The position numbers were made by a program, and so were the translations under genes. DNA of 64,000 bases, from the NCBI RefSeq assembly GCF_900156895.1, contig NZ_FTPD01000056.1, positions 78,379-142,378 on the forward strand, written 5' to 3'. Origin of the DNA: Mesorhizobium prunaredense. GTDB lineage: Bacteria > Pseudomonadota > Alphaproteobacteria > Rhizobiales > Rhizobiaceae. The notes below the pieces were generated by a model. That model saw only the letters and a program-made list of their open reading frames with translations, was not told the DNA's origin and made no database searches. Shown here one piece after another: positions 1-64,000 of the stretch; positions within the stretch are counted from its first letter, which is position 1, and every line of letters begins with the position of its first letter.

Positions 1-2
1 CC

Positions 3-52
3 CCCCAAGTGGGGGAGATGTCCGGCAGGACAGAGGGGGGCGCGAAGGATCG
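3..52 (+). repeat. Dispersed intergenic repeat, copy A
   Basis: A GC-rich element with the core GGGGGAGATGTCCGGCAGGA followed by a G run and a short GCGCGAAGGA tail. The same core recurs at 50617-50690 (inverted), 50743-50790, 53868-53935 (inverted) and 54001-54050, always between genes. Its presence on both sides of the island but not clearly inside it fits a chromosomal repeat of the host genome. Confidence 0.75.
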
Positions 53-163
53 CTACAGAGCGCTTTTGAGAGCCCTCCTTCGCCAAGGCTTCGGAGGGCA
101 TCCTGCTTCGCGCAGAGAGGGATCTGCTGGACTTGTCCTGCGAAGCGCGAAGCGCGAAGCAGG

Positions 164-179
164 ATGGCGGAGAGGATGG
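164..179 (+). other. attL core (16-bp remnant of tRNA-Ser 3' end)
   Basis: The sequence ATGGCGGAGAGGATGG is identical to 48769-48784 and diverges at the next base (C against G). It is the reverse complement of the tRNA-Ser acceptor 3' half with the CCA end. It overlaps the right arm of an inverted repeat (CATCCTGCTTCGCG near 98-111, CGCGAAGCAGGATG near 153-166). Confidence 0.8.
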
Positions 180-334
180 CCGCCATTCTGGAGTTCCATG
201 CTGTTGTATAGCGTCTCGATTTGTCTCATTGAATCAATGTGCTATTAGAATATGGGCTAGGCATCTGTCTTGACTTGTCGCAGTTAGTGGCGATAAATCG
301 CATCTGTTTTGGCGGGTATGATGATGGGTGCGGC

Positions 335-1636
335 ATGCCGAAGAGAGCGAGAGACCTGACCGCACTGGAAGTCGCCAGGCTACGGCATCCCGGCAAAGGC
401 GGGAACGCATCGTATGCAGTCGGTAACGTTTCCGGGCTGATGTTGCAGTGTACGTCTGGCGGAGCGCGGACGTGGCTGCTGCGAACACTTGTCGGAGCAA
501 GGCGGCGGGAGATCGGGTTAGGCGGATATCCAGATGTACCGCTTGCCGACGCCGTTCGGCGCGCGCGCGAGGCAAAGGACAAGATCAGGGTTGGCGTCGA
601 CCCGGTCGAGGAACGAAAGGCTTCCCGCGCCGCCCTTGCTGCCGCGCAGGCGCGCGGGCTGACGTTCACTAATGCAGTTGACCGCTATCTTGTCGCCAAA
701 CTGGACGCCTTCAAGAATGCCAAGCATCGCTCCCAATGGGAGATGACTCTTAAGACCTATGCCGGCCCCGAACTTGGCCCGCTGCTCGTTTCAGATATTG
801 GTGTGCAGGACGTTCTTCGGGTCCTTCAACCGATCTGGAAGACGAAGACCGAAACGGCCAGCCGATTGCGAGGGCGAATTGAGGCCGTGCTGGCTTGGGC
901 GACCGTTGCCGGTCATCGAACCGGCGACAATCCCGCGCGCTGGGCCGGCAATCTGAAAGAGTTGCTGCCCGCGCCTGCCAAGGTTGCCGGCAGCGACAAC
1001 CAGCCCGCCGTCCAGCTTGACGATGCTGTCAGATGGTTCAAATCGTTGCGGAACCGGGATGGCATAGGAAGCCGCGCGCTGGAATTTGTTGCGCTTACGG
1101 CCTGCCGATCGCAGGAAGTGCGTGGAGCCACTTGGGATGAGATCGATCTTGATAAGGCGCTCTGGATCGTGCCGGCCGCCCGGATGAAGATGAATCGTGA
1201 GCATCGAGTGCCCCTGACAGCAGATTCTACTGCATTGCTCAGAGCCCTGCCGCGCCTTGCCGATAGCAAGCTTGTATTCCCTTCCATCAAGGGCGGGCAA
1301 CTGTCCGACATGACCTTGAGCGCTACCATGCGGCGGATTCATGATGCGGACATTGGAGACGGTAACGGGGGCTTTATCGACCGTGCTTCGAAGCGGCCCG
1401 CAGTGCCGCACGGTCTTCGCTCGACGTTCAGAGATTGGGTGGCTGAACGCACTACATTCCCGGGCGACATGGCCGAAGTATCGCTGGCGCACAAAGTCTC
1501 GAATGCCGTCGAGGCGGCTTACCGCCGGGGCGACCAGGTTGAGAAGCGCCGCGCTATGATGGCGGCGTGGGCGGATTTTCTGGCCGGCCGCGCGGCGAAG
1601 GATAACGTCCTGCAGCTTCGCGAGGCCATGGCGTGA
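335..1636 (+). CDS. P4-type tyrosine recombinase (island integrase)
   Basis: This 433-residue site-specific recombinase should integrate and excise the island. The start at 335 (MPKRARDLTALE) is preferred because the extra 32 residues upstream do not resemble the family and P4 integrases begin with such an arm-binding segment. The N-terminal half is the arm-binding and core-binding part. The C-terminal half holds the catalytic residues: Arg in TACRSQEVRG, the HGLRSTFRDW box (His-x-x-Arg), a His in SLAHKVSN and the nucleophile Tyr in EAAYRRGD. All are intact. It lies just inside attL and overlaps the next gene by 4 bp (GTGA). Confidence 0.93.
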   Translation: MPKRARDLTALEVARLRHPGKGGNASYAVGNVSGLMLQCTSGGARTWLLRTLVGARRREIGLGGYPDVPLADAVRRAREAKDKIRVGVDPVEERKASRAALAAAQARGLTFTNAVDRYLVAKLDAFKNAKHRSQWEMTLKTYAGPELGPLLVSDIGVQDVLRVLQPIWKTKTETASRLRGRIEAVLAWATVAGHRTGDNPARWAGNLKELLPAPAKVAGSDNQPAVQLDDAVRWFKSLRNRDGIGSRALEFVALTACRSQEVRGATWDEIDLDKALWIVPAARMKMNREHRVPLTADSTALLRALPRLADSKLVFPSIKGGQLSDMTLSATMRRIHDADIGDGNGGFIDRASKRPAVPHGLRSTFRDWVAERTTFPGDMAEVSLAHKVSNAVEAAYRRGDQVEKRRAMMAAWADFLAGRAAKDNVLQLREAMA

Positions 1637-2133
1637 CTGAAGATATTATCACCGCTTGGGATGCATTGGCGCAGTGCCTTTGCGACGAAAAAGGCGAGCT
1701 TCTCGCGGACGCTCGTGATGCCGTAATTGTCATGTGGCTGGAGAAGGGTGATACCCGGCCATTCTACGACTGGGTCTTACGTGGCCACGAGCCTTCGTCC
1801 GGCGTGGTCAGGATGATCGCGGCAATGATGGCGAAAGCCGATAGCCCAGATGTGCTGCCCGCGACTATCAGATCCGGGCTGTCTTGTGGGCTCTCCATAA
1901 CCGGCAAGAAGCGTGGCGACAGGTCGAATCCAGAAAACGACGCCCGTGACTATTTTATTTACCGCGATGTGGCGCGGAAGATTGCGTCGGGTGGGGGATA
2001 TGAAGCGGCAATAGCCGCAGTGCATGAGGGGTTGCCACGCATTGGCATCAATATCGGTCGTCAGAGTGTCCGCGACGCTTATGACAAACGTCACCGGCGG
2101 AAGAATTTGAAGCAGCAAAATCAGGGTAGTTAG
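1633..2133 (+). CDS. Hypothetical protein downstream of the integrase
   Basis: A 166-residue soluble protein starting with GTG that overlaps the integrase stop (GTGA), so it is probably translationally coupled to it. It has no signal peptide or membrane segment. The C-terminus is basic (KRHRRKNLKQQ), and a segment near residue 105 (DYFIYRDVARKIASGG) looks helical. Small proteins of this kind often follow integrases on rhizobial islands; I do not recognise a named family. A role in recombination or island control is only a guess from position. Confidence 0.75.
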   Translation: MTEDIITAWDALAQCLCDEKGELLADARDAVIVMWLEKGDTRPFYDWVLRGHEPSSGVVRMIAAMMAKADSPDVLPATIRSGLSCGLSITGKKRGDRSNPENDARDYFIYRDVARKIASGGGYEAAIAAVHEGLPRIGINIGRQSVRDAYDKRHRRKNLKQQNQGS

Positions 2134-2219
2134 GTATCGATCTAATTACCGTGCAATTTCAATGACATAAGCATCGATTGCGTCTACATGAATCCATCTG
2201 AAATTCATGGAGCCGCGCT

Positions 2220-2450
2220 ATGACTTGCCGCATACCAGAAACCGAAAGCACGAAGAAGACCAAGCCCGATCCGGCTGCCCTTTTCCTCACCGATTATCAG
2301 GTGGGTGCGCGCTATGGGACCAACAGGTCAACTATCTGGCGCTGGCTCAAAAATGACCCTTCTTTCCCGCGTCCCCTCTCATTGTCCTCGGGCTGTTCGC
2401 GCTGGCGCATCGCTGAACTCGAAGCGTGGGAGCACCAGAAGGCCGCCTAA
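2220..2450 (+). CDS. AlpA-family transcriptional regulator / excisionase-like protein
   Basis: A 76-residue DNA-binding protein. The segment LTDYQVGARYGTNRSTIWRW is a typical MerR/AlpA-like winged helix-turn-helix, followed by a basic wing with FPRPLSLSSG and a WRIAELEAWE tail. AlpA-type proteins control integrase expression or act as excisionases on P4-like elements, and the position 584 bp after the integrase stop fits this. The 86-bp spacer upstream is AT-rich and probably carries its promoter. Confidence 0.88.
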   Translation: MTCRIPETESTKKTKPDPAALFLTDYQVGARYGTNRSTIWRWLKNDPSFPRPLSLSSGCSRWRIAELEAWEHQKAA

Positions 2451-2477
2451 ACCTCGGCCAGGCAGAAAAGAAAATCG

Positions 2478-2505
2478 CCCGGCCGAAGGATCAACCGGGC
2501 GGCTC
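2478..2505. terminator. Possible hairpin terminator (reads better on the minus strand)
   Basis: The inverted repeat CGCCCGG ... CCGGGCG has a 7-bp stem. On the minus strand it is followed by a T-rich run, as a Rho-independent terminator would be. On the plus strand no T run follows. No minus-strand gene ends here, so its use is unclear. Confidence 0.3.
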
Positions 2506-2573
2506 CGTAGAAAGTTCATGTGACGATGAGATTTTTACAACGGGATGCCGCCGATTTCAAGTCAGAGGTATCC

Positions 2574-2942
2574 ATGTCTATTATAGAGTATGAGCGTCAA
2601 GTTCTCCGACTCTTCCAAGAAGAGCCAAAATGGCGGATCGCCCCATTTGGTGTAACTTACCGCGTAGATACCAAAGAGCGCGTGTATTTTGACTATGACA
2701 ACCGGCCAATCCTTCGCGTTGGGCCTGACGGGAAGGGAGAGATCATTTCGCCTGACGCCTTCGTTTATTTCTCGATGCTGGCGGACCTGCTTATTGACTT
2801 TGATGGTCACTATGACCCGGACGGGCTCAAAATCGTTACCGACGTCATTGATAAGCACGGCCTCGCCCCCGAACTTCGACGCCGCTGGGAGCTGTTTCAG
2901 CGCGACGAACTTCCAGATCCAGCATGGGGCGGTCGACCGTGA
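2574..2942 (+). CDS. Hypothetical protein, mobile-element module
   Basis: A 122-residue acidic soluble protein beginning MSIIEYERQV. I choose 2574 because AGAGGT lies seven bases upstream; an in-frame start at 2520 or 2526 has no ribosome site. There is no recognisable domain, signal or membrane segment. The sequence contains a segment of beta-strand character (TYRVDTKERVYFDYDNRPIL). Its end overlaps the start of the following ATPase gene by 19 bp, so the two are likely co-translated. Confidence 0.65.
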   Translation: MSIIEYERQVLRLFQEEPKWRIAPFGVTYRVDTKERVYFDYDNRPILRVGPDGKGEIISPDAFVYFSMLADLLIDFDGHYDPDGLKIVTDVIDKHGLAPELRRRWELFQRDELPDPAWGGRP

Positions 2943-4624
2943 GGAATGGCAGGCGAACTGCAACCGTTTTGGTTGAACCCTCGGGTTCTGAGAAACGGGC
3001 GGCCGAGGGCGATAACCGGCGGCGCATAGAAATCCATAAGGGTCGAATGGCGCAAGTGGTGGACCAAGCGGAGCGGGCATTAGTTGATTCAGAAGCCAAC
3101 GTCTACGTGCGCGGGGGCGAACTGGTGCGCGTCGTGGAGAGCATGGCTCTTCCAATCGGGAGGAAAAACGCCATCAAGCGGGCGCATGGTGCTCCCATGA
3201 TCGCGGCGCACACCGTCGTCTCGCTTGCTGATTGCCTGAACCGCGTGGCGCTTTTTCTTCGATTTGACCAGAGGGATCATCACTGGAAATCCGCCGATTG
3301 TCCGAAGGAAGTGTCGGAGACTCTGCTCTCCCGCGTCGGGATGTGGCAGTTCCGGCCGCTCACTGCGGTTATAAGTGCCCCAACCCTGCGGCCTGATGGC
3401 ACGATCCTTTCCGAGGCGGGCTACGACCAGGCGACTGGTTTCCTTCTTATCGAGGGCATGGATTTGCCCGCGATACCAGAGGAACCGACGCTGAGGGACG
3501 CCGAAGAGGCGCTGGCGACCTTGGAGGGCCTGCTCGAGGAGTTTCCGTTCGAGGGTGGCACTGACCGTTCTGCGACGTTGGCGATGCTCCTGACCGCAAT
3601 TGTCCGACCTAGCCTGCCGACTGCTCCTCTCTTCGCGATTACAGCTCCCACGCCAGGAACAGGCAAGAGCTACCTTGCCGATCTCGCGGCGGTTCTCGCC
3701 ACCGGCCGCCGTGCCGCTGTGGTCGGTGGCAGTTGCGATGAGGACGAACTGGACAAACGCCTTGGCGCATCTCTGATGGCGGGTGATACGATCCTGAATC
3801 TCGACAACCTTGACCGGCCGCTCAAGTCCGAACGCCTCTGCCAAGTCCTGACGCAAGAGGTGGTGAAGTTCCGCATCCTCGGACGAAGCACCAATATCGA
3901 CACGCCGACAAAGGCTCTGATGATTGCGACGGGGAATGCGCTTCGTGTGCATGGCGACCTCACCAGACGTGCGCTGCTGATCCGACTCGACGCAGGCCAA
4001 GAACGTCCCGAAACACGAAAGTTCAAACGTGACCCCGTGCAGGTCGCCATCATTGATCGACCTAAATACGTTGCTGCTGCCTTGTCTATCTTGCGTGCCT
4101 TCATCGTCAGTGGGGAGTCAGTTGGCTCGCCGTCGCTTGGTTCCTTCACGGAGTGGTCGCATTGGGTACGCTCGGCGCTCGTGTGGCTTTGCCGTCCCGA
4201 CCCCGTGGGCGCGATGGAGAAGGCGCGAGGCACCGACCCGGAGCGTGAGCGGACTTCGGAGATACTTGCCGCTTTGCTACCGGAGGGGATATGGACGGTG
4301 AAAGAATTGAGTCGACGCCTGACCCCCGACGCGTCGATTAACCTAAACCTCCGTGACGCTCTCGCCAGCTTCTTGAAACACAACCAGTTCGACAGGCACG
4401 GCTTCGGCAACTGGTGCGCCAAGCATCAGAACCGTCCGGTTAGTGGAATGCGATTGGTTGAAGCTGGCGTCGACGCGAAGGCTAAGGTTAGGCGCTGGCG
4501 GGTTGAGAGTGTCCATCAGGACCATGACGGACATGACGGACTTTCATCAAAGTCCGTGGCGGGGACGGCGGGGACGCGCGGGGACAGTTTTCCTCTACGC
4601 ACGGTTTCGATGACAAAATCATAA
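2924..4624 (+). CDS. P-loop ATPase of island/phage replication type
   Basis: A 566-residue protein with a Walker A motif APTPGTGKSYLADL near residue 245 and a Walker B-like NLDNLDRP near residue 290, followed by LMIATGN and a TRRALLIRLD arginine-finger-like segment. This is the AAA+ core seen in phage and plasmid helicase or primase-associated ATPases. The C-terminal 100 residues look like a winged-helix domain and a basic disordered tail. It overlaps the upstream gene by 19 bp. A role in island replication or maintenance is inferred from the family type; the substrate is unknown. Confidence 0.75.
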   Translation: MGRSTVRNGRRTATVLVEPSGSEKRAAEGDNRRRIEIHKGRMAQVVDQAERALVDSEANVYVRGGELVRVVESMALPIGRKNAIKRAHGAPMIAAHTVVSLADCLNRVALFLRFDQRDHHWKSADCPKEVSETLLSRVGMWQFRPLTAVISAPTLRPDGTILSEAGYDQATGFLLIEGMDLPAIPEEPTLRDAEEALATLEGLLEEFPFEGGTDRSATLAMLLTAIVRPSLPTAPLFAITAPTPGTGKSYLADLAAVLATGRRAAVVGGSCDEDELDKRLGASLMAGDTILNLDNLDRPLKSERLCQVLTQEVVKFRILGRSTNIDTPTKALMIATGNALRVHGDLTRRALLIRLDAGQERPETRKFKRDPVQVAIIDRPKYVAAALSILRAFIVSGESVGSPSLGSFTEWSHWVRSALVWLCRPDPVGAMEKARGTDPERERTSEILAALLPEGIWTVKELSRRLTPDASINLNLRDALASFLKHNQFDRHGFGNWCAKHQNRPVSGMRLVEAGVDAKAKVRRWRVESVHQDHDGHDGLSSKSVAGTAGTRGDSFPLRTVSMTKS

Positions 4625-4731
4625 GAAGGCTCCGGAAACCTCCCAGCCTGTCCCCGCCGTCCCCGCCTTGCTAGGCGATTCCCATCGTCTTGGTTGAGCG
4701 GAATTATCGAAAAGAAGTTTGGAGATCGAGA

Positions 4732-5226
4732 ATGAGCAAGAACCCTACCGCTTCAAAAGAAATATCGGCAAACCGGCGTTCAAGAATGAGTGCTGTCGCA
4801 GCCACACCATCTGATGCCTGGACCGACATGCTCGGGGAACAGACCATACTGACGCTGTGGAACGACGCCAGCAGCAGCGAGGATCGCGCCAAACAGCTCA
4901 ATGCCATCCTCGACGCTTTGGAGGGAATCGCGCCGCGCGATGAACTTGAAGGTATGATGGCATCACAGATGATCGCGGCGCACAGTGCGGCGATGGAATG
5001 TTTCCGTCGGGCCATGTTGCCGAACCAAACGATCATTGGCCGCGACGAAAACCTTGGTCATGCCAACAAGCTCTTGCGGGCGTTTTCCAGCCTAGTTGAA
5101 ACATTCAATCGGCATCGCGGCAAGAACCAACAAAAAGTATTGGTCGAGCATGTGCATATTCATGCGGGCGGGCAAGCGTTGGTCGGGATGGTGACGCCGA
5201 ACGGGGGTAGCCAAGACCGAACTTGA
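4732..5226 (+). CDS. Hypothetical protein, mobile-element module
   Basis: A 164-residue protein. The start at 4732 (MSKNPTASKE) has GGAGATCGAG just upstream, better than the in-frame start at 4690. The central part is helical (AILDALEGIAPRDELEGMMA) and the C-terminus is rich in Gly and Gln. Proteins of this size next to HGG-type proteins (next gene) are common on rhizobial prophages and integrative elements. No specific function can be assigned. Confidence 0.7.
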   Translation: MSKNPTASKEISANRRSRMSAVAATPSDAWTDMLGEQTILTLWNDASSSEDRAKQLNAILDALEGIAPRDELEGMMASQMIAAHSAAMECFRRAMLPNQTIIGRDENLGHANKLLRAFSSLVETFNRHRGKNQQKVLVEHVHIHAGGQALVGMVTPNGGSQDRT

Positions 5227-5237
5227 GGTACAACCCC

Positions 5238-5483
5238 ATGCAAAGCAAACTTCCGATGCATCTGAGTGCCCGCTGCCGCGCGAAGACCAGGAAAGGGAAT
5301 GAGTGCCAATCCGGAGCGATGCGAAACGGCCGTTGCCGGATGCATGGCGGTACGTCAACAGGCGCGCCGAAAGGAAATGACAATGCTCTGAAGCATGGGC
5401 GCTACACTGCGTTAGCTGCAGAATGGCGTCGCAGGCTTGCTGAACTTCGGCTCAGCATCAGCGACCTAGTGACGCGTAACTAG
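5238..5483 (+). CDS. Small HGG-motif phage/ICE-associated protein
   Basis: An 81-residue basic protein with the conserved core CRMHGG followed by GAPKGNDNALKHGRYT. This motif is a recurrent signature of small proteins of unknown function in alphaproteobacterial prophages and integrative elements. Two Cys (CRAKTRKGNECQSG) precede it, so a small metal site is possible. A ribosome site GAGGT lies seven bases before ATG 5238. Part of the same unit as the gene before it. Confidence 0.8.
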   Translation: MQSKLPMHLSARCRAKTRKGNECQSGAMRNGRCRMHGGTSTGAPKGNDNALKHGRYTALAAEWRRRLAELRLSISDLVTRN

Positions 5484-5524
5484 TATGAAGATTGCAAGCT
5501 GCCTGCTGAGCACGTGCGCTGCCA

Positions 5525-5540
5525 TAGTGTCTAGACACTA
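5525..5540. promoter_or_regulatory. Perfect 16-bp palindrome between convergent genes
   Basis: TAGTGTCTAGACACTA reads the same on both strands. It lies between the plus gene ending at 5483 and the minus gene ending at 5538, and includes the latter's stop codon. A loop-free palindrome of this size suits a dimeric DNA-binding protein better than a terminator, and no T run follows. Confidence 0.45.
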
Positions 5541-5978
5541 GCCTATTCTGGTGGCCGTCACCGGCCTGCGTTTCATGCGATTCCAGATATGTACTGCACC
5601 GATGACAACAAGCCCCTGTATGGCAAGAACCGCCCCAAAGGATAGGATGTCACCGAGTAGAAATGCCAAGGTGTGGCTTCCAAGGGGCCCCCCTTCAAAG
5701 ATCGTGGCGATGACCGTGGTTGCAGCCCGAACAATTGTGATGCCAGCGATCAACTTGAGAGATTCCCTTATAGACAGCATTGCAATTACCGATCTGTACT
5801 TGGGGTCGTGGCCCCCGCTTGGGACTGAGAGCGATAGCCCAGCCAGACTATCTGTCGCAGGTGCAAAGGTTTGTCGAGAATACTCCGTGGTGACTCGGTC
5901 GTTCGAGGTCTCTTGGGGTTGTCCCGTAAGCTGCCGGCAGTGATGATTGGGCCGCCGCGCACTCACTTGGCGCGCCAC
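5538..5978 (-). CDS. Hypothetical small membrane protein
   Basis: Up to 146 residues starting with GTG. The C-terminal half has two probable membrane helices (near LKLIAGITIVRAATTVIATI and LGDILSFGAVLAIQGLVVIG) and ends with a basic WNRMKRRP segment, which would lie in the cytoplasm. The N-terminal 60 residues are low in hydrophobic content and may not be translated; MLSIRESL (near 5783) is an alternative start. I do not recognise the family. Confidence 0.5.
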   Translation of the reverse strand: MARQVSARRPNHHCRQLTGQPQETSNDRVTTEYSRQTFAPATDSLAGLSLSVPSGGHDPKYRSVIAMLSIRESLKLIAGITIVRAATTVIATIFEGGPLGSHTLAFLLGDILSFGAVLAIQGLVVIGAVHIWNRMKRRPVTATRIG

Positions 5979-6093
5979 CTGCTCACGGGATCAGGACTGG
6001 TGCCCACGGATCACAGGTCTGACAGATCCAACTTCAATTTTCGTGGCGCTGCGATGCCCGATTCCCTCGCCATCAGCTTTGTGTCATAGGAAC

Positions 6094-6699
6094 TCACTTC
6101 GACTGTGTCACCGTGACTTTATCAGGTACGCCCTCAGGAGCGAAACTTTTGAACTTTGGCGCCGCGAAGCTTAAGCCGAACTCATCGACCGCACCAGCAA
6201 GTAAGGCGTTGTAAGCGTCAAACGTTACCTGTAGGTCGTAGCTATCGGCAAACGCTTTTACATCGTCTTTGCGGCTTGTCGGAGATGTTCGGATCTTTGC
6301 ATCTTCCCCCATGCCATTAAAGGTCTGAAACGCGGAATCCATAAAACGATTGTAGTCCTTTTGAAATTTATCTGAAAAAAAAGGCTTGTAGACGTAAAAT
6401 ATCTCGTCTGACGCCCGCTTGGCGTCAACTACTTGGGCCGCTGAGATTTGATTCCAGCGACCCACATAAGTGATGTAGCTGAGTATTCTATTTAACTGCG
6501 GTCCGATTCGATCCCAGAGCTCTATTTTCTTATCCTGAACCTTTTCTAATCTAGACCTATCTGCTGATAGCTGAGCAAATTGCTGGCCATAGTAAAACAA
6601 TCCGGCGGTCATCAACGTAGAAATGACAAGACTCGCAACACTTAATCGAAAGCTCCAGAGCTCCGGTTTCTTCCAGCCGGTAGGTGAAGTGCCGTTCAT
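6094..6699 (-). CDS. Hypothetical membrane-anchored protein
   Basis: A 201-residue protein starting MNGTSPTGWKK, with GAGGGC upstream; the longer reading frame up to 6960 looks non-coding in its first 87 residues. One membrane helix (residues 17-37, LSVASLVISTLMTAGLFYYG) is followed by a helical, probably coiled-coil soluble domain. No enzyme motif is visible. It stands alone between two non-coding stretches. Confidence 0.65.
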   Translation of the reverse strand: MNGTSPTGWKKPELWSFRLSVASLVISTLMTAGLFYYGQQFAQLSADRSRLEKVQDKKIELWDRIGPQLNRILSYITYVGRWNQISAAQVVDAKRASDEIFYVYKPFFSDKFQKDYNRFMDSAFQTFNGMGEDAKIRTSPTSRKDDVKAFADSYDLQVTFDAYNALLAGAVDEFGLSFAAPKFKSFAPEGVPDKVTVTQSK

Positions 6700-7193
6700 A
6701 GCCGTGCCCTCACGATATCGCCACAAAATATCCCGACTTCTTGCTAAGAGGCAACGCGGTCTTTCGATGAGGAAGAGCCGCCTCGCGATCTCCGAGGGTC
6801 GAAAGCAAGCTGGCTTGACCGTTGACGATTCTGGGATCGCGAGCCTTGAAGCCGTCTGTCCATTTTCGGCCCAAGGCTGTCGGCGGCAATGCGCAGCAAT
6901 GTCAGCCGCAGAGGCGGTAGAGAAGATCTTGGATCTGAACTCTGGGCCTCGAAGGCGCACACCTTCGAAGGCCGTCTACGAGCAGTAGCTCGACTTTCTC
7001 CCTTCCCCAATTAGATTGAGACCGACCCCTCATCGTCAAGCCGAGCCCGGCACTTTCCGCTGCGGTCGCCGCGCAGCGCGCGTCGTATTCAGAGCTTCGA
7101 AGTCCGCTGGCTTAAGGCTGTTGAACCATATCCAGCCGTGATAGGTCTTTGAGACCCCACGTCTCGCTGGGTACCCCTGAGCTGAGGCTCTGG
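6700..7193. other. Non-coding stretch
   Basis: About 490 bp upstream of the membrane-anchored gene and downstream of the tail-collar-like gene. I see no convincing coding frame, RNA gene or repeat here. Confidence 0.5.
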
Positions 7194-7759
7194 TCAGTTC
7201 TTGCGGCAAAGGAGAAGCGCCACATAAGGAGGAACAATCGGAACTCCCGCATTCGAGCCGACCGGACTAGTGTAAGACTGGTATGCGCTGCCCATCGAGG
7301 TTCCGAAAACGCTTGGCCCCAATGACCCATCGCCCCAGTTACCCCTCCCGGCTGTCACCCCCGTCATGGTCGCGTGCTTATGTGAAGGCAAATTTGCCTC
7401 ACTTAGGAGGACGGTGGAGCGCCTCCCCTGCTACCAGCGTCCTCCGCCGATACCACCTTATCCCCCCTTCCGCCGAGCCCGAGAACAAAACGTCCCCGCG
7501 CTCGGTCGTAGACTGCCCATCCCGGCGGACAAGTAGCTGCTTCGAACGCAAGGATTGAACCAGTTGGAGGCAGTTGCGCCTCCAGATCTGACACGGCCCG
7601 TGCAAGCGCTGCGTTCTCCTCATGCAAAGCCGTGACCTGTGCCAAAATCGCCTCGGTACAGTCGCGCACCGTTTGGCATTTCTCTTGCGAGGCCGCCGGA
7701 CTAGCTGCCGCGATACAGGCAATCGTCACCATCGTCCACGTAATGAAAGGCCATGTCAT
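7194..7759 (-). pseudogene. Tail-collar-like exported protein, broken by a frameshift
   Basis: The first frame (7759 down to about 7403) encodes a signal peptide (TIACIAAASPAASQEKC), a coiled coil (VTALHEENAALARAVSDLEA) and the start of a phage tail-collar fold (CPPGWAVYDRARGRFVLG). The frame then hits a stop, and the rest of the fold continues in another frame at 7194-7400 with SHKHATMTG and the typical ending VPPYVALLLCRKN. The shift lies near 7395-7405. Either a single-base indel killed the gene or the read has an error. Tail-collar domains normally sit on phage fibres, so a signal peptide here is odd. Its ATG overlaps the stop of the upstream gene (ATGA). Confidence 0.75.
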
Positions 7760-8544
7760 CGTCCCATCCCCAAGTCGTCGCCGAGAAGAGTTGTCCAAGC
7801 TGAAGCCACATCCCGAAAGTCCATATGCTCGGCGATGTACCTCTGTTCCGAACCGGGAACGAAGCAGGCGGCGCGCCGAGCGAATGCACCCAAGAATTCG
7901 TAGGTCGAGACAACCGTGTTGATCGGTCCGTCGTCCGGCATCTGATCGAGCCTCTGCAGGAGATAGTCCCGTACCGCAAAATATGTTTCAGAGTATGGTT
8001 GTGAAATCCGAAATTCTGTCTGAATTCGGCAATCTCCAATGCAGAACCACCGCTTCTCGCCCTTATAAAGGACTGGCGGAGTAATCACGATCTCATTTCC
8101 CCCGAACACCCGAGCAATTCCGCCGAAGGTCTCAGGGACGGTCTCCTGGATTGTTCGCTTGATCGAGCACTCGGCCTCGAAGATGAGCGTGCTCAGGTCT
8201 TCTTTGATAGTCTTTTCGAGACTGCGGGCGTCTGCCGCGGTGCGGGCGAGGATCTGATCCGCGCGCTTCATCAGCTCATTCGCATCTTTGATTCCCTCTT
8301 GGCGGAGGACATCGATCTTCTCGAGGGCGTTAACAACGATCGCGTCGACCTGATCGAGGCGATCTCTGACATCCCTGTTAAACTCACGCCTAATCCGCTG
8401 GAGGGCGTCCTCAGCCGCTAAGATCGCGGCCTTTAGTTCGGCGCCAGCTGCGCCGATTGACTGCTCTACTCCGATCAATCTGGCAAGGGAGGGGCTGAAT
8501 ACGCCGGGTACGTCGTCCAGCAAACGACGCAGGCAGCTAACCAT
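7756..8544 (-). CDS. Hypothetical coiled-coil protein
   Basis: A 262-residue protein (start MVSCLRRLLDD; an in-frame start 10 codons earlier at 8574 is possible). Residues 20-130 are a long helical, coiled-coil-like region (DQVDAIVVNALEKIDVLRQE and following). The C-terminal part contains four Cys and no motif I know. There is no signal peptide. The stop overlaps the start of the tail-collar-like gene (ATGA), so both belong to one operon. Confidence 0.65.
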   Translation of the reverse strand: MVSCLRRLLDDVPGVFSPSLARLIGVEQSIGAAGAELKAAILAAEDALQRIRREFNRDVRDRLDQVDAIVVNALEKIDVLRQEGIKDANELMKRADQILARTAADARSLEKTIKEDLSTLIFEAECSIKRTIQETVPETFGGIARVFGGNEIVITPPVLYKGEKRWFCIGDCRIQTEFRISQPYSETYFAVRDYLLQRLDQMPDDGPINTVVSTYEFLGAFARRAACFVPGSEQRYIAEHMDFRDVASAWTTLLGDDLGMGR

Positions 8545-8574
8545 AGTGGCGGTCGGAGTGCATGCACGTTCCAC

Positions 8575-8984
8575 TCCTACCTAAGAGTGTGTGAGATTGT
8601 GGCCTACTTGGCATTGCGAGTCCAGAGAGGTAAAGGCGGAAGACGCCGTGCGCAGCACGTTGTGGGAAGGGAAGGCGGGCTGCAATCCTGAACACTTAAA
8701 GACCTTGTGCATCGTCCCGAGGGCGGCATTTCGGCGCTCTTAAGCACGCACGGCGAAATGCCAATCCTAAATGGAGAGTCCGTTTCAACGCGGGAGGTGA
8801 CAGGCGCGAACGAGGTTGCTTTCCGTCGGGTCTGCCGCAGGAGGAAGCGGTCGGGGAATCGAGCAGGGTCGCCGCCCTTGCCGTAAAGGCTCGGCGGAAG
8901 CACATCCCGGAATTATGGAGCGTCACCGTGAATGGCCATATGGCTCGCGTGAAGCTTTTGTTGCGAAAAGGAACTTTGTACGAG
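8575..8984. other. Non-coding stretch
   Basis: About 410 bp between two minus-strand genes. Short frames occur but none has a ribosome site or recognisable content. Probably includes the promoter of the coiled-coil/collar operon. Confidence 0.5.
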
Positions 8985-9824
8985 CTACCTGTTTAGGATA
9001 GTCTCCATCGTGGCAATCAGCTTCTTCGCCAGTTCTTTCCGGCCCTCCGAATGGTTGTCATAAACGATGTTTCGTATGTGGCGAAGATCGAAAGGGATAT
9101 CGTCAAGCTTTTGCGTGATGAGGATGACCTCTTTGCCAAGCGTGTGGGCAATACCCGCCTCGTAGAAGACGTTAGGATTTCGTCCCGAAAGGTCACATAC
9201 GACGAGTCTTGAGCTGTCAATCAAATTGACGATGTCCTGCATAACGGAATGATTTTCCCATATCTCATCGGCCCGCTGGCAATTCATGCGAAAGCTTTTT
9301 GCAGCTTCCCCTATGGTGTCGTAGACATCGGAAAAGTCTTTGGCGAATGGCATCATCGCCGATACCAAGCGGTCGTTGACGTTCGCGAAGTCAGCTAATT
9401 CGAAAACGTTGGGGCGCGTCCGCCGGGATGCAAACATCCGAAGGACCACGTGGTATAAATCTTCGTCTTTGACGGCCCAGTGAGTGTGATGAAATTCGAA
9501 TTCATCATCAATACCCAGCGCTGACCTTAGTTCGTAGAGGGCAAAGTTTGGCAACGGGCCGATATGGCGGTCCACCGTGAAGTCAAAAATGATTCCTTTT
9601 GGAGTAATCTGGTGACGGGTTATGTGGCCGACGTACGCCAGCTCATCGTGGATGCCTTCCTGCATGAAAAGGCAAGGCAGCTTCACAAGGTCGTCGAGAG
9701 CTAGATTACCATCTGGTTGGAACTGGCTTTTGAGACGGTCGGCGGTGAAGACAAGTGCGCGGCCGTCAATCATATTGGCGCGACCAGCCTTCCAATCCAC
9801 GTTCCGGACGATCAGGTTGAACAT
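8985..9824 (-). CDS. Nucleoside 2-deoxyribosyltransferase-like protein
   Basis: A 279-residue protein starting at 9824 (GGAGGG directly before the ATG). The C-terminal third carries the segment SRLVVCDLSGRNPNVFYEAG followed by IAHTLGKEVILITQ. This is the hallmark of the nucleoside 2-deoxyribosyltransferase / TIR-like Rossmannoid superfamily, where the Glu in YEAG is the usual catalytic residue. The N-terminal 130 residues form a separate domain I do not recognise. Proteins with this fold act in nucleotide salvage or as effectors of phage defence that cut NAD or nucleotides; the island setting favours the second, but this is inference. Confidence 0.75.
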   Translation of the reverse strand: MFNLIVRNVDWKAGRANMIDGRALVFTADRLKSQFQPDGNLALDDLVKLPCLFMQEGIHDELAYVGHITRHQITPKGIIFDFTVDRHIGPLPNFALYELRSALGIDDEFEFHHTHWAVKDEDLYHVVLRMFASRRTRPNVFELADFANVNDRLVSAMMPFAKDFSDVYDTIGEAAKSFRMNCQRADEIWENHSVMQDIVNLIDSSRLVVCDLSGRNPNVFYEAGIAHTLGKEVILITQKLDDIPFDLRHIRNIVYDNHSEGRKELAKKLIATMETILNR

Positions 9825-10426
9825 ATTCCCTCCACACAGCGCTACATTCAATATTTCCGGGCAGGACTTTTGTCACGCGCCTTGGGGACGCTTACGTTTT
9901 AGCCGACACCGCGATCAATGTTCTACAGGGGTTGCGGTGGGCAGCTTTACGCTAGATCAAAATTTGGGGCGAACGGCGCGGTTGAATAACGGCTCACGAC
10001 CCTTCCCTGCCCTTCGTTCAGAGAACTTCTACGACAGGCCCTGACCCGAAGGCGGCCTCTGCAAGCTAAGTGTCAAAGACAGCTTCGCGCCCGATCTTGG
10101 TCACTCGAAGCAATTTCGCTGTTACTCGAAAGCGGACATCGGCAGCGCGAAGCTATTGGTCGTGGTTGCGCCACTTCCGGACTTTTGCCAGTGATGCCGC
10201 GAAGGTCGCGTCTCGTCCCCAAAGCTGACTTACCAATAGCGGGTCCTTGGATCGCTGGGCGCACCTCATGACAGCGCAGCCCTAATGATGCCCGACGACC
10301 GGGCGACGATCTGAGACCCAATCGCGAGTGTTTGTCGTACCAGCCACCATGTCGTAGCCCTAGTCGGTATGCGTTGGTACAGCACAGCGAGGTTGTTACC
10401 CACATCCCGTGCACAATTCAAAGCTG
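9825..10426. other. Non-coding stretch
   Basis: About 600 bp between the transferase-like gene and the end of the CHAT gene. I find no supported gene, repeat or RNA. The part next to 9825 should carry the promoter of the transferase-like gene. Confidence 0.45.
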
Positions 10427-12094
10427 TCACGGGGCGGGCCGGCCGATAACTACAAACGCTGACCAGATCGCAGGGTCCTTCTCCTTGCTCTTAAGCTCAC
10501 GCATAGCAACTGCTAGGGCTATCTCAGCCCCGCCGGTTGAAGGAGCGCCAAGTGCAAATCGCTTGCTCAGTTCAGTTGCAAAGAGTCCCATCAGATCCCG
10601 GGTCCCTGCGTCGCTTACTGCCCACAAACTAACTACAACCTGAGAGGCGCCCGCCCCCAACCAGAAGTCCGATAGCCCAAACACTCCACCAGGAAACACT
10701 TTGCCTAACCCTGAGAAGCAAGCGCTCATAACAACTACGGGATGACGAGAGAACTTCAATTTCATCTTTCTTAAAGCTGCGCCAGTCAAATGATTCCCAT
10801 CAAGCGCTAAAAAGCTCCCGTCTGCCGGATTTATTGGGTCGGTAATTCCATGCGTTGCAAAGTAAATTAAGCGGAGAGTGTTTTGCCCAGCCTTTAGACT
10901 GGATTTAACAAAATTGAAATTGGCGCTAGCTCCTACAGTTGCACCTACGCCCAGCTTGCTCGCCAAAAAACTAGCTTCCTCACGGGCATGCGGCAATTTT
11001 GGCCAGCAAAAGCGTTTCTTGTCATAAGAAAGGTCAGGATCGCCGACAACGAGGAAGCCCGGAAGAGATGCTTTGGACAGCTTTTTAGCAGCCCTCAAAT
11101 TGCTAGGTTTCGCCGCAATAATATCTTCTGCCGCGGGAACGATCATCGGGGCAAACAGATCGACGAGGTTTCGATCCCCAATTGGCAATGCAGCAAACGG
11201 AATTTTCTGCGCGGCTCGTGCCGGTATGATGAGCAACCGTGCATCAGGTACATATTCCTTTTCTAAGGCGGAGGAAATGCTCTCTGGAAGCAGGTAGGAC
11301 TTTGCCTTCGCTAAAGCCGAAAACTCGCCGTCTATTTGGGCTTGAGTCAGCGGTATGTCCGCGCCAGAGGTGTCACCGTCGCAGCCGTCATCACCCTCCC
11401 GCTTGCGCGGTGCTCGAGATGCCGATCGAACCTCCACGCGCAAGGCGTTCCAGATTAATTGAAGAAAATCATCGTCAGTCACGCTGTCCGAAACGGGACT
11501 CCGGGACGCCAACGGCGAATATGCGACGAGCCCATTGGAACTAGCGAGCCATACACACGTATAGGGGCCATCGTCCCAGTTTTCCGAGTAGATCAACGCC
11601 AGAGTCTTATGATGAGCGCTCAAAGCAGACAAACCAGCGTAGAAGTCAGGTAGGTATTTATTCGCAATACGAAGCCGTGCCTCCTTTTCCCTCAGAGCCG
11701 CCTGGTCGGACGGCATAAACACTAAGTCTTCCTTATGCTCCATCATCCACTTGTAAACATCTGACTGGATCAGACTACTTAGAAATAGATCAGGCGTACA
11801 TTTTCCATACTGCTCAAGTTCTTGCCGAAGCGCGTCGTTCTTCGGGCGGCCTTCCTCGTCATCCGAGCTTCCCTCGTCGATGTCCCACCCAGGGTTAGGA
11901 TCATAGCGATCCTTGCGCGGATCGAAATCGTCGTCCGAATTCTTGGCAAGGTATTGGACGTATCGTACAGCTGGCCTAGCACTTGCAGCACGCGTTTGAG
12001 CGGTCGGATCGCTAGCAGCAGTATAGGCTAATGACCAAGTGTAACCAAGGGATAATGAAATCACAAAGCCAATTTCAATAAGAAACCGCATCAT
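10427..12094 (-). CDS. Exported CHAT-domain (caspase-like) cysteine protease
   Basis: A 555-residue protein. The first 25 residues form a signal peptide or anchor (FLIEIGFVISLSLGYTWSLA), so the protein is expected in the periplasm. A low-complexity acidic stretch near residues 50-80 (DDDFDPRKDRYDP, DEGSSDDEEG) follows. The C-terminal 220 residues are a CHAT domain: catalytic His415 in FATHG and Cys459 in MSACFSG are both present. CHAT proteases are caspase relatives, usually cytoplasmic, so export is unusual. The lysozyme-family gene 19 bp upstream is in the same operon and likely a functional partner. Confidence 0.85.
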   Translation of the reverse strand: MMRFLIEIGFVISLSLGYTWSLAYTAASDPTAQTRAASARPAVRYVQYLAKNSDDDFDPRKDRYDPNPGWDIDEGSSDDEEGRPKNDALRQELEQYGKCTPDLFLSSLIQSDVYKWMMEHKEDLVFMPSDQAALREKEARLRIANKYLPDFYAGLSALSAHHKTLALIYSENWDDGPYTCVWLASSNGLVAYSPLASRSPVSDSVTDDDFLQLIWNALRVEVRSASRAPRKREGDDGCDGDTSGADIPLTQAQIDGEFSALAKAKSYLLPESISSALEKEYVPDARLLIIPARAAQKIPFAALPIGDRNLVDLFAPMIVPAAEDIIAAKPSNLRAAKKLSKASLPGFLVVGDPDLSYDKKRFCWPKLPHAREEASFLASKLGVGATVGASANFNFVKSSLKAGQNTLRLIYFATHGITDPINPADGSFLALDGNHLTGAALRKMKLKFSRHPVVVMSACFSGLGKVFPGGVFGLSDFWLGAGASQVVVSLWAVSDAGTRDLMGLFATELSKRFALGAPSTGGAEIALAVAMRELKSKEKDPAIWSAFVVIGRPAP

Positions 12095-12113
12095 GATTGC
12101 TTGCCTCGCTACC

Positions 12114-13064
12114 TCACAGGGTGACTAATCCGGCGTTTACTAGGCCTTTAAGCATCACAGCCGCTCCGCATTGTTTTGAAACGGCTTTTCTATCGTAGTG
12201 ACCGTCTTTCACGAACTTTCCGGAGCTGTAATTGTTTGAGAAACTCCAAAGATAGGGGGTATGCACACCCCTCGATCGATAGCCGAACCCATTATAGCTT
12301 TCCCACCGATATAGCATCCGTTCCAAACTCCAATCTGATTTTCCTACGAACCCTTGTTCCTGTAGGGCGTCGATTGCGCTGGACCGCCAGTCAGAGGGGG
12401 GCAGCCATTTGTCGGGTTTGTTCCTGGGGATGTGTACAGTGCGCTGGGTTAACCGATCGCCATTGTGCAAATGTGCTCCAAAATTGAAGCTTGCTTCCAA
12501 CCCATGCACAATGGCTATAAAGTACCAAGGTATTGATACGACAGACGCTAGCTGTTTATAACGCGAAGAAAATCGAGATATCGTCTGTACATGCCAATTG
12601 ACAGTACCAACAAACTCGGGGCGGCTGTTACAACTCTTAAAAAGGGTTAGGTAGTCTTTTCTCAGGGCGTCTAAGCTGGGCCTAGGACCTCGGGTTCCTC
12701 CAGGCTGTGTGAAATGGTCGGGAGGGACGCGCTCACGGTCGTTAAGGTCGCTAAGTAGTTTCGATGCATCGTTGGCTAGATCGGACGCATTGGGAGACGA
12801 AGAGGACCGCTCTAATAAATCGACTAGTCGAGGCATGCCTTCAATATATGCGTTTTCCTCCGTTAATTTTACGGTCGTACCCGCTCGTGTCCGATCTGTT
12901 CGTGGCAGGCCTAATTTTGAGGCTTCAGCTTCATCGGCATTCAACGCTTCTGAGAAGGCGACTGCCCAGTCGGCTGACGATTGGGCATAAGCCTGGCACA
13001 ATGGAGGAGCGAACCAGAGGCCGAGCGCTCCCCGAACTACTATTGTACGCCTCGATACCAGCAT
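12114..13064 (-). CDS. Exported lysozyme-family protein (COG5526-like)
   Basis: A 316-residue protein. The N-terminus has SRRTIVV and a hydrophobic stretch ending near CQAYAQSS, a possible Tat-type signal peptide. Residues 175-300 resemble the lysozyme-family group COG5526: IPWYFIAIVHGLEASFNF with the presumed catalytic Glu190, then HLHNGD, RTVHIPRNKP, RWESYNGFGYR and a WSFSNNYSSGKFV segment. It should cut glycan strands of peptidoglycan. It is first in a two-gene operon with the exported CHAT protease, separated by only 19 bp. Confidence 0.82.
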   Translation of the reverse strand: MLVSRRTIVVRGALGLWFAPPLCQAYAQSSADWAVAFSEALNADEAEASKLGLPRTDRTRAGTTVKLTEENAYIEGMPRLVDLLERSSSSPNASDLANDASKLLSDLNDRERVPPDHFTQPGGTRGPRPSLDALRKDYLTLFKSCNSRPEFVGTVNWHVQTISRFSSRYKQLASVVSIPWYFIAIVHGLEASFNFGAHLHNGDRLTQRTVHIPRNKPDKWLPPSDWRSSAIDALQEQGFVGKSDWSLERMLYRWESYNGFGYRSRGVHTPYLWSFSNNYSSGKFVKDGHYDRKAVSKQCGAAVMLKGLVNAGLVTL

Positions 13065-13773
13065 GCGGTCCTCCCGTTTGCAAATAACAAGCGTTGGCGT
13101 GCAGATTATGTGCGAGGCTGCTAATATAGCGCCCTTTCAAACCGATAGCCAGCGAAGCTCGTTTTTGGGACATTGAAGCAAGATGTTCGACCCGAACGGA
13201 CAGGCTGTTTGCGCAGATCCATGCAGGAAATACTTTACTTTCGCCTACAACGATTGCCGTATAGGGTGGCCTCAAACGCGGAGTCATCCCCGGCAGGCGA
13301 TGACTGCTTTTTTCTTGAGGTAGGGGCAAAAGCCTTGACTGACGCGTGCGGGGATGTCCGCGGCTTTCTTCGGACGCGGAATCGCGATGCGACTTTACAG
13401 AACTTGGATTCTGCAGGTCTGAAATTGACGCTACTTGCTCGTCCCCATCGACGACACGAATGACAACTATACCCTAAGCGCAAGCTCTACGAGCCGAGAC
13501 TGAACGACCGCAAAGGGTCATGGGCGTGAATTCAGCCGGGGGCGAACGAGCTTCCGCTTAGGGTCAATTTACGTCGTAGAAGCTTGTGATGGCTCTCATC
13601 CCGGTCGCCTAGTCGGGAGTGCGTCTGATGGAGGAAACCGGCTGGTGCGCCATGCTACGCTCGCCGGTGACCGGAAGACTTGCATAATCAACCACTTAGA
13701 AGTTGCTTCTCATTCGCCTGTGAGCACACTGCAAACGGTGGTTTGCAGTTTGCACACCCCGGGATGACCAAAG
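13065..13773. other. Non-coding stretch
   Basis: About 700 bp between the divergent lysozyme-family gene and the serine recombinase gene. No supported gene. The right part should hold the recombinase promoter and perhaps its resolution site, but I could not define one. Confidence 0.45.
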
Positions 13774-14460
13774 ATGACGAGAGCAGTCGCCTACTATCGT
13801 GTCTCCACACAACGTCAAGGACGCTCGGGCTTGGGCATTGAGGCCCAGCGTACCGCGGTCGCCCGCTTTGCCGAGGCCGAGGGCATGATCATCCTCCAGG
13901 AGTTCACCGAGATCGAAACCGGAAAGGGCGCGGATGCTCTTGATCGACGGCCGCAATTGAATGCCGCCCTCGCCCTTGCCCGACAGCTCAAGTGCCCGGT
14001 GGTTGTGGCGAAGCTCGACCGACTCTCGCGCGATGTTGCCTTCATTGCCGGACTGATGGTCCAGCGCGTTCCGTTCATCGTCGCCGAACTCGGCGCTGAC
14101 GCCGACCCGTTTATGCTGCACCTTTACGCCGCTTTGGCCGAGAAGGAGCGTCGATTGATCTCGGAGCGCACCAAAGCCGCCCTCGCCTCACGCAGGACGA
14201 GCATAAAGCTCGGCAATCCGACCAACACCGCCGAAGCTGCGGCGAAAGGTCGGAAGATGTCGATCGAAGAAGCCGACCGGTTTGCCCAGACCGTGCTGCC
14301 AATCATCGCTTCCATTCAGCGGTCGGGCATCACCAGCCTACGTGGCCTGGCAATCGCCTTGAATAATCGCGGCGTTCGAACAGCGCGCAATGGCCGATGG
14401 CAGGTGTCGAACGTGCGCAACATTTTGGGGCGGCAAGCTTCTGCGAACTTGCTTTTATAG
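13774..14460 (+). CDS. Small serine recombinase (resolvase/invertase family)
   Basis: A 228-residue resolvase. The catalytic Ser is in [11 protein letters not shown] (residue 11) and the conserved [12 protein letters not shown] and [13 protein letters not shown] segments are present. A C-terminal helix-turn-helix follows ([20 protein letters not shown]). It probably resolves or inverts DNA within the island. A closely similar but 5'-truncated copy lies at 38877-39482, so two related elements have entered. Confidence 0.92.
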
Positions 14461-14708
14461 GCGGGAATTTGCTGACCAGCTCGAAAGGCAAAACTTAATG
14501 CGGTCGCGGTTGCTTCCGACCCATGAGCCGATCGGCTCTTCGCGGCGAGGCCATCCGGACCGCAGCGCGCCTCCAAGTCGACCGTACGGACAATCCGCGC
14601 ATTCATACGCGTTTGAACCGCAACCGCTCAGTCTTCTTTTGCCATGTCGATTTCGGTTGCAAACCTCCGGAAATTTCGAGATTATCGAAACTCTTCGGGG
14701 GCTTGACG

Positions 14709-15785
14709 ATGTTGAAAGTACTTTCAACGGGTTTCTTTTCCGCAATTCTGATCGCTTCAAACTTTTGTACAAGCGATTGCCGCGCCCAGGAAGAAAGTGC
14801 GGCTCCCCTCCCTGAACCAGGCCCTACGACCTGCGCGGAAATTGTTGCTCCTGCCAGTTTTGAGATGGCGTCCGCCGAAATTCGTGGCTTAAACCCTAAT
14901 AATGATGGGATAAAACCTTCTGGGTTTGTCAAGCCATCAATCGATCGGCCGGTAATCCACGGCATTGACATCTCAAAGTATCAGGATGAAGCAGACTTCC
15001 GATCAGTGAAAGATTGCGGCGGGTCATTCGCATACGTACGCCTGTCCGGCGGAACGAATCCAGATAACGAACTACTCTACAGGACGCATTGGGCCAACAC
15101 CCGTGCTTCCGACATGATCCCGGGGCCATATCACAACTTCTCAGTGATCCCCCATTTGCTGAAGAATGTTGCCACGGCCCCAAGTGGGAAGCGCTCAGAG
15201 CTAATTAAAGCGTTGACCCCCGAAGCTATGGGGTCGGCGAAAAAGCAGGCCGCGTTATTCTCTACACGGCTGGCCGAAGTGCTTTCGTTAGACCCCAGTA
15301 ACAACAAGGCCTATCTTCCGATTGCAATCGATCTCTCGGTCCGTCCGCTCGCGGATGATGAAAGTTCACGTCAAGAGATCGGCACCCTATATGGAGCGAT
15401 GGTCTGTGAATTTATTGGCAAAGTCTCTAAAGGGGAGTTCGGAAAATCTCCAATTGTACTTTTTAGTGATCCCGACACTTTTGAGTATTATAGGTTGATA
15501 GAAAAAGCTGATAGTTGCTCACAACAGGATGTGCTTATCTGGATTCGTCACAGAACCTTCGATGGGTCGGCGTTCTACGATCACGATGCTGATGGATTTT
15601 TCAAGGATATATGCAAGATTGGAGAGGAAGGAAAAGATAATCAGGCAGGTCGATGTCTAATTGAGCAATACACCTCTTTTGGCGGGTTCGCATTGTTTAA
15701 GAACGGCTCCCCGCTTGATCTAGATCGTATATTTGCAAGCGAGCAGGAATTCCAAGCACTCTGGCAGGGGAGCGAGAAACCATGA
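14709..15785 (+). CDS. Exported GH25 lysozyme-like protein lacking the catalytic Glu
   Basis: A 358-residue protein starting at 14709, which gives a clean signal peptide (FFSAILIASNFCTSDCRA); the longer frame from 14523 is rejected because it would bury it. The GH25 fold is marked by HGIDISKYQ (Asp87), SFAYVRLSGG and PGPYHNFS. Family enzymes have a D-x-E pair with the Glu as proton donor; here the site reads IAIDLSV (Asp208, Leu, Ser210), so the Glu is gone. It may bind rather than cut peptidoglycan. It overlaps the next GH25 gene by ATGA. Confidence 0.85.
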   Translation: MLKVLSTGFFSAILIASNFCTSDCRAQEESAAPLPEPGPTTCAEIVAPASFEMASAEIRGLNPNNDGIKPSGFVKPSIDRPVIHGIDISKYQDEADFRSVKDCGGSFAYVRLSGGTNPDNELLYRTHWANTRASDMIPGPYHNFSVIPHLLKNVATAPSGKRSELIKALTPEAMGSAKKQAALFSTRLAEVLSLDPSNNKAYLPIAIDLSVRPLADDESSRQEIGTLYGAMVCEFIGKVSKGEFGKSPIVLFSDPDTFEYYRLIEKADSCSQQDVLIWIRHRTFDGSAFYDHDADGFFKDICKIGEEGKDNQAGRCLIEQYTSFGGFALFKNGSPLDLDRIFASEQEFQALWQGSEKP

Positions 15786-16816
15786 ATTGGCGGGCGGCTG
15801 GGCTAGGAGTGTTTCTCGCAGCTATCTGTTCGGCTCCTGTATTTGCCGACTGCTTGCCTCGAAAGATCGGTCCGGGAAATTTTCCCAACACCCCCAAGGT
15901 TTGGGGAACTACGGATAGCGGGCCGATCTTGGATGGCTTCCTCGAACTACGCAATGGAAGTGGGCTTCATAAGATCGAACATGGCGTTGACCTCTCACAC
16001 CACAATGACCGGATACTTTACGGCGAGCTAAAACGGTGTGGTGCGAGTTTTGCGATTCTTAAGATGGATAAGCGTTTCAAGATCCACAAAACAGAACTGG
16101 CCGGCAGGGATATTAGAGTAATTCCCTACCATTATCTGTCCGTTGTTAGCGGTGAAGGAAAAGACTATACGAGGAGACCAAAGGAGTTCTCGCTGCAAGC
16201 GACGTCTGAGGAAAATAGGGGCGCCGGACTCCTCCGCATTGCGGAGAACATGGGGAAAACCAAGGCGGCAAGATTCATATCACAATATGAATCTGCTCTA
16301 TCTCCTACAGAGAGAACATCGGAACTGTCTGGGTTGAAAGGTAAGCTTATCGTTCTCGACGTAGAGGAGTATTTCAAAGTAAGATCGACGTCAAATCAAA
16401 GAATATCGTTTGGCCGATTTTACGCCGCGATGTTGGCTTCTTGGGTTAAGACTGTCAAATCGTCATATCCTGACGCCAAGATTATCTTCTACACATTTCC
16501 CGATATCTACACTAGCTATCTTCAATTTGCATTTCCAAGTGACCATGCGGTTATACACGGAATGCCGGTTTGGCTGGCACGGACCCGCGGTGACGCGAGT
16601 GATTTTGATCTGAAGTCAAGTAAGCAGTTGCAACGTATTTGTCTGTCATCATCAGGTGGAAACAAGTGCATCCTTCACCAGTATACTCACAGAGCTACAT
16701 TTGGTGTACCGAATATTACTGGGCTTTACCCACCTCTGCATATTGATGTGAACCGACTTTTCTCGGCAAAGGAAGTCCAAGATGGAGAGGGCTTCCAATA
16801 TGTTCGAGCGGAATAG
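15782..16816 (+). CDS. Exported GH25 lysozyme-like protein with intact active site
   Basis: A 344-residue protein, translationally coupled to the previous gene (ATGA overlap). It has a signal peptide ending near SAPVFADC. GH25 features are HGVDLSHHND (Asp70) and LIVLDVEEYF, where Asp193 and Glu195 form the D-x-E catalytic pair missing from its neighbour. It probably hydrolyses peptidoglycan in the periplasm or outside the cell. The two proteins are diverged paralogues and may work as an active/inactive pair. Confidence 0.87.
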   Translation: MNWRAAGLGVFLAAICSAPVFADCLPRKIGPGNFPNTPKVWGTTDSGPILDGFLELRNGSGLHKIEHGVDLSHHNDRILYGELKRCGASFAILKMDKRFKIHKTELAGRDIRVIPYHYLSVVSGEGKDYTRRPKEFSLQATSEENRGAGLLRIAENMGKTKAARFISQYESALSPTERTSELSGLKGKLIVLDVEEYFKVRSTSNQRISFGRFYAAMLASWVKTVKSSYPDAKIIFYTFPDIYTSYLQFAFPSDHAVIHGMPVWLARTRGDASDFDLKSSKQLQRICLSSSGGNKCILHQYTHRATFGVPNITGLYPPLHIDVNRLFSAKEVQDGEGFQYVRAE

Positions 16817-16956
16817 GCTGGGCGGACTGGGATCTCCTGTCAAGTCGGCTCGAGGCGGGATACTAGAGCGGTTTTGCGAAATTCGGAGTCGCGGGTTTGC
16901 GTTGAGTGGCTTGTTCTGATTCCCTGATCGAATTGATTTGCGGGAGGAGCAACGGC

Positions 16957-17685
16957 ATGGCGCGAGCCTACGGCGTGGATTTGCGAAAGCGTGTGGTCGA
17001 GGCGATAGAGGAAGGTCTGTCTACCGGGAGGCGGCGCGAGCGTTCATTCTTGCCCTGGTGGAGACCGACGAGCGGGACATCACGCTTGCCGAGATCGCCG
17101 AGCGCCTTGCGGCCGAGCGGGACATCACGCTTGCCGAGATCGCCGAGCGCCTTGCGGCCGAGCGCGGCATCAAAGCTGGCGTGACGACTATCCACGAGTT
17201 CTTCGCAAAGCGTGGCATCACGTATAAAAAAGACGGCGCACGCGGCGAACAGCAGCGCCCGGACGTTCTGGCGGCGCGAGATGACTGGTTCGACGACAAC
17301 TCGATCTCGACCCGAGCCGCCTGATCTTCATCGACGAAAGTGGCCTCAATACTAGGATGGCGCGGCTTCGGGGTCGCGCGCCGCGCGGCGAACGTTGCCG
17401 GGCGGCCGTGCCTCACGGGCATTGGAAGTCCACGACCTTCACGGCGGGCTTGCGCCTCAACGGGATCGCCGCTCCCTGGCTTCTCGACGGTGCGATGGAT
17501 GGCGAAGCGTTTCTGGTCTACCTGCGCCGCGTCCTTGCGCCGACGCTTCAGCCCGGCGACGTCATCGTGATGGACAACCTCCCGGCTCACAAGGTGGCCG
17601 GCGCCGCGCGATCCATTCCAGAACTGTGGGACGCCGTGCGCCTCGCGATCGATCGCTTCGAACCAAAGGAATGCAAGCGCCATCG
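16957..17685 (+). pseudogene. IS630-family transposase remnant
   Basis: The start (MARAYGVDLRKRVVEAIEEG) is the normal N-terminus of IS630 transposases. It then jumps, by an internal deletion, to AFILALVETDERDITLAEIA and continues in several frames to VIVMDNLPAHKVAG and a C-terminal FEPKECKRH. The middle helix-turn-helix, parts of the DDE domain and the frame are lost. A 45-bp segment is tandemly duplicated (17070-17114 and 17115-17159). Confidence 0.85.
17070..17159 (+). repeat. 45-bp tandem duplication inside the IS630 remnant
   Basis: Two perfect copies, 17070-17114 and 17115-17159, each encoding ERDITLAEIAERLAA. The length keeps the reading frame. A third partial match does not follow. 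Confidence 0.9.
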
Positions 17686-17947
17686 CCAGCCTTCTTGCCC
17701 TTGGGGCGTGTCTGGAAGCAAGCGTGCGCAGAGCCAAGCAATATGTTTTCGATGCCATTGCTCGAGCAAAGTGATATCGGAGCGAAACGCAGTTAGCTTG
17801 TAAGTGAATGAGCGGTGACGCGTCGGCTGCCGGCGTCAGGCACCGCCTTATATCGGAAAGCCCCCGAGAACAGCGCCAGACCAGGTCGCCCGCGGGATCG
17901 TTCATACCGCGGCGACCGGCAGATCTAGACATGACCAGTTCAATTGC

Positions 17948-18275
17948 TCAGTTGTTCCACCTGCTGCGGACGAGGAACAGCATCGCGGATGGATCGGGCG
18001 CCTCTTGCTGCATCAGATCCTCGTAGGCGGCCATGTCAGACGCCTGGCCAGGCGTCAGGCAGAAGCCGATGGCGAGGCCCTGCGCATCCGTTCGGGTATG
18101 AAGCTTGGTCGTGAGCCCACCGCGCGAACGGCCAATAGCGTTTTCTGTGAATCCCCCTTTTCCGCCGGCTGCGTGCTGGTGCGCCCTCACGATCGTGCTG
18201 TCGATCATCCGCATGGTGGTGTCGGCTGCGTCGCTTTCGGCAAGGGCTGCCAGCATCACGTCCCAGACGCCGGCA
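17948..18275 (-). pseudogene. IS5-family transposase remnant
   Basis: The frame reads MRMIDSTIVRAHQHAAGG and then IGRSRGGLTTKLHTRTDAQG, which is the conserved catalytic-core region of IS5-group transposases. Both ends are missing; the downstream end breaks off after about 100 codons. It directly abuts the IS481 remnant. Confidence 0.85.
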
Positions 18276-18429
18276 TCTCGCCGACTTCATCTTAGCTTAC
18301 AATTTCGCGCGCCGGCTTAAGACCCTCAAGGGCCTCACACCCTACGAATTCATCTGCAAAATCTGGGCAAAAGAGCCCGAACGGTTCCGACTCGATCCCA
18401 CCCATCAAATGCCGGGACTAAACACCTAG
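18276..18429 (+). pseudogene. IS481-family transposase C-terminal remnant
   Basis: Only the last 50 or so codons remain: YNFARRLKTLKGLTPYEFIC, WAKEPERF and the family-typical ending HQMPGLNT followed by a stop. It is fused without a gap to the IS5 remnant on the left. Confidence 0.85.
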
Positions 18430-18493
18430 TCTGTGGTATACATCTACGATGCGTCAAGAATGGTCCCTCATGTGCTTGGAGTGGAGGTGGCTT

Positions 18494-19801
18494 ATGAAAA
18501 GACAGGTCCTACTTGTGTTGGGTCTGCTTCTCTTTCCTGCCAGTTCGCGCGCTTCCGAGGAACACATCGAGTTAAACTACGGCTCCACGTATATCAATAT
18601 CTTTGGACCCGGGGGATTTTCCTCCCCTCCGGTGCATGAAACGGTGTTTGGGAGGCAGGGCCTTGTGGCCCGGCTGCTTAGTAGAACTGTTGACCTCTCT
18701 CAGCGAGAGGCGGACACCCCCGAAAGCATCGATGCAACTTTGCTGGTCTCGGAAAGTGAAGATGATCTGGTTCTCATCCAAATCATCTTCGCTCCCGGCC
18801 ATCCAAGACAGGACGAGTTCGTCACACTCGAAGGGAGTGGGGATTCGACGATCAATGGCGTTTGCAGAGTCTTGTTTGCTACCGAGTGCAATGACACACG
18901 TGTTCTCAACGGAATGCAGTTCGCGGTTCCAACGGAGCAGCAACTGTCGGCTGAGGCGCCGCAGGCAGTAAGCGCGCTAGGCCAGCCCAATGTTAATTTC
19001 GGATCGCCAGGGGAGATATCGGAGACGTCGTTCTACATCGTGGGGGCCCCTGAACACGTGAAGTTGCCGCCTCTGCCCGTTGCCGCAGATGAACTCCGTG
19101 CTGCTCCGTTGTCGGATATCATCGAGGGCGTGCCCGTCGGATCTGAGCCAGAGACAGATGCACAGCCGAGCCAGCCAGATGAAGAGGGCGCGGCGCCACC
19201 CACAGCGGTTGGCACGCCGTGGTTCGTAGTTCATTGCACTGCGTTCCAGGCGAGCGACGAACAAATTGCCAAGGCTGTCAGGAACCTTAGGAGCTCTGGC
19301 AAAAGAAACAAAGGCTATGTCTGGGTGAATTCGAAGGGTGAACTCTTGGAGGTGGTGGAACTTTCGGATAGGCGGGAACTTGCAACCAGAACAGAATCAA
19401 CGCCGTACTGTCCACTACTTGCGACTAAGGCTCGGCCGCTATTTATTAATGTGGAGATGCATTACTTTTGCTCCGAGAGGAACTCTGTTGCGGCAACTGA
19501 TGCGCAGTACAAAGGGGTTATTGAATTTTATAAGAAGGCCAAGCAGATATATGGCGCTATGAATGTTACCTCACATAGGCATGTTGATCGCGGTATCGCC
19601 GGGGCCCATACTGATCCGCCTGCACACACATTTTCGTTCGACAGGTTGCGAGAACAGTTTGAGGCCGCGGGTATAGGGACAAACGATGTATTCTTTCTCT
19701 CTAGTGCGCAGCAGCAGAAGGCTGCCAAGGCGGAGCACAAACACTTTTTTCCCCCAGACGTTGCGGTGAGTCTCCAGCGGGGAACCGACGATTGCCAATA
19801 A
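18494..19801 (+). CDS. Exported N-acetylmuramoyl-L-alanine amidase-like protein
   Basis: A 435-residue protein; the ATG at 18494 has GGAGG upstream and gives a signal peptide (VLLVLGLLLFPASSRAS). Residues 25-195 form an N-terminal domain I do not recognise, followed by an acidic Pro-rich linker (SEPETDAQPSQPDEEGAAPP). The C-terminal 190 residues resemble zinc amidases of the Amidase_2 family: presumed zinc ligands His247 (FVVHCTAF), His361 (SHRHVD) and Asp374 (AHTDPP). It would cleave the bond between muramic acid and the stem peptide. First gene of an operon with two protease-like genes. Confidence 0.8.
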   Translation: MKRQVLLVLGLLLFPASSRASEEHIELNYGSTYINIFGPGGFSSPPVHETVFGRQGLVARLLSRTVDLSQREADTPESIDATLLVSESEDDLVLIQIIFAPGHPRQDEFVTLEGSGDSTINGVCRVLFATECNDTRVLNGMQFAVPTEQQLSAEAPQAVSALGQPNVNFGSPGEISETSFYIVGAPEHVKLPPLPVAADELRAAPLSDIIEGVPVGSEPETDAQPSQPDEEGAAPPTAVGTPWFVVHCTAFQASDEQIAKAVRNLRSSGKRNKGYVWVNSKGELLEVVELSDRRELATRTESTPYCPLLATKARPLFINVEMHYFCSERNSVAATDAQYKGVIEFYKKAKQIYGAMNVTSHRHVDRGIAGAHTDPPAHTFSFDRLREQFEAAGIGTNDVFFLSSAQQQKAAKAEHKHFFPPDVAVSLQRGTDDCQ

Positions 19802-19847
19802 TGATGTCGCCTTGGTTGCGTGTAAGCCTGATAGCTGGGAGGAGCCA

Positions 19848-20639
19848 ATGTCACTTAAATATATCGCCTTTTCAGTTTTGTTTTTAGCGGGGGTGTCGGC
19901 TGGGCTGGCCCAGGAGATAGAGTTAGAGACCCTGGAAAGTCTACCGTCACCCGATGTACAGGATCAGGTGATCGGTGGTGAGAAGATGGATCCCGCCAAA
20001 TGGCCCGCCACCCTTGTCTTCCGAAACAGAGGAGGAGGCGGTTGCACCGCTACCGCCATTGGCGATCGCGTCATAATCACTGCCGCTCATTGCGTCGATA
20101 ACGGTGGCACCGGCGCTGCTCGTGTAAAGGGGCAGTCTATTCGCCTTGCCTGTTACCACCACCCTCACTATCGACCACCACAAAGCTATTCAGCAGACTT
20201 CGCGCTTTGCTTAACCGAGGGGCAGATGCCGGTGTTACCGTTTGAAGTCCTGAACGTTGACCCCTCGGTTCCGAAGCTCGATGCTGTGGTACAGCTGCTT
20301 GGCTATGGCTGCCTGACGATAGGCGGAGTAGATAAGACGTTTGGCCACCTTTACGGTGGAACAGCAAAGGTGGTGAAGATGCCAGGACCCGGTCTCTACA
20401 CTGTAACAGAGGGAGGCGCAGCAGTGTGCTTCGGAGATAGTGGAGGCGGGAGTTACGTCGGTGATGATGTGAGTAGGCTGCTGTTTGCAGTGAATTCGCG
20501 AGGTAACATAAAAAACCGGTCCTTCCTTTCGACGATCAGTTCCCCGATATTTTTGGCTTGGGCTGAAGACTGGGCGGTGAACAATGAAGTAGAAATCTGC
20601 GGACTTACGCAAAATTCTGCTGGGTGCTCAGAGCAATGA
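19848..20639 (+). CDS. Exported trypsin-like serine protease (S1 family)
   Basis: A 263-residue protein with a ribosome site GGAGGAG and a signal peptide (FSVLFLAGVSAGLAQ). The sequence VIGGEKMDPAKWPA resembles the trypsin mature N-terminus, implying activation by cleavage before the Val/Ile. The triad is complete: His81 (ITAAHCVD), Asp117 (SADFALC), Ser198 (CFGDSGGG). Several Cys pairs suit a disulphide-bonded periplasmic enzyme. It lies 46 bp after the amidase and 22 bp before the pseudotrypsin-subtilisin fusion. Confidence 0.92.
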   Translation: MSLKYIAFSVLFLAGVSAGLAQEIELETLESLPSPDVQDQVIGGEKMDPAKWPATLVFRNRGGGGCTATAIGDRVIITAAHCVDNGGTGAARVKGQSIRLACYHHPHYRPPQSYSADFALCLTEGQMPVLPFEVLNVDPSVPKLDAVVQLLGYGCLTIGGVDKTFGHLYGGTAKVVKMPGPGLYTVTEGGAAVCFGDSGGGSYVGDDVSRLLFAVNSRGNIKNRSFLSTISSPIFLAWAEDWAVNNEVEICGLTQNSAGCSEQ

Positions 20640-20661
20640 CGTTTGACTAAGGGGCGAGCCG

Positions 20662-23421
20662 ATGCTCAACGTGCGCATCCTCTTGAGAGTGCTGGTAGCT
20701 GTCAGCTTAGTATTCGTCACACGCCCCGCTACAGCGATTATAAATGGCGGACGAGTACCCGCTGAGAAAGAGGATGCATTTGCGGCAGTTATCTTCCGCG
20801 GGGCGCAGGGGGCATGCAGTGCCACTGCCGTGGGGCCTCGCGTCCTCCTCACCGCCGCGTTTTGCATAGGCGCCACAGATCGACCCGGCTATGTAGGGAT
20901 CGGCCCGCGGCAGTACGCGATAGAGAGATGCGTACTGCATCCTGATTACGGCTCAAGGCGCGAAGCCGACTTTGCCCTGTGTTTCACGAGGGCAGACCTG
21001 CCCTTGTCGGATTTCCCCCGTGTGGACACGGCGCCTGGTACATTGTCGCTGGGCCTTACAGTCCAGATAACTGGCTTCGGATGCCAGGCAGCCGGAGGGT
21101 ACGATTCCAGCTATGGCATCTTCGGGGTGGGCAGGGCTACAATCAGTTCATTGCCCGACGAAGGGGGCGCTGGCCAAGCTCAGTTGACAGGTGATGCGCT
21201 GTGTTTTGGAGACGGAGGGGGCGGCGTCTTCCTCGCGGGGGACGCGGGACCTAAGCGCCTAGTTGGGGTCAATTCCCAGTCTGATTTACAAGAACGCTCC
21301 TACATTTCCCTCACTTCATCTAGGTCGTTTGTGCAATGGGCGCGTGGCCTATCTATTCGTCACGAAAGCCCAATCTGTGGTGTGTCTGAGGGCGCTGAAG
21401 GATGTAAAGCCGTTGCAGGATCCGCGATCTTAGACGTTATCACACCCGAACCAGACACCTTCTCTGATGTGATGACGCAAGTCGGGACCTACAAGATCCC
21501 TGACGATGGGATCGTCGAAGGCTCCGTTCTAAAAGTTAGCGCCAATCCTGAAGAAACTTTGCGAGAGCTAGTTGATCGTGTTTGTGGGCCAGAGCCGGAA
21601 AGATATTTTGAGGCTTTATCCGAATCTACCGGTATCCCTGATCCGTCTTTCGACGAACCAATGGTCGGCGGAGAAGAAATCGCCATTCCCCTTTGTTCCC
21701 TTGACACGGTTTGGTATGAAACGACGCTCGTTCGGAGCGGTGATACCCTTTGGAGCATATTCAAGTCGCAACCTGATGTCCTTTTGGGCGGATTACCTCG
21801 CTGGCAGTTTTTCGAAGTTCCCCCAGGGTCGGTAGAAGGGGATGCCGTCAACAGTGGAGTATTCGTTGAGGCATTCAAGGCACTTAATCCAGGAAAGAAT
21901 CCCACAGCTCTTGCTATAGGGGATCGCATTTTAGTCCCACTTGCTCCTGCTAGTGGCACGGTTCATTTGGCACAGAAACTAGCCCCTCAATTCGGCATTA
22001 CACCGCAATTGTCGCTCACCGATTTCGAGTTGCAGTCCGAAGACGCCGATTGTGTTAGACCCGCCTCTTACGAAAACTATCCATATTCAGTCCAAGGCTT
22101 ACTGGATGCATTGCAGGTGAATCGGATAGTCATGGATGAGGGGCGTGCAAAGCGCATTCAAACTCGTGTTATCATCGCCGACAGCGGCCTCTACCAAGTT
22201 GGAAAGAGCATCTTCAGCTGGGCGGTAGTACCCTACCCCAGAGATGGCAACGAGCGGAAGTTCGCTAATCGCGTTCAACCCGTTTATTGGCCAGACGAAA
22301 AGATGAGTCATGGCACCCAAGTAGCATCTCTGGTCCTTGGAGGTCCGACATTTGGTCGCTTTCAGGCGCTCATGAAGAGTTCGCCGGTCATGGTTGTGCC
22401 AGTTCGCATTTATGATGTTAAAGAGAGTGAATTTATCAATCCTCAGACAAACGAAAGAAAGTCCGGATTGCAGCGTATTGTCCAGCAGAATGCATTTGAC
22501 ACGGTGCTGAAGGCTGCAAAGGATCTTGACGCTCGGATTGTGAACTTGAGTATCAAGACTGCGTCTACCATCCCGGAGATGGAACAAGATGGGTTCGGAG
22601 AGCAATCTGATATCCTGTTCGTGGTTGCCGCAGGGAATGGAGATGGAAAGATTGGGCGGGAGACCACAGTAACCTACCCGGCCGTTTATGGAGATCACTT
22701 AAACGTCCTTGCGGTGGCGGCATTAGACGGAGAGGGCGACGTCCCGGTTTTCTCGAATTGGAACAGTGAGTTCGTGCATATCGCAGCTCCCGGGTGCAGC
22801 GTTCCGGTATTGTCGTTCGAACCGGCAACAACAAGGTTTTTTGAGGGAAGATGGCATGGGACATCGCTATCAGCACCCCTAGTGTCGTTTGCCGCTGCAT
22901 TGGTTGACTCAGAGGCTGGTGGAAACCTCCGGCCCTGGCAGATAAAGGAGCGTTTGGTCGTAGCTTCGGATTTGGACGAGAAGCGCGCGGATCGGGTGTT
23001 AGACGGGCGCGCTTTGGACATTCCCAAAGCTTCAGCGATTTGGGTTGATGCGGTGGAAACGACTAAGGCGCCCGGCCTGATCTTCGGGGCCGCGACAATT
23101 ATCAAATCGGGAGCTCCATTGAAGATGGAAAGTGTACTTAGATTTGATTGCGGTGAAGCGGGAGATCTGGCCATTCGCGTTCATCAACTCCGCAAGCTCA
23201 CTCCGAGGTTCAGAAATGTTAACGGAAAGACATTTGGCAAGATTTACTACCAGAAGGTTGCCACTGGCCGCCTCGAGGGTGCTGCGTGCATGGTGCCGGA
23301 CAACCTCAGCGTCCAATTCAACGATCTTCTGGGCGGATCCAGTCTGACGCTGAGCATGACCGAAATTGCGGACATCGTTCCGCGGATGCTACCCCGTTAT
23401 GAGCCTGATCAGCCAAACTAA
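20662..23421 (+). CDS. Pseudotrypsin-LysM-subtilisin fusion protein, exported
   Basis: A 919-residue protein with a signal peptide (LRVLVAVSLVFVTRPATA). Residues 25-250 are a trypsin fold closely similar to the preceding gene, but the catalytic His is Phe67 (LTAAFCIG) and the catalytic Ser is Gly185 (CFGDGGGG); only Asp103 remains. Around residues 350-435 lies a LysM-like peptidoglycan-binding region (LVRSGDTLWSIF ... IGDRILVPLAP). Residues 500-800 are a subtilisin (S8) domain with intact Asp507 (IIADSG), His550 (MSHGTQVAS), oxyanion Asn (VVAAGNGDG) and Ser735 (HGTSLSAP). The last 120 residues are unassigned. So a dead trypsin domain guides or regulates a live subtilisin held at the cell wall. 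Confidence 0.88.
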   Translation: MLNVRILLRVLVAVSLVFVTRPATAIINGGRVPAEKEDAFAAVIFRGAQGACSATAVGPRVLLTAAFCIGATDRPGYVGIGPRQYAIERCVLHPDYGSRREADFALCFTRADLPLSDFPRVDTAPGTLSLGLTVQITGFGCQAAGGYDSSYGIFGVGRATISSLPDEGGAGQAQLTGDALCFGDGGGGVFLAGDAGPKRLVGVNSQSDLQERSYISLTSSRSFVQWARGLSIRHESPICGVSEGAEGCKAVAGSAILDVITPEPDTFSDVMTQVGTYKIPDDGIVEGSVLKVSANPEETLRELVDRVCGPEPERYFEALSESTGIPDPSFDEPMVGGEEIAIPLCSLDTVWYETTLVRSGDTLWSIFKSQPDVLLGGLPRWQFFEVPPGSVEGDAVNSGVFVEAFKALNPGKNPTALAIGDRILVPLAPASGTVHLAQKLAPQFGITPQLSLTDFELQSEDADCVRPASYENYPYSVQGLLDALQVNRIVMDEGRAKRIQTRVIIADSGLYQVGKSIFSWAVVPYPRDGNERKFANRVQPVYWPDEKMSHGTQVASLVLGGPTFGRFQALMKSSPVMVVPVRIYDVKESEFINPQTNERKSGLQRIVQQNAFDTVLKAAKDLDARIVNLSIKTASTIPEMEQDGFGEQSDILFVVAAGNGDGKIGRETTVTYPAVYGDHLNVLAVAALDGEGDVPVFSNWNSEFVHIAAPGCSVPVLSFEPATTRFFEGRWHGTSLSAPLVSFAAALVDSEAGGNLRPWQIKERLVVASDLDEKRADRVLDGRALDIPKASAIWVDAVETTKAPGLIFGAATIIKSGAPLKMESVLRFDCGEAGDLAIRVHQLRKLTPRFRNVNGKTFGKIYYQKVATGRLEGAACMVPDNLSVQFNDLLGGSSLTLSMTEIADIVPRMLPRYEPDQPN

Positions 23422-23863
23422 AGCCTTGTCGGCGTTCGAGCCGTGCGGGTGCCGACGGAGAGTACCCTTTGGGGGTGTTAGCAGCCTCCGTAAGCGGGTC
23501 GCGATAGCTCGCCATTCTGTCAACTTGACCAGCACAGCAATGACCGACGCGGCTGGGTTGGGAATTGGGCGATCGCAGTATCTGGGAGGTCGTTGGTGTG
23601 CCTGTGCGGGATCGGGCCGCGCGCCGCGGCCCGAAATTGTCGGAAAGGTAGCGGTGTTAAGGTGTTTAGGCTCCGATCAGTTATACCAAGCTCGGACCGC
23701 CTCGCGAGCGGTTGAGCAGACATGGCATGCGGCAGTTCATGCTCATGATCCCAGGCCCGAAAGGGACGCCAGCCTGCATCGGCTTGATCCCCTGCCTTCC
23801 ATCCCAATGCCGCGATGAGAGTGCTGGTCTTCGAAGCGCAATGTTCCTTCGTAGGTGTCCTGA
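23422..23863. other. Non-coding stretch before the IS21 element
   Basis: About 440 bp after the protease operon. Short frames occur on both strands without ribosome sites or familiar motifs. No terminator hairpin with a T run was evident. Confidence 0.4.
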
Positions 23864-24045
23864 GGGTATTGCGTGTTTCAGTAATTCCCGGACACCTTTT
23901 TCCCTAAATCCCGGACAGTGATTTCAGTAATTCGCGGACAGCGATTCCGCTAAATCCCGGACAGTTTTCGGGTGCGGATTTGGCGGTCGGTTCTCGGCTG
24001 CGCCGTTCTGGCAGTTTGGCCTCTCACGATGACGTTGAGAGGGCC

Positions 24046-25441
24046 ATGCCGAGACGGAAGCAAGCGAGACGAACGAAAGTGAGGGACATCCGAGCGATCT
24101 TGCGCCTGACCCATGAGCAGGGTCTTTCGGTGCGTGAAGTGTCGGAACGGCTGAAGATCAGCAAGACGACAGTATCGACTTATTTGCTGCGGGCGCGGGA
24201 GGCCTGGCTGCCGCCGGGCCACGACGAAGCGACTGAGCGGCTGCTGTTTGGCCGTGCCGGCCGTTCGCCACGCGACCTGAGCGAACCGGACTTTGCGCTG
24301 ATCGCCCGGGAGCTGAAGCGCAAGGGGTTGACGCTGACGCTGTTGTGGCAGGAGTATCGTGCCGCCCGTCCCGACGGCTACGGCTACATTTGGTTCTGCG
24401 AGCACTTCGCCGCTTTCGAGCGCCGGACGAGCGCGACATTCCGCAATCCGCATGCGGCGGGTGCGGTGATGCAGACCGATTATGCCGGGCAGACGGTGCC
24501 GGTGGGTCGACCCTGTTAGCGGCGTCATTTTCCCGGCGCAGTTTTTGTCGTGGTGCTGGGCGCTTCCAATCTGACCTTCGCCTTTGCCAGCTCCAGCCAG
24601 AAGCTGCCCGACTGGATTGACGGCCAGGTGCGGGCGCTCAGCTTCTTCGGCGGGGTCATCTGCGACAACCTGAAGGCTGGTGTGGCCAAGGCGCTGTGGT
24701 TCGAGCCGACGCTGAACGCCACCTTTGCCGCCATGGCCGAGCATTACGACACCACCATCTTGCCGACCCGCAGCCGAAAGCCGCGCGACAAGGGCAAGGT
24801 CGAGGGTGCGGTGCTGATCGTCGAGTGCTGGATTCTGGCCCGGCTACGGAACCGGACTTTCTTTTCGCTGGCTGAGCTCAATGCGGCGATCGCCGATCTG
24901 CTCGAGGAGCTGAACAACGGGCCGATGCGCCACGTCGGCAAAAGCCGCCGCGAACTGTTCGAGGAGATCGAGCGAGCGGCCTAGAGGCCGTTGCCGGCGG
25001 CCGGTGCCGCACCGGCTGATCGGGCGCAGCGTCCAGGTGCGGCTCACCCACCGGGTGGTCGAGATCTCCCACGATCACCAGCGCGTCGCCAGCCATGTCC
25101 GCCGCTCGCAGCGCTCCGGCCATGTCACCGTCAACGCCCACATGCCAAAGGCGCATCAGCGCTATGCCAACACGACGCCGGCCAGCCTGATCGGCCGGGC
25201 CGCCAAAATCGGCCCCAACGCCGCCATTCTGGTCGAGCGCATGATGCGCGACCGACCGCATCCGGAACAGGGCTACCGCGCGGCCATGGGCATCCTGTCG
25301 CTTTCGCCGCGCTATGGATGGGAGCGCACCGAGGCGGCCTGCGAGCGGACGCTCCGCAGAGCCGGCAAAGCCGACACCACCGCACGCCAAAATCCGCGGC
25401 AGCACCTATTACCATTGAAGGAAAGGAAGAAAGAATGCTGA
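24046..25441 (+). pseudogene. istA: istA transposase, multiply frameshifted
   Basis: The first frame has the N-terminal helix-turn-helix (MPRRKQARRTKVRDI, SVREVSERLKISKTTVSTYL) and the start of the integrase core (MQTDYAGQTVPV). The frame breaks near 24505, resumes with VVLGASNLTFAFASSSQKLP and ICDNLKAGVAKA, and breaks again near 24985 with apparent loss of a short segment. The final part ends in an ATGCTGA overlap with istB. Family-typical DDE motifs are split between frames. Confidence 0.88.
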
Positions 25442-26153
25442 CAAATCCCACCCTTGATCAGATGCAAGCCCTCGGGCTTGCTGGGATGGCATGGCGCGAA
25501 CTGGCCGAACAGAGCAGCGCCAATGAGCTCAGCCGCGACGAGTGGCTCGGCCTGATGCTCGATCGCGAGGTCGCCATGCGTGCCGACAAGCGCGTCAGGA
25601 ACCGGCTCGCCTCATCCAAGCTGCGCTTTCCCGAAGCCTGCATCGAGGACATCGATTTTGCCGCGTCGCGCGGGCTCGACCGGCGCAACACCATGGCGCT
25701 CGCCCAGGGTGAATGGCTGAAGGCGCATGAGAATCTGATCGTCACCGGCCAGACCGGCACCGGCAAGTCATGGTTAGCCTGTGCCTTCGGCCGGCAAGCG
25801 GCACGGCTCGATCATTCCGTGCTCTATGTGCGCGTGCCGCGCCTGTTCGAGGATCTTGCGCTCGCTCGCCTCGATGGCCGCTTCCCGCGCCTCATCGACA
25901 AACTCACCCGCGCGCAACTGCTCATCCTTGACAACTTTGGAACTCACAGCCTCACCGACAGCAGCGCTTCCACCTGTTCGAAATCGTCGAGGAACGCTAT
26001 CGGCGCAAATCCACCATCATCACCGCCCAAGCCCCGGTGGCCAGATGGCATGAGCTGATTGCCGACCCACCGTCGCCGACGCCATTCTCGACAGGATCGT
26101 TCACAACGCCCACCGCATCGTGCTCCAGGGCGACAGCATGCGAAAGCAAAAAG
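25435..26153 (+). pseudogene. istB: istB helper ATPase, frameshifted
   Basis: The first 170 codons are a normal IstB: Walker [18 protein letters not shown] and Walker B LLILDNFG. The frame shifts near 25950, after which the C-terminal part ([20 protein letters not shown] in the original frame, then [20 protein letters not shown]) can be read in other frames up to about 26153. IstB assists IstA in target choice; this copy cannot make the full protein. Confidence 0.88.
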
Positions 26154-26349
26154 CCGCGCCCCTCTTTGACCGGCACTCAAAAAGGCGAAATCAATCATAC
26201 ATGAACGCAAACAAGGCACCCGAGGACCGACACCGCCACACTGTCCCGGCATTAGCGAAACTGCTGTCCGGGAATCAACGGAACTCTTGTCCGGCTTTTG
26301 CGAAATCCGCAGGGTATCCTAATTTAACCAAGAAAGTCCCATCTTAACG

Positions 26350-26823
26350 TCATCGATAGCACTCAGCCGCTAAACACGATGGAAGAGCTATAGCCCTCGG
26401 ACGAAGGCGAGGAAACGATCGAAGAGCCCGAGATCTACGACGCATACGGATCTGGCAGCCCAGCAAGATTGGCAGCCGAAGTGATGCGGTTTGCGAATGA
26501 GCATACAAAGGCGGGTCCTGCAACGCCAGTGCCACCACGCGCTCGGCGACTTCAGGTCCGAGTGGGGCAATGCGCGAGGGGCGCGTCTTGTCGCGCAACA
26601 GTCTCTCGAAGCCTTCCGCGGCGAAGCGCTCCTGCCAGCGCCACACGCAGGTCTTGGACTTACCAGTTTGCCGCATGATCTCGACGGTGCCCACGCCGTC
26701 GCTGCTCAACAGAATGATCTCGGCGCGCCAAACGTGCTTCTGCGGCGCATTGCGATCTCTGATCAGCGCGCCCAGACGCTGACGATCAATCGAAGAAACG
26801 GTGAGGAATATTCCTGTACGCAT
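26350..26823 (-). pseudogene. IS630-family transposase remnant (second group)
   Basis: The N-terminus MRTGIFLTVSSIDRQRLGAL and the helix-turn-helix TGKSKTCVWRWQERF with LLRDKTRPSRI are typical of another IS630 subgroup. After LALQDPP the frame changes and the rest of the transposase is missing. It differs from the remnant at 16957. Confidence 0.85.
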
Positions 26824-26844
26824 GCGCCAGACTCGCATGCGCAC

Positions 26845-27260
26845 TCACAAAAGGGAATCCCCAGCCCGACTCTTATGTCAGGTGTAAACCACTAGAGATT
26901 TCCGTAGGGCTGCAGATCGATGCTTAGTTCCAAGAGGTGTAGACTACACGGACAAAGAGAGTACAATAAAAAACGAGACTTAGGCATGGTCGCAGCGCTC
27001 ACCAACCCGAGTTTCGAATTACAAAGACACATAGGCTCTCGGGGATGAGATCCCGCCCCTACTCGGCTGGCGCGCGGACTGGCGTGTGGAAAGCGGCTTA
27101 CGATCGTCGATGCGCGCGCACGCCCGTCTTCGCAATCCGCTACTCTGGGTTGAGCAACACTCTTGCACGTGGAAAACACCGCCCTCCGAGGAATTGTCCT
27201 TCTGCCGCGACTTCTGATATGACTTAGTAACGGATCGCCGCAACGCGAACGGAGACAACA
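26845..27260. other. Non-coding stretch upstream of the TPR-CHAT gene
   Basis: About 415 bp with no supported gene. It should contain the promoter of the TPR-CHAT gene. GGAGA just before 27261 is the probable ribosome site. Confidence 0.45.
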
Positions 27261-30200
27261 ATGAGAGCCCTCGTTTTTAGTGCCACTTTAGTATTCGTTG
27301 CCACCTTGGAATTCCTGTCTTCGAGCGCTGGCGCTGACCACCAAGTGAAGCAGCAAGAGATCGACAGTCGGCCGTCGTGGGTGGAGGCGGCGGTGGCAGG
27401 CTCATATGTTCCGGATGAAAGATACGACGGGACTGCAGGAAAAGCGGCTTCTTCAACAGCAGTCACGATTGCTCCAAGTTTTGGCACCGCCCCCCCCATG
27501 TTGCTTTCGCTGGTGGACAAGTTAGACGGCGGGCAGGGTCTTGAATTGCTTAACAAGGGAATAGCAGAGGAAGAACACAACCTGCATAGGAAAGCAGAAC
27601 AAACATTCGCCGCTGCTATTGAGCAGGTTAGAAATGCACCCAATTTGGATGTCAATCTGTTGGCAGAGTTATTGACCAGGAGAGCTGTTGCACTGGTAAA
27701 TCTAGATGAGGACGCCAAGTCTTCGAAACTAATTAGGGAGGCGCTTCAGATAAGTGAAAAGCAAAAATTAAGGGATAAGGCAGCACGGTATACGATATTA
27801 GGCCTAATTGCCAAAGTGTCGGCTCGGTCTGGACAGCTCTCCTCTGCGGAACAATACTACAGAGATGCGCTAATTGAGATAGAGCTAGCAGATGGCAAAG
27901 CAAGCATCTCCTATGGGATAGGTCTCTCAAATATCGCTTTTGTTGTGAAGGAGCTCGGGCGTTACCCAGACGCGGAAAATCTCTTTATTGAGTCGATGGA
28001 TATATTGCGACCAATAGGTGACGAGGCGAAGTCACATTACGCGAATTCTCTCGGTGGTCTCGGTGAAGTTTACTTGTCCCAACATCGGCAAGTCAATGCG
28101 GAGCAGGCTATCCTCGGTTCAAGTAAGTTAGTCTCTGCAATTTTCGGCGAAACTAGCAAAGAGGCGGCCAATGCAAAACATGTTGTAGGAGAGATGTACC
28201 TAACATTTGGAGAGTCGAAGAAGGCTATTCCTTACATGGAGGAAGCTCTCAAGATCAAGGAGAAGCTCTATGACCCGGATGGCACGGCTGTCGCTCTAGC
28301 CCTTCATCAACTTGCGTCGGCTTACCAACAAGCAAAGCGTTATCAAGATGCTGAAAGACTCTATCTAGCGGCCCTGGATATACGGGAACGAAAGTTGGGC
28401 CCTGAGCACCTTTATACAGCTTCGACAGTCGAGAATCTCGGGGGCCTGTACGATGACCTGGACCAGCCTGGCAAGGCTATTCAGTCCCTCAATCGTGCAT
28501 TGAGTATAAAAAGGCATTTGCTAGGAGAAGATCATCCTAACGTCGCGCTCACATTTCGACACATTGGCGACTTTCATTTTGTTCGAGGCCAATACAAGGA
28601 AGCACATCAGGCGTTCGCAAGTGCAAACAAAATTACCATCGACCAGATCACCGGTTCCTGGCTGTCTCCGGATTCGGTGTCGTCGTCATCTGAAGCTGCT
28701 CAGCAATGGAGCCAAGGGGCCGGGTTCGTGCATGAAATTCAAGCCGCTTACGAGATCGGACGTGCTGATCCAAGCAAACTCTCGCAAATGTTCGCCGAAT
28801 CGTTCGTAAATTCGCAGTGGGCTGAGATTTCGCAGGCTTCCGCCACCCTCAGTCTCATGGCTGGAAGAGATGCAGTGGTAGAAGAGGGTGCGAAACGCGA
28901 AGTCCGCCGTCTTCAGGACTTGGAAGTGCAACTGAGAAGGCTGCGACTGGAAGCTATTGAAAGCCACGTATCTCTCGACGTAGCGGTTGATCAGGAGCAG
29001 CAAAGGGGTCGACTCATGGCCGAAGAGGCTTTGGTTGACCAAATTCGCGTAGCGAGGACGCGTGTTCGAGATGCAATGCCGAAGTATTTCGAGTACATTA
29101 GCCCGTCGCCGCTGACAGTCGAACGCGTTCAGAAGCAGCTGTTAGCCGAAGATGAAGCTCTGATAGCTTTCGTGGTAACTCCGCTCTATCGCGAAGGATT
29201 AAACGATCAAGTGTTTATGTTGGCATTGACTAAAGACAACTTTGCTTTTGTGAAGTCTAATATGCGAGGAATGACGGTACGCGCCATTGTGGAGTCGCTG
29301 AGATGTGGGCTCGACGACACATACTGGGATCAACCTCGTATTCTCGGCTCCAGTTGCGCGGAACTGGTAAATCGCGCTCGTCCGGAAGGTGATCAACCTC
29401 TTCCCTTCAGATTCGACTACAGTCACTTACTATATGCCAATCTAATCGCCCCCCTTGGTGATATAATAACAGGTAAGCGGCTTCTCATTGTGCCATCTGG
29501 TCCGCTTCAAAAGCTTCCGTTTCATGTACTCGTGACACAGGATGCGGGAGGTGAAACTGCAGATAAATACGAAGGATACAAAGGAATACATTGGCTTGGC
29601 CTCGACTACACAATCAGCATTCTTCCTTCCATAAATAGCTTAGGGCGGCTCCGAGTACGGCAATCACCCGCTCGAGGAATGCGCCCCTTCATAGGGTTTG
29701 GTGATCCGGCCCTGGCCAACTGCGATGACAACGAGCAACAGATTGAATGCCCGGCGCCCGCGCCAAAGACTATGGGGAGGCAGTCATTGACAGAGCCGAA
29801 GGCGCCCCATCGAACCAAGCGCAATCTACCATACAAATTGGAAGCGGCGGGCCAAACTTCATGGGATCGGGACGCGATTCGAACGACTGTACGATCTATG
29901 TGCCGATTGCCCGAGACGGCCACCGAGCTGCGCTGTATCGCAAAAAGCTTAAATGTAACCGAAGACACCTTGTTTCTGGCCGACCGAATGAGTAAAGCAG
30001 CTCTGCTACGGCTCGACAGCGATGGTGAACTGGATAACTATCGGATAGTGCATTTTGCGACACACGGTTTAATTGCCAGTGATTTGCCTATGGGAGACCG
30101 CGTCGCTGAGCCTTCGTTGATCTTCACCCCCCCAGTTGATGGAGACCTTTCCTCCGATGACGGACTACTTCGAGCTTCGGAGGTAGCCAAGCTTCATCTT

Positions 30201-30515
30201 AGCGCTGATGCTGTTGTGTTGTCCGCGTGCAATACCGCGTCTACATCTGAACAAGGGAAGGAGGCCTTGTCGGGTTTATCTCAGGCCTTCTTCTATGCTG
30301 GCGCCAGGTCGATAATAGTGTCCCATTGGGCCGTAGACACAGAGGCAGCGGTCACATTAGCAACTAGCGCACTGACGAATGGAGATTTAGCCGAAGGACT
30401 CCGTGAAGGCATGAAAGCGCTAATGGAGGATACGTCCCGCCCCGACTACGCTCACCCGTCTGTGTGGGCACCCTTTATTTTCGTAGGTGCGACTGAGGCA
30501 CTTCGCTCAAGATAG
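27261..30515 (+). CDS. Exported TPR-CHAT caspase-like protease
   Basis: A 1084-residue protein with a signal peptide (FSATLVFVATLEFLSSSAGA). Residues 90-470 contain a series of tetratricopeptide repeats (for example YPDAENLFIESMDILRPIG, YQDAERLYLAALDIRERKLG), a peptide- or partner-binding superhelix. A helical linker follows, then the C-terminal CHAT protease (about residues 730-1084) with His935 (VHFATHG) and Cys990 (VLSACNTA) both intact. TPR-CHAT proteins are usually cytoplasmic effectors, as with Csx29 of type III-E CRISPR systems; no CRISPR gene is near, and the signal peptide points to the periplasm. It converges with a lysozyme-like gene and overlaps its end by 9 bp. Confidence 0.88.
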   Translation: MRALVFSATLVFVATLEFLSSSAGADHQVKQQEIDSRPSWVEAAVAGSYVPDERYDGTAGKAASSTAVTIAPSFGTAPPMLLSLVDKLDGGQGLELLNKGIAEEEHNLHRKAEQTFAAAIEQVRNAPNLDVNLLAELLTRRAVALVNLDEDAKSSKLIREALQISEKQKLRDKAARYTILGLIAKVSARSGQLSSAEQYYRDALIEIELADGKASISYGIGLSNIAFVVKELGRYPDAENLFIESMDILRPIGDEAKSHYANSLGGLGEVYLSQHRQVNAEQAILGSSKLVSAIFGETSKEAANAKHVVGEMYLTFGESKKAIPYMEEALKIKEKLYDPDGTAVALALHQLASAYQQAKRYQDAERLYLAALDIRERKLGPEHLYTASTVENLGGLYDDLDQPGKAIQSLNRALSIKRHLLGEDHPNVALTFRHIGDFHFVRGQYKEAHQAFASANKITIDQITGSWLSPDSVSSSSEAAQQWSQGAGFVHEIQAAYEIGRADPSKLSQMFAESFVNSQWAEISQASATLSLMAGRDAVVEEGAKREVRRLQDLEVQLRRLRLEAIESHVSLDVAVDQEQQRGRLMAEEALVDQIRVARTRVRDAMPKYFEYISPSPLTVERVQKQLLAEDEALIAFVVTPLYREGLNDQVFMLALTKDNFAFVKSNMRGMTVRAIVESLRCGLDDTYWDQPRILGSSCAELVNRARPEGDQPLPFRFDYSHLLYANLIAPLGDIITGKRLLIVPSGPLQKLPFHVLVTQDAGGETADKYEGYKGIHWLGLDYTISILPSINSLGRLRVRQSPARGMRPFIGFGDPALANCDDNEQQIECPAPAPKTMGRQSLTEPKAPHRTKRNLPYKLEAAGQTSWDRDAIRTTVRSMCRLPETATELRCIAKSLNVTEDTLFLADRMSKAALLRLDSDGELDNYRIVHFATHGLIASDLPMGDRVAEPSLIFTPPVDGDLSSDDGLLRASEVAKLHLSADAVVLSACNTASTSEQGKEALSGLSQAFFYAGARSIIVSHWAVDTEAAVTLATSALTNGDLAEGLREGMKALMEDTSRPDYAHPSVWAPFIFVGATEALRSR

Positions 30516-31385
30516 GCCTTTTTCGAAGATTGCCGCCTCCAACTCTCTGCGCGTGAGTAGCCCTTTTGCGTCGGGATCATCTTTCCATATCCGTTTCATC
30601 TCACGTATCTTTTCCGGAACGGATGCGAAGTCCGATTTCAACATCAACTCCTTGATTTCGCGGATCTCCCGGCGTCTATCAATTGGATCCCCTTTTGCTG
30701 ACTTTGACGAACTGCCACGGTTGTACACCAAGGATACGAGCGCTCCAAAGCAGTCAGGTGAGAGTTGGTCCGCGTTAGGAAAATACGCAATCACTTCGCC
30801 GGCATAGAATCGAAGTCCATAAACAAACTGATCATATGCCGGGTCCCATGGCACGTCGATATTCAAATACTGTTTTAGGATTGCGGCGGCAGCACTCCCC
30901 CGCTTCCCACAAGCGGTCCTAAGCTGATCAATTGAAGCCCGATCGATGAAAGGACTCCAATCAGCCTCGAAGTCTTTTTCACTTGAATAGCCAATATCGT
31001 AACCGATTCCAAATGTTATGCCGGACTTGCCCTTCGGCCATATCGGATTCCTATACTTCTTTTCGTAACGAGTCTTGCCAGTTACCTCGAACAGAACAAT
31101 AAGGTCTTGCGACCTCTTTGACATTTGCTTATCGGATTGCCACCGCCTCGGCAGGGAGGGCTTGCGCTTACGCTGTTTTGATGATGGACCGATTTGCCTG
31201 TATTCCGTTTCGGTGAAGGCTCTGGCACCTTCGAGCTCCCCTTCGTTGTTAGCGAGCCGGGCAAACGTATCATCAATTGAACTGTCAGGCACAGTTGCTA
31301 CAGCTCTCTTGGTCAGGGCCGCAAGCGAAACAAAAGAAAAGAGAATGCCCCGCGTCATCAACAAACACGTACTACGGCGATTCAT
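30507..31385 (-). CDS. Exported GH24/pesticin-like lysozyme
   Basis: A 292-residue protein with a signal peptide (LFSFVSLAALTKRAVA). The lysozyme-like region spans about residues 94-285: catalytic Glu100 (LIVLFEVTG), then SGITFGIGYDIGY with Thr124 and Asp130, which matches the Glu/Asp/Thr layout of pesticin-type lysozymes, and LVSLVYNRG near residue 215 with a terminal TRRELEAAIF. It should cut glycan strands. The gene is convergent with the TPR-CHAT gene; their 3' ends overlap by 9 bp. Confidence 0.78.
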   Translation of the reverse strand: MNRRSTCLLMTRGILFSFVSLAALTKRAVATVPDSSIDDTFARLANNEGELEGARAFTETEYRQIGPSSKQRKRKPSLPRRWQSDKQMSKRSQDLIVLFEVTGKTRYEKKYRNPIWPKGKSGITFGIGYDIGYSSEKDFEADWSPFIDRASIDQLRTACGKRGSAAAAILKQYLNIDVPWDPAYDQFVYGLRFYAGEVIAYFPNADQLSPDCFGALVSLVYNRGSSSKSAKGDPIDRRREIREIKELMLKSDFASVPEKIREMKRIWKDDPDAKGLLTRRELEAAIFEKGLS

Positions 31386-31767
31386 TTTACCACCTCCCTG
31401 AGCTCAGTCGCTTTAGGCTAAAGACGATCGAATTTAAAAAACCCCACTTCCTAGTTAAGGTCGAGTCGAGTGTCGTTATATTAAGCCGAGGCGGATGTAC
31501 GGTTTCTCGGATGCTTACGAGTCAAGGTTCAAGCCTGGCCCGATAGCCGATGATTGTTCATTAGTTGGCCGCTTCTGGCAAGCACTTATCGCACGCTTTG
31601 CAATGCTTGCGAAACCGGCCGACTTTTTCGGCTCCGGTTTGTTTCAATGTTCCGTTCTATAGATGATCCATCTGTGGTTTTCGCCAAAACTGCTTCAGAC
31701 CCATGACGCGACGAGATCAGCCCCATTGGACATGATGCCGCCTCATATAACCTTTTCCCATGTGTTC
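31386..31767. other. Non-coding stretch
   Basis: About 380 bp, AT-richer than average, upstream of the lysozyme-like gene. Presumably holds that gene's promoter. Nothing else could be supported. Confidence 0.45.
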
Positions 31768-32270
31768 TCAACGAGACTTACGGACCAAAGTCTCATTCTC
31801 GTCCTCTTCGAAAATGGCACTTAGGAAATCTGGCGATATGCCCACTTCGACGACGTAGAGAGCGATCTTCGCGGAAAGAATTTGGGAGCGGCCGATATTG
31901 TCGGGAGACGGGTCTCGGAAGGAGAATTGATGCACGCCGAACTTCGCGCCACTCTCAAAGTACCTGAGCCTGCCTCCAAGAAATACCAGGGTCGCCGCAC
32001 TCATAATTGCCCAGGCAACAGTTCGCGCTCAACGATGAAGTGGGAAGAACTTTTGTGCTTAAGAAGGTATCTGCCAATTGCAGTGTGGAACCAGCTGTCT
32101 CGTATAGCTCTACTAATCCCAATTGCCGCCTCAACGTCACCACCAACAGAAGTCTATGTAGACGGTCGTTCTCGGAGGGGGCGCTGAGCGAGCTAAGAAC
32201 TCTTGAAACTTGCCATCATCGCCTGGTTCGATTCTGCCAAAGGCGTTGCTGCAAAAGCGGCGGCTTCTTC
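31768..32270 (-). pseudogene. ClpP-like (COG3904-type) protein remnant
   Basis: Pieces in three frames follow each other in the correct order. The first is GRIEPGDDGKFQEFLARS with TTVYIDF (near 32170-32260). The second is DVEAAIGISRAIRDSWFHTA (near 32080-32140). The third is SAATLVFLGGRLRYFESGAK with FGVHQFSF (31768-32004). The order and motifs match the ClpP/crotonase-fold periplasmic family in which a GGDV helix and a S-A-C/T box surround the catalytic Ser. At least two frameshifts and loss of the 5' end make it a pseudogene. Confidence 0.55.
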
Positions 32271-32574
32271 GCTTCTAGCAAGATCGCAAGAAGCGCCCAC
32301 ATCTCGCCATTTCTGAGTTAATGCTGTGGCGCTCGCGCTTAGTCGTGAAGCAGGACTCCCCGCGTCGTTAATGTCCGCGTCCCTTCGGGGCGACAATCGC
32401 ATGGGCGACAGCTTACTGGGCGCTGGCGGGCGTCGCCATGTCGCCTCCTTGCCGCCGGCAGAGTTGCCGTTGCTAAATTGGCACAAAGTACCAGCGACGG
32501 CCAAGCGCGCTGGCGAGGGCCGCCCCGGCGGTTTGTCGGCGGCGGGGCGGGGGGTGGCTTGTGGGACCCACATC
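32271..32574. other. GC-rich non-coding stretch with a repeated element
   Basis: Holds no intact gene. Positions 32522-32570 (around GGGGGGTGGCTTGTGGGACC) closely match 36861-36910, a short GC-rich element present twice in the island. Confidence 0.5.
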
Positions 32575-32644
32575 TACCCCCCGCCAGCGAACGCAGCGGC
32601 GAGTCGAGATGAATGTCGGCCGTATGTACGAATCGAAATACCAT
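32575..32644 (-). pseudogene. 5' end of an SbcD/YhaO-like DNA repair exonuclease gene
   Basis: Only the first 20 or so codons remain: MVFRFVHTADIHLDSPLRSL, the conserved N-terminus (with the first metal ligands D and H of the calcineurin-like phosphoesterase fold) of SbcD/YhaO exonucleases. The frame then runs into the GC-rich repeated element. The rest of the gene is gone. Confidence 0.6.
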
Positions 32645-33020
32645 TGGGTCTCCGGCGACGAACATAAGCGGTGTTGGCCACGACTCGATAGGCGAATTTT
32701 ATCGCAGACTTGGTTGACTATCGGGACATCAAAGTGGCTGGCGACAGCGGCTCCGGTGCGCCGCGGCTGGGCAACGCCGACGACGTCGATGAGGCCAGTG
32801 GGGAACGGCCGCTTCCTAAGCCACATCATTCCGCAAGTTGACGGGGCGCTTTCGGCCCCAATGGCCGCCGGGCGGCAAACGCCGCGAATCGGCGGTAGGA
32901 AGTGACTTTGACGTTGCCTGAAAACGGACGTTGGCCGCTCCCTGCTTGGAGATGCACTGACCTGAGATTAAGACGCGGTGGGCGCTGTGTCTGCTGCGAC
33001 CAGCACTACTGAACTGTAGG
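32645..33020. other. Non-coding stretch
   Basis: About 375 bp between the exonuclease fragment and the helicase gene end. No gene, repeat or RNA could be supported. Confidence 0.45.
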
Positions 33021-35789
33021 TCACCGCGCCGCTCGCGATCTGTTTTGCTTTTGCTTGCCGGAGAACACTACGTGCCTGCAGTTTGGATACTGGCTGCAGC
33101 CGACGAACGAGCGCCCGGTCTTCGTTTTCCTTTGGACCAACTGACCAACTCGGCAGGCCGGGCATTGCTGTAGCGCTTGGCCGTCGATGGTCTCGAAGCG
33201 AATCTCCTCACCCGCGACCTCGCAGAGCTCTTGGATGTAGCGCGAGGGTCGGGCACTGTCGGCCAGCATGAAGACGCCGCGGCTGGCCCGGGTCAAGGCG
33301 ACGTAGAACAGGCGTCGTTCCTCTGCGTACGCGAAGGTCTCGGGATTCGGAATCACTAGGTTCAGCAGCTCGTCGTCTTCGACACGGCTCGGAACACCAT
33401 AGTCGCCCTCGCTGATGTCGAGCAGGATAGTGTAGTCCGCTTCGAGGCCCTTCGAGCGGTGGAAGGAAAGCGCCGAAACCTCGATATGCGCGAATGCCGG
33501 TATACGGCCGGCGAACGGATCGAGATGGTTGTAGCGCCAGAGAACGAGTACTCTAAGCTTCTGCCTTGCCGTGCCGCGCCACTGCTCCGCGATGCTTCCC
33601 AGGAACACATCCAGCCGGGATAACAGCCGCAGGCAGGCTGCGCCAAAGTCCGGCCTCCCCTTTGCGCCCTCGATCGGGATGACGCGGATCGATTTGGGTA
33701 TAGCGGGCCGTATAGACCGCACCGACTTCCTGAGCTGGTCTGGGTTCCGTTGAACGAAACCCGCCGCCGTCTCCGCGATCAGCTGGTTGCAGCGGTAGGT
33801 TTGCTCGAGCCGGCCTTGCCAACTTGTCCCGAAGTTCGCGTCGAACCTTGTGAAGAGGGTCACATCCGAGCCGGCAAAACGGTAGATAGACTGCCAGTCG
33901 TCGCCCACGGCGAAGAGTTTGGAGAACGGCTTCTGGTCTCGCAGCGACTTAATGAGTTTAGCCCTGGGTCCAGATATGTCCTGGAATTCGTCCACGAGGA
34001 TCAGCGAGTACGGACTGGTGTATCGTTTCGTCTCAACCAGCTGCGTCGCGTCGGCGATCATGGAATCGAAATCGATCCGTCCGGCATCCACGAGCTTTTC
34101 GGAATAGGCCTGGGCGATCCTGTAAACGACGCGCGAAAATATCCGCGCGCGTTCCTTATCGTGGAGCGACTGCGCACGCTGTAGCAGCATATCGAGGGTT
34201 AGATGACTCGCCCGGATGTGCTTGATGCAGGTGCCTATGAGCTGGTGGTAGTGCTTGACCACCACTGGCTCCAGCGCCTTCGCAATATCGCTATACTGCT
34301 TCGCCACGAGCTGTATCCCGCGCCGCTCTAGTTCTTCGCGCATGACCTCGGAAATCGTGCCGTCCGTGGCCTGGGCCGATCGCGTCTCGAAGAAATCGAT
34401 CTGCCCGACCTGATAGTCCCGCCGCTTTGCTTCGGCGTGGTCGACATAGTCCTTGAATGGTGAGACGCCGTTTGCGTCGAGCGCGAAATGCTCGTGCACG
34501 GTACCGGTCGCCGAATAGTAAAAGTCGGGATGAATATGGCGGACGGCGCCTTCCGCATCCTGCACCTCAACCTGTCGTTCGTATTCGAACGCGACCGAGT
34601 TCAACCAGAGCCAGTTCGCGATCGACTGTTCTTGCAACGATTTGACGTAAATCCCGGCCAGCGAGCCGATCGTCGCCTTACCCCTGGTCCGCCGCTCCGT
34701 AATGTATCGTTGGTAGTCAACCTCACTGTCGAACGTTTCCCGGGGGATATCGGCCTTGGGATGCACGACCAGGAGATCAACCCAAAGTCGCGTAAACTCC
34801 CTGTCGGAACTGGCTAGTTCAACGATGATCTCCTCAATCGCCTTGGCTTCCCCCGCGGGATGTTCGACCCAGTTGGCAAGCTGGGGCGGCCGCCCGTCGA
34901 CCTCCTGGATGATGCCGCGGCCTAACGCGTGGAAGGTTGTCACGCGACATTCAAGTTTGTCGGGTTCGACCTTCAACTGCCTGGCGATGCGCTCCCTGAG
35001 CTCGTCCGCCGCGCTCTTGTTGAAGGCCAAGACCAGCATTTCGTCAGGGCGTGCCAACTTCTTTTCGAGCACATATGCGACTTTGCCCACCATGGTGGCG
35101 GACTTGCCCGATCCCGCCGATGCGATGAGCAAGTTATTGTCCTCGAGACGAATACAAGCCTCGCGCTGCTGCCCTGACAGCGACCGACCGTCCAGGTTGT
35201 CGAAGAACGCCGCAAAAGCGGCCAGTTCGGAGGCGATGAACCGCTCGTTGTAGCGATGGCGCACGTTCGGATCGGTGAGGAAGGCGTAGGAGGCCGGCAA
35301 AACGGCCTCGAGCGTCTGTGCCATCTGCCCTGGATCGAACATGGGGTGCGAGAGGGCCGTTGCCACCTTTCCCGGCACGCCGGCTATTGCGTTGCGGAGG
35401 TCCGAGTACGCCAAGTATCGGCGGTTGTCCGTCACGACCGCGGCGAGTCTCGCGTCGATCTCGCGCAGTTGGTCAGTTTCGGAACGGATCACTTCGCTCA
35501 GATATTCGTTGACGAACGCCGCGATGTCGGCCGCGAGTTCGTCTGCGGCGCTGCCGCTGAGGCCCGATAACCGATCAAGCCTGGTCCTCGAGCAGATTTC
35601 AACGGCGTGCCACAGGAGGCCTTTGGCGGTTTGGACAGATACGACGTCCAAGCATTCCAGCTCGGTCTCGCTGCCAGATACCAGGGTGATACCGGCTGCC
35701 GAATTCCGACCGGGTGTCAGTTTCCAGTTCTCGCCGGAGAACAGTCGGGCGAACAGTCCGGGACGGTATGTGCGGGCGCGCTTTAGCAT
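33021..35789 (-). CDS. DNA helicase IV-like superfamily I helicase with topoisomerase zinc finger
   Basis: A 922-residue UvrD/Rep-type helicase. Residues 1-200 are an N-terminal domain of the helicase IV kind. Motif I is IASAGSGKSATMVGK, motif II LVDEFQD, followed by GDDWQSIYRFAG (motif III), LEQTYRCNQLI (motif IV), SFHRSKGLEAD (motif V) and FYVALTRA (motif VI). The last 50 residues hold a C4 zinc finger (CPACRVGQL ... CSQYPNCRHVVF) as in topoisomerase I tails. It should unwind DNA in repair or act in defence. It stands alone, next to the remains of an SbcD-like gene. Confidence 0.92.
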   Translation of the reverse strand: MLKRARTYRPGLFARLFSGENWKLTPGRNSAAGITLVSGSETELECLDVVSVQTAKGLLWHAVEICSRTRLDRLSGLSGSAADELAADIAAFVNEYLSEVIRSETDQLREIDARLAAVVTDNRRYLAYSDLRNAIAGVPGKVATALSHPMFDPGQMAQTLEAVLPASYAFLTDPNVRHRYNERFIASELAAFAAFFDNLDGRSLSGQQREACIRLEDNNLLIASAGSGKSATMVGKVAYVLEKKLARPDEMLVLAFNKSAADELRERIARQLKVEPDKLECRVTTFHALGRGIIQEVDGRPPQLANWVEHPAGEAKAIEEIIVELASSDREFTRLWVDLLVVHPKADIPRETFDSEVDYQRYITERRTRGKATIGSLAGIYVKSLQEQSIANWLWLNSVAFEYERQVEVQDAEGAVRHIHPDFYYSATGTVHEHFALDANGVSPFKDYVDHAEAKRRDYQVGQIDFFETRSAQATDGTISEVMREELERRGIQLVAKQYSDIAKALEPVVVKHYHQLIGTCIKHIRASHLTLDMLLQRAQSLHDKERARIFSRVVYRIAQAYSEKLVDAGRIDFDSMIADATQLVETKRYTSPYSLILVDEFQDISGPRAKLIKSLRDQKPFSKLFAVGDDWQSIYRFAGSDVTLFTRFDANFGTSWQGRLEQTYRCNQLIAETAAGFVQRNPDQLRKSVRSIRPAIPKSIRVIPIEGAKGRPDFGAACLRLLSRLDVFLGSIAEQWRGTARQKLRVLVLWRYNHLDPFAGRIPAFAHIEVSALSFHRSKGLEADYTILLDISEGDYGVPSRVEDDELLNLVIPNPETFAYAEERRLFYVALTRASRGVFMLADSARPSRYIQELCEVAGEEIRFETIDGQALQQCPACRVGQLVQRKTKTGRSFVGCSQYPNCRHVVFSGKQKQNRSRAAR

Positions 35790-35807
35790 TGAAAAGTTAT
35801 ATCGCGG

Positions 35808-35954
35808 CTAGGCCTTAGGCTTCCCTAACAGCGGTGGCGATTGCCGTCCCCCAAACGGAACCATCGCAGTGCAGGCTATCATCGCGACGATCAGCACATA
35901 GAAACCTGGCGATCGGGATAGAAAGTCGGCGATCACAAAGAGAAATCGGTTCAT
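35808..35954 (-). CDS. Hypothetical small membrane peptide
   Basis: A 48-residue frame starting MNRFLFVIADF, with one hydrophobic helix (GFYVLIVAMIACTAMVPFG). A purine stretch GGGG lies before the ATG. No relatives recognised; the size makes the call uncertain. It lies just upstream of the helicase gene, on the same strand. Confidence 0.4.
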   Translation of the reverse strand: MNRFLFVIADFLSRSPGFYVLIVAMIACTAMVPFGGRQSPPLLGKPKA

Positions 35955-36144
35955 GCGAATCCCCGTACGAACGATGTGATCCGATTGGGGCTGCATTTCG
36001 GGTGCTCGTCAAGGCAGCCTGCTGATGGCCATGTTCGTCGTCACGCCATCCTGATCTGCGGCGGGCCAGATTCTGCCTGTTGCCTGCAGACGCTTGGAAC
36101 CACGGCAGACGCGCGGCGTTTGGCGTTCTCACAGGAGAGAAGCC

Positions 36145-36627
36145 ATGCCCGACAACGATGAGGAATTCAAAAGCAAGTTTTGGGACTCGATCCGTTCCGA
36201 CATGACGGCAATGATCGGCGTCCCGGGCGTCCACCCTCGACCGATGACAGCGCAGTTCGATGGTGACCGCAACGTCATATACTTCTTCACAGCGAAGGAC
36301 ACCGACTTGGCCGAGGCCGTTGCATCTGCAAAGGAAGCGATACTGGTCTACTCCGCCAAGGGACACGACCTGTTCGCCACCGTCGAAGGCACACTGAGGA
36401 TCGACGATGATCGGGCAGTCATCGACCGATTGTGGAATCGCTTCGTCGCCGCATGGTTCGAAGGAGGCAAGGAAGATCGTAAGCTGTGCTTACTCAGGTT
36501 CGATCCTGCGGACGCCGAAATCTGGAAAGATGCATCCAGCATCGTTGCCGGGGTGAAACTTTTCCTCGGGATGGGCGACCCGAAAGAGGACTACAGAGAC
36601 AGCGTGGCACAGGTTCGAATGAAGTAA
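36145..36627 (+). CDS. Pyridoxamine 5'-phosphate oxidase-like general stress protein
   Basis: A 160-residue protein starting MPDNDEEFKSKFWD, with GGAGAG before the ATG. The split-barrel pattern is typical of the stress-protein 26 branch of the FMN-binding family: HPRPMTAQFDGDRNVIYFFT, then ILVYSAKGHDLFATVEGTL, DRLWNRFVAAWFEGG and a final DAEIWKD. These proteins bind flavin; their physiological reaction is not well defined. Stands alone. Confidence 0.87.
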   Translation: MPDNDEEFKSKFWDSIRSDMTAMIGVPGVHPRPMTAQFDGDRNVIYFFTAKDTDLAEAVASAKEAILVYSAKGHDLFATVEGTLRIDDDRAVIDRLWNRFVAAWFEGGKEDRKLCLLRFDPADAEIWKDASSIVAGVKLFLGMGDPKEDYRDSVAQVRMK

Positions 36628-37094
36628 CCGGACCTGTTTAGAACGCAGAGCGGCATCTGTCGGGTGCCGGAAAGCCTTACACGCCCACTGCCGTCTCGCG
36701 GATGCTGGTATCAAGGAGAAGTGAGCGCACCACGCCACGAAAGGTCGACGCCAAATCATCATCGTCGACGTTCGAACCAATCGCCGCAGAACTGCAACAA
36801 GAGGCCGCTGAGCCCGCAACGCGGACACCGCTCGGGTCGCGCTGGTAGCCCCCGGCACCCGCCCCGCCGGGGTTCGTCGGTGGCGGGGGTGGGGGTGGCT
36901 TGTGGGGCCCCCTATCAGGCGCGCGCTACCGACACCCTCGTTCACATTTCGGGAAGTTCTCATGGCCGGCCGCTCTCATCCCCAAAACCCAAATCACTCT
37001 GAACGACCGAGTTCGACCCTTTTGCGGTCATTCAGTTGCGAGCGTTGCATGACGCGATCTGCGCCGATGTCTGTGGGGCGGGCGGTCCGATATC
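36628..37094. other. Non-coding stretch with second copy of a GC-rich repeat
   Basis: Contains the second copy of the GC-rich element at 36861-36910 (around GGGGGTGGCTTGTGGGGCCC). No gene could be supported in the remaining 400 bp. Confidence 0.45.
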
Positions 37095-37262
37095 TCACTT
37101 ACCCTCCCGCAGAGCCCTCGCGGCTTTTGTCAGGGCTGACCGATCATTGCCGTTCTTTTTGATCAGCTTGCTGACCTGGCTCGGCGAGATTCCATTCTCT
37201 CGCGCGAAATGTTCTATCTCGTAGTACTCGTCGACCGACAAACGATTCTGATTGTCTTCCAT
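37095..37262 (-). CDS. DUF3606-family small protein
   Basis: A 55-residue protein starting MEDNQNRLSVDEYYEIEHFA. The pattern with NGISPSQVSKLIKKNG matches DUF3606, a family of short acidic-basic proteins abundant in rhizobia. No known function; the fold is predicted to be a small helical bundle. The start is chosen over 37316 because the upstream 18 residues are atypical. Confidence 0.8.
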   Translation of the reverse strand: MEDNQNRLSVDEYYEIEHFARENGISPSQVSKLIKKNGNDRSALTKAARALREGK

Positions 37263-37631
37263 TTCCGTATTCCTACCAGCGTTCAAGCGAACGGCACGTT
37301 GAAAGGACCATAGCAACGACTGCGCGCAGCCGCGGTTCCGAGTGGCGATACGTCTTTGCCTGTTTTGCGAACAGATAAGACTTAGGTCCGGTGGAGGATC
37401 GGACCGAATCCCCTCATGGGGCTGGCTTCGCCGTGCACGGGAACCGAAACGTTCAAATTTTATTGAGTGGGGTCTGTTGCGTTGGAGTTTGTATGGGAGG
37501 GTTGCGCCATTCCAAAACGATAGCGAGCCCTAATCCCTTCCTGGAACTTCAGCGATTTCCAATGATGTATGTGACCAGCGGGCACGCACCTCCGTTGCCC
37601 GCTGCAGATCGGGCCGCAACAACCCGATCGG
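37263..37631. other. Non-coding stretch
   Basis: About 370 bp between the divergent DUF3606 gene and the small membrane protein gene; it presumably holds the DUF3606 promoter. I see no gene or repeat here. Confidence 0.4.
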
Positions 37632-37664
37632 GCCCGCGCTCTCCGCCAGAGGCGCGGGCTTTAT
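37632..37664 (+). terminator. Terminator-like hairpin
   Basis: The arms CCCGCGCTCT and AGAGGCGCGGG pair almost perfectly and are followed by CTTTATT. It would end plus-strand transcription, but no plus-strand gene lies directly upstream. Confidence 0.45.
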
Positions 37665-37707
37665 TACTCGCACGGAACACCAGGGCGCGGGTGCGCGTTT
37701 CGCCAGC

Positions 37708-37827
37708 ATGAAGCAACTTCTCAGCGAAATGGCCGCTTTGGCAGATCCAGGCTTTTGGATCGCGTTGGCTGTTGTTCTGGTTCCCTACGTCATCGGCGTC
37801 GCACTGCTTGTCTGGGTGGCTGGTTGA
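37708..37827 (+). CDS. Hypothetical single-pass membrane peptide
   Basis: A 39-residue frame: a short amphipathic start (MKQLLSEMAALADPG) followed by one strong membrane helix (FWIALAVVLVPYVIGVALLV). The composition is very unlike random GC-rich sequence, but the ribosome site is weak (GCCAGC). Tentative. Confidence 0.4.
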   Translation: MKQLLSEMAALADPGFWIALAVVLVPYVIGVALLVWVAG

Positions 37828-37951
37828 GGGTTGGTTGTGTTGTTCCCCGACAGCCGCGCTTTCCCTTCCCGGCGCCGTTGGATCGGGTCTTGGTCAAAAT
37901 TTTACATTAGAAACTTGGAACATAAGTGAGGCAGAGAACATTGTTGGCGCC

Positions 37952-38257
37952 ATGGACAAGAACGATGGCGACAATCTTCCTGAGGGGTTTCCGGGCAACC
38001 TGCCCGAGGATCCAGTGATCCTAGCCGATATCAAGAAAAGAATTTCGAGAGAGATCGACGGTAAAATTGGGCCGGACGGTTTGGCGGTCACGGAGGCCAG
38101 GCGGGATCGCAATCTGGTTGGGGAATGGGAAGAAGCTGACGCCGCCCTCGACAGCCAACCGTCCGTGGTTCCGTTTTTCCTGGTTCTGTATGTGCTCTCA
38201 ATGTTGGGCTTGGTAGGGTACGCCATCGCTCGTTGGTACTTTCTATGGCGTGCTTGA
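37952..38257 (+). CDS. Hypothetical C-terminally membrane-anchored protein
   Basis: A 101-residue protein starting MDKNDGDNLPEGFPG, acidic and soluble for 70 residues, then one membrane helix near the end (FFLVLYVLSMLGLVGYAIAR). This is a tail-anchored layout. Upstream in-frame sequence is unlikely coding. No family recognised. Confidence 0.6.
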   Translation: MDKNDGDNLPEGFPGNLPEDPVILADIKKRISREIDGKIGPDGLAVTEARRDRNLVGEWEEADAALDSQPSVVPFFLVLYVLSMLGLVGYAIARWYFLWRA

Positions 38258-38272
38258 GTTTCCTTCTCTCGT

Positions 38273-38473
38273 TTAACTAACAGGCTCAAGCTGCTGATGC
38301 TCCGCATTCGCATGATGAAGCACCTGTCCAAGATCGCCCATGTCGAAGTCCTGCCCGCATACGGGACAATGCTCGAAATGCTCCGCCTCAGGCTTGATCG
38401 GCCGGTCGTGGTCTTTGCCTTGATATCCCGTGTTTTCGCGATCGCGAAAGTCTCGCTTGCTCTTGTCGTCGGT
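38273..38473 (-). pseudogene. Small zinc-finger-like protein without a visible start
   Basis: A minus-strand frame of about 66 codons reads DDKSKRDFRDREN, then FEHCPVCGQDFDMGDLGQVL followed by HHANAEHQ. The C-x2-C and following His residues form a C2H2-like zinc site. The codons look coding, but no ATG, GTG or TTG is in frame at the right place (an ACC stands where the start would be expected), so it is a decayed or mis-started gene. Confidence 0.45.
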
Positions 38474-38524
38474 AAGGTGGCAAAGTCTCCTCCACCAAAG
38501 GCGACAAGCTGAAGAAGAGCGACC

Positions 38525-38863
38525 ATGGCGGCTGACCCCTATCCGCAGTTTACTGGTGCGATGTTCGACATCTATCGGCGGGCGAAGGCCGAAGCAAATT
38601 ACAACGCGACAGTCTTTCTAGGCATGATAACCCGGAACCACGGGCTTGCGACGGCCAAGACTCTAATCAACGCGACTCAACCATCAGATGGATACACTGC
38701 TCTCCACCAGCGAGAGCGGCTTGACTTGACTGTAGAGGCCGTCGTTGTCGAAAATCCAAAATGGCGCGCATTGTTTACCCCCGAAGAACTGAGCCGCGCC
38801 GAAAAGCGCCTTAGAGCCTACGGATACTTGCCTAAACTGCCGCCGGGTCTGTCAGAGACATAG
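38525..38863 (+). CDS. Conserved hypothetical protein
   Basis: A 112-residue soluble protein. Segments [38 protein letters not shown] and [19 protein letters not shown] resemble a conserved hypothetical family common on bacterial chromosomes and islands. No function known. GAAGAGCGACC precedes the ATG. Confidence 0.75.
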
Positions 38864-38876
38864 TCGCCGAATTAAA

Positions 38877-39482
38877 GTGGAATACGGGCGGTTTACAACC
38901 TGCGATTGGCATGAAGCCGAAGACTTAGAGCTGATCGCCGAATTTCAGGAAGTCGAGACAGGCAAAGGCGCGGATGCTTTGAACAAGCGCCCCCAACTCG
39001 CAGCTGCCTTGTCTGATGCCGAGCGCAACGATTGCGCTGTTGTCGTCGCCAAGCTCGATCGGCTATCCCGTGATGTGGCCTTTATCTCGGCTCTTATGGC
39101 GAAGCGGACGCCGTTCATTGTCGCAGAGCTGGGCGCGGACGTATCGCCTTTCATGCTGCACATCTATGCAGCCGTTGCGGAACAGGAACGCGCAATGATT
39201 TCACAGCGCACGAAAGACTCGCTCGCAGCTGTCAAAGCCCGTGGCGTAAAGCTCGGCAATCCACAGATCCGCAAGGCTCAGGAAGCCGCTGCAGAGCGCC
39301 GTACGGCCATTGCCGACGGCTTCGCATCCAACGTCCTGCCCATTATCAGAGAAATTCAGGCAACGGGCACATCAATGCGGAAAACGGCCGCCGCTCTCAA
39401 TGCGCGTGGAATCCCTACGGCTCGCGGTGGCACATGGGCGGCAACGCAGATCAGTGATATTTTAAAGCGCGACGGCGTCTAA
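38877..39482 (+). pseudogene. Serine recombinase lacking its catalytic N-terminus
   Basis: From residue 20 on it matches resolvases and the intact copy at 13774 ([51 protein letters not shown], then a C-terminal helix-turn-helix). The first 35-40 residues of the family, with the nucleophilic Ser in Y-x-R-V-S, are absent: the homology begins abruptly near 38915, just after the previous gene. It cannot be an active recombinase, though it might bind DNA. Confidence 0.8.
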
Positions 39483-39568
39483 CGACGCAAGCCAGATTGG
39501 TGCGTAGGGCATGTGATGTCTATCATCACGGCGTCGCCGATCCACTGCGAAACGCCCCGGTGCCATAT

Positions 39569-40792
39569 TCAACTGCGGGTGGCTTTAACGCTCGACATCA
39601 CCCCTTTGAAAGGAGACGATGATGTCACGCTGTCGAGCATGGCGCACATCTTGTTCGGACCGTCAAAATTGAAGCCTAGACATCTCTGGTCAGCGGCGCA
39701 GGCCACTACGCAGTCGGCATAGCTGCTCCGCACATTCGCGTAAGCGGCCCCAATGACTACTGTGTCCTTGGCGAAGACGAGGCTAGAGTACTGGAGATTC
39801 GCCTTGATGGCTCCCTTCGCCGCCATCACTGCGTCAGGATTCCTAACCAGAATCGACGCATTATCTTTCATGAAACAAGCGGCGTGCTTCTTGTCGTAGG
39901 TGAGTGCTAAGCAGCTGCGATCTGCCTCGCATTGGGCCTGGCACTGTTCAAGCGAGACATTCCAAGCGGGCATACCCGGCAGATCGTTTCCCATGGCGTC
40001 CCATCCGTCCTGCACAAAAAGTTGTTCGGCCGCGGTTGCTGCGTCCTTCCGCTCCTGGTCCATGTTGAAATCGCTTGGCGCGAAACTGGCCTCGTCGAGC
40101 CAAAGGCAACGGCTGGCGAGTTCTCGCGCCGAATTGTCGTCAAGGCCCACCGATGCGAGTGTCTCGATCGATGACACTGGCGCCTGCGGCATTGATGTAG
40201 GCGAGGGTCTGTTGACAAGCCGTACCTGAACCTCGACTCCGGTGTTGGCCAGCCCCCGCGTATAGCACCAAGCCGTATCCCAAGTTGGGTCTTTCTCACT
40301 GTCAAAATGATGACCGGACTCGAGTTGCCAAGTGCTGCCAGCGTAAGTCACTTGGCGATTGGCGAACTTTACGAAATCGAACGTATCTGGATTGGCTGGG
40401 TCTGCGGGCGGCAGTGGCGGTTGCTCGTTTGGCGGCGACTTCGGCCTGTCTGTTTTTCCCTCCTCGGCGATTGCCCCGTCACGCGGAATTCTGTCTTCTG
40501 GTTTCTTCGTCTCTTTTGGCTGGTTCTCGTTCGGGTTTGACGGTTCTTTTTGGGCGATCGGCGGCTCCGGTTGGTTCACCGAACGGTCGCGATCAAAGAC
40601 CAGCCATACACCTACACCGATCCCAACAGCGGCCACGGCGATGGCAGCGCCGGTAGCCATTCGCCGAAATGCATTGGCGCGGGCGATCATATCGTGCGCA
40701 GCTGCTTCTGCCTGCAGAGTTGGAATGGCCGACCGTTTGACCTGCAGATCGATCGCTTGTTCGAGAAGCTTGGTGTTATGTCGTACGAGCAC
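39569..40792 (-). CDS. PAN/Apple-domain membrane-anchored protein
   Basis: A 407-residue protein starting with GTG. Residues 1-45 are cytoplasmic; one membrane helix (GAAIAVAAVGIGVGVWLVF) follows. A long Pro/Lys/Glu-rich periplasmic linker (residues 70-135) leads to a middle domain with VTYAGSTWQLESG. The last 150 residues hold two PAN/Apple-like modules with paired Cys: SLEQCQAQCEADRSCLALTY and YADCVVACAADQRCLGFNFD. Such modules bind proteins or sugars. It lies 71 bp after the coiled-coil membrane protein gene, probably in one operon. Confidence 0.78.
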   Translation of the reverse strand: MLVRHNTKLLEQAIDLQVKRSAIPTLQAEAAAHDMIARANAFRRMATGAAIAVAAVGIGVGVWLVFDRDRSVNQPEPPIAQKEPSNPNENQPKETKKPEDRIPRDGAIAEEGKTDRPKSPPNEQPPLPPADPANPDTFDFVKFANRQVTYAGSTWQLESGHHFDSEKDPTWDTAWCYTRGLANTGVEVQVRLVNRPSPTSMPQAPVSSIETLASVGLDDNSARELASRCLWLDEASFAPSDFNMDQERKDAATAAEQLFVQDGWDAMGNDLPGMPAWNVSLEQCQAQCEADRSCLALTYDKKHAACFMKDNASILVRNPDAVMAAKGAIKANLQYSSLVFAKDTVVIGAAYANVRSSYADCVVACAADQRCLGFNFDGPNKMCAMLDSVTSSSPFKGVMSSVKATRS

Positions 40793-40863
40793 GTCTAATA
40801 CCCCGTTTCGCCCCTTTGTCGGCTCGTCAAAGTCTGATTGCAGTTCGCCTTCTAGAACCCTCT

Positions 40864-42441
40864 CTATGCTGTCGTTTTGCCTCTTGCAGAAACCTTTACC
40901 AGATCGACTACTTCCGGGGGGAGTTCCCGATCCAACGCCCGACGTAGCGCTTCCGGGTCGTCAGTAAGGACGGGAACATAGAGAATCTCTTTGACGACCT
41001 TCTCGACTTCGACAGGAACCTCGATGCGCCTTTCGACCTCTCTGTCGACCGGCACCTGCACGGTTACTTTCCGGACACGGCGCCACCGCCACCGTAGCAG
41101 CATTCGGCGTAGCAAACGCGAGAGTTTGCTTTCGCGCTGAACGTCGGCCTGTGCACCGATGCGTTGTAAGGCCAGCGCGACCATCGCTGTGATCGGCCCC
41201 GCTATTGCAGCGATGAATGCAAGCGAGGCGAACCAGATCGTCGACACCGTCCCGGCCTGAGCGTCTGTAACGTCCTCTGGCTTCACCCCATACCAGCGAG
41301 CTGCCAGCCTACGGATCTGATCGTTGCGAGCGAGCGGGAGGCGCTCTGTTTCCAGACGGCTCAGTTCCGCCGCGATGGCGTCTTGCCGCTGCTGGTTGTT
41401 CGCGAGCGTCTCTGACTTGCGAGTTGCGGCTTCCTGAGCGGCCGCTAGTGCAGTACGTGCTTCGTCAAGCTTACGGTCCCAATCGGCAGCGGTGCCGTCG
41501 TAGAGTTTCTCCAGATCATTGCGCCTAGCCTCAAGGCGCTGTTTGTCTTGGGGGGTCATCGCAGGACTATCTTTTCGCAGCCTCTCATATTCAGCGCGGG
41601 CCGCAGCGACTGCCGGCTCCACTTCGGCCAATTTCGGCGCGAATTCGGCCTCTTTTTTGAGCCGCGGGTTAGTCAGCTTGTTCAGCCCGTCTTCGTTGCG
41701 CTGCACCGATGCAAGGTCGTCTGTTTCGCGTGCGCTCTTTATGCGATCAACGTAGCTATCCCGCTGTCGCTCGAATTGCTCCACCGCGTCCTTGATCTCT
41801 CGATCGCGCCGTTCCACGAGCGCACTCAGCACTGCTTGTTTCTCCTCGAGATCCTCCTTGGCTCGCGCCGCCGCTGGTGAAAGGGTGGTTGCGGCCTGCA
41901 GCTCCTGGTCAACGTCTGTTATCCGTGCACGCAATTTGTCGCGCTCGGTGTCAGCCAATCCACTGAGCTGCTCCAGATCGCTTCGGGCATTTGCCTCGTC
42001 GTCAGTGTTTCGCAAGCTTTCGGCTGCCGCCTTGAGATTTTCGCTCTCTTGCTGGAGTGCTTTAGTTTGGTTGGCGAAGTTGGCATACTGCATCTCGCGC
42101 ATAGTGCTGGCACGCTCCAACCCGAGAAGCACTGTCTCAAAAGTGATGCCGGCCAATACGAGCAGAAACGCCAGGATAACAGGTTTCCAAAACCACGAGG
42201 CGCCGAACAGAAGCGTTGCGATCGGGATTTTCGTCAGCTCAGCAATCGCGATCATAAAGAACGGGGCACTTGCAAGGACAAGGTCCATTGAGTCCGCCGC
42301 CTCATTGGCAACAAAGCCGCGGTAACTCAGAGCCACGCCGGTTGCTAGACCGATGATCGCCGCGACGATTTCAAGTGCCCACGCACCGCGATACGTCCAC
42401 TGGCCATAGCTCGCCAGTTTCTGGCTCATTGCCGTGTTCAT
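40864..42441 (-). CDS. Polytopic coiled-coil membrane protein
   Basis: A 525-residue protein (start MNTAMSQKLASYG; MSRWVVEGG at 42477 is an alternative). Three membrane helices lie in residues 20-115 and one near residue 410 (IWFASLAFIAAIAGPITAMV). Between them is a 280-residue coiled coil (for example LSALVERRDREIKDAVEQFE). The C-terminus is basic (LLRRMLLRWRWRRVRKV) followed by an acidic repetitive segment (VPVDREVERRIEVPVEVEKV). No enzyme motif. It resembles scaffold or sensor-type membrane proteins; function unknown. Confidence 0.8.
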   Translation of the reverse strand: MNTAMSQKLASYGQWTYRGAWALEIVAAIIGLATGVALSYRGFVANEAADSMDLVLASAPFFMIAIAELTKIPIATLLFGASWFWKPVILAFLLVLAGITFETVLLGLERASTMREMQYANFANQTKALQQESENLKAAAESLRNTDDEANARSDLEQLSGLADTERDKLRARITDVDQELQAATTLSPAAARAKEDLEEKQAVLSALVERRDREIKDAVEQFERQRDSYVDRIKSARETDDLASVQRNEDGLNKLTNPRLKKEAEFAPKLAEVEPAVAAARAEYERLRKDSPAMTPQDKQRLEARRNDLEKLYDGTAADWDRKLDEARTALAAAQEAATRKSETLANNQQRQDAIAAELSRLETERLPLARNDQIRRLAARWYGVKPEDVTDAQAGTVSTIWFASLAFIAAIAGPITAMVALALQRIGAQADVQRESKLSRLLRRMLLRWRWRRVRKVTVQVPVDREVERRIEVPVEVEKVVKEILYVPVLTDDPEALRRALDRELPPEVVDLVKVSARGKTTA

Positions 42442-42580
42442 ATGCAAGTCCCCACCCTCAACAACCCATCTTGACATGCGACGCTGGCGTTTGCAGCAAA
42501 ATTTACCGCTAGATACGGGGCAACTTGGAACAGGGTGAATAACCGGGCGAGCGGCGCGTACACGTTAGGTGCCGCGCATT

Positions 42581-43414
42581 TCAGCAAAGGGTTTCACAGG
42601 CTATGCCGTCTTTGTCGCGGTCTAGCTTCCCACCCCACGAGCAGTTGCCCAAATACCAGTTCGCTTCATCACATGAGCTGATTTGGGAGCAAGTTCGCCG
42701 GGGTTGGCATGCAAAACCCTGCGCGAGCTGCCGGTCGCTGATGATGCCGAGTGGCTGGCTGATAGCCGGTCGCGGATTTTCCGAATGCTCTGCGCGCCAC
42801 TCCCATGGCGCCTGAAACGACCCAGCCCAAATGCCGCGCTTGCTCGCCTTTGCCGCTGCCTGCAGGCTCGCATAGATGCCGCTGCTGTATTTCGGCCAGT
42901 CGAGTGCCAGACCTTGCTCTACAAGCCACTGCTGGACGCCGCGACCGTCAGCACGCTCACAATCACCGACGAGCCGACCGTAACGATCCCGGTCGACAAA
43001 GGTACAGTGCAGGGGTCGTGATGCGGCAAGGAAGGTGTCCAACGCGTCGGCAGCGCGGCGCCCACAGGGATATTCGAATCCCTTGGCGTCATCGCAATAC
43101 TGCCGGCTCTCAGGTGCGTCGATGCCGTTGAATCGAATCCTTTGGCCTGAAATCTCTACGGTGTCGCCATCGATCACGGAGGCGCGGCCTTCCATCGAAC
43201 CGGGCAGCGGCTCGGTCCAGTTTGTTATCCTGCTCTGAAGGCTTGCGGTGCTCTGTATTACGAATTGGGTGATTGTGGCGGCAAGCGTACCAACGCTGAG
43301 GAAGATCAGCCCCAAGAGCGGTCGCGGCAGCCGCCGTAACGGCCTTCTTCTGCCGGCGTGCCTTCGCCAGCGGCCAACCTGATTGGCGCCTTGATAACGG
43401 TGGTCTTTGCCCAC
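42581..43414 (-). CDS. Thermonuclease-like (SNase) protein with excalibur domain
   Basis: The likely start is GTG at 43414 (GGGGGGAGCGGGC upstream), giving 277 residues; an ATG-type frame from 43645 adds an unconvincing 77 residues. A membrane helix (LLGLIFLSVGTLAATITQFV) anchors or exports it. The SNase domain has SVIDGDTVEI, RIRFNGIDAPE, and CTFVDRDRYGRLVGDC with the catalytic Arg/Asp residues. The tail has a Ca-binding excalibur motif (CDEANWYLGNCSW ... DRDKDGIACE). It should degrade nucleic acid outside the cytoplasm. Confidence 0.85.
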   Translation of the reverse strand: MGKDHRYQGANQVGRWRRHAGRRRPLRRLPRPLLGLIFLSVGTLAATITQFVIQSTASLQSRITNWTEPLPGSMEGRASVIDGDTVEISGQRIRFNGIDAPESRQYCDDAKGFEYPCGRRAADALDTFLAASRPLHCTFVDRDRYGRLVGDCERADGRGVQQWLVEQGLALDWPKYSSGIYASLQAAAKASKRGIWAGSFQAPWEWRAEHSENPRPAISQPLGIISDRQLAQGFACQPRRTCSQISSCDEANWYLGNCSWGGKLDRDKDGIACETLC

Positions 43415-43641
43415 GCCCGCTCCCCCCCTGAAGAGAGAATGCCGCCATTCCGGGCCAGAGTCCAGAAGCTGCCCTAGTGTGAAAGTCTGACACTTGGTAC
43501 CGGTGGACGGCAAGAATCGACCCACTGCAGACGCTCGGCTAGACCGACACGAACGACGGCTTCGAGCTAAAGGTCGACAGTCAATAGCCAGCGTTTCAGC
43601 AGATCGGAGATCAGCGGGGCCTTTGCCATTTTTGCAGCCGC

Positions 43642-45399
43642 TCAAATGGCAACTCCAGCGTTACGCAACCCCTCGGTCCAAAGGTCGGCATCCTCTTTCA
43701 AGCTGCAGATCTCGGCGGTTATCCGTGCGTACAATGCTGCATCGAAGTCGGCGGGTAACTCGCTCGCAGCCTGCTTGGCCTCTTCGATCCTCCCTAGCTG
43801 TGCGAGGCACGCCGCCTCGTTCAGCCGGAAGAAGGGCGGAGGATCGATGAGCGATCGGTAAGCTTCCAGCGCCAATTCGAATTCGCGGGACAGATAACAG
43901 CAGTCCCCCAAGCTGGAGATGAACGTCGGCGGCAACAATGGCTCAAAGCTGCATGCACGTCGAACGAGGGAGAGCCCTTCGTCGTAGCGGCCAGCATATG
44001 AGAGAACCATTCCTCTCGCGACTTGCACATTGATATCGCGTGGGCTCATAGCAAGAGCAATTTCCGAGTAGCGCAATGCGTCCTTCATCGCTCCCGCCAA
44101 CAAAAAGCATGCAGCCACGCTCGTCAGGACGAACGGATCGAACTTGCCGCTCCTCAGCGCCCGACGGGCGTAATCAATGGAGAGCCGCTTGCGCTCCTGG
44201 TCCGTCTCTCGTGCCGGCTCACTGAACCGCCAATAGGCGTACATCAGCGATAGCGATGCAAGGGCTGGCGCGTAAGTCGGATCGATGGCAGCGGCGTCAT
44301 GCATGTGTTGGCGGGCGGCCGCCTCATCGCCGTTTCGCCAAGCATCTCCTGCGCGCAGCCAACTCGTATATGCAGAGACGCTTGTCGTCGGATTTCTGGA
44401 TCGCGCGGTGCTCGCGACTGTCTGCAAATTGAAAAACAACCTTCCGATGATCGCTTCGACGATCTCGTCCTGGACTGCGAAGATGTCCTCGACCGGGCGA
44501 TCGAAACGCTCTGCGAAGACTTGGTTTCCCGTATAGGTGTCGACGAGCTGCACCGTCGCGCGAACATGTTGACCCGCAAGTCGGATGCCTCCCGTCACGA
44601 CAACATCGGCACCGAACTTCCGTCCCAGCTCGGCAGCGTTCACCGGCTGGTCCTTATAGGCGAATGCGGTGCTGCGGGCGACGACCGACAGGTCTCTGTG
44701 CTTGCTGAGCTCTGTTACGACGTCTTCTGTGATTCCGTCTGCGAAATAGCTCTGATCGTCACGACCAGACAGATTGGCGAACGGCATAACGACGATGGTC
44801 GTAAATTCACGAGAAGTGTTCGGCGGCGAGGCTAGAGAATTGTGGCGCGCCGCCGGACCTGCTACGTCGATGGCGTATGCCCTGACGGGATTTTGGATAT
44901 TCTTGAGCTTGATCGCACCCAAGTCTCTCGTCGACGCGGTGATCTTGCCCTGGATCTCGTCGAACACCTTACCGGATAGGCAAATGCCGCCGGGCTCTGC
45001 TAACTGTTCCAGACGAGCCGCGATGTTGACGCCATCACCAAAGATGTCCTCGCCCTGACCGACAATATCGCCCAGATTTATTCCTATTCGGAAGACTGTC
45101 CTTCGCTCGTCTGGAAGAGAGGAATTGGCCTCCTTCATCTGCCGCTGAATGCGGATCGAGCAGTCGACCGCTCGCACGACGCTTGCAAATTCAATGAGCA
45201 GGCCATCGCCAAGGAGCTTGACGATCCTGCCGCTGCACTCCCGAACAAGCGGTTCGACAACGGTCTCACGGGCTTCAGCGAGAGCACGTAGCGTTCCCGA
45301 CTCGTCTGCCTCCATCATACGGGAGTAACCGACCACGTCCGCGACGACGATGGCAGCCAAACGACGGTCGATTGGGCTGATCGAAGACGCCTCGCCCAT
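43642..45399 (-). CDS. Class III adenylate cyclase with TPR-rich C-terminus
   Basis: A 585-residue protein starting MGEASSISPIDRRLAAIVVA (GGGGGG upstream). Residues 12-170 are a class III cyclase domain (VVADVVGYSRMMEADESG, KLLGDGLLIEF, FRIGINLGDIV, GDGVNIAARLE). Then comes a FlgO-like / periplasmic-type module (FANLSGRDDQSYFADGITED, VVTGGIRLAGQHVRATVQLV) and tetratricopeptide repeats to the end. This architecture is common in rhizobia, where many such cyclases exist. It would make cAMP from ATP in response to an unknown signal. It faces away from the ligase fragment. Confidence 0.88.
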   Translation of the reverse strand: MGEASSISPIDRRLAAIVVADVVGYSRMMEADESGTLRALAEARETVVEPLVRECSGRIVKLLGDGLLIEFASVVRAVDCSIRIQRQMKEANSSLPDERRTVFRIGINLGDIVGQGEDIFGDGVNIAARLEQLAEPGGICLSGKVFDEIQGKITASTRDLGAIKLKNIQNPVRAYAIDVAGPAARHNSLASPPNTSREFTTIVVMPFANLSGRDDQSYFADGITEDVVTELSKHRDLSVVARSTAFAYKDQPVNAAELGRKFGADVVVTGGIRLAGQHVRATVQLVDTYTGNQVFAERFDRPVEDIFAVQDEIVEAIIGRLFFNLQTVASTARSRNPTTSVSAYTSWLRAGDAWRNGDEAAARQHMHDAAAIDPTYAPALASLSLMYAYWRFSEPARETDQERKRLSIDYARRALRSGKFDPFVLTSVAACFLLAGAMKDALRYSEIALAMSPRDINVQVARGMVLSYAGRYDEGLSLVRRACSFEPLLPPTFISSLGDCCYLSREFELALEAYRSLIDPPPFFRLNEAACLAQLGRIEEAKQAASELPADFDAALYARITAEICSLKEDADLWTEGLRNAGVAI

Positions 45400-45509
45400 T
45401 TGCCCCCCTATGCCTTCAGTAGAGGCCGTACCGCAGGAGATAGCACGATTTCTAGCAGTTTCTCCATACTGGTCAGTTGTGGTGATCAAGGAGTTGGCCA
45501 TTCAGACGA

Positions 45510-46014
45510 AATGCCGTGCGACGATCGGCGGGAAATCCTGGCCGGCCTTATAGGGCCTGACAGCCGCATCCAGTTCAGTGAGACAATGCCAGGCGAAGCC
45601 TACGCGATCTATCATCTGATCGACGCGGCCGGCCTAGAAGGGATGGTATCGAAGCGTCGAGACAGCAAATATCGCAGCGGCCCGACCACCAATTGGCTGA
45701 AAATCAAATCCTTCACCGAAAGCGAATTCGAGCTGCTCGGCGTCGAGCGCGAGCGGGGCAAGCCGGTGTTTGCTCTGATGGCTGACCCAGGCACCCGGAA
45801 ATATGTCGGCAGTGCTTTCGTCAGCGTCAATCGCGAGATGCGCGAACGGCTTTGGCAGCGGGTCCAGGAACATGCCGGGCCACCGCCCAAGGACATGCCA
45901 AAGCGGCCGGCAACGCAGTGGGTCAAGCCAGGCATCAAGGCCCGCGTGAAGCACCTCAGGGGCGAGGAAGATCTAAGGCACGCCTCGCTGCAGGATTTTT
46001 GGGATGAGAGTTAG
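45510..46014 (+). pseudogene. C-terminal fragment of a LigD-type ATP-dependent DNA ligase
   Basis: The frame reads DDRREILAGL, then LIDAAGLEGMVSKRRDSKY, WLKIKSFTESEFELLGVER and ends LRGEEDLRHASLQDFWDES. This is the second half of the adenylation domain and the OB fold of a LigD-type ligase. The catalytic Lys and the first part are missing, since the frame is cut about 110 bp upstream of the cyclase start. It is a remnant, so the NHEJ pathway should not depend on this copy. Confidence 0.82.
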
Positions 46015-46089
46015 CGACCAGTGGCAAAGGGATCAGCATTCAGGAATATAATCCTCCCGTTGCGGCGAGCCCTTCAACGGAGAATCGCC

Positions 46090-46383
46090 ATGCCCCAAAA
46101 GACCCTCGCCGACACTCTGGCCGCCCGCGAAACCATCTATGTCAATTGTGCGCACCCGATGTGCTGCAAATCGACGAAGCTCGACATCCAGGCGCTGATT
46201 GACAGGCTCGGGCGCGACCACGGCTCGATGCATGACGACCTGGTCGGGCTCTTTGTCTGCTCAAATTGCAAGGCTGCCGGTCGTGACCGCCGGCAGGTGT
46301 TCTTCACATGCATTCCTGACTACGAAGGCCAGCAGCGGGCGCGCAATCGCGATTGGAAGCCAACTTTCGAACGAAGGGGCTGA
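46090..46383 (+). CDS. Small Cys-rich hypothetical protein
   Basis: A 97-residue protein starting MPQKTLADTLAARETIYVNC; upstream in-frame start 46021 lacks a site. Cys pairs (NCAHPMCCKSTKLD and VCSNCKAAG) suggest a small zinc ribbon. No known role. A well-placed GGAGAA precedes the ATG. Proteins of this type are frequent on rhizobial mobile elements. Confidence 0.7.
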   Translation: MPQKTLADTLAARETIYVNCAHPMCCKSTKLDIQALIDRLGRDHGSMHDDLVGLFVCSNCKAAGRDRRQVFFTCIPDYEGQQRARNRDWKPTFERRG

Positions 46384-46498
46384 AAGTGGCCGGCGCCGCT
46401 TGGGGGGCGTTGGGTCGATTTTGCCTGTAGGGCACCGGCCGGGCGGATTGGGGTCCGCCGTTGGAAAGTGCCGACCTTGGCGCCTCATGTAACTTCCG

Positions 46499-46903
46499 TT
46501 GGCGTTGGAAGTTGAGGCCCTGTTTGATGGGCACGGCAAGGATCGCAAACAGATCGGCTCCGTGAAGAAGGTCAAGCTCTCCGACCGCGTGCGCCGGCTC
46601 GAAGCGATTGGGCGGCACGTATCGGTCGCCGCTTTCCGCGATACGCTGGAGATCAAGGGTCTGGACGGCCTTGCCGACCGGCTTGCGCGCCTGTCGCGCG
46701 CTCAAGCCGCCGATGAAGCGGCTACGGTTGCGCCTCCCGCCAAGCCGGTTCCAGCGCCAGAATCTACCCCAATGCCAAAGCCGAAGTTCGCGCCGAAAGC
46801 GCTCGCGCCTTCGCCGGCTGTCTCCGCCGATTGGGAGGGGCCGAAGCCGCCCGGCTCCTTACGTGTCACCGATCGCGTGGCCCGAGCAGCCCGCACAGGC
46901 TGA
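46499..46903 (+). CDS. Possible phage terminase small-subunit-like fragment
   Basis: A 134-codon frame that begins with TTG. Residues 1-60 (VKLSDRVRRLEAIGRHVSV, TLEIKGLDGLADRLARLS) resemble the C-terminal part of small terminase subunits. The tail is Pro-rich. The normal N-terminal helix-turn-helix is missing and no good ribosome site is present, so this could be a 5'-truncated gene. Confidence 0.5.
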   Translation: MALEVEALFDGHGKDRKQIGSVKKVKLSDRVRRLEAIGRHVSVAAFRDTLEIKGLDGLADRLARLSRAQAADEAATVAPPAKPVPAPESTPMPKPKFAPKALAPSPAVSADWEGPKPPGSLRVTDRVARAARTG

Positions 46904-46972
46904 TTGCGACTACGAAAACCACGGGGACGGCTTTTGAGCGCCCGCCGAAACACCTGAAAGAAAGGGAAACCG

Positions 46973-47269
46973 ATGGCAGAAATAGCCAACAATATTGCGA
47001 CCATTCAGACAAAGGCGGCTGAGCTTGACACGCTGATTGGTCAGGTCCGTGCCGCTAAGACGGTCATCGACGCCGCTGAGGCCGAAATCAGGAAGCAGCG
47101 GCCGGTATCCGAACCAAGCCGCACCTACCAAGAGCGCCTTGCGTTGCTGGCCTTGGACGCGATGGCAAAGCCTTCAATCACTGGCGACAAGACCATGGCC
47201 GAACTCGCTGCATCGGCTTGGGCGGGAGTGGCTGTTCATTGCAAGACGACTGAGGCGAGATCGATTTGA
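46973..47269 (+). CDS. Hypothetical protein, phage/ICE-type gene row
   Basis: A 98-residue protein with GAAAGGGAAACCG before the ATG. The N-terminus is helical (NIATIQTKAAELDTLIGQVR, AAKTVIDAAEAEIRKQR) and probably coiled. No recognised family. Together with the following genes it forms a row of small genes of island type. Confidence 0.6.
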   Translation: MAEIANNIATIQTKAAELDTLIGQVRAAKTVIDAAEAEIRKQRPVSEPSRTYQERLALLALDAMAKPSITGDKTMAELAASAWAGVAVHCKTTEARSI

Positions 47270-47340
47270 TCTTCGCAGCAACGGTCCCCAAATACTCACT
47301 AATCTAGGCATTCCGACTGATCAATTTTTCGAGGGCGAAA

Positions 47341-47526
47341 ATGGCGACTTACACAACGGGCTTCGACGGGCCGGATTTGACCTCTTCAATATCAGAGATT
47401 TCGACAGCGCTGCACGACCTGGAGGGCTTGCCGGAAGCGGAGAGAAATCAACCGCTGGCCCAGGCGATGATAGCTTACTATCGGGAAACGCTGAGGGCGC
47501 GCGAGGAGGACGAAAGGGCAGCCTGA
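47341..47526 (+). CDS. Hypothetical small protein
   Basis: A 61-residue acidic protein (MATYTTGFDGPDLTSSISEI, EAERNQPLAQAMIAYYRETL). GAGGGCGAAA precedes the ATG. Predicted mostly helical. No family recognised. Confidence 0.55.
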   Translation: MATYTTGFDGPDLTSSISEISTALHDLEGLPEAERNQPLAQAMIAYYRETLRAREEDERAA

Positions 47527-47537
47527 TCGCAAGATGT

Positions 47538-47780
47538 TCAGGCTTCCTTGTCCGACCGTCTTTCGCGGAACCGTACGCCGGCGCCGCCGCCGTTTTCCGC
47601 GATGAACTCGATGCCGGCCTGCTCTAGCGCGAGGCGGATATCGTCTATCGTGCGATCGCGGAGCGCTTCGCCTCGCTCTAGCCGCGCGACGGTATCGGGT
47701 GACACCTTTGCCAAATTGGCAAGCTCGCGCACTCCAAGACCAAGCGCTGCTCTGGCCATCTTGCATTGAACGGAAATCAT
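47538..47780 (-). CDS. XRE-family transcriptional regulator
   Basis: An 80-residue Cro/C1-type repressor. The helix-turn-helix is MARAALGLGVRELANLAKVS followed by PDTVARLERGEAL, and the tail GIEFIAENGGGAGVRFRE is the common ending of a rhizobial XRE subgroup. It is divergent from the gene at 47870, so it probably controls the shared intergenic region that has paired operator-like half-sites. Confidence 0.9.
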   Translation of the reverse strand: MISVQCKMARAALGLGVRELANLAKVSPDTVARLERGEALRDRTIDDIRLALEQAGIEFIAENGGGAGVRFRERRSDKEA

Positions 47781-47869
47781 TTCGGTACCCTGTTACGAAA
47801 TCGGTTGACTTACCGACTAATGAGAATATCGTATCAGTGTTATGATATCGGTACAAGGAGCGCAGGCAC
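47781..47869. promoter_or_regulatory. Divergent promoter/operator region
   Basis: An AT-rich 89-bp spacer. TTGACT at about 47805 could be a -35 box for the plus-strand gene. Inverted near-repeats GGTACCCTGTTACGAAAT and ATGATATCGGTAC, and ATCGTATCAGTGTTATGATA between them, suit dimeric XRE binding. AAGGAG precedes the plus-strand ATG. Confidence 0.5.
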
Positions 47870-48136
47870 ATGACGCAGGAACACGACAGACAGCTTATCG
47901 CCCTCGGCGCCCATTTCGATTTGGCGTTGGCGGCTTCCCGTCAGCAGATCGATGCGATGCCCGAGATCATGGGTTTTGAGGACGAGCTTGCCGGCATCGA
48001 GGCGGCAAGCGCGCCAGTCGAGGCCATAGCGGCGATCATCCAGGCAATCTACGCGCACACGCCTGCCGGGATCGCGGTGAAGACCAAGGCATTCGATTGG
48101 TTGTATGGGAGGCCGGGTTACGCTCTCGCCGCTTGA
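47870..48136 (+). CDS. Hypothetical protein divergent to the XRE gene
   Basis: An 88-residue helical protein (MTQEHDRQLIALGAHFDLAL, EIMGFEDELAGIEAASAPVE) with a strong AAGGAG ribosome site. No membrane segment or motif. It shares a control region with the XRE repressor. Confidence 0.65.
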   Translation: MTQEHDRQLIALGAHFDLALAASRQQIDAMPEIMGFEDELAGIEAASAPVEAIAAIIQAIYAHTPAGIAVKTKAFDWLYGRPGYALAA

Positions 48137-48210
48137 GCGCTTCTAGATGCTGCCGTTAGTGGGCGTATGGTGTGGGGCTGGCGAAAGAGATGATGGAAAG
48201 GGAAATCGAA

Positions 48211-48435
48211 ATGAAACTGTCGAAAACGTCAGAAGACGCGCTGGCAAAGCTGGCGGCGACCGAAGGCTCACCATATCAACTGGAATTGAGTATGAAGACG
48301 CTCAACTCTCTGGTGCGGCGCGGTCTTGCTACGCGGAATGGTGAAACTACAGCCATGACGGCGCGGTACACGACAACCTACAAGATTTCCGAATCTGGCG
48401 ACGCCGCACTTGCACTTGTGCGCGGAGGGAATTGA
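48211..48435 (+). CDS. Hypothetical small helix-turn-helix-like protein
   Basis: A 74-residue protein starting MKLSKTSEDALAKLAATEG with GGAAAGGGAAATCGA upstream (in-frame GTG at 48172 is possible). The pattern MKTLNSLVRRGLATRNG is like a winged-helix recognition part, and TARYTTTYKISESGDAALAL like its wing. Its stop overlaps the next ATG region (TGATG). Confidence 0.55.
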   Translation: MKLSKTSEDALAKLAATEGSPYQLELSMKTLNSLVRRGLATRNGETTAMTARYTTTYKISESGDAALALVRGGN

Positions 48436-48437
48436 TG

Positions 48438-48602
48438 ATGGCGAATATCAAGGGATGGCTGGAAGAGGCTGAGGCGACATACGGGGAGCAGATAGAAGCC
48501 GTGGTCGTCGGAAAGCACGACAACGCCCTCGCGGTCCCGCCGTCGAGGGCTTTTTCTTTTTGGTGGCGGACGCGGGGCCAGCGCTGGACGTCACGGCGAT
48601 GA
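48438..48602 (+). CDS. Truncated hypothetical protein at the island edge
   Basis: A 54-residue frame: MANIKGWLEEAEATYGEQIE followed by AVVVGKHDNA looks like a conserved start, but from residue 31 it runs through a terminator hairpin (48524-48560) and becomes low-grade sequence. Probably a gene cut by the terminator-bearing sequence or by an old recombination. It is coupled to the upstream gene. Confidence 0.4.
   Translation: MANIKGWLEEAEATYGEQIEAVVVGKHDNALAVPPSRAFSFWWRTRGQRWTSRR
48524..48560 (+). terminator. Rho-independent terminator
   Basis: GCCCTCG pairs with CGAGGGC around an 11-base loop and is followed by TTTTTCTTTT. It would end the plus-strand small-gene row at the island's right edge, inside the frame of the last small ORF. 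Confidence 0.65.
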
Positions 48603-48768
48603 ATGTCCTGCTGCCGGCCTGGATTGAACTTCGCATCCGCAGCCTCGGCGCTGTCCGACAATCGGCAACCTGTCGCATTTCGACGTGTTCAATCGCAATT
48701 CGTTTTGGCGGGAAGGATGGCTGGTAAGCTCACGAAAACAGGAATTTAGTCAATGTTTTCAAAGGCTA

Positions 48769-48784
48769 ATGGCGGAGAGGATGG
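48769..48784 (+). other. attR core in tRNA-Ser 3' end
   Basis: ATGGCGGAGAGGATGG, identical to 164-179. Here it is the reverse complement of the tRNA acceptor 3' half with CCA, so insertion preserved the tRNA gene. Confidence 0.8.
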
Positions 48785-48860
48785 GATTCGAACCCACGAG
48801 AAGCTTTTGACCTCTACTCCCTTAGCAGGGGAGCGCCTTCGACCACTCGGCCACCTCTCC
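48770..48860 (-). tRNA. tRNA-Ser (GCU anticodon)
   Basis: Read on the minus strand, the gene starts GGAGAGGTGGCCGAGTGG and ends CCTCTCCGCCA. The acceptor stem GGAGAGG/CCTCTCC is perfect. The anticodon loop CTGCTAAGG gives GCU. The long variable arm marks it as a serine tRNA, and the T loop reads GGTTCGAATCC. The terminal CCA is encoded. It is the attachment gene of the island. Confidence 0.97.
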
Positions 48861-49326
48861 GTTGCGCCGGTGGATAAAGAAAAGCGCCGGCACAATCAAC
48901 AAGCCTGGACCCATTATCGTTGAAAAAACCGGCTCCCGCCGAAACGGCGCTTTCGCCATGCGGCGATTCTGCGGCAATGCCTTGGCTGACGACTCACAAA
49001 CATCGCCGCAATCTGCGGCAGGCAATTGCCGGATTCGGCTGGATTGCAAGGGCTCGCCCAAGGGTCTCCGACAGCTCAATGGTTAACGGGAGCTTTCCGA
49101 GTGAGGCCAAATCGTGTCATTTGTGCAACAAGGTAGGGTGATAGCGCCTGCACAAACCTTTCGCCGGTGCGATGGTTGTTGAACGCCGCCGCCTCATGGG
49201 TAATGTCGAGTTCGAAGGAGCGGCGCGGTGCGCATCTTTTTCGGTAGTGGGGATGGGGCAGGGAACGCTGTCCTTCAGCAAAGAATACCCAGACCCGTTT
49301 TTTAACTTTTGACTGGAGGTCAGAAA
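48861..49326. other. Non-coding stretch upstream of the porin gene
   Basis: About 465 bp between the tRNA and the porin, which should contain the promoters of both. CTGGAGG at 49313-49319 is the porin ribosome site. No gene is supported. Confidence 0.5.
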
Positions 49327-50526
49327 ATGAACATCAAGAGCCTTCTTCTCGGCTCCGCTGCGGCTCTGGTCGCAGTATCCGGTGCGCGCGCCGCCGACGC
49401 CGTCGTCGTCGCCGAGCCGGAGCCCGCTGAATACGTCCGCATCTGCGACGTCTATGGCGCTGGCTACTTCTACATCCCCGGCACCGAGACCTGCCTGCGC
49501 ATCGGCGGCTACGTCCGCTACGACATGGGCATCGGCGACGTCGGCTCGTTCGACGGTGCAGAGAATCTCGACGTCGAGGACGGTGACTCGCAGGACACAT
49601 ACTACAAGCAGGCCCGCTTCACGCTGAAGACCTGGACCGGCCAGGAAACCGAACTCGGCACCTTGAAGACCTACACCGAGACCCGCTTCAACTTCGGCAA
49701 CCGGAACAAATACGCCAGCAGAACAGTCATCCCCGATCCGGACGGCGATGGTCCGCTGGAAGAAGAGATTCTCATTGACGCTAACCCTGCCGAAAACAAA
49801 GGCGTTTCGCTGAACTTCGCCTGGATCCAGCTCGGTGGTCTGCGCGTCGGTAAAGACGAATCGGCCTTCGATACGTTCATCGGTTATGCCGGCAACGTCA
49901 TCCAGGATACGCTGGTTCCCTACGGCGGTTTCGACACCAACGTCGTTCAGTACTATTTCGACGCCGGCAACGGCTTCTCGGCCGTGGTCTCGCTCGAACA
50001 AGGTTATGGCGAGTTCACGATCGACAGCTATGTTCCGCATGTCGTCGGCGGCGTGAAGTGGACGCAGGGCTGGGGCGCCATCACCGGCGTCCTTGCTTAC
50101 GACGCCAACTACGAAGAAGTGGCCGGCAAGGTTCGCCTTGACGTCACCCCGATGGAGAACCTGTCGCTGTTCATCATGGCCGGCTACGGCACCGACGACA
50201 ACTACACGGACGACGGCTTTGTAATCACCGCCGCCGGCGGCCGCGGCTTCTACAAGCTGTGGAGCGGCAATTGGGCGGTCTGGGGCGGTGGCACTTACAC
50301 CTTCAACGAGAAGACCTCGTTCAACACCCAGATCTCGTATGACGAAGGCGAAAACCTCGGCATCGCCGCCAACATTGCCTATGACATCGTTCCCGGCCTG
50401 ACGATCACGGCCGAAGTCGACTACCTGCACGCCGGCGAGTTCGACCAGGACGACTTCTCCAACTGGACCAATGCGGACGACGAAGACAGCCTCGGCGGCA
50501 TGCTCCGCTTCCAGCGCTCGTTCTAA
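49327..50526 (+). CDS. Outer-membrane porin of the Omp2b/RopA family
   Basis: A 399-residue porin. The start MNIKSLLLGSAAALVAVSGA is a signal peptide cut after ARA. The mature start ADAVVVAEPEPAEYVRICD and the segments CLRIGGYVRYDMG and FNFGNRNKYA are typical of rhizobial porins (Porin_2). The C-terminus ends in FQRSF with a terminal Phe, as in outer-membrane barrels. It lets small hydrophilic solutes through the outer membrane. A terminator follows directly, so it is monocistronic. Confidence 0.95.
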   Translation: MNIKSLLLGSAAALVAVSGARAADAVVVAEPEPAEYVRICDVYGAGYFYIPGTETCLRIGGYVRYDMGIGDVGSFDGAENLDVEDGDSQDTYYKQARFTLKTWTGQETELGTLKTYTETRFNFGNRNKYASRTVIPDPDGDGPLEEEILIDANPAENKGVSLNFAWIQLGGLRVGKDESAFDTFIGYAGNVIQDTLVPYGGFDTNVVQYYFDAGNGFSAVVSLEQGYGEFTIDSYVPHVVGGVKWTQGWGAITGVLAYDANYEEVAGKVRLDVTPMENLSLFIMAGYGTDDNYTDDGFVITAAGGRGFYKLWSGNWAVWGGGTYTFNEKTSFNTQISYDEGENLGIAANIAYDIVPGLTITAEVDYLHAGEFDQDDFSNWTNADDEDSLGGMLRFQRSF

Positions 50527-50550
50527 TCAGCAGCGTCTGACTGAAATCGA

Positions 50551-50577
50551 ACCCGGCGGGCAACCGCCGGGTTTTTT
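50551..50577 (+). terminator. Porin gene terminator
   Basis: The hairpin ACCCGGCGG and CCGCCGGGT with loop GCAA is followed by TTTTTT. Classic Rho-independent terminator 25 bp after the porin stop. Confidence 0.92.
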
Positions 50578-50616
50578 CGTGCCGGCGTGGGTGTCGGGGG
50601 CGTAAAATTAGGGCGG

Positions 50617-50790
50617 CAGCGATCCTTCGCGCCCCCCTCTGTCCTGCCGGACATCTCCCCCACAAGGGGGGAGATCGGCAGCTTCGCTGACAGCGCCTGT
50701 TCAAAAAACGTTGGAGATTGGCGAAAGCCGCAATGACAGCCAATCTCCCCCCTCGTGGGGGAGATGTCCGGCAGGACAGAGGGGGGCGCT
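50617..50790. repeat. Inverted pair of dispersed repeats (copies B and C)
   Basis: Copy B (50617-50690) reads on the minus strand and copy C (50743-50790) on the plus strand. Both contain the core GAGATGTCCGGCAGGACAGA. They face each other around a spacer of about 50 bp, so the transcript could fold back. They fill the space between the porin and the sulfotransferase genes. Confidence 0.8.
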
Positions 50791-50897
50791 GTCCCTCCAG
50801 CGTCTCAAAATATTCTGCACCGCAGGAACGGTTGGAAGGAACAGGACAGGTAGGTTGGCAGTTCGCGATCCACACAATGCGGACCGCCATCCCCAAG

Positions 50898-52577
50898 TCA
50901 AATCTCAGCAAGATCGCCAAGCGACTGTATCAGCGGCTGAATTTCGTTTTCATAATTCTTCCAGCGCTTGACCGACGATTTATAGATCGGTTGGCGAACC
51001 TGCCAGCGGCTGGGCGTGTTGACCGAACCATCCCTGTCGAAAAAGCGCAGGCAGGCGTCATCCCAGGGCAGCCCGAGATAATCAATCAGGCGGCGTGACT
51101 GGGCTTCCTGGTCGTCGACCAGCGTTTCGTAGCGATTTTCGAAGATAAGGCCTGGAAAGACCTCGTTCCAGTGCCGCATCAGGCGGTCATATTCGCGATA
51201 ATACAGGCCGAGTGTTTTCAGGTCGGTGTTGTAGCTGTGTGCCTCGCTGAAGTTGAGGACGAAGCAGGAGACGCAATTGTCGATGGCGTCACGGCGGCAA
51301 TGAATGATGCGCGCGTTGGGGAAGAGAAGCCCGATAAGGCCGATCAGTTCAAAATTGTGCGGGGTCTTGTCCACGACGCGAAGTGCGGCAGGCGCCCGCT
51401 CCCGCAAATAGGCCAGATGCTCTTCGGCCAGCGTTCTGGACAGGACTTCTGTGATCGAGGTCATTGGCTGGCTCAAATCACCAGCCGATGATGTCCTGAG
51501 ACCGATCGCATTCGCAACCCGCCTCAGTTTGCTAAGCTCCCCTGCGCCATGAACGTCGGGATGGCTGGCGCAGATCTGCTCCGTGAGCGTCGTCCCCGAG
51601 CGTGGCATGCCAAGCACGAACACAGGCGCTTCGGAAGGATTTCCATAGCCGGCGCGGGCAGCCAGAAAGTCCGGCGTGAAGGTTTCAATCATCGAATCGA
51701 TCCACCGACGATACAGATCGATATCGAACCTTTGGCCGGAGGCCTGTTTCGCCTTGTTGAACTGGTCGAATGCCTCATCATAACGCTTGAGGTCGTTCAG
51801 CACCTTGCCGGCGGCGTGATGGAGTTGCTGCGCGCCTTCCGCACCAAGTTTCGGATTACCGAGCTCACGAAGGATGGATTGGAGCTCCTCTGGCTCCTCG
51901 GTGAAGTTTCGCGTCTGTACAAGGTCGTTGTAGGCAGCCGGCACGCCAATTCGACGTTCGATTGCTTGCTTCAGATAGACGGCGGCTTCATCCATACGCC
52001 CCAGGCCGCTGAGCGCGCTGGCCAGCCCGGCTCGCACCTTGGGATGATCGCGGTTGATTTTCAGCGCCTTCTCGAAAAGCGGTAGAGCCATGTCGGGCTT
52101 GTCAAACGCCGTGTAAGTGCGCCCCAATGCACAAAGTGCTTCGATAAGGCCGGGCTGCAGTTCCAGGGCATACTGCATATGCCTGATTGCTGGCGCATAC
52201 TCGCTGACCTTCACATAGGCCTCGCCAAGGCTGAGGTGGTAGTAGGGGTTTTTAGGTTCCTCGCCGACCGCCCGTGCGAAATATCGCAAGGCCCTCTCAT
52301 CGTCGTAGCCCAGATATATGGTCCCCAGGATGTACAAGGCGAGCGGATGGTTTGGCGTGCGCTCCAGAACCCGAAGGCATAGGTCCTGAGCCTCGTCGAG
52401 CCGCTTGGCCTGCTGAAAGGCATATGCCTGCTTCAGCAATGCGTCGTCGGCCTGCGCACGCGATTGGGCGCTACCTTTCTGCGGGCTCACCAAAGGCTTC
52501 ACTACCGGCGCCTTCGCTTTCGGCGCGGGTCCGGGCTTGATGTGCTTTGACCAGGCAGGCGGGAGTCGATTGTTCAT
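50898..52577 (-). CDS. TPR-sulfotransferase family protein
   Basis: A 559-residue protein with a Pro-rich start, then tetratricopeptide repeats from about residue 40 to 290 (RVLERTPNHPLALYILGTIY, EKALKINRDHPKVRAGLASA). The C-terminal 250 residues are a sulfotransferase domain with the PAPS-binding loop VFVLGMPRSGTTLTEQI and the segments ARIIHCRRDAIDNCVSCF and FENRYETLVDD. It would transfer sulfate from PAPS to an unknown acceptor. A near-perfect 21-bp-period tandem repeat lies just before its start. Confidence 0.9.
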   Translation of the reverse strand: MNNRLPPAWSKHIKPGPAPKAKAPVVKPLVSPQKGSAQSRAQADDALLKQAYAFQQAKRLDEAQDLCLRVLERTPNHPLALYILGTIYLGYDDERALRYFARAVGEEPKNPYYHLSLGEAYVKVSEYAPAIRHMQYALELQPGLIEALCALGRTYTAFDKPDMALPLFEKALKINRDHPKVRAGLASALSGLGRMDEAAVYLKQAIERRIGVPAAYNDLVQTRNFTEEPEELQSILRELGNPKLGAEGAQQLHHAAGKVLNDLKRYDEAFDQFNKAKQASGQRFDIDLYRRWIDSMIETFTPDFLAARAGYGNPSEAPVFVLGMPRSGTTLTEQICASHPDVHGAGELSKLRRVANAIGLRTSSAGDLSQPMTSITEVLSRTLAEEHLAYLRERAPAALRVVDKTPHNFELIGLIGLLFPNARIIHCRRDAIDNCVSCFVLNFSEAHSYNTDLKTLGLYYREYDRLMRHWNEVFPGLIFENRYETLVDDQEAQSRRLIDYLGLPWDDACLRFFDRDGSVNTPSRWQVRQPIYKSSVKRWKNYENEIQPLIQSLGDLAEI

Positions 52578-52578
52578 G

Positions 52579-52618
52579 ATATCTCGCTAGCAAAAAGAAA
52601 TATCTCGCTAGCAAAAAG
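52579..52618. repeat. Two-copy tandem repeat before the sulfotransferase gene
   Basis: ATATCTCGCTAGCAAAAAG occurs at 52579-52597 and again at 52600-52618. Each copy holds the palindrome GCTAGC. On the minus strand the copy next to the start codon also gives the ribosome-site region. Confidence 0.85.
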
Positions 52619-52718
52619 TGAGGGGGGAATCCAGCACGCTGGTTGCAGCCGAAGCGGGAGCTTGCGCGGCCACCTGTGCCGCGCTAGCAAGAAGGCCCTT
52701 TTCGAGCGAGCCTTTGCC

Positions 52719-53828
52719 ATGCGCCAGCACCCTCCCCTCACGCCGATCATCAGCGCGCTTCCCTCGACGGTGCCGTTTGTCGGCCCGGAGGCGCAGGAGC
52801 GGGATCGGGGTCGCGCGTTTCGCGCCCGCATCGGCGCCAATGAGAGCAGTTTCGGGCCCTCGCCGCGCGTCATAGCCCGCATGGCCGGCATCGCCCGCGA
52901 CATGTGGATGTATTGCGATCCCGACAATCACGATTTGAAGGTGACTGTTGCCGCGCATCTTGGCGTTGGCGTCGAAAACGTGGTGGTCGGCGAAGGCATA
53001 GACGGGTTGCTCAGCCTGGTGGCGCGCATGTATGTGGCACCGGGCGACGCGGTGGTCACCTCGCTCGGCGCCTATCCGACCTTCAATTTCCATATTGCCG
53101 GCGTCGGCGGCCGGCTGGTCGCGGTCCCCTACGAGAACGACCGGGAAAGCCTGGGCGGCCTGTTGGCTGCGGTCGCCACGGACAAAGCGCCGCTGGTCTA
53201 CCTGTCCAACCCGGACAATCCGATGGGAAGCTGGTGGGAGGCGGCGGAGCTCATCCGCTTCATCGAAGCCCTGCCGGAGACCACCATGCTGGTGCTCGAC
53301 GAGGCCTATAGCGAATTGGGGCCGACCTCGGCGCTGCCGCCGATCGATATCTCCAGGCCGAACGTCATCCGCATGCGCACCTTCTCGAAGGCCTACGGGC
53401 TGGCCGGCATACGCTGCGGCTATGCGGTGGCCGACGCCCAGGTGATCCGTGATTTCGAGAAGATCCGCAACCACTACGGCGTCAGCCGCATGGCGCAGAT
53501 CGCTGGCGTCGAGGCGCTGGCCGATCAGGACTATCTCAAAAGCGTGGTGGCGCGGGTCGCTTCGGGCCGCCGGCGCATCGCCGGGATCGCCGAGGCCAAT
53601 GGGCTGAAGCCGCTGCCCTCGGCTACCAATTTCGTCACCCTGGACTGCGGCGACGGCGCCTTCGCGCTGAAGGTGCTGCAGGCGCTGCTGTCACGCGATG
53701 TTTTCATCCGCAAGCCGATGGTGCCGGGGCTTGACCGCTGCATCAGGGTCAGCGTCGGCCTCGACCACGAGCTCGACATTTTTGCCGAGGAATTGCCCGG
53801 CGCGCTGGCGGCGGCACGGGGGAGCTAA
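52719..53828 (+). CDS. HisC-like PLP-dependent aminotransferase
   Basis: A 369-residue fold-type I aminotransferase starting [20 protein letters not shown]. It has the segments [31 protein letters not shown] and the PLP lysine in [15 protein letters not shown], with a final [11 protein letters not shown]. It belongs to the histidinol-phosphate / aromatic aminotransferase group; whether it uses histidinol phosphate, another substrate, or both is open. No his genes are near. Confidence 0.9.
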
Positions 53829-53867
53829 CGCCTTCGTCAAGACCCTGCAGGACTTTTTGATGCCTGC

Positions 53868-54050
53868 GGGACAGCGCCCCCCTATGTCCTGCCCTCTTTG
53901 CCACCACTTGGCATCTCCCCCACTTGGGGGGAGATTGGCTGTCACTTCAGCTTTCGCCAATCTCTTACGTTGAAGAAAAGCGCGGCCATTGGAACTGCCG
54001 ATCTCCCCCCTCGTGGGGGAGATGTCCGGCAGGACAGAGGGGGCGCGAAG
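53868..54050. repeat. Inverted pair of dispersed repeats (copies D and E)
   Basis: Copy D (53868-53935, minus) and copy E (54001-54050, plus) carry the same GC-rich core as copies A-C. Copy D has an extra 12-bp or so insert after the GACAGCGCCCCCCTATGTCC part. They sit between the aminotransferase gene and the TetR gene. Confidence 0.78.
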
Positions 54051-54085
54051 GAACGCCATCGTTTCGGAAATACGACTACTTCTTG

Positions 54086-54112
54086 AATTAATTGAACGTT
54101 CGTTTTATTCTT
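54086..54112. promoter_or_regulatory. Possible TetR operator
   Basis: TTGAACGTTCGTTTTATT just upstream of the TetR gene contains the palindrome GAACGTTC, common in TetR-type operators. The position fits autoregulation. Confidence 0.4.
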
Positions 54113-54133
54113 ACACCTCTCAACGAGGCTTCC

Positions 54134-54754
54134 ATGGCGCGCACGACCGGTTCCGACGGCGAAAAGACCGAAGCAGCGGTCCGCGAGGCGGCGGTCAGCC
54201 TGATCGCGCGTCTCGGCTATGAGGCGATGTCGATGCGCCAGCTGGCCGCCGAGGTCGGCGTCCAGGCGGCGGCGCTCTACCGCTATTTTCCGACCAAGCA
54301 AGACCTTTTGTTCACGCTGATGCGCGAGCACATGGAAGGACTGATCGAGGCGTGGGACGCGGCGCGCCCGGCCGCGGCCGATCCGGCGACCCGGCTCGCC
54401 GCCTATGTCGAAAACCACATCGCCTTCCACATCGAACGCCGCCATTCCACCCATGTCTCGAACATGGAATTGCGCAGCCTGTCGCATGACCGCCTGACGC
54501 AGATCCTGCGTATGCGCACCGCCTATGAAAAGGAGCTGCGCGTCATCTTGCGCGACGGCGCAGAGGCCGGCGTCTTCGACGTCGAAGACACCGGGCTGAC
54601 GGCCATGGCGCTGATCCAGATGATGACCGGCGTCATCGTCTGGTTCCGGCCGGGCGAGCGGCTATCGATCTCTGAAGTAACCGCCACATATCTTTCAATG
54701 ACAATGCGCCTGGTTGGAGCAGCGGCCAGCACCGGCGAGCAAAGGACACTGTAG
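54134..54754 (+). CDS. TetR-family transcriptional regulator
   Basis: A 206-residue regulator starting [20 protein letters not shown]; the frame continues 14 codons upstream, but that part is atypical. The N-terminal helix-turn-helix is [20 protein letters not shown] with [11 protein letters not shown]. It lies directly before isovaleryl-CoA dehydrogenase and probably controls the leucine/isovalerate catabolic genes; the ligand would be an acyl-CoA, by analogy with similar regulators. Confidence 0.92.
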
Positions 54755-54822
54755 CACTTTTATTTGCGCATGATTCACCGCGAAAATCGATTCGATTTCG
54801 GGCATGCGCCGGGAGGAACGGC

Positions 54823-55986
54823 ATGTACACGCACACACTCAACTTCGGGCTTGACGAAGACATCGAGGCGCTGCGCGACCTGGTGCGGCGCTTCGCCCAG
54901 GACAAGATCGCCCCGATCGCCGCCGAGATCGACCGCTCGAATGAATTTCCGGCGCATCTGTGGGCCGAGCTCGGTGGGCTCGGCCTGCTCGGCATCACCG
55001 CCGATCCGGATTTCGGCGGCACCGGCATGGGCTATCTCGCCCATGTCGTCGCGATGGAGGAGATTTCGCGCGCCTCGGCATCGGTCGGCCTCTCCTACGG
55101 CGCCCATTCCAATCTCTGCGTCAACCAGATCAATCGCTGGGCAACGCCGGCGCAGAAGGAGAAATATCTGCCTGCGCTGTGCACCGGCGAAAAGGTCGGC
55201 GCGCTGGCAATGTCGGAATCCGGCGCCGGCTCCGATGTCGTATCGCTCAAACTGCGCGCGGAAAAACGCAACGACCTCTATGTGCTCAACGGCACCAAGA
55301 TGTGGATCACCAACGGCCCGGACGCCGAGACGCTGGTGGTCTATGCCAAGACCGATCCGGAGCTCCAGTCGCGCGGCATCACCGCCTTCATCGTCGAAAA
55401 ATCGATGGCCGGCTTCTCCGTCGCGCAAAAGCTCGACAAGCTCGGCATGCGCGGCTCCAACACCGGAGAACTGGTTTTTTCCGATGTCGAAGTGCCGTTC
55501 GACAATGTGCTGCACGAGGAAGGGCGCGGCGTCGAGGTGCTGATGTCGGGTCTCGACTACGAGCGTACGGTGCTCGCCGGCGGCCCGCTCGGGCTGATGG
55601 CGGCGTGCCTCGATGTGGCGGTCCCCTATGTGCACGAACGCAAGCAGTTCGGTCAGCCGATCGGCGAGTTCCAGCTGGTGCAGGGCAAGCTCGCCGACAT
55701 GTATACGACGATGAACGCCGCGCGCGCCTATGTCTATGCCGTCGCCGCTGCCTGCGACCGCGGCCAGACGAGCCGCAAGGACGCCGCAGCTTGCGTGTTG
55801 TTCGCTGCCGAGAAGGCGACGCAGATGGCGCTCGACGCCATCCAGCTGCTGGGCGGCAATGGCTACATCAACGACTATCCGACCGGCCGGCTTTTGCGCG
55901 ACGCCAAGCTCTACGAGATCGGCGCCGGCACCAGCGAGATCCGCCGCTGGCTGATCGGGCGGGAAATCATGGCGGAAGGAGTCTAG
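54823..55986 (+). CDS. ivd: Isovaleryl-CoA dehydrogenase
   Basis: A 387-residue acyl-CoA dehydrogenase with FAD. Motifs include [50 protein letters not shown] and [16 protein letters not shown]. The segment [20 protein letters not shown], with the catalytic Glu of the isovaleryl-CoA group, supports this substrate. It oxidises isovaleryl-CoA to 3-methylcrotonyl-CoA, the substrate of the carboxylase encoded downstream. GGGAGGAACGGC precedes the ATG. Confidence 0.93.
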
Positions 55987-56069
55987 TCAAGTATTCTGAA
56001 ATATTTGCCAGAAATGGCACACTATGCCATGATTTAGGAATATGTCACATTTCTGGAACGAGGCAGAAT

Positions 56070-56462
56070 ATGACGAACGGGACGGGGAAGGCTGGGTTTG
56101 ACGAAAATCCGCCAACACAATTCGAGGCCGGCGCTCAAAAAACTCCGCTCCGGGTGCCAGCGAAACGCGAGCGCGTCAGGCTTGGCGAGGGCGGACGTTT
56201 CGTTATCCCGGCTGCGATGCGCGAGGAAATGGGCGTGAAGCCTGGTGAGGACTTGATCCTTCATGTCGAGAACGGCGAGTTGCGGGTAAGGTCGTGGCTT
56301 CAGAACCTGCGGCGCGTCCAGGCCGAATTGTCGGCTTTGAAAAAGCCCGGCGAAAGTGTCGTCGACGAATTTCTGAAGGAGCGGCGGGAAGAACAGCGTC
56401 GAAGCGATAGACGTTTGGACCGGCTTCATGCCGAAGGAACGGCGAGGAAGGGAGCGAAGTGA
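56070..56462 (+). CDS. vapB: VapB/AbrB-type antitoxin
   Basis: A 130-residue protein. Residues 30-65 are a SpoVT-AbrB DNA-binding motif (VRLGEGGRFVIPAAMREEMG, VKPGEDLILHVENGELRV). The C-terminus is a charged tail for toxin binding. Its stop overlaps the start of the PIN toxin gene (GTGA), the usual layout of VapBC modules. It should repress its own operon and neutralise the toxin. Confidence 0.88.
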   Translation: MTNGTGKAGFDENPPTQFEAGAQKTPLRVPAKRERVRLGEGGRFVIPAAMREEMGVKPGEDLILHVENGELRVRSWLQNLRRVQAELSALKKPGESVVDEFLKERREEQRRSDRRLDRLHAEGTARKGAK

Positions 56463-56842
56463 AAGCTTACGTCATGGACAGTTCGGCGGCGCTTGCGATT
56501 CTGCTCAACGAGAAAGGCACCGATATCGCCTTGGGCTTCGCGCCGGATGCGCAATGCAGCTCCGTCAATGCGGCCGAAATTATCGCCAAGCTGATCGACA
56601 AGGGACGCAGCATGGAAGAGGCCGCGGACGACCTCGCCAGCCTCGGCATGCCGGTCGCTGTTTTCGACGAGATGATGGGCATCGCCGCCGGTCAGCTTCG
56701 CGAGCTGACGCGGCATCGCGGCTTGTCGCTGGGCGATCGGGCCTGCCTGGCGCTGGCAATTCGCGAGAACGCCATAGCCGTCACCGCCGACCGTGACTGG
56801 GGCGACCTGGATATCGGCTGCAAGATCGAACTGATCCGGTAA
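56459..56842 (+). CDS. vapC: VapC-type PIN-domain toxin
   Basis: A 127-residue ribonuclease toxin starting with GTG. The PIN-domain acidic residues are all there: Asp in YVMDSSAALAIL, Glu in NAAEIIAKL, Asp in SLGDRACLALA, Asp in VTADRDWGDL. VapC toxins cut specific RNAs, often initiator tRNA. It is coupled to the antitoxin gene and sits inside the leucine-degradation locus. Confidence 0.9.
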   Translation: MKAYVMDSSAALAILLNEKGTDIALGFAPDAQCSSVNAAEIIAKLIDKGRSMEEAADDLASLGMPVAVFDEMMGIAAGQLRELTRHRGLSLGDRACLALAIRENAIAVTADRDWGDLDIGCKIELIR

Positions 56843-56889
56843 CGCCAATGGCCTGGTGGATCGTGCACGAAAATCATGTCAGAGGAGAG

Positions 56890-57258
56890 CTAATGCGCGC
56901 GGGTTCGGACCTTTGTCGAACCCTCGGCGACACGTTTGCGAGCGACTTCGGCCAGCGTGTCCGACACCCATTGATTGATCGATTTGCCGTCGCTGGCTGC
57001 CGCCCGGCTGACAAGATGGTGGACTTCCGGCGTGGTGCGCAGAGCAAGTTTGCCCGAAAATGGCTTTTCCGGCTCCTTGTTCTGCTCGGCACAAAATTCA
57101 AGATAGTCGTCGACACATTCGTGGAAGGCTTTCAGCAATTCTTCTGCCGAAGCGGTTTCATATGTGAAGATGTCGCGAATGCCCATGATACGACCGTGAA
57201 ACACCAGGTCGGTCTCATCGAACTCGATCGTCCCCAGATATCCCTTGTAAGGCTTCAT
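56890..57258 (-). CDS. hicB: HicB-type antitoxin
   Basis: A 122-residue protein starting MKPYKGYLGTIEFDETDLVF; its start overlaps the hicA stop (ATGA). The N-terminal part has the degenerate RNase H-like HicB fold (FHGRIMGIRDIFTYETASAE, LKAFHECVDDYLEFC), the C-terminal part a ribbon-helix-helix (GKLALRTTPEVHHLVSRAAA, SINQWVSDTL). It would bind the HicA toxin and repress the operon. Confidence 0.88.
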   Translation of the reverse strand: MKPYKGYLGTIEFDETDLVFHGRIMGIRDIFTYETASAEELLKAFHECVDDYLEFCAEQNKEPEKPFSGKLALRTTPEVHHLVSRAAASDGKSINQWVSDTLAEVARKRVAEGSTKVRTRAH

Positions 57259-57509
57259 AACTCGACACCTGAATCGATGAGAAACGTCCTGATCTCTCGG
57301 ATCACGTATGACTTTGTATCTGGCGACGGATGCGGCCGATGCAGGCGAAGAGTTACCCCATTCAGCGTGGAAACGCACCCGCGAGCCTCGCCCTTCCGAA
57401 ACTTGCGCACCGATTGCCACCAGCAATGCCTCGACATCCCGCCTTTGATCGACGTGCTGACCGGATTCGCAAATATTCTGTCCAGCGTCTGCCGATGTGC
57501 GGCCTTCAT
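57255..57509 (-). CDS. hicA: HicA-type toxin with a frameshifted core
   Basis: An 84-residue frame. Both ends match HicA (MKAAHRQTLDRIFANPVSTS and LNGVTLRLHRPHPSPDTKSY). The middle 25 residues of this frame (GGMSRHCWWQSVRKFRKG) do not, whereas another frame there reads DVEALLVAIGAQVSEGRG and SRVRFH, which is the expected HicA core. Two compensating indels, near 57438 and 57368, explain this. The predicted protein would have a scrambled core with the RNA-binding residues lost, so the toxin may be dead while the antitoxin is intact. A pair of sequencing errors is the alternative. Confidence 0.65.
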   Translation of the reverse strand: MKAAHRQTLDRIFANPVSTSIKGGMSRHCWWQSVRKFRKGEARGCVSTLNGVTLRLHRPHPSPDTKSYVIREIRTFLIDSGVEL

Positions 57510-57612
57510 GACCTTCGCCCCTCCCAAATCGAATACCTTAACGGCCGACTCCACTTGGGTCAGGGCGAGAGCGCAATTGATACTAAAATATGATATCATC
57601 TGAGGTCCGTCA

Positions 57613-59220
57613 ATGCCCGCTCTTACTTCCCAGATCTCGCCAGCCTCCGACACCTTCCGCGCCAATGCCGAGCGCATGCGGGCGCTGGTCGCCGACATTT
57701 CGCAAAAGGCGGCAACCGTCGAGCGTGGCGGCTCGGATGAAGCGCGTGAGCGCCACCAGAGCCGCGGCAAGCTTTTGCCGCGCGAGCGCCTCGCCCAATT
57801 GCTCGACACCGGCTCGCCATTCCTTGAAATCGGCCAGTTCGCCGCGTGGTCGATGTATGGCGAAGACATCGCATCGGCTGGCATCATTACCGGCATCGGC
57901 CGCGTCGAAGGCATCGAAGTCATGGTCGTGGTCAACGACGCCACGGTGAAGGGCGGCACCTATTATCCGCTGACGGTGAAGAAGCATCTGCGCGCCCAGG
58001 AGATCGCGCTGCAGAACAAATTGCCTTGCGTCTATCTGGTCGACAGCGGCGGCGCCAACCTGCCCAACCAGGACGAGGTGTTTCCCGACCGCGACCATTT
58101 CGGCCGCATCTTCTACAACCAGGCCAACATGTCGGCTGCTGGCATTCCGCAGATCGCCTGCGTCATGGGTTCGTGCACCGCGGGCGGCGCCTATGTGCCG
58201 GCGATGTCGGACGAGACGATCATGGTACGCAACCAGGCGACCATCTTCCTCGGCGGTCCGCCGCTGGTGAAGGCCGCCACCGGCGAGGACGTCAGCGCGG
58301 AGGAACTGGGCGGCGCCGAGGTCCACACGCGGCTTTCCGGCGTTGCCGATCATTTTGCGCTGGACGACGAGCATGCGCTGGCGATCGCCCGCCGCATCGT
58401 CAAGAACCTGAATCGAAAGAAGGAGATCGGACTGGCACTTCGCGATCCGATTCCGCCGCTTCATGCGGCGGATGAGCTCTACGGCATCGTACCGACCGAT
58501 CTGCGCCAGCCCTATGACGTGCGTGAAGTGATCGCCCGCATCGTCGACGGCTCCGAATTCGACGAGTTCAAGCAGAACTATGGCACCACGCTGGTCACCG
58601 GCTTTGCCCATCTCAACGGCATGCCGGTCGGCATCATCGCCAACAACGGCGTGCTGTTTTCCGAAAGCGCGCTGAAGGGCGCGCATTTCATCGAGCTGTG
58701 CTGCCAGCGCAAGATCCCGCTGATCTTCCTGCAGAACATCACCGGCTTCATGGTCGGACGAAAATACGAGGCCGGCGGCATCGCCAAGGACGGCGCCAAG
58801 CTGGTGATGGCAGTCGCCACGGCACGCGTGCCGAAGGTCACCATGATCATCGGCGGCTCGTTCGGCGCCGGCAACTACGGCATGTGCGGACGCGCCTATT
58901 CGCCACGCTTCCTGTGGATGTGGCCGAATGCCCGCATTTCGGTGATGGGCGGCGAGCAGGCGGCCACCGTGCTGGCCGTCGTCAAGCGCGAGGGGATCGA
59001 GCGCAAGGGCGGGCAATGGAGCGCGGAGGAGGAGGCAAAATTCAAGAAGCCGATCCTGATGAAATACGAGCATGAAGGCCACCCGCTGTATTCCTCCGCC
59101 CGGCTCTGGGACGACGGCATCATCGATCCGGGCAAGACGCGCGAGGTGCTGGCGCTCAGCCTGTCAGCCGCGCTGAACGCCGAGATCGAGGAGACAAGCT
59201 TCGGCGTGTTCAGGATGTGA
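57613..59220 (+). CDS. mccB: Methylcrotonyl-CoA carboxylase, carboxyltransferase (beta) subunit
   Basis: A 535-residue carboxyltransferase. The segments [60 protein letters not shown] and [20 protein letters not shown] are typical of acyl-CoA carboxylase beta subunits of the methylcrotonyl branch. It carries out the second half-reaction, moving CO2 from biotin to 3-methylcrotonyl-CoA. The stop overlaps the macrodomain gene (GTGA). Confidence 0.94.
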
Positions 59221-59753
59221 CGATGAACGAGATCGACCCGAGGATTCGCGTTCATGTCGGCGACATCACCAAGCTGGCGGCCGATGCCATCGTCAATGCC
59301 GCCAACACCTCACTTCTGGGTGGCGGTGGCGTCGACGGCGCCATCCACCGGGCGGCCGGTCCCGAGCTTCTGGCCGAATGCCGGACGCTGAATGGCTGCA
59401 AGGTCGGTGACGCAAAACTCACCAAAGGCTATAGGCTGCCGGCACGCTATGTCATCCACACGGTCGGACCGGTTTGGCAAGGCGGCGGCAAGGGCGAAGC
59501 CGAATTGTTGGCCTCCTGCTATCGCCGGTCGCTCGAACTCGCCGCCGCCAAGGATTGCAGGACGGTGGCATTTCCGGCGATCTCGACCGGTGTATACCGG
59601 TATCCAAAGGACCAGGCGACGCAGATCGCCGTTGGCACCGTGAGCGCCTTCATCAGCCACGACGCGGTTCCGGAAACCGTCATCTTCTGCTGCTTCGACC
59701 AACAGACGGCGGAACTATACCAGCAGGCGTTGCTGCGCCTGGCGGGAGCGTGA
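59217..59753 (+). CDS. Macrodomain protein (O-acetyl-ADP-ribose deacetylase type)
   Basis: A 178-residue macrodomain (ATG at 59223 is an alternative start). The motifs [34 protein letters not shown] and [12 protein letters not shown] form the ADP-ribose pocket of the YmdB/MacroD-like group. It may hydrolyse O-acetyl-ADP-ribose or ADP-ribosyl adducts. It is translationally coupled to mccB, an arrangement whose sense is not obvious. Confidence 0.92.
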
Positions 59754-59871
59754 CCTGTCCCGATGAGAAATCCCATCCACACCCTTCAGACTCATTTTCA
59801 AACATCGAACTGGCCAGACGGAAAAATTGCGGCTATTGCTGATTTGCAATTTCCATGGGGATGGGGCGAAG

Positions 59872-60249
59872 ATGAGACTGCGACTTTCTCAGAAAACTAC
59901 TGTATCGATACTTGCAGGGCTTCTTATATTAGCTGCTCCAGGCAGCAGCGCTGCGGAATCACTGGCGGGCAACAAAGGCGACATCCGTTTCTACCCGACT
60001 TTGGCTGGAAACCCGAAGGATCCGTGTACCAAGACGTACAACGCCTATGTGGCGGCCAGCGGTCATTCAGCCTATGCAACGACCTTTTATTCGCGCGTCG
60101 TCGACATCTCCATCATTTGCGGCGCGCGGCTGAACGCACCGTCGCAAAAGGCGGCGGAAGATTTGGCGCTGCGGAACTGTCAATCTGGCTTGAAAAAGTG
60201 GAAAGTCAGGCTTGCGAGCGGCGGCTGTCAGATCGCGCTTTCCAAATAG
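59872..60249 (+). CDS. Exported hypothetical protein (DUF4189-like)
   Basis: A 125-residue protein starting MRLRLSQKTTVSILAGLLIL with a signal peptide ending SSAAES. Cys residues (KDPCTKTYNAY, DISIICGAR, LRNCQSG, GGCQIALSK) suggest disulphides. The repeated pattern AAEDLALRNCQ and the short end resemble DUF4189-type proteins. Lies between mccB/macrodomain and mccA; role unknown. Confidence 0.72.
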   Translation: MRLRLSQKTTVSILAGLLILAAPGSSAAESLAGNKGDIRFYPTLAGNPKDPCTKTYNAYVAASGHSAYATTFYSRVVDISIICGARLNAPSQKAAEDLALRNCQSGLKKWKVRLASGGCQIALSK

Positions 60250-60298
60250 TCAGTCGCCTTGCTGACTGGCACCGCCCGCGGAAAATCCGGGAGGTCCC

Positions 60299-62257
60299 AT
60301 GTTCGCCAAAATCCTGATCGCCAACCGCGGCGAGATCGCTTGCCGGGTGATCCGCACCGCGCGCAGGATGGGCGTGCGCACGGTCGCCGTCTATTCCGAC
60401 GCCGACGCCGTCGCCTTGCATGTCGAGATGGCCGACGAGGCGGTGCATATCGGGCCCTCGCCGGTCGGCGAAAGTTATCTGCGCGGCGACAAGATTGTCG
60501 CGGCGGCTTTGGCCACCGGCGCCCAAGCCATCCATCCCGGCTACGGTTTTCTGTCGGAAAACCCTGACTTCGTCGATCAGGTGACAGCGGCCGGGCTCGT
60601 CTTCATCGGCCCGTCGGCCGCCTCGATCCGCGCCATGGGGCTGAAGGACGCGGCCAAGCGGCTGATGGAGAAGGCCGGCGTGCCGGTTGTGCCGGGCTAT
60701 CACGGCGAGGCGCAGGAGATCGTGCTGCTCGCCTCCAAGGCACGCGAGATCGGCTATCCCGTGCTGATCAAGGCGCGCGCCGGTGGCGGCGGCAAGGGCA
60801 TGCGGCGCGTCGAACATCCCGACGACTTTTCCGAGGCGCTGTCGGGTGCGCGGCGCGAGGCCAAGGCCGCTTTCGGCGACGACCGCGTGCTGGTCGAGAA
60901 ATATATCGACAAGCCGCGCCACATCGAGGTTCAGGTATTCGGCGATATCTTCGGCAATGTCGTGCATCTCTACGAGCGCGACTGCTCGGCGCAGCGCCGC
61001 CATCAGAAGGTGATCGAGGAAGCCCCCGCCCCCGGGATGACGCCGGCATTGCGCAAGGCGATGACGGAGGCGGCAGTTAAGGCCGCCAAGGCAATCGACT
61101 ATTCCGGCGCCGGCACGATCGAGTTCATCGTCGACGCTTCGCAAGGGCTGAAGGCCGACCGCTTCTGGTTCATGGAAATGAACACCCGCCTGCAGGTCGA
61201 GCACCCCGTCACCGAAATGGTCACCGGCACCGACCTGGTCGAATGGCAGTTGCGGGTGGCCTCCGGCGAAAAGCTGCCGAAGACGCAGAGCGAGATCACG
61301 CTCTCCGGACACGCCTTCGAGGCGCGCATCTATGCCGAGGACGCTGCAAAGGGCTTTTTGCCGGCGACGGGCACGCTGCATCACCTGAAATTTCCGGATA
61401 CAGCGCCCGAGGGCGCCAGCATGCGGGTCGAGACCGGCGTGCGAGCCGGCGACGCCATCTCGCCGTTCTACGACCCGATGATCGCCAAGCTCGTCGTCCA
61501 TGGCAAGAACAGGCAGGCGGCGCTCGAAGCACTGGGCATAGCCCTTTCGCAGACCGAGATCGCCGGCTCGACCGTCAACACCGCCTTTCTCGCGGCTCTT
61601 GCCGCTGACGCGGATTTTTCGGCAGGTGACGTCGACACCGGGCTGATCGGCAGGCACCAGCAAGCGCTGACCGCAGTGCCGCCGCCGAGCAGCGAGATCG
61701 TCGCCGCGGCCGCACTTGCGGTGTCCGGCGCCGGGGCTCAGACGCCGACCCGCGACCCGTGGTCGTCGCTTGCCGGCTATGCGCATTTCCACGCGATCGC
61801 GCGGCGCACGCGGCTTCGCTACGGAGAGGACGATATCCTCGCGCTTGTGTCGATGCGGCCGGACGGGCGCTTCCAGGTGGCACTGGACGCACCTTATGAC
61901 AGCGCGCTTGATCTTCGCGCCGCCCCTCGCCTCGCCCGCTGGCCAGATCATGTCACTGTCTTTTCGGGTGCCGTCGGCTACAGCTTCGCGGTGCCGGACC
62001 CGTTGGCAAGAGCCGACGAAATCGCCGCCGGTGCCGACAGCCTGCGCGCGCCGATGCCGGGCCTGGTCAAGCTGGTGCGCGCGGCAAAAGGCGAAGCCGT
62101 CATCAAGGGCCAGCCGCTGCTGATCCTGGAAGCGATGAAGATGGAGCACACGATCTCCGCCACGCATGACGGGACGATCGCCGAGATCGCAACAGAGGGC
62201 GCGCAGGTCACCGACGGGACGGTGCTGGTGCGTTTTGCCGAGGAAGCCCACGGCTGA
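60299..62257 (+). CDS. mccA: Methylcrotonyl-CoA carboxylase, biotin-containing (alpha) subunit
   Basis: A 652-residue protein. Biotin carboxylase N-domain (FAKILIANRGEIACRVIRTA), ATP-grasp region (IKARAGGGGKGMR, MNTRLQVEHPVTEMVTG), C-domain and a terminal biotin-carrier domain with the biotin Lys in LEAMKMEHTI. It carboxylates biotin with ATP and bicarbonate. With mccB it forms the leucine-degradation carboxylase. A methylglutaconyl-CoA hydratase and HMG-CoA lyase gene, which often follow, are not in the window. Confidence 0.94.
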   Translation: MFAKILIANRGEIACRVIRTARRMGVRTVAVYSDADAVALHVEMADEAVHIGPSPVGESYLRGDKIVAAALATGAQAIHPGYGFLSENPDFVDQVTAAGLVFIGPSAASIRAMGLKDAAKRLMEKAGVPVVPGYHGEAQEIVLLASKAREIGYPVLIKARAGGGGKGMRRVEHPDDFSEALSGARREAKAAFGDDRVLVEKYIDKPRHIEVQVFGDIFGNVVHLYERDCSAQRRHQKVIEEAPAPGMTPALRKAMTEAAVKAAKAIDYSGAGTIEFIVDASQGLKADRFWFMEMNTRLQVEHPVTEMVTGTDLVEWQLRVASGEKLPKTQSEITLSGHAFEARIYAEDAAKGFLPATGTLHHLKFPDTAPEGASMRVETGVRAGDAISPFYDPMIAKLVVHGKNRQAALEALGIALSQTEIAGSTVNTAFLAALAADADFSAGDVDTGLIGRHQQALTAVPPPSSEIVAAAALAVSGAGAQTPTRDPWSSLAGYAHFHAIARRTRLRYGEDDILALVSMRPDGRFQVALDAPYDSALDLRAAPRLARWPDHVTVFSGAVGYSFAVPDPLARADEIAAGADSLRAPMPGLVKLVRAAKGEAVIKGQPLLILEAMKMEHTISATHDGTIAEIATEGAQVTDGTVLVRFAEEAHG

Positions 62258-62317
62258 CGCTGTTCATCCAAGAGGCGACGTCGAAGACACGCGCCACAGA
62301 CGCACTCCCAGAATGAA

Positions 62318-62340
62318 ATGGCCGGGGTTGACCCGGCCAT
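62318..62340. terminator. Bidirectional hairpin between convergent genes
   Basis: ATGGCCGGG and CCCGGCCAT pair around a short loop between the mccA stop (62257) and the stop of the binding-protein gene (62370). On the minus strand a TTTCATTCTG run follows. Probably ends both transcripts. Confidence 0.6.
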
Positions 62341-62369
62341 CTCCGATTGTCGCCAGGCGATGCCGGCGA

Positions 62370-63491
62370 TTACGGCTGGATCGGCGCGTATTTGCCGTCG
62401 TGCCACTGGTTGATGTCGTAGCTGACGTTCTTGAGGTCGCCCTTTTCATCGAAAGTGACAGGGCCGACGACGGTGCTGATCGGCTGGCCATTCTTCAGCG
62501 CTTCGGCAACCTTGGCCGGGTCGTCGCTGCCGGCGCGCTTGATACCCTCGGCAAAGGCCTGGATCACGGCATAGGAGAACAGCGTAAAGCCCTCGGGCGC
62601 GAAGCCGCCCGCCTTGATCTTTTCGATGGCTTCCTTGGCTTCGGGCTTCGCCTGCGGATCCGACGGGAAGACGAACATGGTGCCTTCGCCGGCCGGGCCG
62701 GCAACCTGCCAGAATTCCGGCGTGGCGATCGAGTCCGGCATGATCAGCTGAAACTTGAGGTTCTGTTCCGCCGACTGTCGCAAGATGAGGCCGGCCTCGG
62801 GGTGGTAGCCGCCGAAATAGACCACATCAGCCTTCAGTTCCTTGAGCTTGGTGACAAGCGCCGAGTAGTCCTTTTCGCCGGCGTTGATGCCTTCGTAGAG
62901 GATCTCGTTGAGGCCGTTCTGGTTCATCGTCGCCTTGACGGCATCGGCCACGCCCTGCCCATAGGCGCTCTTGTCATGCATGATGACGACGTTCTTGCCG
63001 GCGTATTTCTTGGCGATCCATGGACCGATGAAGGCGCCCTGGGCATCGTCACGCGTATAAAGGCGCATGATCGTCGGCCAGCCGGCTTTCGCCGCCGCGT
63101 CCGTCAGCTCCGGGTTCGACGAAGCCGGACTCATCATAAGCGCACCGGCTTCGGCATAGACGGCCGAGGCCGGGATGCTCGAGCCCGAGCAGGCATGGCC
63201 ATCGATGAACTTGACGCCGTTGGCGACGATGCGGTTGGCGACCGAAACCGCCTGCTTCGGATCGCACTGGTCATCCTGGACGTCGAGCTTGATCTGGCGG
63301 CCGTCGACGCCGCCAGCGGCGTTGATCGCGTCGGCGGCGGCTTGCGCGCCCTGCTTGAACTGGTCGCCGATGGTGGCAAGCTGTCCGGTCATCGGTCCGA
63401 CCACCGAAAAGGTGATGTCTTCGGCGAAGGCAACCGGCGCACTCATCACCAGGCCGACTATGGCCGCGCTCAAAATAACCAACTTTTTCAT
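62370..63491 (-). CDS. Branched-chain amino acid ABC transporter substrate-binding protein
   Basis: A 373-residue periplasmic binding protein (LivJ/LivK type). MKKLVILSAAIVGLVMSAPV is the signal peptide ending AFAED. Then ITFSVVGPMTGQLATIGDQF, INAAGGVDGRQIKLDVQDDQ, CDPKQAVSVANRIV, and SPASSNPELTD mark Leu/Ile/Val-binding proteins. It would feed leucine and its relatives to the nearby catabolic genes. No permease or ATPase genes of the same transporter are in the window. Confidence 0.93.
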   Translation of the reverse strand: MKKLVILSAAIVGLVMSAPVAFAEDITFSVVGPMTGQLATIGDQFKQGAQAAADAINAAGGVDGRQIKLDVQDDQCDPKQAVSVANRIVANGVKFIDGHACSGSSIPASAVYAEAGALMMSPASSNPELTDAAAKAGWPTIMRLYTRDDAQGAFIGPWIAKKYAGKNVVIMHDKSAYGQGVADAVKATMNQNGLNEILYEGINAGEKDYSALVTKLKELKADVVYFGGYHPEAGLILRQSAEQNLKFQLIMPDSIATPEFWQVAGPAGEGTMFVFPSDPQAKPEAKEAIEKIKAGGFAPEGFTLFSYAVIQAFAEGIKRAGSDDPAKVAEALKNGQPISTVVGPVTFDEKGDLKNVSYDINQWHDGKYAPIQP

Positions 63492-63628
63492 GGCGATACA
63501 ACTCCTCCACTCGCGCACGGCCGCCCCGGCCGCGCCTCTTCCAGAATAGGTGGGAGAATTTCACCCTTCGCCAAGCCTGTCTTGGCGCATCGGCGGCACT
63601 CGATTGGGCCTGCCGCCTTTCTGTTTGA
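63492..63628. other. Upstream region of the binding-protein gene
   Basis: The short leader before the signal-peptide ATG has AGGAG (63500-63504, minus) as ribosome site. The promoter should lie within this region. Nothing else seen. Confidence 0.45.
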
Positions 63629-63677
63629 CCATGATCTTTTTCCAAAAACCGGTTTCCACTTTTTGGGATCATGGTCC
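63629..63677. repeat. Palindrome-like dispersed repeat typical of rhizobia
   Basis: CCATGATCTTTTTCCAAAAA and CTTTTTGGGATCATGG form imperfect inverted arms about a CCGGTTTCC centre. Elements of this form recur in many rhizobial genomes between genes. It can fold into a hairpin; a terminator or RNA-stability role is possible. Confidence 0.6.
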
Positions 63678-63954
63678 GAAACGCGAAAAGCCGCGCCGGC
63701 CTTGTCCCGGCCGGTCGCGGCTTTCGTCGATCGAACAATCCCGAACGCTCCCATGCGCGCCCCGAAACCGCTCGCCTTCCCTGTCCGTCGCGCAGCTGGG
63801 CCGTATCCGGCCTGCAGCGTTCTTGTCATTGTTGGTCCGGCCGTTTGCGCGGCCTTGTTCTTGCCGGTCCGGCCGTCTTGCGCGGCCTTGAAGCGTCCCT
63901 GTCGGTGATCTCAGTGTCTGATGAACTCCGGGCCCTGATGAGCTCAGGCTAGAC
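63678..63954. other. Non-coding stretch with short tandem-like GC-rich text
   Basis: Contains short, repeated GGCCG-rich phrases (GGTCCGGCCGT near 63834 and near 63866), perhaps slippage-prone. No gene seen. Confidence 0.4.
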
Positions 63955-64000
63955 TTAGTGCATCGTCATCCATTCGCGGGCTTCGCGCAGCGCCCTGGCG
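63955..64000 (-). CDS. C-terminal end of a gene running off the window
   Basis: The minus-strand frame reads ARALREAREWMTMH and stops at 63955-63957. Helical, ordinary codon use. Only 14 codons are visible, so no family can be assigned. Confidence 0.4.
   Translation of the reverse strand, partial: ARALREAREWMTMH

Follow-up and report, generated by a model that had tools for sequence, protein, structure and literature searches.

A single gene of Mesorhizobium prunaredense encodes a protein, P0001, in which a trypsin-like domain that has lost two of its three catalytic residues is joined through a LysM-like linker to an apparently intact subtilisin. The data show or strongly imply that P0001 arose by fusion and carries an export signal at its N-terminus, and that it descends from a conserved, tightly spaced pair in which a secreted trypsin is followed by a LysM-like subtilisin. 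The gene was analysed within a stretch of 64,000 nucleotides (the window). Its parts are as follows.

20662..23421, + strand: fused gene for P0001, pseudo-trypsin, LysM-like linker and subtilisin (ATG start, 919 aa; translation of the open reading frame)
20662..20736, + strand: putative N-terminal signal peptide, residues 1–25 (hydrophobic core and sequence, by eye)
20737..21426, + strand: pseudo-trypsin (S1) domain, about residues 26–255 (Pfam, alignment, AF2)
21427..22011, + strand: linker with two LysM-like beta-alpha-alpha-beta units, about residues 288–342 and 351–428 (sub-threshold Pfam match, AF2, Foldseek)
22012..23046, + strand: subtilisin (S8) catalytic domain with D507, H550, N659 and S735 (Pfam, alignment, structure comparison)
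23047..23418, + strand: C-terminal all-beta domain with invariant C830 and C876, without a Pfam match (S8-family alignment, AF2)

P0001 has Pfam matches to Trypsin (residues 28–212) and Peptidase_S8 (542–773), a sub-threshold match to LysM (357–426), and nothing else. By eye, the likely cleavage site of the signal peptide lies between ATA and IINGG, so that a trypsin-type N-terminus would come straight after it. The AF2 model of the protein has a pTM of 0.53, with low pLDDT between the domains and around residues 509–552, and at this pTM no S1-S8 interface is readable from it. In the alignment used for folding (A5), some S8-only residues sit under the trypsin part.

The trypsin-like half scores 42.6 bits against the Pfam Trypsin family (PF00089, cut-off 20.6). 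In the alignment with free trypsins, F67 (codon TTT) takes the place of the catalytic His and G185 (codon GGA) that of the Ser, and the catalytic Asp is retained as D103. Because the triad reads F67/D103/G185, the domain is, judged by its sequence, a pseudo-member of family S1 and a predicted non-peptidase. All eight cysteines of the family are retained (8/8). These observations agree with the initial annotation, which described one open reading frame (20662–23421) with His67 replaced by Phe, Ser185 by Gly, and the Asp and Cys pattern kept. Averaged in blocks of ten, pLDDT is mostly 68–93 across residues 41–250. A phmmer search of solved structures with the pseudo-trypsin half alone returned a single weak match (E 0.0056).

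The subtilisin half matches Peptidase_S8 (PF00082) with 87.3 bits (cut-off 21.8). The complete Asp-His-Ser triad reported earlier (D507, H550, S735) was recovered together with N659, and all four residues occupy columns that are invariant across 14 aligned members of the S8 family; a pattern check found the Asp, His, Asn and Ser motifs in 20 of 20 S8 sequences. The fold superimposes on PvSub1 (8cp0) with Z 28.5 over 284 residues at 2.8 Å, a comparison that spans mainly residues 469–912 and barely covers the S1 and LysM parts. The segments around 509–552 are poorly predicted by AF2. On this sequence evidence, the subtilisin of P0001 is apparently catalytically active.

The nature of the linker is less clear-cut. 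Its score against Pfam LysM (PF01476) is 18.5 bits, below the cut-off of 20.9, and a LysM match at E≤1 occurs in three of 14 S8 family members, P0001 among them. In the AF2 model, residues 256–470 form two beta-alpha-alpha-beta units at low confidence (mean pLDDT 54). A Foldseek search with this model has LysM proteins as its top matches (MltD and a Thermus thermophilus NlpC/P60 protein; best E 0.013), with none of 52 matches at E≤0.001. The case for the LysM-like region is thus weaker than in the initial annotation, its LysM-like folds falling short of the cut-offs, and the wall tethering proposed there depends on these folds; the linker is a probable wall-binding region. Six cysteines are invariant in the S8-family alignment (308, 345, 464, 712, 830 and 876 in P0001 numbering). 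The last two belong to the C-terminal all-beta domain (23047–23418), which is conserved among the S8 relatives and has block pLDDT values mostly between 78 and 92.

As a separate question, we considered identity with the anti-phage subtilase IetS. This was ruled out by the scores (24.1 bits against an NCBIfam cut-off of 900; 30.6 bits for the PADLOC IetS model), and the apparent signal peptide also contradicts such a defence role.

Relatives were collected by searching P0001 at E≤1e-10 against sets of 121 relatives, 397 genomes of the order, 385 of the class and 394 of the family, and at E≤1e-8 against 146 genus genomes; these sets share members, and the larger groups were represented by samples. 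The fused form is present in two of the 146 genus genomes, that of the window and one other (G033), whose fused protein is about 27–31% identical to P0001. In tblastn searches for further fused forms, none of 23 plasmid records covers 80% of P0001, phages gave no match, and none of 12 plasmid records covers 80% of the G033 protein. A pattern scan of genome contigs with P0001 found no relative; the 14-row alignment A1 had no stretch sufficiently conserved for such a scan, and the 4-row alignment A2 led to four loci, of which that of Ensifer sp. MPMI2T (L045) was new.

Ten genomes or records encode the same domains as a split pair, trypsin first and S8 second: G030, G297, G364, G501, G511, G885, G1108, G1252, Rhizobium rhizogenes pColt5.8a and Ensifer sp. 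MPMI2T. In all ten, the S8 start lies near the trypsin stop, with an overlap or a gap of at most 20 bp (the exact start codon being uncertain). A tight pair of trypsin and LysM-like S8 is the usual arrangement in Hyphomicrobiales and other Alphaproteobacteria among the relatives found. None of the four family libraries searched lists LysM-like S8 proteins with a partner protease under a name of their own.

Other S8 relatives stand beside a different protease. The neighbor is a V8-like protease in Sinorhizobium americanum, S. medicae ml18, Shinella sp. PSBB067 and G632, and an M12A-type protease in S. meliloti R28 and 1132, S. medicae SU277 and G005 (Pfam Astacin was run on one of these). Altogether, a second protease domain (S1, V8-like S1 or M12A) is fused or adjacent in 20 of 21 S8 loci, several of which are near-identical relatives of one another; at the remaining locus, a second S8 copy in G030 (L020), no partner protease was recognised by eye among the neighboring frames. 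Three of the four V8-like S1 proteases beside an S8 (L016, L026, L027, L055) look intact by motif. The exception, on pSymA of S. medicae ml18 (L026 9959–10798), seems to be frameshifted ahead of its catalytic Ser, which the S. americanum copy is not. At L027 and L055, a very long frame (2412 and 2406 aa), multicopper-oxidase-type by eye, adjoins the V8-like/S8 pair.

In Mesorhizobium sp. WSM3860 (G501), genes for LuxR, LuxI, an endolysin/chitinase-like protein, the trypsin and the S8 lie on one strand (L034 5841–11295), overlapping or at most 25 bp apart. In G511, the trypsin is preceded at a distance of about 2.8 kb by a luxR gene. Since luxR/luxI and lytic genes occur near split pairs, the gene order suggests that some members of the LysM-like S8 family may have a density-controlled secreted lytic function. 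The gene downstream of the fused gene in G033 (L018:7000–8694) has no significant BLAST similarity to a family of 551–641-aa neighbors found at L019, L035 and L045.

The catalytic state of the trypsin follows the gene arrangement. Free trypsins of the P0001 S1 family beside an S8, including the one encoded upstream of P0001 (P0002), retain His, Asp and Ser in 11 of 11 cases. Both fused domains are dead by sequence: the triad positions read F/D/G in P0001 and Q/G/A in G033, where H is replaced by Q, D by G and S by A and the IVGG-type N-terminus is lost as well. By simple arithmetic that ignores kinship, the chance of two dead among two fused and none among 11 free is 1 in 78. Left out of the 11 were L024 and L025 (G137, G359), whose trypsins have intact His and Ser motifs by eye and no S8 relative among their frames, the V8-like S1 proteases of L016, L026, L027 and L055, which belong to a different S1 branch, and L012 (G313), which was listed only. 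A further, large alignment (A3) was not used, as it seemed to mix trypsins with S8 rows.

Loss of the active site has not been accompanied by loss of the disulphide scaffold. Like P0001, the fused domain of G033 retains 8 of 8 family cysteines and matches Pfam Trypsin above the cut-off; the free trypsin of G1252 has lost one family cysteine. The free trypsins share 31 invariant columns, 24 of which are retained in P0001 and 19 in G033. In a leave-one-out comparison, each free trypsin misses at most three columns invariant in the others; because the fused domains have lost seven and 12, they seem to evolve under a constraint that is weaker or of another kind. The initial annotation supposed that homologues with an intact triad would reduce the case to a mutation in a single strain: such homologues exist, all of them unfused, and the other fused protein is dead too. 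The Phe and Gly replacements themselves are not conserved, the residues being Q/G/A in G033 and intact in the free trypsins. Since different residues replace the catalytic ones in the two fused copies, their sequences indicate that the dead trypsin of P0001 is not one strain's mutation.

The step from pair to fusion can be small, because in G501 the trypsin and S8 genes are in the same frame, separated by one stop codon and 12 bases. All ten split S8 proteins have a hydrophobic N-terminal segment (peak hydrophobicity 1.86–2.67), whereas the linkers of the two fused proteins peak at 1.77 and 1.72, a small margin below the weakest split S8. This suggests that the fused S8 may have lost its own signal peptide, in which case it would depend on that of the trypsin part. 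On the question of one fusion or two, trees constrained to group the fused rows pass the AU test for both halves (S1: lnL 3.23 lower, p-AU 0.257; S8: lnL 0.37 higher, p-AU 0.577), branches being long. In the S1 tree nine of 10 inner branches are open, and in the S8 tree six of 17; long branches are found for both fused trypsin domains and likewise for the free trypsin of L017.

The surroundings of P0001 in the window include the following genes.

14523..15785 and 15782..16816, + strand: two overlapping GH25-lysozyme-like genes (the second below the Pfam cut-off)
18449..19801, + strand: protein of 450 aa, hydrophobic at its N-terminus, encoded immediately before the P0002 gene (amidase-like by eye)
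19848..20639, + strand: separate trypsin P0002 with intact H81, D117 and S198 (Pfam, alignment)

The P0002 and P0001 genes adjoin with a gap of 22 bp. P0002 is the intact, similar trypsin that had been noted in front of P0001, its domain being 34% identical to the pseudo-trypsin. The 450-aa protein has no match in any family library searched. In the GH25-like pair, the first protein has D-L-S where the second retains D-V-E, which we take to be the GH25 catalytic motif, and by sequence the two may be a second active/inactive pair of the island. A gene on the minus strand (30507–31385) has sub-cut-off matches to Pesticin and Phage_lysozyme. With two GH25-like genes and one pesticin/lysozyme-like gene, the island of P0001 looks to carry wall-lytic functions. 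Two further genes (10427–12094 on the minus strand and 27261–30515 on the plus strand) each encode a CHAT-domain protein whose N-terminus is hydrophobic; the protein from 27261–30515 also has TPR repeats. For the product of 8985–9851 (minus strand), the C-terminal part is similar to a TIR-type effector in PADLOC (E 1.4e-8) and shows a weak resemblance to a nucleoside deoxyribosyltransferase.

The explanation that we favor, with roughly even confidence, is that the operon pair became fused and the trypsin part turned into a non-catalytic N-terminal module of the subtilisin, which it supports. Having lost the catalytic His and Ser and kept the disulphide scaffold and most invariant residues, the dead domain would serve export and folding and would hold, cover or position the subtilisin. 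Because the domains are fused and the genes so tightly paired, physical contact between trypsin and S8 seems probable; the dead domain on S8 would correspond physically to such a contact between the split partners. The LysM-like units would retain the enzyme on peptidoglycan, where the subtilisin may process wall or co-secreted proteins, plausibly peptidoglycan hydrolases encoded nearby (genes for such hydrolases are close by both in the window and in G501). In the window strain, the activating cleavage would still be made by the separate intact trypsin P0002. The support of S8, the wall location and the hydrolase processing are inferred, and the fused proteins known number two. An open frame is no proof that the S1 domain is maintained, because the signal peptide precedes it, and the seven invariant residues lost from P0001, together with its long branch, fit relaxed constraint and count against a working module.

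These same losses could mean that the domain is a passive relic, its trypsin activity having become dispensable after the fusion and the domain being retained for its export signal and the open frame while slowly decaying. We consider this a serious but lesser possibility. It is favored by the long branches of both fused domains, by the seven and 12 of 31 invariant residues that are gone, and by the G033 copy, which is also without the IVGG-type N-terminus and the Asp. It is harder to reconcile with the eight cysteines retained in both copies despite about 27–31% identity, with the fairly well predicted trypsin-like half and with Pfam Trypsin matches above the cut-off in both proteins.

A more elaborate scheme, which we regard as rather speculative, would make the dead trypsin a regulatory subunit within the protein itself, holding the wall-bound subtilisin inactive until it receives a cue, either the cut of the adjacent trypsin or a bound ligand, whereupon the subtilisin would activate co-secreted peptidoglycan hydrolases. 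This would be a wall-lysis cascade like that of CspBA and SleC, independently evolved in rhizobia from another protease fold and lying, in one relative, beside quorum-sensing genes.

According to the initial annotation, the pseudo-trypsin would instead bind or inhibit the active trypsin encoded just upstream. The adjoining genes and the 34% identity of the two domains fit this proposal, and there is a precedent in MamO, a pseudoprotease needed for the proteolysis of its partner MamE, though no physical contact between them was detected (PMC4794232). However, G033, which carries the fused dead domain, lacks any free trypsin of the P0001 S1 family at E≤0.001. For this reason a role on the fused S8 is favored over docking. 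Moreover, the ten split-pair genomes or records have one free trypsin each and no clear second copy, G297 and G1252 adding a second short, weak match. What stands of the earlier claim is thus the retention of a dead trypsin on an apparently intact subtilisin; docking to or inhibition of the active trypsin as its general role appears unlikely.

It is more doubtful still that the dead fold acts as a sensor in the manner of CspA or CspC, binding a signal and freeing the subtilisin to activate co-secreted wall hydrolases. A subtilisin with a dead protease fold near peptidoglycan hydrolases does recall CspBA-SleC as presented in the available passages of PMC5241399, and the split pair of G501 sits within the luxR-luxI-endolysin run. 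The absence of spores speaks against it, as does the finding that the three luxI matches of the window genome all lie on other contigs, none on that of the window. That P0001 is an assembly or sequencing artefact is scarcely credible: fused forms are rare, but at least two base changes separate TTT from any His codon and GGA from any Ser codon, and the same architecture recurs in a distant second species (G033).

The interest of P0001 lies mainly in the coexistence of split and fused states in related bacteria. They form a natural before-and-after series, an intact free trypsin beside S8 and a dead trypsin fused to S8, in which the role of a dead protease domain for its fused active partner is directly testable by comparison. 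The architecture had been put forward as undescribed. Our literature search, within the text available to it, found no report of an S1-LysM-S8 fusion or of such rhizobial protease pairs, and nothing resembling the P0001 locus in work on quorum sensing with proteases. The pairing and fusion of active and inactive proteases do have precedents in the passages seen.

One precedent is found in clostridia. In Clostridium perfringens, the Csp proteases are separate and active, and in Clostridioides difficile CspB, which activates the peptidoglycan hydrolase SleC, is fused to a CspA whose catalytic site is lost, according to the available passages (PMC5241399, PMC6464247). Both there and here, as far as these passages go, a subtilisin is fused to a dead protease domain and a relative encodes the partners as separate active proteases (PMC5241399, PMC6464247). 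The dead domain of CspBA, however, belongs to the subtilisin-like Csp family and follows CspB, whereas that of P0001 has a trypsin fold and is N-terminal. P0001 adds the apparent export signal and the LysM-like units. Its host is presumably a Gram-negative non-spore-former, unlike C. difficile. Because its dead domain is S1, P0001 is not a member of the CspBA family and, by analogy, may at most work like CspBA.

Insect clip-domain serine protease homologues have S1 domains whose catalytic Ser is replaced, and they assist active proteases as cofactors; they differ from P0001 in being eukaryotic and in having other accessory domains. A parallel in an alphaproteobacterium is MamO of Magnetospirillum, a dead trypsin fold needed for MamE-dependent proteolysis and thus a trypsin-fold pseudoprotease paired with an active trypsin fold; in the same passages, pseudoproteases arose independently in three magnetotactic taxa (PMC4794232). 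P0001 and P0002 likewise combine a dead trypsin fold with an active one encoded alongside, and G033 lacks a free trypsin of this family. MamO differs in being HtrA-like, in having a C-terminal transporter domain and in binding metal, and a subtilisin fusion is not described in the passages available (PMC4794232). A survey of prokaryotes lists two inactive homologues among 247 trypsin-like proteins from 91 genomes and, in its accessible text, does not mention LysM (PMC2605481). The split pairs offer a further comparison, with the same domains in the same order in nearly contiguous genes; they differ in that the trypsin is separate and its triad intact in 10 of 10 pairs. Compared with these systems, the fusion of an active protease with a pseudoprotease appears to be already known in kind, and what seems new in P0001 is an S1 pseudo-domain on a LysM-like S8.
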